32,458 nt of DNA from Rhodoferax sp. (GTDB lineage Bacteria; Pseudomonadota; Gammaproteobacteria; Burkholderiales; Burkholderiaceae_C), in NCBI RefSeq assembly GCF_014859475.1, contig NZ_JACUUE010000011.1, forward strand, positions 1 to 32,458. The letters run 5' to 3'. The notes below the pieces were generated by a model that saw nothing but the letters and a program-made list of their open reading frames with translations, was not told where the DNA came from and did not search any database. This document shows positions 1 through 32,458 of this stretch, one piece after another; position 1 is the stretch's first letter, and each line of letters begins with the position of its first letter. The translations under genes and the position numbers were made by a program.

Positions 1-111
1 GCCCTGCGCCGCGACGGCACCATCCGCGACACCGTGATGTACAGCATGACGTACGGTGAATGGCCAGAAGCCCGGGCGCAGTTGCTGTACCTGCTGAGCA
101 AGCCGCGTTGA
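1..111 (+). CDS. C-terminal fragment of a GNAT-family (RimJ/RimL-like) N-acetyltransferase, truncated by the window start
   Basis: Open in frame 1 to TGA at 109-111; translation ALRRDGTIRDTVMYSMTYGEWPEARAQLLYLLSKPR resembles GNAT C-termini (RDTVMYS...EWP). Confidence 0.6.
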   Translation, partial: ALRRDGTIRDTVMYSMTYGEWPEARAQLLYLLSKPR

Positions 112-147
112 CCGACATCCGCGTTTTGTGCACAGAAATTAATCACC

Positions 148-164
148 ATATACAATTTGTATAT
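148..164. promoter_or_regulatory. Candidate VapB/VapBC operator: 17-bp palindrome ATATACAA-T-TTGTATAT overlapping a likely -10 region
   Basis: Perfect 8+1+8 palindrome read directly, 20 bp upstream of the antitoxin ATG at 185. Confidence 0.6.
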
Positions 165-184
165 TGCAATTCCAGGAGCACACC

Positions 185-469
185 ATGACCACCACCGCCG
201 CCGTTTTCATGTCGGGCAACAGCCAGGCCGTGCGCTTGCCCAAAGAATTTCAATTGCACTCCAAGCGCGTTCTGATTGAACGCAGGGGCGACGAGATCAT
301 CTTGCGGGAAAAAAAGGCCACGGTGCGGGATATTCTGAAAGGTCTGCCGCCATTGAGCATTGATGGGGCCCAAGCATGGGCCGGGGTTGAAGCCCAAATG
401 ACGGACGCCGCACCCCAAGAGCGCGACTGGAGCACCCTGCTGGGGTCTGACGTGAACCCGACCAAATGA
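185..469 (+). CDS. vapB: VapB-type antitoxin (AbrB/MazE-like N-terminal domain)
   Basis: MTTTAAVFMSGNSQAVRLPKEFQLHSKRVLIERRGDEIILRE is the typical SpoVT/AbrB-fold antitoxin pattern; start at 185 preceded by AGGAG; ATGA overlap with the next gene. Confidence 0.85.
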   Translation: MTTTAAVFMSGNSQAVRLPKEFQLHSKRVLIERRGDEIILREKKATVRDILKGLPPLSIDGAQAWAGVEAQMTDAAPQERDWSTLLGSDVNPTK

Positions 470-873
470 AATTCCTGCTCGACACCAACATCGTCAGTTA
501 CTTTCTGCGCGACGCGTCGGCGACCTTGAGCCAACGCATTCTGGACAGTAGCCCCGACACCCTGGCCATTTCCATCATCAGCGCGGGTGAGTTGCGTTAT
601 GGCCTGAGCAAGCTCCCGCCTTCGCGGCGCGCCACAGACTTGGCACAGCGCCTCAACGCCGTGCTCACCGCCATTGCCGTCTTGCCATTGCCTGCCGATG
701 CCGGACCGCACTATGGTCACACCCGGGCGCAACTGGAGTCCCTAGGCACGCCCATTGGCAACAACGACCTATGGATTGCGGCCCATGCCCTGGCCATGGA
801 TATGACGCTGATCACCAACAACGTCGGTGAATTCGAGCGTGTGCCCGGGCTGCGGGTCGAAAACTGGCTCTGA
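466..873 (+). CDS. vapC: VapC-type PIN-domain ribonuclease toxin
   Basis: N-terminal MKFLLDTNIVSYFLRD and later acidic positions (SAGELRYG; NNDLWIAAHAL) are typical of VapC PIN domains. Confidence 0.9.
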   Translation: MKFLLDTNIVSYFLRDASATLSQRILDSSPDTLAISIISAGELRYGLSKLPPSRRATDLAQRLNAVLTAIAVLPLPADAGPHYGHTRAQLESLGTPIGNNDLWIAAHALAMDMTLITNNVGEFERVPGLRVENWL

Positions 874-891
874 GCCCCTTGCACCAAGACC

Positions 892-2106
892 ATGCTGATC
901 GACTTTTTTTACACCCTGCGCGCTGCGAAACTGCCGGTCTCGGTCAAGGAATTTTTGACCCTGCTGGAAGCGCTGAAGCTCGGCGTGGTGGGGCCCAAAA
1001 CCGCGCCATCCGACGACGCATCTGCCGAGCCCAGTGGCTACAAAATTGACGACTTTTATTATCTGAGCCGCGCCACGCTGGTCAAGGACGAAAAGCATTA
1101 CGACAAGTTCGACCGCGCCTTTGCCGCCTATTTCAAGGGCATCGAGCTGGTGACTGATTTCACCAAGGATGTACCGCTGGACTGGCTGCGCCAGACCCTG
1201 GAGCAACACCTGAGCCCCGAAGAAAAAGCCGCCATCGAGAAGATGGGTTGGGATGAGCTGATGGAAACTCTAAGGAAGCGCCTGGAAGAGCAAAAAGAGC
1301 GCCACGAAGGCGGCTCCAAATGGATTGGCACCGGCGGCACCAGCCCGTTTGGCAACAGTGGCTACAACCCGCAAGGCATCCGCATCGGGGGTGCCAGCAA
1401 GAACAAGAGCGCCGTCAAGGTGTGGGAACAGCGCGCCTACAAGGACTACGACGACACCCAGGAACTGGGCACGCGCAACATCAAGGTTGCGCTGCGGCGA
1501 CTGCGCAAGTTCGCCCGCGAGGGCCATGTTGAAGAGCTGGACTTGCCTGACACCATCCGCGCCACCGCCGCCAACGCGGGCTGGCTCGACATCAAAATGG
1601 TGCCCGAGCGCCACAACAACGTCAAAGTACTGCTGCTGATGGACGTGGGCGGCACCATGGACGAGCACATTGCCCGGGTCGAAGAGATGTTTTCCGCGGC
1701 CAAGTCGGAGTTCAAGCACCTGGAGTTTTATTACTTTCACAACTGCGTCTATGACTTCATGTGGAAGAACAACCGGCGCCGTTATGCCGAAAAATTTGCC
1801 ACCTGGGACATCATCCGCAAGTACAACAAGGACTACAAGCTGATCTTCATTGGCGATGCCACCATGAGCCCCTACGAGATTTTGCAACCCGGCGGCAGTG
1901 TCGAGTACAACAACGAAGAGCCCGGCGTGGAATGGCTGGGGCGACTCACCAGCGCTTTCCCGCGCTTTGCCTGGATCAACCCCGAGCCGCAAGGGGTTTG
2001 GCAATACCGCCAGAGCATCAGCCTGGTACAGCAACTCATGAGCCAACGCATGTTTCCGCTCACGCTCAAGGGGCTGGAAGACACCATGCGGCTGCTGAGC
2101 AAATGA
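892..2106 (+). CDS. VWA domain-containing CoxE-like protein
   Basis: 404 aa; VWA core VKVLLLMDVGGTMDEHIARVEEMFSAAKSEFKHLEFYYFHNCVYD and FIGDATMSPYEI, as in CoxE/YehP-type VWA proteins. Confidence 0.8.
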   Translation: MLIDFFYTLRAAKLPVSVKEFLTLLEALKLGVVGPKTAPSDDASAEPSGYKIDDFYYLSRATLVKDEKHYDKFDRAFAAYFKGIELVTDFTKDVPLDWLRQTLEQHLSPEEKAAIEKMGWDELMETLRKRLEEQKERHEGGSKWIGTGGTSPFGNSGYNPQGIRIGGASKNKSAVKVWEQRAYKDYDDTQELGTRNIKVALRRLRKFAREGHVEELDLPDTIRATAANAGWLDIKMVPERHNNVKVLLLMDVGGTMDEHIARVEEMFSAAKSEFKHLEFYYFHNCVYDFMWKNNRRRYAEKFATWDIIRKYNKDYKLIFIGDATMSPYEILQPGGSVEYNNEEPGVEWLGRLTSAFPRFAWINPEPQGVWQYRQSISLVQQLMSQRMFPLTLKGLEDTMRLLSK

Positions 2107-3926
2107 AACGTTTCTTTTTGGCGGCTCTCTTGCTCGGCAGCTTGCCCTGGGTCTTGGCCCAGGAGGCCGCCGTGCCAACATCAACGCCAACGCCGGTGCC
2201 AAGCGCGGCGCAGTCCAGTGCCGCCTTTGTGATCGACATCAATGCGCCCGATGACATCAAGGCGCTGCTGACACGCCACCTGGAGTTGCAACGTTACCGC
2301 GAACTCACCGACCTCAGCGACGACGAATTGGCGCGCCTGATGCGCCAGGCCGATGTGGATGCACGCCAACTGATCGGCACGTTGGGCTATTTTTCACCAG
2401 ACATCCATCTGGAACGCCAACCGGCCAGCGCCGACACGCCCTGGCCGGTGGTCAAAATTGTCGTCAATCCAGGCGAAGCCACACGCATCCAGCAAGTCAG
2501 CATCACGTTCACCGGCGCCATCGCCAGCGACGAGGCGGCGGCATCGCAGCGCGCGCAAATCCAGGCCAGTTGGTCGCTGCGCGAGGGCAGCCGATTCACC
2601 CAAAATGCCTGGGACAGTGCCAAACTGCAGGCGCTGCGCCAGCTCACCACCCAGCGCTACCCCACCGGGCGCATCAGCCACTCGCTGGCCGACATCGACT
2701 CTGAAACAGCGCAAGCGAAGGTGCAGATCACGCTGGATTCGGGCCACCTGTACCGTCAGGGCGATCTGGTCATCGAGGGTTTGAAGAACTACGACGCCGA
2801 ACTGGTGCAGCGCCTCGCCCGCCTGAGTCCGGGTGCGCCATACAGCCAGGCCGAACTGGTGGCTGCCCAGCAACGCCTGACCGACAGCGGCTACTTTGAC
2901 TCGGCGTTCATCACGCTCGACACCAGCGCCAGCGCCGACGCAGCCCCACTGCAAGTCAACCTGCGCGAAGCACTGCGGCAAAAGCTGGTGCTCGGCGTGG
3001 GTGCCAGCACCGACAGCGGGGCGCGGTTTTCAGCCGAGCACACCCACCACAAGGTACCCGGCATTGGCTGGCGCGCGGTGAGCAAAGTGCTGCTGCAGCG
3101 CGACGACCGCTCTATCGGCTCAGAGCTGACCTCACCACCAGACGATGACAACTGGCGTTGGGCGGTCTCGGGTTTACTGCAAGCGCAGCTGTTGGGCACG
3201 CAGGATGTCACCAGTCAGCAGTTGCGCGGCGGGCGCAACCAGCGCAACCAGCGCATCGACCGGAACATGTTTGTGCAATACGACCGCTCAGACGCCTACG
3301 ACCCGGCCAATAGTCAGTTTGATGTTGCCCAATCGCTCAGCGCCAACTACGCTTTTGCCGTGCGTTACTACAACGCGCTGCCGTTTCCGTCGGCGGGCTG
3401 GGGCTGGGGCGCGGAAGTGGGGGGCGGCACCACGCTGGGCAATCAACGCCAGGTGTATTCGCGCCTGCTGACCCGCTGGCAGGGTTTTATGCCGCTCGGT
3501 AAAACCAGCACGGGCCGCTTGTCGATGCGCGCCTCAGCCGGTGCCGTCATCGCCAAAGAGGGCATCAGCCTGCCCAGCACCCAGCTATTTTTGACTGGTG
3601 GCGACAACAGCGTGCGCGGCTATGGTCTGAATGACATCGGGGTCACGCTGGCTGATGGCAGCGTTGCGGCCGGGCGCTACCTGAGCACCGGCAGCATCGA
3701 ATGGCAACGCCCGATCCGTATCAACGGCAACCCGAGCGACTGGGAAAGCACTGTGTTTGTCGATGCTGGCGCCGTCGCCAACAGGCCCGCTGACCTCAGT
3801 GCCCAAGTGGGCGTGGGTGTCGGTGCGCGCTGGAAAAGCCCGGTGGGCCCACTGCAAATTGACCTGGCCTACGGTATCGATGCAGAGCGCTTGCGCTTGC
3901 ACCTGAACCTGGGTTTCACCTTCTGA
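2103..3926 (+). CDS. tamA: TamA-like Omp85/BamA-family outer-membrane assembly protein
   Basis: ATG at 2103 overlaps the upstream TGA; signal peptide MKRFFLAALLLGSLPWVLAQ; POTRA-like region; surface-antigen barrel with GGDNSVRGYG and C-terminal LRLHLNLGFTF; adjacent to tamB. Confidence 0.9.
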   Translation: MKRFFLAALLLGSLPWVLAQEAAVPTSTPTPVPSAAQSSAAFVIDINAPDDIKALLTRHLELQRYRELTDLSDDELARLMRQADVDARQLIGTLGYFSPDIHLERQPASADTPWPVVKIVVNPGEATRIQQVSITFTGAIASDEAAASQRAQIQASWSLREGSRFTQNAWDSAKLQALRQLTTQRYPTGRISHSLADIDSETAQAKVQITLDSGHLYRQGDLVIEGLKNYDAELVQRLARLSPGAPYSQAELVAAQQRLTDSGYFDSAFITLDTSASADAAPLQVNLREALRQKLVLGVGASTDSGARFSAEHTHHKVPGIGWRAVSKVLLQRDDRSIGSELTSPPDDDNWRWAVSGLLQAQLLGTQDVTSQQLRGGRNQRNQRIDRNMFVQYDRSDAYDPANSQFDVAQSLSANYAFAVRYYNALPFPSAGWGWGAEVGGGTTLGNQRQVYSRLLTRWQGFMPLGKTSTGRLSMRASAGAVIAKEGISLPSTQLFLTGGDNSVRGYGLNDIGVTLADGSVAAGRYLSTGSIEWQRPIRINGNPSDWESTVFVDAGAVANRPADLSAQVGVGVGARWKSPVGPLQIDLAYGIDAERLRLHLNLGFTF

Positions 3927-3929
3927 TGA

Positions 3930-6900
3930 ATGCTTGAACCAATGAACGCCCTGCGCCTGAGCCTGAAACTGCTTGCCGCCGCACTGATCGCCGTGCTGGC
4001 GCTCACGGCAGCGCTGTGGCTGTGGAGCGGCAGCGACAGTTCACTGGCCACCTTATTGACGCGGCTGCAGCGCTTTTTGCCAGCCGGGCAAACGCTGGAG
4101 GCCAAGGGCGTGCAGGGCTCGCTACGCACTGGCGGCCATATTGACTGGTTGCGCTGGCGCCAGGGTGAACTCAGCGTGGAAGCCAAGGACATCGGCGTAG
4201 CCTGGACCCTCGCCCCGCTGCTCAACAAGCGCTTGCGCTTGAGCGAACTCAGCGTTGGGTCCATGCACATCGACGACCAGCGCAGCCAAACCAGCGCGGC
4301 ACCCGCCACGCCGCCCAGCAGCTTGCGGCTACCGATCAGGGTGGATGTGCCATTCACGCTGGCCAGCATCGACTTGACCGGCGCAGTGGCACTGCAAGCC
4401 ACTGCGATCAGCGGCCACTACACCTTTGAGGACGATCTGCATCGCCTGGAAGATGGCCGGCTGCAAGTGGCATCGGGGAGCTACCAGATCGACACAGAAC
4501 TCCAGGCCGTCGCGCCGATGGCGCTGCAATTGAAACTCCACGGCGTGGTGCAAACCACCCTGGCGTCCGGCCAACAGCCGCTCACGGTCACTGCCGACGC
4601 GCTACTGGAGGGGGCGCTGGCCAGCCCGGATGCCACGCTGGCGCTCGTTGCCAGCCTGAAGCCCGACGCCGTTGCGGGTCCACCCGCACCAACCAAGCCG
4701 TCTGAAGCCATGCAAGCGGATGTGTCGGCGCAAATTGGCCCTTGGCAGGTTCAGCCACTGATGCAGGCCAATGCCCGCTGGCAGGCCCTGAATCTGGCCA
4801 CCCTGTGGCCGCAAGCACCTCAAACCCGGCTCGGCGGCGAGGCCAGCGTGGCCCCTGCAGGCCAGGGCTGGCAAGGCAAGGTCGAGCTGGCCAACGCCCT
4901 GCCCGGCCCGTGGAACCAGCAACGTCTGCCACTCGACACCTTGCAGGCCGAAGTCACCTTTGCGCAGGCCCGGTGGCAGCTGCAAGCCTTGCAGGCCAAT
5001 GGCGCTGGCGGCAGCATCACGGGCTCGGGCCAATTCAGTTCCGGCCAGTGGCAGGGCCAAGCCAGCCTGCGCAACATCAACCCGGCAGCCATTGACACGC
5101 GTCTGGCCAGCGCCGCCATGGCAGGCGAAATGTTAGCCACGCAAACGCCTCAAGGCCTGAGTTTCAACGCGAAGCTGGCAGACGCATCCAAGCAGGGCAA
5201 GGCGGGCCAATCAAGCCCAGCGCCTGACAGCCTGCAAACCCTGCCACTCCAAAGCCTGCAGGCCGAAGGCGTGTGGGCAGCACCCCGCTTGACGCTCAAG
5301 ACGCTGCGCATCGACGCGCTGGACGCCCATGTCGAAGGCCAGCTGGCCTACAACCTGGACACCCAGGCCGCCAATGGCCAGCTGACGGCAAGCTTGCCCG
5401 GCCTGCAGGGCGCAATCGACGGCCAACTGGCGCACAACAACGGCCAAGGCACGCTGGCGCTCGACCTCAGCGATGCCGCACTGGCCAGCCAGTGGCTCAA
5501 GCGCTGGCCTGCTGTGGCGTCGGCGCTGCAAGACCAACGCTTGCAAGGCAGCGCCCGGTTGGAGGCCCGCTGGCAGGGCGGCTGGCAACAGCAGGGCCGG
5601 AACCTGCGCATCGATGCCAGCTTGCGCGCGCCAGAACTTGGTTGGCGCAACAGCCAAAGCAGCCCGACCGGACAGACCAGCGTGCCCGTTGACGGGCGGC
5701 TGCGCGAGCTGCAAGTGACACTGTCCGGCACCCTGCCCGCGCTTGAATTCAGCACCCAGGGCCAGGCTGATATCGGCACCCGGCACATCGACTGGCAGGC
5801 ACAGGCCAACGGCGGACTGCGCGAGATCGGCCATTGGCAAGGCAGCTTGAGCCAGTTCCAACTCAGCGCCAAGGACATCCTGCGCCCCGGCCAATGGTCG
5901 CTGCAAACCGGCACAGCGAATCAGCAATCCATCACACTGGATTGGCGCGCCAGCCAAGCCGGTAACTCACTGACCGTGTCGGCAGGCAGCGCCCGCCTGC
6001 TGGGCCCACAGCCTGGCGAGGCCAGCCTGAGCTGGGAGCCCGTCGCGTGGAGCCAGCAGCTCGTCAAAACGCAAAACGCAACGCAAGCCAAGGCCCAATG
6101 GCAAAGCCGGGGTCAGATCATCAACCTGCCACTGGCCTGGCTGGATGCCGTCAGCAGCAAAACGCTGGCCGATCTGGGTCTGAGCAGCGACCTGATCCTG
6201 AGCGGCAGTTGGGATGCCAGGCAGACCGACGCCCTGCACCTGAGCGCAATGCTCGAGCGCAGCGCGGGTGACCTGCGCGTGCACGCGGCCGACGGCCTTC
6301 AGCAAGACTTGCCGGCCGAGATGCGCGAGGCCCGGCTGGAGGTCAATCTGGACGATGGCTACCTGTCAAGCAGTCTGCGCTGGGACAGCGCGCGCGCGGG
6401 CAAGGCGCTGGCGGCCTTCAGCACCCAACTCCAGCCGCAAGCGCAAGGCTGGACACTGGCCAAAAATGTGCCAATTGGCGGCAGCCTGCAGATTCAGCTA
6501 CCGCCGGTCGATGCCTGGTCGGCGCTGGCACCGCCCGGCTGGCGTCTGCGCGGCACCATGGATGCCAACATCAGCCTAAGTGGCACGCTGGACCTGCCCG
6601 AATGGTCGGGCCGCCTGCAGGCGCGCGACCTGGCGTTGCGCTCGGTGGTGGATGGCATCGACTTCAGCCAGGGCACGCTGAACGCCAAACTGCACGGACA
6701 GCAGATCGACATTGAAAATTTCACCCTGCAAGGCGCCTCCGCTTCAAAGGGCGGCACCGGTGGCCAGTTGGTCATGAACGGATCGATCTTCTGGCTGCCT
6801 GGCAACACCGAAACCGATTTTTTGTCGCACCTGTCGATGGCTTTCGAGGTGCAAGCCAAAGCCCTGCGCCTGAGCAGCCGCTCCGACCTGCGCGTGGTGG

Positions 6901-7820
6901 TATCGGGCAAGGTTTCCGCGCTGCTGAAGGATTCGCGCCTGAGTTTGCGTGGCGCGCTTGCCGCCGACCAGGCCTTGATCACGCTGCCCGATGACAGCGC
7001 GCCGCAGCTGGGCGATGACGTGATCGTGCGGGGCTTGCCGACCACGATGACCACGCAGCCACAGCCTGTGTCGGCTACAAAACCCGGCACAGCCAGTTCG
7101 TCCCGCCTGGTTTCGGACGTGCTGGTCACGCTCGATCTGGGTCAGGACTTTCATCTGCGCGGTCGCGGTCTTGACACGCGCCTGGCGGGCCAGCTGTCGC
7201 TGCACGCCATCGACAACGGGCCCCCCAATCTGACCGGCACCGTACGCACTGTGCGCGGCACCTTCCGCGCGTATGGCCAGCGCCTGGACATCGAGCACGG
7301 CGAGCTGCGCTTTGTCGGCGCGTTCGACAACCCGCTGCTCAACATTCTGGCGATTCGCCCCAAGCTCGCCCAGCGCGTCGGGGTGCAGGTGAGCGGCACA
7401 GCGCTGTCGCCGGTCATCCGGCTCTATGCCGAACCCGAATTGCCGGAGGCCGAAAAGCTGGCCTGGCTGGTGCTGGGCCGCTCGGCCAGTGGCAGCGGTG
7501 GCGAGGCCGCCTTGCTGCAGCAAGCAGCGCTGGCGCTGCTCGGTGGCCAGGGCAAGGGGCCGAGCACGAGTTTGATGGAGAGCCTGGGCCTCGATGAGTT
7601 GAGCCTGAACAGCAATGAGGGTGACGGCGGCGCCGCAGGTGCCACGGTCACCTTGGGCAAACGGCTCAGCAACGACTTTTACGTGGCTTATGAAAGCGGC
7701 CTGGCCGGCACCATGGGTGTCTTCACCATCTTTTACGACTTGTCCAGAAACCTCACCTTGCGCGCCCGCACCGGCGAGCAAAGCGCGGTGGATTTAATCT
7801 GGACAAGGCGCTACGACTAA
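3930..7820 (+). CDS. tamB: Translocation and assembly module protein TamB (large AsmA/DUF490-like); start may be 3942
   Basis: 1296 aa, N-terminal membrane anchor, C-terminal region LDIEHGELRFVGAFDNPLLNILAIRPKLAQRVGVQVSGTALSPVIRLYAEPELPEAEKLAWLVLGR characteristic of TamB; adjacent to tamA. Confidence 0.93.
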   Translation: MLEPMNALRLSLKLLAAALIAVLALTAALWLWSGSDSSLATLLTRLQRFLPAGQTLEAKGVQGSLRTGGHIDWLRWRQGELSVEAKDIGVAWTLAPLLNKRLRLSELSVGSMHIDDQRSQTSAAPATPPSSLRLPIRVDVPFTLASIDLTGAVALQATAISGHYTFEDDLHRLEDGRLQVASGSYQIDTELQAVAPMALQLKLHGVVQTTLASGQQPLTVTADALLEGALASPDATLALVASLKPDAVAGPPAPTKPSEAMQADVSAQIGPWQVQPLMQANARWQALNLATLWPQAPQTRLGGEASVAPAGQGWQGKVELANALPGPWNQQRLPLDTLQAEVTFAQARWQLQALQANGAGGSITGSGQFSSGQWQGQASLRNINPAAIDTRLASAAMAGEMLATQTPQGLSFNAKLADASKQGKAGQSSPAPDSLQTLPLQSLQAEGVWAAPRLTLKTLRIDALDAHVEGQLAYNLDTQAANGQLTASLPGLQGAIDGQLAHNNGQGTLALDLSDAALASQWLKRWPAVASALQDQRLQGSARLEARWQGGWQQQGRNLRIDASLRAPELGWRNSQSSPTGQTSVPVDGRLRELQVTLSGTLPALEFSTQGQADIGTRHIDWQAQANGGLREIGHWQGSLSQFQLSAKDILRPGQWSLQTGTANQQSITLDWRASQAGNSLTVSAGSARLLGPQPGEASLSWEPVAWSQQLVKTQNATQAKAQWQSRGQIINLPLAWLDAVSSKTLADLGLSSDLILSGSWDARQTDALHLSAMLERSAGDLRVHAADGLQQDLPAEMREARLEVNLDDGYLSSSLRWDSARAGKALAAFSTQLQPQAQGWTLAKNVPIGGSLQIQLPPVDAWSALAPPGWRLRGTMDANISLSGTLDLPEWSGRLQARDLALRSVVDGIDFSQGTLNAKLHGQQIDIENFTLQGASASKGGTGGQLVMNGSIFWLPGNTETDFLSHLSMAFEVQAKALRLSSRSDLRVVVSGKVSALLKDSRLSLRGALAADQALITLPDDSAPQLGDDVIVRGLPTTMTTQPQPVSATKPGTASSSRLVSDVLVTLDLGQDFHLRGRGLDTRLAGQLSLHAIDNGPPNLTGTVRTVRGTFRAYGQRLDIEHGELRFVGAFDNPLLNILAIRPKLAQRVGVQVSGTALSPVIRLYAEPELPEAEKLAWLVLGRSASGSGGEAALLQQAALALLGGQGKGPSTSLMESLGLDELSLNSNEGDGGAAGATVTLGKRLSNDFYVAYESGLAGTMGVFTIFYDLSRNLTLRARTGEQSAVDLIWTRRYD

Positions 7821-7882
7821 GGGCTCGTAAAGTAATAAGTTGTGCAGTTCGTCCGGGTAATTTGTGGGTAGATTTTGACAGA

Positions 7883-8218
7883 TCATTGTGTATTTCCCCG
7901 GCTGCTCAGAAGATCCGCCCTCGTCGACAAGCCACCGCTCGCCGTTTGGAACCTTCGGCGCGCTAGCGCTTTCCAACAGCCGTTGAAATACAAAAACCGC
8001 GCTGCGCAGGCGGCCTGGTTCATGGTGCTGTAGGAGAGGTGGCACTTGCTGACCATGTCCAGCAAATACGCGCTGACCTCGTCTTTGCCCAGCAGTGCCG
8101 GGCTGCGCTGGTAGTGGCGCGCCAAGCGCGCGATGGCCTCGACGTAGCTTTCTTGTGTGCGGGCCGCAAATCCGCGCGTGACCATGGCATCGATCATGCG
8201 TTGGCGTAAGGGGGTCAT
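7883..8218 (-). pseudogene. Truncated tyrosine recombinase/integrase (N-terminal SAM-like core-binding domain only)
   Basis: MTPLRQRMIDAMVTRGFAARTQESYVEAIARLARHYQRSPALLGKDEVSAYLLDM...STMNQAACAARFLYF matches the N-terminal domain of integrases often found with IS91-like elements; no catalytic RHRH-Y domain follows. Confidence 0.75.
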
Positions 8219-8227
8219 GACAAATCT

Positions 8228-8262
8228 CCTTCAGAACCGGGGAACATTCCCCAGCCTGAAGG
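8228..8262. repeat. Imperfect long palindrome CCTTCAG-aacc-GGGGAA-ca-TTCCCC-agc-CTGAAGG
   Basis: Two nested perfect stems (7 bp and 6 bp) immediately upstream of the integrase remnant start. Confidence 0.7.
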
Positions 8263-8305
8263 CTTGCCCTTGCCGAGCGTTTGCGCAAGTCGTGCGCCAA
8301 CAAAA

Positions 8306-8340
8306 ACGCGGTGGCAGCCTGCGCGGACCAACCACCGCGT
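8306..8340. repeat. 9-bp perfect inverted repeat ACGCGGTGG ... CCACCGCGT (17-nt spacer)
   Basis: Read directly; lies just upstream of the rpsP -10 candidate. Confidence 0.7.
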
Positions 8341-8359
8341 CAGCGGTTTAGTTCAACGA

Positions 8360-8365
8360 TATAAT
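8360..8365 (+). promoter_or_regulatory. Candidate -10 element (TATAAT) of the rpsP operon promoter
   Basis: Consensus TATAAT 110 bp upstream of the rpsP ATG; no good -35 seen. Confidence 0.5.
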
Positions 8366-8375
8366 GTGCGGCTGT

Positions 8376-8457
8376 CTGGCGTGTCGCATAACCGGGTGGT
8401 TATGTCGCGTGTCTCAAACGCCAGGTTAAATGCCAATTTTCGTGGAAGTCATTCCAC
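8376..8457 (+). promoter_or_regulatory. Candidate structured 5' leader of rpsP (three stems)
   Basis: Outer stem CTGGCGT (8376-8382)/ACGCCAG (8418-8424); inner stem CATAACC (8387-8393)/GGTTATG (8398-8404); third hairpin GTGGAA-gtca-TTCCAC (8442-8457) just before the Shine-Dalgarno. Confidence 0.5.
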
Positions 8458-8475
8458 TTCCCCAAAGGATACATC

Positions 8476-8727
8476 ATGGTCGTCATTCGACTCGCCCGTG
8501 GCGGTGCAAAAGCTCGCCCGTTTTTCAATATTGTGGTGGCCGACAAACGCACCCGTCGCGATGGCCGCTTTATCGAGCGCCTTGGTTTTTATAACCCGAT
8601 CGCCACTGCCAACGAAGAAAGCATCCGCATCGCCCAGGACCGCTTGACCTACTGGCGCAGCGTGGGTGCGCAAGCATCGCCCACCGTTGAACGCCTGATC
8701 AAGCAAGCTGCCGCCAAAGCAGCCTGA
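8476..8727 (+). CDS. rpsP: 30S ribosomal protein S16
   Basis: [41 protein letters not shown]. Confidence 0.98.
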
Positions 8728-8736
8728 TTGTTGCTG

Positions 8737-9300
8737 ATGCTGCCCGGCCTGGAGGCTGCCGAATTACCGGCAGATGCCGTCGAAGTCGGGCGCATCCTTG
8801 ATGCCTGGGGCATCAAGGGATGGTTCAAGGTTCTCCCCTACAGCGCCGATCCCGAGGCGCTTTTTTCTTCCAAAAACTGGTTTCTTCTTCCCACCGAAAA
8901 AGGTGTCAAAACCTTTGAAGGCGTCGGCTTGTTGAAGGTCAAGGAAGCCAAAACCCATTCGAATAGCGTGGTCGCCTGCACTCAGGACATCAACGACCGC
9001 AGCGCTGCGGATGCCCTGCGCGGTGCGCGTATTTTTATTTCGCGCAGCAGCTTTCCCGTCGCACAAAAAGACGAGTACTACTGGGTTGACCTGATCGGGC
9101 TCGATGTCATCAATCGCGAACGCGTGTCCCTGGGTCAGGTGCGCGACCTGTTAACCACCGGCCCACAAACCGTGTTGGTGATCGACCAGGTGCAGGGCGG
9201 CAAAACGGTGGAAATCATGATCCCGTTTGTGGCGGCCTACATTGATGATGTGAGCTTGGCCGAGCGCCGCATTCTGGTGGACTGGCAAGCTGATTATTAA
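8737..9300 (+). CDS. rimM: Ribosome maturation factor RimM (start could also be TTG at 8728)
   Basis: VEVGRILDAWGIKGWFKVLPYS...DEYYWVDLIGLDV...MIPFVAAYIDDVSLAERRILVDW; canonical position between rpsP and trmD. Confidence 0.96.
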   Translation: MLPGLEAAELPADAVEVGRILDAWGIKGWFKVLPYSADPEALFSSKNWFLLPTEKGVKTFEGVGLLKVKEAKTHSNSVVACTQDINDRSAADALRGARIFISRSSFPVAQKDEYYWVDLIGLDVINRERVSLGQVRDLLTTGPQTVLVIDQVQGGKTVEIMIPFVAAYIDDVSLAERRILVDWQADY

Positions 9301-9307
9301 GAGCCTT

Positions 9308-10075
9308 ATGCGATTTGATGTGGTGACGCTGTTTCCGGAGTTGTTGGCGCCATTTTTGCGCACAGGCATCACCCGGCGCGCATTTGAATCCGGTCAAGTC
9401 GATGTGCAATTGCGCAACCTGCGAGATTTTGCACAAGGCAATTACCGCCGGGTTGACGACCGCCCCTTTGGCGGCGGTCCTGGCATGGTGATGATGGCCG
9501 AACCGCTCTCAGAGTGCCTGGCAACCGTTCGTGCCGAGCGCCCCGACAACGCACCTGTTGTGCTGTTTTCACCCATCGGCAAGCCACTCAACCACGCCAT
9601 GGTCACGCGCTGGGCTGGCAGTCGTGGCGCGGTGCTGATTTGTGGTCGCTACGAAGGCATTGACCAGCGTTTTATCGACACCCATGTCAGCGAGCAGATC
9701 AGTCTGGGCGACTTTGTGCTCTCTGGTGGAGAAATCGCCGCCATGGCGCTACTTGACGCCGTGGCCCGGTTGCAACCCGGCGTGCTGGGCGACGCCGACA
9801 GCCACGCACAAGACAGTTTTAACCCAGCGCTGGATGGCTTGCTGGATTGCCCGCATTACACCCGCCCTGAAGTCTGGCAAAGCCAAGCCGTACCAGACGT
9901 GCTGCTGAGCGGCCACCATGTCAACATCGAGCGCTGGCGTCGCGAACAACGCCTGCTACTGAGCCAGCGCCTGCGGCCAGACCTGATCGAACAGGCCCGC
10001 CACGCGGGTCAGTTAAGCCAAAGAGACGAGTCCGTGCTGTCAGGCTATAATCGCGGGCTTCCCGATCCTCTGTAA
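9308..10075 (+). CDS. trmD: tRNA (guanine-N1-)-methyltransferase
   Basis: MRFDVVTLFPELL...DDRPFGGGPGMVMM...ICGRYEGIDQRFIDTHVSEQISLGDFVLSGGE. Confidence 0.98.
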   Translation: MRFDVVTLFPELLAPFLRTGITRRAFESGQVDVQLRNLRDFAQGNYRRVDDRPFGGGPGMVMMAEPLSECLATVRAERPDNAPVVLFSPIGKPLNHAMVTRWAGSRGAVLICGRYEGIDQRFIDTHVSEQISLGDFVLSGGEIAAMALLDAVARLQPGVLGDADSHAQDSFNPALDGLLDCPHYTRPEVWQSQAVPDVLLSGHHVNIERWRREQRLLLSQRLRPDLIEQARHAGQLSQRDESVLSGYNRGLPDPL

Positions 10076-10148
10076 GACCGCCGTTGTGCTTTGCACATTG
10101 GCATACGTCATGGTGACGCTGGTGCTGACATGATCATTGAAAGAAACT

Positions 10149-10532
<384 letters not shown>

Positions 10533-10550
10533 TACGCCAGCACGCTGCCT

Positions 10551-10588
10551 AAAAAAACCGCCTCAGTTCACTGTGGCGGTTTTTTTTC
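10551..10588 (+). terminator. Rho-independent terminator of the rpsP-rimM-trmD-rplS operon
   Basis: AAAAAAACCGCC-tcagttcactgt-GGCGGTTTTTTTT: stem plus T-tract. Confidence 0.9.
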
Positions 10589-10610
10589 GACTCTGTGTCG
10601 CCAGATAACC

Positions 10611-11282
10611 ATGACCATTGCCAAACTTGATCCGCGAACAGTGCCGGTGACGCGGGTGGACCGCCATCTGCCAGCTGTGCACCCCGCGGTACTGCATCCT
10701 GACGCCTTGCGTTCACGGTTTGCCGCACCGCCCGCTTGGCAAGCAGAGTACCTGCTTGAAAAAAAATTCATGGATCGCGCCCCCATGCCCGCCGCAGTGC
10801 TGCTGCCCATTGTGCTGCGCCCGGAACCGACCGTGCTGCTGACCCTGCGCACGCAGCACTTATCGACCCATTCGGGGCAGATCTCCTTTCCGGGCGGCAA
10901 GGTGGATGACACGGATACGGATGCGGTTGCGGCCGCCCTGCGCGAGGCCCAGGAAGAAATTGGTCTGGCGGCGCCCTTTGTGGAAGTGCTGGGCCAGTTG
11001 CCGGTCTATGTCACGGGCTCGGCTTTTCATGTCACACCGGTGGTGGCCCTGATTTCTCCTGACATGATCTTGTGCCCCAACCCGTTTGAGGTCGCCGATG
11101 TGTTCGAGGTGCCACTGGCCTATTTGATGAATCCGGCGCACCATCGCCACCATCGGGCGACTTGGCAAGGCGTCCAGCGTGAATGGTTGTCGATGCTTTA
11201 CCACGATGCGACCACCGAGCGCTTCATCTGGGGGGCAACAGCAGGCATGTTGCGCAACTTTTACCGTTTTTTGCAGGCCTGA
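10611..11282 (+). CDS. NUDIX hydrolase, CoA pyrophosphatase-like (NudL/YeaB type)
   Basis: Nudix box FPGGKVDDTDTDAVAAALREAQEEIGL with CoA-pyrophosphatase-like context (RTQHLSTHSGQISFPGGK). Confidence 0.88.
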   Translation: MTIAKLDPRTVPVTRVDRHLPAVHPAVLHPDALRSRFAAPPAWQAEYLLEKKFMDRAPMPAAVLLPIVLRPEPTVLLTLRTQHLSTHSGQISFPGGKVDDTDTDAVAAALREAQEEIGLAAPFVEVLGQLPVYVTGSAFHVTPVVALISPDMILCPNPFEVADVFEVPLAYLMNPAHHRHHRATWQGVQREWLSMLYHDATTERFIWGATAGMLRNFYRFLQA

Positions 11283-11307
11283 GCCCTGCAACCGCTATGA
11301 TTCAAGC

Positions 11308-12270
11308 ATGAGCTTTATCTCTGTGCTGTTTGCCCTGCTGCTGGAACAGGCGCGCCCCTTGACCAGCGGTAACGCCATCCATGTAGCCATGCGTTCCTGG
11401 GTGCGTTTCTGCAGCCTCAACCTGGATGTCGGCAAGCCTCTGCACGGCTGGCTGGCCTGGGGCTTGGCCGTGCTTGGGCCTTCCGTGATGGCTCTGCTGA
11501 TCTATTGGTCGCTGGATTTTTGGTTCGGCTGGCCATTGGCACTGCTCTGGAGTGCGCTGGTGTTGTATGCATCGCTTGGTTTTCGCCAATTCAGCTTTCA
11601 TTTCACCGAGATCCGCAATGCCCTGGCCAACGACGATGACGCGCTGGCGCGCACGCTGCTGGCGCAGTGGCAAAACATCGACGCCCAGTCCTGGTCGCAC
11701 AGCGAAATGATTGGCCGCCTCATTGAACTCTCCGTACTGGCCGCCCATCGCCATGTTTTTGGGGTGCTGGCCTGGTTTTCTGTGCTGGCGGCGCTTGGTT
11801 TTGGCCCCATGGGTGCCGTGTTGTACCGCTTGGCCGAATTCGTCGTTCGCTATTGGCAACACAAGGGCCAGGCATTGCAGCAGCCCGTCAGCCAGGCCCT
11901 GCAAACCAATGCACTGGCGGCATGGCACTGGATTGACGCCTTGCCGGCAAGGATCACGGTGCTGGGCTTTGCTGTGGTCGGCAATTTCGAAGAGGCCATT
12001 GATGGCTGGCGCCGTTACACAGCGCAATCAGGCACTGACAACGATGGCCTGGTGCTGGCCGCCACTGCCGGCGCCATCAACGTCCAGCTCGGGACAGTGC
12101 AAGGCGCCAACCCACCCGCAACTGCCGGATCGGCGTCGGCCCAAGGCTTCAGTCTGCGCCCGCCTCCCGAATTGGCGCACTTGGCCATTTTGGTCGGTCT
12201 GGTCTGGCGCGCTGTGGTCATGTGGCTGGTGCTTTTGGCCCTCTTGACACTGGCGCGACTCATCGCTTGA
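11308..12270 (+). CDS. CobD/CbiB-like membrane protein
   Basis: MSFISVLFALLLEQARPL...; multiple TM segments and CobD/CbiB-like GxxRRYTAQ region; the ORF extends upstream to 11179 but the membrane protein begins at 11308. Confidence 0.7.
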   Translation: MSFISVLFALLLEQARPLTSGNAIHVAMRSWVRFCSLNLDVGKPLHGWLAWGLAVLGPSVMALLIYWSLDFWFGWPLALLWSALVLYASLGFRQFSFHFTEIRNALANDDDALARTLLAQWQNIDAQSWSHSEMIGRLIELSVLAAHRHVFGVLAWFSVLAALGFGPMGAVLYRLAEFVVRYWQHKGQALQQPVSQALQTNALAAWHWIDALPARITVLGFAVVGNFEEAIDGWRRYTAQSGTDNDGLVLAATAGAINVQLGTVQGANPPATAGSASAQGFSLRPPPELAHLAILVGLVWRAVVMWLVLLALLTLARLIA

Positions 12271-12337
12271 TCCTGAATGAAAACCCCAACGGCATTGCCG
12301 GTCATCAACAGCGACAACTTTTAAAGAGAACCCCGTC

Positions 12338-13420
12338 TTGAACCCCCAATTGATCAGCCCCATCGTCGGGCAACTGGTGCCTTATGTGCCTGGCGAGCAA
12401 CCCAAAGTGGCCAATCTGGTCAAGCTCAACACCAACGAAAACCCCTATCCGCCCTCGCCACGCGTGGTGTCGGCCATCAGCCAAGCCGCTCAACAGGGCC
12501 TGCAGCTTTACCCCGACCCCGACGGCACGGTGCTGCGCCAGGCCATTGCCAACAACTTTGGCCTCAAGCCGCAGCAGGTATTTTTGGGCAACGGCTCCGA
12601 CGAGGTGCTGGCACATGCCTTTTTTGCCTTTTTCCAGCAGAATTGCCCGCTGCTGATGCCCGACATCAGCTACAGCTTTTACAAGGTGTATTGCGGCTTG
12701 TACGGCATCGCGGCACACACCGTGCCACTGCGCGAAGGCCTGCAATTGCATGTGGCCGACTACGCCTGTGCGGCCGACCAAAGCGTCGCCGGCGTGGTGA
12801 TTGCCAACCCCAATGCACCCACCGGCATCGGCCTGCCATTGGCCGACATAGAAACCCTGCTGCAAATGCACCCGAACCGGGTGGTGCTGATCGACGAAGC
12901 CTATGTGGACTTTGGTGGCCAGACCGCCATGGCCCTGATTGATCGCTACCCTAACCTGCTGGTGGTGCACACGCTGTCCAAGTCACGCTCGCTGGCTGGC
13001 CTGCGCATCGGCTATGCCTGTGGTCAGGCGCACTTGATCGAAGCGCTGAACCGCGTCAAGAACAGCTTCAACTCCTACCCACTGGACCGGCTGGCGCTGG
13101 CCGGTGGTGTCGCCGCCTTTGAAGACCAACCCTATTTTGAGCAAACCCGCCAGGCCGTGATGAGCAGCCGCGAAGGCTTGGTGCTGGCGCTGGAAGACCT
13201 GGGTTTTGTGGTGCTGCCCTCGCAAACCAATTTTGTCTTTGCCCGTCACCCCGGTCATGCGGGAGCTGAGCTGGCAGCCGGGTTGCGCGCGCAAGGCGTG
13301 CTGGTGCGGCATTTCAAACAGCCGCGCATCGACCCTTTTTTGCGCATCAGCGTGGGCACACCCGCGCAATGCGAGCAACTGGTCAAGGCGCTGGCGCAAC
13401 TGGTCAACGCCCAGGCTTGA
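12338..13420 (+). CDS. hisC: Histidinol-phosphate aminotransferase (TTG start)
   Basis: [13 protein letters not shown]...LGNGSDEVL...NPNAPTG...LIDEAYVDF...[17 protein letters not shown] (PLP-lysine motif). Confidence 0.95.
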
Positions 13421-13424
13421 TCTC

Positions 13425-14342
13425 TTAATAACGCCGCCTCTGCTTCAGCTCGGCATAAAGGTCGCTGTAAATCTGATACCGATTCACACTGATGCTGTCA
13501 GGCTTGTCGTCTGAATTCACCGCAGCAATCACGCCACAGCCCGGTTCATGCAAGTGGCTGCAGTTGTAGAACTTGCAGTTTTTGACATGGGGCTTGATGT
13601 CGGGCATGTAGGCTGCCAGTTGCGCCGGGTCGATGTGGTTCAGGCCAAATTCCTGGAACCCGGGCGAATCGATCAAGGCCGTTGTTTTTTTCGCATCCAC
13701 CCAGTACCAGGTGGTGCTCGTGGTGGTGTGTTTGCCGCTGCTCAGGGCTTGTGACAAAACGCCGGTTTGCACCAGCGCGCCGGGAATCAGGCAGTTGACC
13801 AAGGTGCTTTTTCCCGCCCCTGACGGCCCCAGCACCAGCGTGGTTTGACCGGCCAAGCGCTGGCTCAGGGCAGCGCGCCCCGCGGCTTCGTCCATGAGCG
13901 ACAGTGCCAGCACCTCGTAGCCCATGTGGCGGTAAGGCGCCAGCCAGTTCCAGGCACGGGCAAAAGGCTCGGTGAGGTCGCTTTTATTCAGCGCAATGAT
14001 CGGCCTGATGTGCTGCTCTTCGGCCGCGATCAGGGCACGGCTTAGTTGGCTGCTGGAAAATTCGGGTTCGGCGGCAATCAGGATCAGCACCTGGTCCAGG
14101 TTGGCGGCGAACATCTTGGTGCGCACATCGTCCTGACGGTAAAACAGGTTGCGTCGCGGCTCGATTTTCTCGATCGTGCCCTCGTCTTGCGAGGCTAGCC
14201 AAAGCACCCTGTCCCCCACCACGCCCTGGCTTTTTTTGCCTCTTGAGTGGCAAATCAGACGCTCACCCGCATCGCTCTCAACCAAAAAGTGGCGCCCGTA
14301 ATTGGCCACGATCAGGCCGGGTACCGATTTCGGATGGGTCAT
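13425..14342 (-). CDS. rsgA: Ribosome small subunit-dependent GTPase A
   Basis: Circularly permuted GTPase: ALNKSDL, GPSGAGKSTLVNCL, DSPGFQEFGL, plus Cys/His zinc site NCKFYNCSHLHEPGC. Confidence 0.97.
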   Translation of the reverse strand: MTHPKSVPGLIVANYGRHFLVESDAGERLICHSRGKKSQGVVGDRVLWLASQDEGTIEKIEPRRNLFYRQDDVRTKMFAANLDQVLILIAAEPEFSSSQLSRALIAAEEQHIRPIIALNKSDLTEPFARAWNWLAPYRHMGYEVLALSLMDEAAGRAALSQRLAGQTTLVLGPSGAGKSTLVNCLIPGALVQTGVLSQALSSGKHTTTSTTWYWVDAKKTTALIDSPGFQEFGLNHIDPAQLAAYMPDIKPHVKNCKFYNCSHLHEPGCGVIAAVNSDDKPDSISVNRYQIYSDLYAELKQRRRY

Positions 14343-14671
14343 GAAAGCTTTGGTCCGTCAGCGCCCGGCAAAGCGTCCACCGCAGCCGCGCAGTCAAAGT
14401 CGGCCTGCGAGAGCCCTGCTACATCGTGCGTGCTGTAGCGCACCGTGCAGCGGTTAAATTGCACGACCAGTTCGGGGTGATGGTTGCGAGCCTGGGCTAG
14501 CCAGGCCACGGTATTGACAAACAGCAGGGTCTGGGCGTAATCGGCAAAACGGAAGGTTTTCTCGATCACCACCGCAGCGCCATCCCCGCTCAGATGCCAG
14601 CCCTCCAGCTTGACCAGTTTGGTCACAATTTCAGTCGCCGTGAAGGCACGTGCTGGGTGGTTTAAAGACAT
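14339..14671 (-). CDS. 4a-hydroxytetrahydrobiopterin dehydratase (pterin-4-alpha-carbinolamine dehydratase)
   Basis: GWHLSGDGAAVVIEKTFRFADYAQTLLFVNTVAWLAQARNHHPELVVQFNRCTVRYSTHDVAGLSQADFDCAA; ATGA overlap with rsgA. Confidence 0.93.
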   Translation of the reverse strand: MSLNHPARAFTATEIVTKLVKLEGWHLSGDGAAVVIEKTFRFADYAQTLLFVNTVAWLAQARNHHPELVVQFNRCTVRYSTHDVAGLSQADFDCAAAVDALPGADGPKLS

Positions 14672-14687
14672 GGTGAACTCAAAAAAA

Positions 14688-15977
14688 TCAATGCGGTACC
14701 GCGGCACCAACCTGCATGCGTTCCAACCGCTCCGTTGCACCAGGGTGCGAGTAATAAAAGCGCACATACAACGGGTCTGGTGTCAGGGTAGCAGCATTGT
14801 CCTCATAGAGCTTGAGCAGCGCCGTCGATAAATCCTGCGCACTGGTTTGGGAGACGGCATAAGCGTCAGCCTCAAACTCATGCTTGCGCGACAACTGGGC
14901 AAAAACGGGGGCGATGAAGAAACTGAACACCGGCATGGCCAGCATGAACAGCAGCAAGGCCAGCGCATCGTTGCTTGATGCCACGTTGGGCTGAACTCCC
15001 AGCCCGGTGTAAAACCAGAGCTGCTGCGTCAAATAGCCCAGCAGCGCAAAACCGGCCAGGCTCAGGGCAAACATCGAGACGATGCGTTTGATGATGTGTT
15101 TGTGCTTGAAATGCCCCAGCTCATGCGCCAGCACCGCGTCCACTTCGGGGGCACTGAGTTTGGCCAGCAGCGTGTCGTAAAAGACCACCCGCTTGGCAGC
15201 GCCAAAACCGGTGAAATAGGCGTTGGCATGGGCGCTACGCTTGCTGCCATCCATCACGAACAGGCCTTTGGCAGAAAAGCCGCAACGCTGCATCAAGGCT
15301 GTGACGCGAGAGCGCAAAGCTTCGTCTTCCAGTGGGGCAAACTTGTTGAACAGCGGCGCAATCAGGGTCGGGTAGATCACCAACAACAACAGATTGAAAC
15401 CCATCCAGAACAACCAGGCCCACAGCCACCACAGGCTGCCGGTGGCGGCCATCATCCAGAGAATCAGGGCGGCGATCGGCAGACCGATCAGGGCACCGAT
15501 CAGGCTGGATTTAAGCAGGTCGGCCAGCCACAGCTTGAGCGTCATCTTGTTGAAACCAAAGCGCTGCTCCAGCACAAAGGTCTGGTACCAGGACAGCGGC
15601 AGATCGATCGCGCCACTGAGCACCACAAAGGCCATCAGCAAGGCCAGTTGCTGGGTCATGCCATGGCCCAGCAATTGCACCAGCGCCTGGTTCAGGGCAG
15701 AGAGCCCGCCCAGCAGCGTCCAGCCCAACAGCACGGCGGCGCCCAAGGCCATTTCGAGCAGACCCAGGCGCGCTTTGGCCAGCGTGTAATCGGCCGCCTT
15801 TTGATGCGCTGCCAGGGAAACGGTGGATGCAAAAGCTGCGGGAACCTGCGCGCGGTGTTGCGCCACATGGCGAATCTGGCGCGAGCTGAGCCAGAACCGC
15901 AGCCACAAGCCCAGCCCCAAGGCGGCGGCAAACAACGCGGTCAAGCCAAGCGAGGCAGTCAATAGCGAGTCAGTCAT
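14688..15977 (-). CDS. M48 family (Ste24-like) zinc metallopeptidase, membrane-bound
   Basis: HELGH zinc motif in [27 protein letters not shown] third-ligand motif, multiple TM segments. Confidence 0.95.
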
Positions 15978-16014
15978 GGGCGCGGAGTTTAGGGCATCGG
16001 TGACAATTCAGGCC

Positions 16015-16602
16015 ATGCACAACGCCAACACCCCCACTGAAGCTGCGCCACTGGCCAAATCGGATCTCAACCTGGTCTGGCTGGATTGCGAGATGACCGG
16101 CCTGAACCCGGAGCACGACCGCATCATTGAAATCGCGGTGATCGTGACCGACGCACATTTAAAACAACGCATTGAGGGCCCGGTGCTGGTGATCCACCAA
16201 AGTGACGCCATGCTCGACGGCATGGACAAATGGAACACCAGCACGCACGGCAAAAGCGGCCTGACTGACAAGGTCAAGGCGGCCACATTGACAGAAGAAG
16301 AGGCCGAACAACAGCTGCTCACATTCCTGGGCCATTACGTGCCCAAGGGCAACGTCCCGATGTGTGGCAACAGCATTGGCCAGGACCGTCGTTTTCTGGC
16401 CAAGTACATGCCCAAACTCGAAGCCTTTTTCCACTACCGCAACCTTGACGTCAGCACCCTCAAGGAACTCTCCAAGCGCTGGGCGCCAGGGGTATGCAAG
16501 GGCTTTAAAAAGAAGCAGCGGCACACCGCATTGGCCGACGTGCACGAGTCCATCGACGAGTTGGAACATTACCGCACGCACTTTCTGAAGCTGCCCGACT
16601 GA
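16015..16602 (+). CDS. orn: Oligoribonuclease
   Basis: [27 protein letters not shown]...[37 protein letters not shown]. Confidence 0.97.
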
Positions 16603-16656
16603 TCTCATTTGAGCCGCTTACAAAATTTACGGCTCGGTAGAAACCCGAATCTATGG

Positions 16657-16879
16657 CATAATGCAAGGCTTCGCTGAAATCACAGCGTATTTGTACATCT
16701 CCCAACATTCACTGGGTCTCGTGCCAGGTTTTTTTCAACCTGCCTTAAAAAGACCCCCCAGCTCCTCGACGCACTCACCTTGCTGAGTCAGAGCCGGTTC
16801 CGTTTGATGGTTGATGTTTTTTAACCATGAACGCGGCCACCGCACAACCTGCGGCGCTCTTCGTTTTTTAGGATATTTC
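16657..16879 (+). promoter_or_regulatory. Candidate promoter (CATAAT, 16657-16662) and long 5' leader of the DEAD-box helicase gene
   Basis: About 210 nt non-coding leader with hairpins CAGGTT-tttttc-AACCTG (16725-16742) and CCGCA-CAACC-TGCGG near its 3' end. Confidence 0.4.
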
Positions 16880-18754
16880 ATGACTGACGCTACCTTAGCG
16901 GCGGGCGAACTTTCGTCTGCCGAAAACATCACCACTGACATCAACGTGTTGCCACACGACATCGTCGAAACCCCCGATGCCATCGACGTGCCAGCGGCTG
17001 CAGCCCCGGCTGCGGCAGACATTCCCAACGGCTTTGTCACACTGGGCCTGGCCCCGGAGCTGATCCAGGCGGTCAAAGACCTGGGCTTTACCCAGCCCAC
17101 CACGGTGCAACTTAAAACCATTCCGCTGGCCATGCAAGGTGTCAGTGACGACGGCAACAGCGCCCGCTTCATCGACCTGATGGTCTCAAGCCAGACCGGC
17201 AGCGGCAAAACCGCCGCCTTTTTGTTGCCCATGCTGCATACCTTGCTCAAACAGCAAGAACAAGTTGAAATCGATGCCCGTGCCGAATACGAGCGCGCTG
17301 TGGCCGAAGCCACCGCCAAAGGCGAGGCGCCTCCCAAGCGCGCCAAGCGCAAAGACCCGACCAATCCGCGCCATTTCAGTGCCCCTACCCCGGGTGCCCT
17401 GATTGTTTGCCCGACGCGTGAACTGGCCCAGCAAGTGGCACACGACGCCATCGACCTGGTACAGCATTGCCGTGGTCTGCGCGTAGCCAACATCGTCGGC
17501 GGCATGCCTTACCAGTTGCAGATTGCCAAGTTGCAAAACGCCAACCTGGTGGTGGCCACCCCGGGCCGTTTGCTCGACCTGCAACGCTCAATGCAAATCA
17601 AACTCGACCAAGTGCAGTTTCTGGTGGTCGATGAGGCCGACCGCATGCTTGATCTGGGTTTCTCAGACGACCTGGCAGAAATCAACCAGCTCACCATCGA
17701 CCGCAAGCAGACCATGATGTTCAGCGCCACCTTTGCGCCGCGCATCCAGCAACTGGCCTCCCGCGTGATGCGCGAACCGCAGCGCATCACCATCGACAGC
17801 CCGCAAGAAAAGCACGCCAACATCAAGCAGGTGCTGTTCTGGGCCGACAACGCCCAGCACAAGCGCAAACTGCTCGACCACTGGCTGCGCGACAGCACCA
17901 TCAACCAGGCCATCGTCTTTGCCAGCACCCAGATCGAGTGCGACGGCCTGGCAAACGATTTGCAGCAAGAGGGCTTCGATGCGGTGGCGCTGCACGGTGC
18001 CCTGAGCCAGGGCCTGCGTAACCGCCGTCTGATGGCGCTGCGCCAGGGCCATGTCCAGATATTGGTGGCGACCGATGTGGCAGCCCGCGGCATCGACGTG
18101 CCCACAGTCACCCACGTGTTCAACTTTGGCCTGCCCATGAAAGCCGAAGACTACACCCACCGCATTGGCCGCACCGGCCGCGCCGGCCGTGACGGCCTGG
18201 CCGTGACGTTTGCCGAACTGCGTGACCGCCGCAAGATTTTCGACATCGAATCATTCAACCGCCAGCCCATCAAGGCCGAAGTGGTGCCAGGGCTGGAGCC
18301 CAAGCAGCGCATCCCCGAGTCACGCCCCAGCGGCTTTGGTGGCCGCGACAACCGGGGTGGTGGCGACTTCAACAGCCGCGACCGCAAATTTGGTGGTGGC
18401 GGTCGCAGCGCTGGCTTCGATGCCCCGCGTGGCGGCTTCGGCGACCGCAATACCAATGGCCCCCGCGTGGTGGGCGCAGGCAATTACCAGGGCAACGGCG
18501 GCGGCTTTGCCGGCCGTGAAGGTCGCTCTTTCGCACCGCGTGAAAGCGCCCCGCGTGAAGGCTTCAACTACGAGCGCAAGGGGGGTTTTAACGACCGCTT
18601 TGCCGGCGACCGCAACACATCTGCTGCACCGCGCGGTGATTTTGCTGCCCGCAAACCAGCCTTTGGCAAGCCCGCGTTTTCAAAACCCGCAGGTGGTGGC
18701 AAGGTGTTCGTGCCGCGTGACGCGCAAAAGCGCTTTTCCAAAACCGATCGCTAA
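16880..18754 (+). CDS. DEAD/DEAH-box ATP-dependent RNA helicase, RhlE-like, with Gly/Arg-rich C-terminal tail
   Basis: Q-motif, GSGKT, PTRELA, TPGRLLDL, VDEADRMLD, SAT, HRIGRTGRAGRDG motifs; C-terminal GGRDNRGGGDFNSRDRKFGGGGR tail. Confidence 0.93.
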   Translation: MTDATLAAGELSSAENITTDINVLPHDIVETPDAIDVPAAAAPAAADIPNGFVTLGLAPELIQAVKDLGFTQPTTVQLKTIPLAMQGVSDDGNSARFIDLMVSSQTGSGKTAAFLLPMLHTLLKQQEQVEIDARAEYERAVAEATAKGEAPPKRAKRKDPTNPRHFSAPTPGALIVCPTRELAQQVAHDAIDLVQHCRGLRVANIVGGMPYQLQIAKLQNANLVVATPGRLLDLQRSMQIKLDQVQFLVVDEADRMLDLGFSDDLAEINQLTIDRKQTMMFSATFAPRIQQLASRVMREPQRITIDSPQEKHANIKQVLFWADNAQHKRKLLDHWLRDSTINQAIVFASTQIECDGLANDLQQEGFDAVALHGALSQGLRNRRLMALRQGHVQILVATDVAARGIDVPTVTHVFNFGLPMKAEDYTHRIGRTGRAGRDGLAVTFAELRDRRKIFDIESFNRQPIKAEVVPGLEPKQRIPESRPSGFGGRDNRGGGDFNSRDRKFGGGGRSAGFDAPRGGFGDRNTNGPRVVGAGNYQGNGGGFAGREGRSFAPRESAPREGFNYERKGGFNDRFAGDRNTSAAPRGDFAARKPAFGKPAFSKPAGGGKVFVPRDAQKRFSKTDR

Positions 18755-18772
18755 CTGACCCCGACTTCAGAC

Positions 18773-18807
18773 AAAGCCCGCTGATTGCAGAGTCAGCGGG
18801 CTTTTTT
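18773..18807 (+). terminator. Rho-independent terminator downstream of the helicase gene
   Basis: 12-bp perfect stem AAAGCCCGCTGA / TCAGCGGGCTTT with T-tract. Confidence 0.93.
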
Positions 18808-18844
18808 GTGGCTGTCAGCAGCACAGCGCACGGCAGCACCAATC

Positions 18845-19083
18845 AACCTAGATTCCTCAGTTGGACGCGTCCGAGTGGGCTGCTGGTGGCGTGTCTGGGT
18901 AGGCGCGACGACGCAGCGGGCTACTGCCCGTAAGGAGGAGCAACGACCCCAGGCACGTTGCCAGCGGCGCTTGTCGCTCGCGTAGCGCTTTCACCCAAAA
19001 GGTGAACGTTATCGAAGTCACTTTTTCTAATCAGTTCAATGCCTTATCGAAGTTTTCAAGCAGTCAACTGAGGAATCTAGGTT
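18845..19083. mobile_element. MITE-like non-autonomous element, 239 bp, no transposase
   Basis: 19-bp perfect terminal inverted repeats AACCTAGATTCCTCAGTTG (18845-18863) and CAACTGAGGAATCTAGGTT (19065-19083); intergenic; possible TCA target duplication if the IR starts at ACCTAG. Confidence 0.65.
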
Positions 19084-19094
19084 CAAGCTTTGGC

Positions 19095-19661
19095 TCAAAC
19101 TATCTGCAAAGCCATCGCCTGCAGATTCCCCAACACAATGGCCGCCACCTGCAACAGCAGCAGCAACACCAATGGCGACAGATCAATACCACCCACCAGG
19201 GGAAGCACGCTCCGAATGGGACGCAACAGGGGCTCTACCAAACGTGCCATCACCCCACCAAGAACCGACGGCGTTGGCAGCCAGGACAGCACGGCATAAA
19301 CAATCACCACCACCGTCAGGCCGGAGATGGCCATGCTCAACAGACCAAACAGCGCCAAAACAGGCAACGCAAACAGTCCGCCGCCCGCCCCGGCAAGCAG
19401 CCAAAGCACGGCAAATTTGGCCAGTTGCAACAAGAATGCAGCCGCCAGACTGGCACTGTCAAGAAGCCCGAGCGCCGGCAACACGCGCCGCAGCGGCAAC
19501 ACGATCCAGTCGGTCAGGGCAAACACAAAACGCCCCAGCGGGTTACCCGAGCGCACCGACATGGGCACACGCAGCGCCTGCATGTAAAGCCGCAGCAGAC
19601 AGGCACCGCTGACCAGGCCTGCAGCCACCTCAAGCAACAAAGAAACAATCTGATAAAGCAT
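19095..19661 (-). CDS. YggT family membrane protein
   Basis: MLYQIVSLLLEVAAGLVSGACLLRLYMQALRVP...SGNPLGRFVFALTDWIVLPLRRVLPA...two YggT repeats. Confidence 0.9.
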   Translation of the reverse strand: MLYQIVSLLLEVAAGLVSGACLLRLYMQALRVPMSVRSGNPLGRFVFALTDWIVLPLRRVLPALGLLDSASLAAAFLLQLAKFAVLWLLAGAGGGLFALPVLALFGLLSMAISGLTVVVIVYAVLSWLPTPSVLGGVMARLVEPLLRPIRSVLPLVGGIDLSPLVLLLLLQVAAIVLGNLQAMALQIV

Positions 19662-19825
19662 GGCACCCATCCACGATTGAGAAGCAGTGAGCATCATAGC
19701 GTCGGCATGGGGGCGGCATGGCGGCGGCATAAACATGAGCACGCAAGCTCTTAAAATAGGCGGCTTTGCCAGATCTCTTTTTGCCTTGCTGCCGACCCTT
19801 TGGCTGCTTTTATGGATTGCCCCAC

Positions 19826-21397
19826 ATGTCTGACCACACCACCGCCGCACCCAGTCCGATGCCTCAGGACGAAAACCAGCTGATTCTGGAGCGGCGCGAA
19901 AAACTCAAAGCCCTGCGCCAGGCTCAGCTTGATGGCAAGGGCCCTGTTTTTCCGAACGACTTCAAGCCCAGCGACCATGCTGCAGACTTGTTTGCCGCCC
20001 ACGCCGGGCAAACCCCGGAAGGCTTGATCGAGCAAGGCGCCACAGCCAAAGTGGCCGGTCGCATGATGCTCAAGCGTGTCATGGGCAAGGCCAGTTTTGC
20101 CACGCTGCAAGACAGCACCGGGCGCATTCAAATCTACATCAAGCGCGACGACGTGGGCGAAGACATCTATGCCGCCTTCAAGCACTGGGACCTGGGCGAC
20201 ATCGTCGCCGCCGAGGGCCTGGTGTTCAAGACCAAGACCGGCGAGCTGTCGATTCACGCCAGCAGCATCCGCCTGCTCACAAAAAGCCTGCGCCCGATGC
20301 CTGACAAGTTTCACGGCATGGCCGACCAGGAAATCAAATACCGCCAGCGTTACGTCGATCTGATGACCGATGAAGAGACCAAAAAACGCTTCATCGCACG
20401 CAGCAAGGCTGTCAGTGGCATTCGCGAATTCATGGTGACGCACGACTTTCTCGAGGTCGAAACGCCCATGCTGCACCCGATTCCCGGCGGTGCCAATGCA
20501 AAACCGTTTACCACGCACCACAACGCGCTGGACCAGCAAATGTTTTTGCGCATCGCGCCCGAGCTGTATTTAAAGCGGCTGATCGTCGGCGGCTTCGAGC
20601 GCGTGTTCGAGATCAACCGCAGCTTTCGCAACGAAGGCATCAGCGTGCGCCACAACCCCGAATTCACCATGATGGAGTTCTACGCGGCTTACTGGGACTA
20701 CCAGGACCTGATGACCTTCACCGAAGCGCTGATCCGCGATGCCGCGCAACGCGCCGTGGGCAGTCTGCAACTCGGCTATGCGGGCCGGGCCGTTGACCTG
20801 GAGCAGCCGTTCGAGCGTCTGACCATCCATGAAGCCATTTGCAAGTACACCGAAGCGGGTCAGATGCTCGACGACGGCTCGGGCCTGAGGGTGGACAGCG
20901 CTGCCTGGTTGCGCTCGGTGCTGCCAAAGCTGGGCATCACCGAGGCCAAGCATCACATCTCGACGCGCAGCCTGGCCAGCCTGCAGGTGCTGTATTTTGA
21001 AGAAACCGTGGAAGAACAGCTGTGGCAGCCCACTTTCATCATGGAGCACCCGACCGAAATTTCGCCGCTGGCACGCGCCAACGATGCCCGCCCGGAGGTC
21101 ACCGAGCGCTTTGAGCTCTACATCACCGGACGCGAGTTCGGCAACGGTTTCAGCGAATTGAACGACGCCGAGGAACAGGCCGCCCGCTTCCAGGCCCAAG
21201 TGGCTGCCAAAGACGGTGGTGACGACGAGGCCATGTACTACGACCACGACTTCATCCGTGCGCTGGAGTACGGCATGCCGCCCACCGGCGGCTGCGGCGT
21301 GGGTCTGGACCGGCTCATGATGCTGCTCACCGACAGCAGCAGCATCCGCGACGTGATTCTGTTCCCGGCGCTGCGCCGCGAAGCGCAGGAAAAATAA
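19826..21397 (+). CDS. lysS: Lysine--tRNA ligase (class II)
   Basis: [19 protein letters not shown]...[26 protein letters not shown]...[26 protein letters not shown]. Confidence 0.98.
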
Positions 21398-21400
21398 ACC

Positions 21401-22162
21401 ATGGCACACGCCCAGCCCTGGCCCTACCCGCGCTGGATCGCCCACCGGGGCGCTGGCAAACTGGCACCCGAAAACACCCTGGCAGCCTTTCGTGTCGGCG
21501 CCAGCCACGGCTACCGCATGTTCGAGTGCGACGTCAAACTGAGCAGCGACGGCGTGCCTTTCCTGCTGCACGACGACACGCTCACGCGCACCACCAACGC
21601 CCTGGAGATGCTGGGGGCGCAGCACAACGCCACGGCAGGCGACCATCCCTGGGGCACGCTGGCCCGGCTTGATGCCGGCAGTTGGCATTCACGCGCCTTT
21701 GTTGGCGAGCCGCTGCCCACTTTTGAGGCCATTGCCCGCTATTGCCTGCGCAATGGCTATTTTTTAAACATCGAAGTCAAGCCCACACCTGGCCTGCAAT
21801 GCCAGACTGGCGACGTGGTGGCCCGACACGCTGCGCGTCTTTGGAAAAATGCGCCCGTGCCACCACTGCTGACCTCGTTTGATGTCACCGCACTGCAAGC
21901 CGCCAGAGATACGCAGCCGGAACTGCCACGGGGCTTGCTGCTAGAGACGCTGTGGCCCGGCTGGCTGGAAACTGCGCTGCGCCTGGGCTGTGTTGCCATC
22001 ATCTGCGACCACGTGTTGTGGAATCAGCAGAGCCTGACGCAGGCCCAAAACGCTGGCTTCAGGGCCCTGAGCTACACCGTCAACGACGACGCCACGGCCC
22101 GACGCCTGCTCGACCTGGGTCTGGATGGCATCATCACCGACCGGGTGGACTTATTCATTTGA
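21401..22162 (+). CDS. ugpQ: Glycerophosphodiester phosphodiesterase
   Basis: WIAHRGAGKLAPENTLAAFRVGASHGYRMFECDVKLSSDGVPFLLHDDTLTRTTN; C-terminal DLGLDGIITDRVD. Confidence 0.93.
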   Translation: MAHAQPWPYPRWIAHRGAGKLAPENTLAAFRVGASHGYRMFECDVKLSSDGVPFLLHDDTLTRTTNALEMLGAQHNATAGDHPWGTLARLDAGSWHSRAFVGEPLPTFEAIARYCLRNGYFLNIEVKPTPGLQCQTGDVVARHAARLWKNAPVPPLLTSFDVTALQAARDTQPELPRGLLLETLWPGWLETALRLGCVAIICDHVLWNQQSLTQAQNAGFRALSYTVNDDATARRLLDLGLDGIITDRVDLFI

Positions 22163-22421
22163 GCATGACCCATTGAACGGTGGCGGCAATGCACACCAGC
22201 GCCAGATAAGTCACCATCTTGCCATCCTGACCCAACAGCGCCAGGCCGAGCAACAAGACCAACAGACTCGCCATAAAAATGAAAGCAGCCTGCTTGCGCA
22301 GAGGCAAGCGTGACGCTCTTTTTCTGATCACGAATCGGGCCAGCCACGGCAACAGCAACGCCAGCCACACAGCAGGCGCCGCAAAGTTGAGGACATGGTT
22401 GAGCAGTGCCAGCAGATCCAT
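22155..22421 (-). CDS. Small conserved-type hypothetical membrane protein (88 aa)
   Basis: MDLLALLNHVLNFAAPAVWLALLLPWLARF...three predicted hydrophobic segments; convergent 8-nt overlap with the preceding gene. Confidence 0.65.
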   Translation of the reverse strand: MDLLALLNHVLNFAAPAVWLALLLPWLARFVIRKRASRLPLRKQAAFIFMASLLVLLLGLALLGQDGKMVTYLALVCIAATVQWVMLK

Positions 22422-22480
22422 CAAACACCTTGGGGGAAAAAGAAAAAATGATGCAAGTCAAAGCGCATGGCGGGTGATTT

Positions 22481-22486
22481 TATAAT
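22481..22486 (+). promoter_or_regulatory. Candidate -10 element (TATAAT) of hemA, only 6 nt from the ATG
   Basis: GATTTTATAATCCGGCAATG; no Shine-Dalgarno between the -10 and the ATG at 22493. Confidence 0.5.
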
Positions 22487-22492
22487 CCGGCA

Positions 22493-23752
22493 ATGGCAGT
22501 CTGGGCATTAGGCATCAATCACACGACCGCGCCGCTCGACCTGCGCGGTCGCTTTGCGTTCGCCATCGACCAGATCGAACCCACTTTGAGAGGCTTGCGC
22601 GAATCGCTGCCAAATCAGCCCGAAGCCGCGCTGATATCCACCTGCAACCGCACCGAGATTTATTGCGCCGGTGAAAAACCCCAGCTGGAGCACACCCTCG
22701 ACTGGCTGGCCCAGACCGGTGGAGTCTCCTCTGCCCTGTTGCGTACCCACTCCTACACCCTCGAAGACAGCCGGGCCGCGCGCCATGCGTTTCGCGTCAC
22801 CAGCGGCCTGGACTCCATGGTGCTGGGGGAAACCCAGATTCTGGGCCAGATCAAAAACGCGGTGCGCGCGGCGGAAGCCGCCGGCGCTTTGGGCAACACG
22901 CTGAGCCAGTTGTTCCAACGCTCATTTGCCGTGGCCAAAGAGGTGCGCACCTCGACCGAAATCGGCGCGCACTCCATCAGCATGGCCGCGGCCGCTGTGC
23001 GCCTGGCCGGGCAATTGTTCGAGGACCTCGGTGAGGTCAAAATGCTGTTTGTCGGTGCGGGCGAAATGATCGAGCTGTGCGCCACCCACTTTGCCGCAAA
23101 AACGCCCAAGTGCATGGTCATTGCCAACCGCACCCTGGAGCGTGGCGAAAAGCTGGCCAGCCGCTTCGGCGGCGAGGTCATGCACCTTTCCGAGCTGCCC
23201 GAGCGCCTGCACGAGTTCGACGCTGTCATCAGCTGCACCGCCAGCACGCTGCCCATCATTGGCCTGGGCACGGTGGAACGTGCCTTGAAAAAGCGCAAGC
23301 GTCGCCCCATGTTCATGGTCGATCTGGCCGTGCCACGCGACATCGAGCAAGAAGTCAAGGCGCTCGAAGACATCTACCTGTACACCGTTGATGACCTCTC
23401 CAGCGTGGTGCAAACCGCGCAGGCCAGCCGCCAGGCGGCGGTGGCGCAGGCCGAGGCCATTGTCGATGCCGGTGTGCAGAGCTTCATGCACTGGATTGAC
23501 CAGCGCGGTTCGGTGCCGCTGATCCAGCAGCTCAACGCCCAGGCCGACGAATGGCGTGCCAATGAGACTGCCCGCGCCCGCAAGCTCTTGGCCAAGGGCG
23601 CAGACGTGGACACCGTGCTCGAAGCCCTGTCCAAAGGGCTGACCCAAAAAATGCTGCACGGCGCCATGGCCGAACTCCGCGCCGGCGATGCGCAAGCACG
23701 CGAACATGCCAGCACCGCCATTCGGCACTTCTTTTTGCGCAAAGAACGTTAG
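22493..23752 (+). CDS. hemA: Glutamyl-tRNA reductase
   Basis: [23 protein letters not shown]...[10 protein letters not shown]...[17 protein letters not shown]. Confidence 0.98.
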
Positions 23753-23879
23753 CTGTTGCTGCCATCCCGGATCGGGTTTGCACCGATCGCAAAATGCGTG
23801 GATTGCGGGTCGCGCCCGCCATGACAACCAACCCATCGCCCAGCCACATCATCGCCCCCATCACCTTGCCCACCGCCAC

Positions 23880-24974
23880 ATGAAACTCTTTCTTCGCCAG
23901 CAACTTGCCCGCTACGCCGACCGTCTGGGAGAGCTGGAGTTTTTGTTGTCACGCCCCGACATCATGAACGACATGGCGCAATTTCGGCTGCTGTCGCGTG
24001 AGCACACCGAAGTGGCCGCCGTGGCCAACCGCTGGCAACGCTACCAGCAGCGTGAAGCCGATCTGGCGGCCGCCCAGGATCTGCTTAAGAACTCGGCAGA
24101 TGACCCGGACATGGCGCAGATGGCGCAAGAAGAAGTCGATGGCGCCAGCGTCGAAATAGAGCAACTCGAAACCGAGTTGCAGCGTATGTTGCTGCCCAAG
24201 GACCCCGACGATGCGCGCAACGCTTTCATTGAAATTCGTGCTGGTACCGGCGGTGACGAATCGGCCCTGTTTGCCGCCGATCTGGCACGCATGTACCTGC
24301 GTTTTTGTGACCGGCGCGGCTGGCGCGCCGAGATTTTGAGCGAATCGCCCAACGAGCTCGGCGGCTACAAAGAGGTGGTGATCAAGGTCGAAGGCGACCA
24401 TGTGTATGGCGCGCTCAAATTTGAGTCCGGCGGTCACCGCGTGCAGCGCGTGCCGGTCACGGAAACCCAGGGCCGCATCCACACAAGCGCCTGCACCGTG
24501 GCCGTGCTGGCCGAGCCCGACGAGGCTGAGACGATCCAGATCAACCCATCGGACCTGCGCATCGACACCTACCGCGCCAGCGGCGCCGGCGGTCAGCACA
24601 TCAACAAAACTGACTCGGCCGTGCGCATCACCCACCTGCCCACGGGTATCGTGTCTGAGTGCCAGGAAGGTCGCAGCCAGCACAGCAACAAGGCAAAGGC
24701 GCTTCAGGTGCTGACTGCCCGCATTCAGGAGAAAGACCGCAGCGCGCGCGCGGCACGAGACGCAGCCGAGCGCAAAAGCCTGGTCGGCAGTGGTGACCGC
24801 AGCGACCGCATCCGCACCTACAATTTTCCGCAGGGGCGGCTTACCGACCACCGCATCAACCTCACGCTGTACAAGCTGCTCGCCATCATGGAAGGCGACA
24901 TGGACGATGTCTTGAACGCCTTGCAGGGCCACGAAGCCGCCGCACAACTGGCTGCTCTCGAACTCAATGCCTGA
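23880..24974 (+). CDS. prfA: Peptide chain release factor 1
   Basis: [22 protein letters not shown]...[28 protein letters not shown] (GGQ motif). Confidence 0.98.
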
Positions 24975-24980
24975 AGCCTC

Positions 24981-25841
24981 ATGAATATCGCCAACCTGGC
25001 GCCTGCCACTGTGGGGCAAGCGCTTGCCAGTTTGCAACGCAAGGGGCTCGATCGGCTGGATGCCCAATTGCTGCTGCTGCATGTGCTGGACAAGCCTGCC
25101 AGCCAGCGCGGCTGGCTGCTGGCGCATGACAACGATGCGCTGCCGCCCACGCGTGCCGCTGCCTTGGAACTGCTGGTGCAACGCCGCCTGGCAGGCGAGC
25201 CGCTGGCCTACCTGAGCGGCCACAAGGCGTTTTTTGGGCTGGACTTGCTGGTCGACGCCCGTGTGCTGGTGCCCCGGCCCGATACCGAAACGCTGGTCAA
25301 CTGGGCGCTGGAGACGCTCAACGGCGAGCAGCGTGTGCTCGACATGGGCACGGGCAGCGGCGCCATCGCCCTGGCGCTCAAGGCCAGCCAAGCCACGCTT
25401 GATGTCCACGCCACCGATGTCAGCCCCGGCGCGCTGGCTGTGGCCCGGGCCAACGCGCAGCGGCTCAAGCTGAGCGTTAGTTTTCATCAGGGAGCCTGGC
25501 TTGCCGCACTGCCAAAAATCACCGAAGCCTTCGACTGCATCGTCGCCAATCCGCCCTACATCGCCGAGCGCGATCCGCATCTGACAGCGCTTACGTTTGA
25601 GCCCGCACAAGCACTCAGCAGTGGCGCAGACGGCCTGGACGACCTGCGCCACATCATCGCCCAAGCACCCAGGCACCTGGCAGCGGGCGGCTGGCTGCTG
25701 CTGGAACACGGCTACGATCAGGCGCAGGTCGTGCGCGGCTTGCTAAGCGCTGCTGACTTGGCACACGTGCAGTCACGCCGTGACCTGGCAGGCATCGAGC
25801 GCTGCAGCGGCGGACAACTCAACCCGACAAAAAAACCATGA
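24981..25841 (+). CDS. prmC: Peptide chain release factor N5-glutamine methyltransferase
   Basis: VLVPRPDTETLV, DMGTGSGAIALALK, VANPPYIAERDPHL; directly follows prfA. Confidence 0.96.
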   Translation: MNIANLAPATVGQALASLQRKGLDRLDAQLLLLHVLDKPASQRGWLLAHDNDALPPTRAAALELLVQRRLAGEPLAYLSGHKAFFGLDLLVDARVLVPRPDTETLVNWALETLNGEQRVLDMGTGSGAIALALKASQATLDVHATDVSPGALAVARANAQRLKLSVSFHQGAWLAALPKITEAFDCIVANPPYIAERDPHLTALTFEPAQALSSGADGLDDLRHIIAQAPRHLAAGGWLLLEHGYDQAQVVRGLLSAADLAHVQSRRDLAGIERCSGGQLNPTKKP

Positions 25842-26056
25842 CGACACCGACTCAGACCGACGACCGATTAACCCAACTGGAGGTCAAGGCCAGTTTTACT
25901 GAGGACCTGCTGGACAAGCTCGACCAGATCATCATCCGCCAGCAAGACCAGATTGACCGACTTGAGCGCGAAGTGCAGTGGCTGCGCCAGCAAGCGCCGC
26001 CCGAAGAGATGGCCGCCCCGCGCAACTTGCGCGACGAATTGCCACCCCACTATTGA
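25838..26056 (+). CDS. slyX: SlyX family protein
   Basis: RLTQLEVKASFTEDLLDKLDQIIIRQQDQIDRLEREVQWLRQQ, C-terminal ELPPHY; ATGA overlap with prmC. Confidence 0.9.
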   Translation: MTTPTQTDDRLTQLEVKASFTEDLLDKLDQIIIRQQDQIDRLEREVQWLRQQAPPEEMAAPRNLRDELPPHY

Positions 26057-26158
26057 CCTTGCCTGGCGCAAACAGCCCTAAACACTTCAGGGTTTCACCC
26101 TCAGGGCACGTCAAAAGTGAAATAATCCAGCCTGTTTTTTTACATAGGAAGACTCAGC

Positions 26159-26485
26159 ATGAGCGACGCACAACAACGCATTGACGACCTGGTCAAGCAC
26201 AACGATATTTTGCTTTTCATGAAAGGCACAGCCAGCTTTCCGCAATGCGGCTTCTCGGGCCGCGCGGTGCAAATTCTGAAAGCCTGCGGCGTCGAACCCA
26301 AAGACATCAAAACCGTCAACGTGCTCGAAGACGATGCCATTCGCGCCGGTATCAAGGACTACAGCAACTGGCCTACCATCCCCCAGTTCTTTCACAAAGG
26401 AGAATTCATCGGCGGCTCCGACATCTTGATGGAAATGTACGAAAACGGCGAATTACAAACCCTGTTGGGCGCGCCTGTCCAATAA
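26159..26485 (+). CDS. grxD: Monothiol glutaredoxin, Grx4 family
   Basis: LLFMKGTASFPQCGFSGRAVQILKACG...WPTIPQFFHKGEFIGGSDILMEMYENGEL. Confidence 0.96.
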   Translation: MSDAQQRIDDLVKHNDILLFMKGTASFPQCGFSGRAVQILKACGVEPKDIKTVNVLEDDAIRAGIKDYSNWPTIPQFFHKGEFIGGSDILMEMYENGELQTLLGAPVQ

Positions 26486-26493
26486 ACCATCAA

Positions 26494-27117
26494 TCAAGCC
26501 AGCCACACCTTCTGCGCACGCAGCACGGCCTGCGGGTAGGGCGCCCTGCCCCGCGAGCCGTTGTAACGCCCCAGCGCCATGAACCAGTCGCCCCGCTCGC
26601 GGTTGAGGTAGTGGCGCAAAATCACGCAGCCAAAGCGCAGGTTGGTTTGCATGTGAAACAGTTTTCCGGCATCGCCGTCGGCCAGCACACGCGTCCAGAA
26701 GGGCATGACCTGCATGTAACCGCGCGCGCCCGCGCTGCTCACGGCAAACTTGCGGAAATTGCTCTCCACCTGGATCAGGCCGAGCACTAATGAAACGTCG
26801 AGCCCGGCGCGCTTGGACTCGTACCAGACCGTTTGCAGAAATTCCTTGCGGGTCGTCAGGTCCGGCAATTTCCTGGCCAAGCGTTCGCTCATAGCGCCCA
26901 GCCAGCGTAAATAGTGCAGCCGCGACTCGGTGTCAGGGAACTCTGGCACCGGCGGCGCCTGATTGGCAATGGCCGAACTCAAGGCCGTACGAACAGAGTC
27001 GGCCAGCGGCTCTTCGAGCTGTACGCCAGCCCAGGATGGCGCTTGAAAAAAAAACGCGCCGGAGCCAACCATCAGGCCTAAAACATCGCGCAGCACACCG
27101 CGGCGTGTCAGATTCAT
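26494..27117 (-). CDS. Lytic transglycosylase, SLT domain (start 27117 favoured over 27198)
   Basis: LGLIQVESNFRKFAVSSAGARGYMQVMPFW; signal-like N-terminus MNLTRRGVLRDVLGLMVGSGAFFFQAPSWA. Confidence 0.88.
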   Translation of the reverse strand: MNLTRRGVLRDVLGLMVGSGAFFFQAPSWAGVQLEEPLADSVRTALSSAIANQAPPVPEFPDTESRLHYLRWLGAMSERLARKLPDLTTRKEFLQTVWYESKRAGLDVSLVLGLIQVESNFRKFAVSSAGARGYMQVMPFWTRVLADGDAGKLFHMQTNLRFGCVILRHYLNRERGDWFMALGRYNGSRGRAPYPQAVLRAQKVWLA

Positions 27118-27209
27118 GACCCGGCCCATTTGCAGCATGTCAGCGTCACGCCGCAATTCGCAGCCATCAGTCCGGCGTGAGAGAAATTGCCCGGCCATCG
27201 TTTTGCCTG

Positions 27210-28952
27210 TCAGGCCTTGAGTTTGGCCAGCAACTGGCCCACGATGGCAGTCACGGGCACAGTGGTTGCTGCGGCATCTCGGCGGTGCTGGTACTCCACG
27301 TTGCCTTCTTTCAGGGCGCGGTCGCCAATGTTGACGCGGTGCGGCACGCCGATGAGCTCCCAGTCGGCAAACATCGCGCCCGGGCGCTCACCACGGTCGT
27401 CCAGCAACACATCAACACCGGCTGCCAGCAATTCTGCATACAGCGACTCGGACGTGGCCTTGACCTCTGGCGAACGCTCGGCGTTGATCGGGCACAGCAC
27501 CACGGTGAACGGCGCCAGCGCATCGGGCCAGATGATGCCGCGCTCGTCGTGGTTTTGCTCGATGGCAGCAGCCGGCAGGCGCGTGATGCCAATGCCGTAG
27601 CAGCCCATTTCCATGAACTGGGGTTTTCCGTTCTGGTCCAGAAAAGTGGCTTTCATGGCCTCGCTGTATTTGGTGCCCAGATAAAAAACATGGCCTACCT
27701 CAATGCCGCGCTCAATGGCCAGCACACCTTTGCCGTCGGGCGAGGCATCGCCTGCCACCACGTTGCGCAAATCGGCCACCAGCGCCGGTTCGGGCAAATC
27801 ACGACCCCAGTTGACGCCGGTGATGTGAAAGTCGGCCGCATTGGCACCGCAGACCCAGTCGCTCATCACCGCAACGTCACGATCCACCACGAGTTGTACC
27901 GGCTTTTTCAGGCCGATCGGGCCCAAGTAACCGGGCAGGCAAGCAAAGTATTCTTCAATCTCGCCGAGGGTGGCAAAGCGGAAAGTCTGCAAGCCCGGCA
28001 ACTTGCTGACCTTGACCTCATTCATGTCGTGATCGCCGCGCAGCAGCAGCAGCCAGACCTGGGTTTTCACCACTTCACCCAGTTCATCGAGTTCGTCGGT
28101 GGCCAGCACCAGGGATTTGACCGTGTTTTTCAGCGGCAAGCCCAGCAACTCAGCCACTGCCGCACAAGTGCTTTTGCCCGGCGTTGGCGTCTTGGTCATG
28201 GCTTGCGCGGCCACCGGGCGCGGGCCGACAGGGGCCAGCGCTTCGGCTTTTTCCATGTTGGCAGCGTAGTCGCTACCCGGGCAATAGATGATGGCGTCTT
28301 CACCGGTGGCCGCAATCACCTGGAACTCTTCGCTCAGGTCGCCGCCAATGGCGCCGCTATCGGCCGCTACGGCACGGTAGGTCAGCCCAAAGCGATCAAA
28401 AATGCGCCGGTAAGCTTGCGCCATGACCTGATAGCTGGCTTTGGCGCTGGCGGGGTCACGGTCAAAGCTGTAGGCGTCTTTCATGATGAATTCACGCCCG
28501 CGCATCAGGCCAAAGCGGGGACGGCGCTCGTCTCGGAACTTGGTCTGGATTTGGTAAAAATTCTTCGGCAACTGTTTGTAGCTTCTGATTTCCTGGCGCG
28601 CAATGTCGGTCACCACCTCTTCGCTGGTGGGTTGAACCACAAAGTCGTGCCCATGGCGGTCCTTGATGCGCAACAGCTCAGGCCCCATTTTTTCAAAGCG
28701 GCCCGTCTCAGCCCACAATTCGCCGGGCTGCACCACCGGCATAGACAGCTCGACAGCGCCAGCACGGTTCATTTCTTCGCGAACGATGGCCTCCACTTTG
28801 CGCACCACGCGCAGGCCCAGGGGCATCAGGGTGTAAATACCGGCACCGATCTTTTTGATCATGCCCGCGCGCATCATCAGCTTGTGACTGACGATTTCGG
28901 CATCAGCCGGGGCTTCTTTGAGTGTGGAAATGAAAAATTGAGAGGCTCGCAT
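27210..28952 (-). CDS. proS: Proline--tRNA ligase
   Basis: [66 protein letters not shown]. Confidence 0.98.
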
Positions 28953-29043
28953 AGGGATATCCGGCAATATGTCAGGGTAATGTTGCTTGCCGCACGGCCG
29001 GGGCTGTGCATAATCAAGCTAATTTAAAAATTGAGGTTTGATT

Positions 29044-29664
29044 ATGCTTGACCGGGAAGGCTTTAGGCCCAACGTCGGCATCGTCCTGCTCAACCAGAAA
29101 AATCAGGTGTTTTGGGGCAAGCGTATCCGTACGCACTCCTGGCAGTTTCCGCAGGGTGGCATTGACCGGGGCGAGACCCCCGAGCAGGCCATGATCAGGG
29201 AACTGCATGAAGAAGTTGGGCTGCTGCGCGAACACATTCGCATTGTGGCCCGCACCCGTGACTGGTTGCGCTATGAGGTGCCAGACCGTTTTATTCGCCG
29301 CGACTCACGCGGTTTTTACAAAGGCCAGAAACAAATCTGGTTCTTGTTGCAGCTGGTGGGCCACGACTGGGATTTGAACCTGCGCGCCACAAATCATCCA
29401 GAGTTCGATGCTTGGCGCTGGAACGACTACTGGGTGCCGCTGGATGCCGTGGTGGAATTCAAGCGCGAAGTGTATGTGACGGCACTCACCGAGTTATCGC
29501 GATTTTTGCCGCGAAACGACTATCGCAACCGCTTTCTTCGCCAAGGCATACGCCCGCTTGATCTGGGCCACTCCTGCGCCGACATGCCCGATGCCAGCTT
29601 CGAGCTACCGCCGGGCGCCACCGCCCTTGGAGCCAATCCCCAAACACGACAACATCATGTGTAA
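29044..29664 (+). CDS. rppH: RNA pyrophosphohydrolase
   Basis: [60 protein letters not shown]. Confidence 0.96.
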
Positions 29665-30172
29665 ATCACCGTCTCCAGGCATCAGGCCTTCCAGGTTCGT
29701 ACACAGTCTGGCCATAGGCTTGGCCTGCTGCGCACTCGGTGCGCAGGCGCAAGGTTTGCTCGAAAACCCGGACTGGCAGGAAACAGAAACGCCAGCACCA
29801 CCCCGTTTTGACCCCAGGCAGCGCGTCGCGATCGACATGCCGCCTTATGTCAGCATGGAATTTGGCATCGATCCTGCCACCCTGGCTATCACACCAGACG
29901 GTATCGTGCGCTATGTCATGCTGGCCGTCAGCCCCAGCGGCACCATCAGCGCATTTTATGAAGGGATTCGTTGTGCCACGGGCGAGGTCAAAAGCTATGC
30001 CCGTGCCAACGCCAGCGGTGTCTGGACAATCGTGAAAGAACCTGAATGGCGCGGGCTCAACGACAGGCAGCCTTCCAAACACGCGCTGGCACTGGCCCGA
30101 CAAGGCGCCTGTGAAGGCAACACCAACCCCAACTCGACGGCGGAAATCATCAGAAAGCTCAAAGCCAATTAG
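29657..30172 (+). CDS. CNP1-like family secreted protein
   Basis: Signal-like N-terminus ending [58 protein letters not shown]...; 8-nt overlap with rppH. Confidence 0.75.
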
Positions 30173-30203
30173 CCTGACTCAACACGGCAGGTAGCCACGC
30201 TGA

Positions 30204-31340
30204 TCAGCGTTTGAGCACCAGGTTGTCACGGTGCACCATTTCGGGCTCGGCAGCATAGCCCAGCAAGGCTTCGAAGGCGCTGGAGGGTTTGCGGCATACC
30301 AGGCGCGCCTCGGTACTGGCGTAATTTGCCAGGCCACGGGCAATTTCAAGCCCTTGCGGGTCGCGAATGGCAATCACGTCGCCACGCGAAAAATCACCCT
30401 CGACCGCCACCATGCCAATGGGCAACAGGCTCGAGCCATCGCCCTGCAGCTTGGCCACGGCACCGGCATCTACGGTCACGGCGCCGCGCAATTGCAGATG
30501 GTCGGCAATCCACTGCTTGCGCGCCTGCGTTTTTTGAGTTGGTGCCACTAGCAGTGTGCCAATGGCTTCGCCATGACAGAGCCGCAGCAAGGCATCGGGC
30601 TCGCGGCCCCAGGCGATCACGGTTGCTGCGCCTGAGCCCGCTGCCCGCTTGGCTGCCAGTATTTTGGTGATCATGCCGCCGCGCCCCAAGCTGGAGCCAA
30701 CGCCGCCTGCCATGGCCTCCAGCGCGGCGTCACCCGCTTGCGCCACATGCACCAACTCGGCGCTGGCATCCTTGCGCGGATCGGCCGTGAACAAACCCTT
30801 TTGATCGGTCAGAATCACCAGCGCATCGGCTTCCACCAAATTGGCCACCAAGGCACCCAGCGTGTCGTTGTCGCCAAACTTGATCTCGTCGTTGACCACC
30901 GTGTCGTTTTCGTTGATGACCGGCACCACGCCTAACTTGAGCAGCGTGAGCAGGGTAGAACGCGCATTGAGGTAACGCTCGCGATCAGCCAGATCGGCGT
31001 GCGTCAGCAGCACCTGGGCGCTGCCCAAACCGTTTTCGCGCAATTTGGTTTCGTACATGTGCGCCAGGCCCATCTGCCCGACGGCGGCAGCGGCCTGCAA
31101 TTCGTGGATTTCACGCGGGCGCTTGGCCCAGCCCAGGCGCTTCATGCCTTCGGCAACGGCGCCACTGGAGACCATGATGACCTCGCGCCCCTGGCGCACC
31201 AGTTCGGCCATTTGCCGGCACCATTCGCCAATGGCCGCTTCGTCCAGCCCCCGGCCTTCATTGGTTACCAAGCTGGACCCCACCTTGATGACCACGCGAT
31301 GCGCATCACGCAATGCTGAATTTGCTTGTTCTTGAGCCAT
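30204..31340 (-). CDS. proB: Glutamate 5-kinase
   Basis: [14 protein letters not shown]...[16 protein letters not shown]...[10 protein letters not shown]...GTGGM-like region [20 protein letters not shown]-terminal PUA domain. Confidence 0.96.
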
Positions 31341-31365
31341 TGAACCCTCTTGACAAGTATGTGCG

Positions 31366-32457
<1,092 letters not shown>

Positions 32458-32458
32458 G

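Follow-up and report, generated by a model that had tools for sequence, protein, structure and literature searches.

An IS1380-related MITE with a conserved hairpin in Rhodoferax and other Gammaproteobacteria

Introduction

The gap between a helicase gene and yggT in a Rhodoferax sp. genome carries a 19-bp perfect inverted repeat, at positions 18845-18863 and 19065-19083 of contig NZ_JACUUE010000011.1. This contig, analysed over its whole length of 32,458 nucleotides and referred to here as the window, belongs to a 2.95-Mb draft genome of 354 contigs. The locus raises the question of what the segment bounded by the repeat is, what could move it, and why it is tolerated so close to genes. The initial annotation, made from the window alone, described a non-autonomous, MITE-like element of 239 bp with a 3-bp target duplication and named no parent family. 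It made no mention of three features reported below, namely a long conserved hairpin, the breadth of the family and the use of stop codons as insertion sites.

Results

The helicase-yggT gap contains a 235-bp mobile element

The 19-mer was searched in the host genome with up to 3 mismatches allowed, which gave 23 occurrences against none for a reversed control pattern. The repeat is therefore no chance match. The flanking genes were confirmed by their Helicase and YGGT domains, and the annotated placement agreed with the coordinates: the element lies downstream of the intrinsic terminator of the helicase gene (18773-18804, plus strand), a stem-loop outside the element that is also present in relatives with empty sites, and the in-frame stop codon of yggT (19095-19097) lies 8 bp past the right target-site duplication (TSD).

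Comparison with other copies set the ends of the element at CCTAG...CTAGG, positions 18847-19081, giving 235 bp with a 17-bp perfect terminal inverted repeat (IR), CCTAGATTCCTCAGTTG. The outer AA/TT of the apparent 19-bp repeat is part of a 5-bp target duplication; because the usual target form, TTNAA, is itself palindromic, the apparent IR is lengthened by 2 bp. Thus, the repeat is real, and the lengths of 239 bp and 19 bp had to be corrected to 235 bp and 17 bp. The proposed 3-bp TCA duplication was an effect of the shifted element boundary and was replaced by the 5-bp pair ATCAA (18842-18846) and TTCAA (19082-19086), which are identical at 4 of 5 positions. The frame is fixed by other copies in the host genome, in which TTCAA, TTGAG, TTAAA and TTGAA are perfectly duplicated if the element begins with CCTAG. 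An exact 5-bp duplication was found in 54 of 99 copies and a match at 4 of 5 positions in another 28, and 5-mers displaced outward as a control gave 0 full matches in 480. In the exact duplications, T occupied position 2 and A position 4 without exception, and positions 1 and 5 were A or T in nearly all of them (WTNAW).

The 239-mer had many matches in the host genome: some copies were full-length, at 93-96% identity, and many others were partial or consisted of ends. IR ends with at most 1 mismatch numbered 22, and a covariance model of the hairpin described below found 7 hairpins. Several copies lay at contig ends, as expected because repeats break assemblies. The yggT region was located in 76 of the 90 genomes of the genus, and in nine relatives that could be aligned both at yggT and at the end of the helicase gene, including its terminator, the junction was short and had no element. 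Since these nine junctions are empty, the element entered the window lineage secondarily. The sequence is thus multicopy, ends in IS-type termini and is not vertically conserved, and the initial reading as a non-autonomous, MITE-like element held in these respects. In Nitrosomonas sp. Nm33 (L194:6113-6119), the right end of one element was followed by a 5-bp TTTAA and then by the left end of another, an arrangement suggesting that one copy inserted into the duplicated target of an earlier one.

The 235 bp contain no transposase reading frame and have no coding capacity. The left IR (18847-18863, plus strand), whose ends were set by the TSDs of other copies, corresponds to the right end of the parent insertion sequence (IS), and the right IR (19065-19081, minus strand) to its left terminus. 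Between them lie a conserved hairpin of ~120 nt (18864-18986, plus strand), a mini-palindrome, TTCACCCAAAAGGTGAA (18990-19006), with CACC/GGTG arms in nearly all aligned copies, and an AT-rich arm (19007-19064, minus strand). The mini-palindrome is the counterpart of a start-codon palindrome of the ISs, TCACCCAATGGGTGA, and from its position and the shared palindrome the AT-rich arm probably corresponds to the IS region from the left terminus to the transposase start. The plus strand of the element carries the conserved fold, and the minus strand resembles the left end of the parent IS. The element is short and without a transposase gene, has terminal IRs and TSDs, and occurs as dispersed copies with empty sites. 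Its ends are of the CCTRRATTC type, with a 5-bp duplication, as in IS1380. Lacking a transposase of its own, it is not itself an IS1380 insertion sequence and is instead an IS1380-related MITE.

The conserved plus-strand hairpin shows paired changes

Folding of the 239-nt segment gave -117 kcal/mol (z -7.9) on the plus strand and -95.5 kcal/mol (z -5.2) on the minus strand. The hairpin alone had a minimum free energy of -73.7 kcal/mol (z -4.5), and the window copy scored 112.5 bits with the covariance model. Alignment of 37 diverse copies showed that 95.5% of cells were paired and that 45 of 62 pairs had changed on both sides; slid controls were 32-42% paired, a comparison favoured by the derivation of the structure from the same 37-copy alignment, but not to the observed degree. 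None of 500 shuffled alignments reached any of the measures.

When pairs were restricted to those with a Watson-Crick share of 60% or more, a filter that favours neither strand, the plus strand had 81 G-T and 17 A-C cells (p 4e-11, an indicative value, since related sequences are not independent and the pair set was predicted on the plus strand, which somewhat favours G-T). G-T and A-C cells mirror each other between strands, and because G-T far exceeds A-C on the plus strand, the plus strand is taken as the folded one. The bias was also visible in most of the divergent lineages taken separately. This pattern of substitutions indicates that the plus-strand fold is probably under selection, as RNA or single-stranded DNA. 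Covariation would look alike for both, and the folded molecule is most likely RNA.

The hairpin was found neither in the autonomous ISs nor in the 117-bp short forms that were examined. Rfam gave no match near threshold in the window and none at the gathering threshold in six diverse carriers, and a search for promoter-like sites was negative. Copies were oriented without bias relative to operon genes (20:20). With orientation random, any role of the hairpin most likely lies in the life cycle of the element and not in that of the host.

Insertion sequences with matching ends probably form a divergent IS1380 subgroup

The genomes of divergent carriers of the MITE were searched with an IS1380 model, which located ISs with matching ends in Oxalobacteraceae, Accumulibacter and Nitrosomonas; such ISs also exist in the host genus, Rhodoferax. 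The IS in Accumulibacter (L271) is 1744 bp long, with TSD TTTAC and IR CCTATTTTCCTCAGTTG, and that in Nitrosomonas Nm33 (L279) is 1729 bp long, with TSD TTTAT; the IRs of both are a few mismatches from that of the MITE. An IS in Oxalobacteraceae (L289) has an IRL, CCTAGATTCCTCAGTTG, identical to that of the MITE. Usually, the MITE IR and the IS IR were 2-3 positions apart. The parental transposases are DDE-type proteins of ~525-555 aa, with NF033539 (IS1380) as the best family match by far (E 7e-36 to 1e-41) and with Pfam matches to DDE_Tnp_1_4/DDE_Tnp_1, of which DDE_Tnp_1_4 was above cut-off. Because their scores of 124-143 bits lie below the NCBIfam IS1380 cut-off of 180 bits, we assign them to a divergent IS1380 branch, and the parent family that had been left blank can now be given as a probable divergent subgroup of IS1380.

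The parental transposases (L289:1369, L271:1366, L279:1369) start inside the palindrome TCACCCAATGGGTGA, in the form TCACC(C/A)AATGGGTGA, at a distance of ~77-125 bp from the IS left end, and have their stop codon at the right IR. The minus strand of the MITE has the same palindrome ~79 bp from its end, with the ATG lost in most copies, and the distance from IR to palindrome is ~77-79 bp both in the MITE and in the shorter ISs. Matches to the transposase subgroup, intact or decayed and some of them distant, were present in 22 of 90 same-genus genomes. Where the ends could be read, the IRL was CCTATTTTCCTCAGTTG, CCTAGAAACCGCAGTTG or CCTATTTCCGGCAGTTG; one such IS has IRL CCTATTTTCCTCAGTTG, an IRR ending in AACTGAGGAATTTAGG and the ATG inside the palindrome. 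The window's own 354-contig draft, in which repeats break contigs, yielded no autonomous IS of the subgroup, and the exact-IR loci examined had no matching transposase. From the matching ends, the element is very probably moved in trans by the IS1380-type transposase of a relative.

Ordinary IS1380 elements of the same genus have CCTGAATCC ends and 5-bp TSDs (TGAGT, TGGAT, TTGAC). One ordinary-subgroup transposase gene in the host genome (C89, L038:1441-2283) is internally deleted and still open, as an in-frame fusion joining profile positions 8-174 to 347-418, and has upstream of it a palindrome similar to that of the MITE. This remnant was rejected as the parent, the ordinary ends being unlike those of the MITE, and so were IS1380 copies in four genomes (G006, G070, G073 and G082), with CCTGAATCC-like ends or no matching ends.

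Many insertions coincide with stop codons

The TNA core of the target reads as TGA or TAA on one strand or as the complement on the other, and a WTNAW target can therefore coincide with a stop codon. Outside called ORFs, 24 of 59 insertions (~40%) lay exactly on a stop codon, compared with 43 of 923 (4.7%) comparable background WTNAW sites of the same loci (p 5e-17); gene calls were simple longest-ORF calls, and these numbers would shift with proper annotation. Independent copies from across the class gave 5 of 15 on a stop codon against 11 of 286 in the background. Stop codons received 24 insertions per 82 background sites, compared with 4 per 316 sites at 21-60 bp downstream.

Where two genes meet in ATGA or TTGA, duplicating the target rebuilds the stop codon upstream as well as the start codon downstream. 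Because the duplicated target often contains a stop codon, together with the next start codon at such junctions, the flanking genes stay intact, plausibly the reason why many copies are tolerated. The window copy falls outside the stop-codon class: the TCA that it duplicated lies past the yggT stop by four codons, in the same frame. The longest-ORF calls had misplaced this copy 'inside ORF', a class that is unreliable for that reason.

The family extends across the Gammaproteobacteria

The element was present in 26 of 90 same-genus genomes, one of which had 136 IR ends. When GTDB genomes were scanned for the exact IR, carriers turned up in Nitrosomonas, Azonexus, Polaromonas, Oxalobacteraceae, Arenicellales, Thiotrichaceae and others, with elements mostly of 233-237 bp. 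A scan of 396 family genomes gave no exact IR beyond the genus, but that query is too strict; the covariance model, which reveals the wide spread, matched 41 of 369 genomes sampled across Gammaproteobacteria. Twenty-nine class-wide loci were checked. In the stronger ones, the hairpin starts exactly 17 bp inside an IS1380-type IR and the element measures 233-239 bp, and the weaker ones gave no clear ends by simple search. The two IRs of the stronger loci vary together (CCTAGAAACCTCAGTT, CCTAAAAACGGCAGTT, CCTAAAAACGGCGGTT).

Viral and phage collections gave no matches. The one plasmid match is a copy on p5, a conjugative IncP plasmid of Caballeronia grimmiae (NZ_CP084278.1, 25509-25742; L149:4001-4234), which begins 2 bp past the stop codon of a gene of the phospholipase D family. 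This plasmid is a possible vehicle between species.

Other lengths exist as well. Short forms, of 117 bp, appear to have lost the hairpin by deletion between repeats at its base. Among forms of 318 bp (L136, L138, L142, L248, L257), those inspected carry an extra ~83-bp palindromic module nested in the hairpin. Four further loci (L196:1784, L220:485, L230:1650-1838, L242:4315-4503) have the same IR type with a different, REP-like palindromic cargo (GGAGCGGGCTTGCCCGCGA-like).

Discussion

We propose that the element is a MITE derived from a gene-less IS and mobilised by a transposase of the IS1380 subgroup, that it inserts at WTNAW sites and that its hairpin fold has been selected, an explanation that we hold very probable as a whole. 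The transposase would recognise the CCTAG-type IRs and probably the subterminal arm with its CACC...GGTG palindrome, and would move the 235-bp element in trans. Insertion at a 5-bp W-TNA-W target that is then duplicated is shown by the TSDs. The element would descend from an IS whose gene was lost: one of its arms would be the former left end of the IS as far as the transposase start, and the transposase would have been replaced by the ~120-nt hairpin, kept since then by selection on the plus-strand fold. Regeneration of stop and start codons by the duplicated target would leave the neighbours intact.

Other explanations were considered. The arms of long inverted repeats can become alike during replication, and the paired changes could come from such quasi-palindrome templating in an ordinary MITE with palindromic filler, a reading that also fits the strong hairpin of the opposite strand. 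Correction of this kind would, however, yield perfect Watson-Crick arms without strand preference, contrary to the excess of G-T over A-C; it is further opposed by the strong sequence conservation of the internal-loop region (GGCGCGACGACG...AGGAGGAGCAACG) and by the fixed total length of class-wide copies with clear ends, and we regard it as unlikely. The hairpin could also act for the host or as a regulator, as a structured non-coding RNA that happens to travel inside IS1380-type ends. Covariation with strand asymmetry is typical of structured RNA, the distribution is class-wide, and insertions in operons would put the hairpin in mRNAs. Against these points stand the lack of a fixed gene context with evenly split orientation, the patchy presence even within the genus, and the blank Rfam and promoter searches, which make a host function rather unlikely. 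Dispersal of a REP/BIME-type repeat by a RAYT (Y1) transposase would account for a palindromic, intergenic and multicopy sequence, but REPs dispersed by Y1 enzymes lack terminal IRs and target duplications. With perfect terminal IRs and 5-bp duplications here, and with DDE-type ISs that have matching ends, this origin is extremely improbable.

The excess at stop codons may reflect survivorship, other insertions having been lost by selection, and not a preference of the transposase. An insertion whose 5-bp duplication regenerates the stop codon, and also the start codon, would be neutral for coding sequences; on the other hand, stop sites exceed even the WTNAW sites of adjoining non-coding DNA. 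We consider the chances of survivorship to be about even.

Returning to the IS1380-mobilised MITE with a selected fold, the hairpin might be a structured RNA or single-stranded DNA that acts with the IS1380-type transposase, for example in synapsis, stability or stop-codon targeting. We advance this role as a speculation that is probably wrong. If true, it would mean a nucleic-acid co-factor for an IS1380/piggyBac-like transposase, for which we know of no precedent.

The family likeness to IS1380 lies in termini beginning CCTAGATTC and a 5-bp target duplication, which the MITE shares with ISEcp1 (IRL CCTAGATTCTACGT, IRR ACGTGGAATTTAGG, 5-bp duplication; PMC7864471). Another member, IS1247, is 1672 bp long with IR 16/13 and DR 5 (PMC3281130). 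The present element differs in that it encodes nothing and in that its parental subgroup is divergent, with the start codon in a palindrome and the stop in the right IR. The TTNAA duplications of the MITE also resemble the TTAA target of the eukaryotic piggyBac elements, and IS1380 transposases are the outgroup of piggyBac trees (PMC10813416). However, piggyBac duplicates 4 bp and not 5, the MITE is bacterial, and the likeness of the two is one of target sites.

Like other bacterial MITEs (QMITE1 and QMITE2 of Coxiella, MITEAba12, RUP, Correia/NEMIS, ERIC), the element is short, non-coding and multicopy, with terminal IRs, TSDs and a strong predicted RNA fold (PMC10969869; PMC5896051), and like QMITE2 it overlaps gene 3' ends. 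QMITE1 had no orthologues elsewhere by BLASTn (PMC5896051), and MITEAba12 is reported across one family (PMC6382973); in contrast to both, the present MITE spans many families of one class, at near-fixed length and with tested covariation. The pneumococcal BOX and SPRITE repeats are interspersed, form stable RNA folds and have been discussed as possible regulators (PMC10969869), but the present MITE has IS1380-type ends with TSDs. A 2024 review of prokaryotic MITEs does not mention IS1380 (PMC10969869), and queries with the IR and loop sequences and with IS1380 plus MITE returned no description of the element from the open-licence part of the literature.

Many described bacterial MITEs are local families, whereas the present one is class-wide and measures 233-239 bp where its ends are clear. 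Its covarying hairpin, absent from the ISs that probably mobilise it, raises the question of whether a DDE transposase may work with a folded RNA or DNA partner, and its frequent landing on stop codons without damage to neighbours raises that of how a transposon can be nearly harmless in compact genomes. The family also explains many 235-bp repeats that have gone unannotated in the genomes of environmental proteobacteria, and many breaks in their assemblies.
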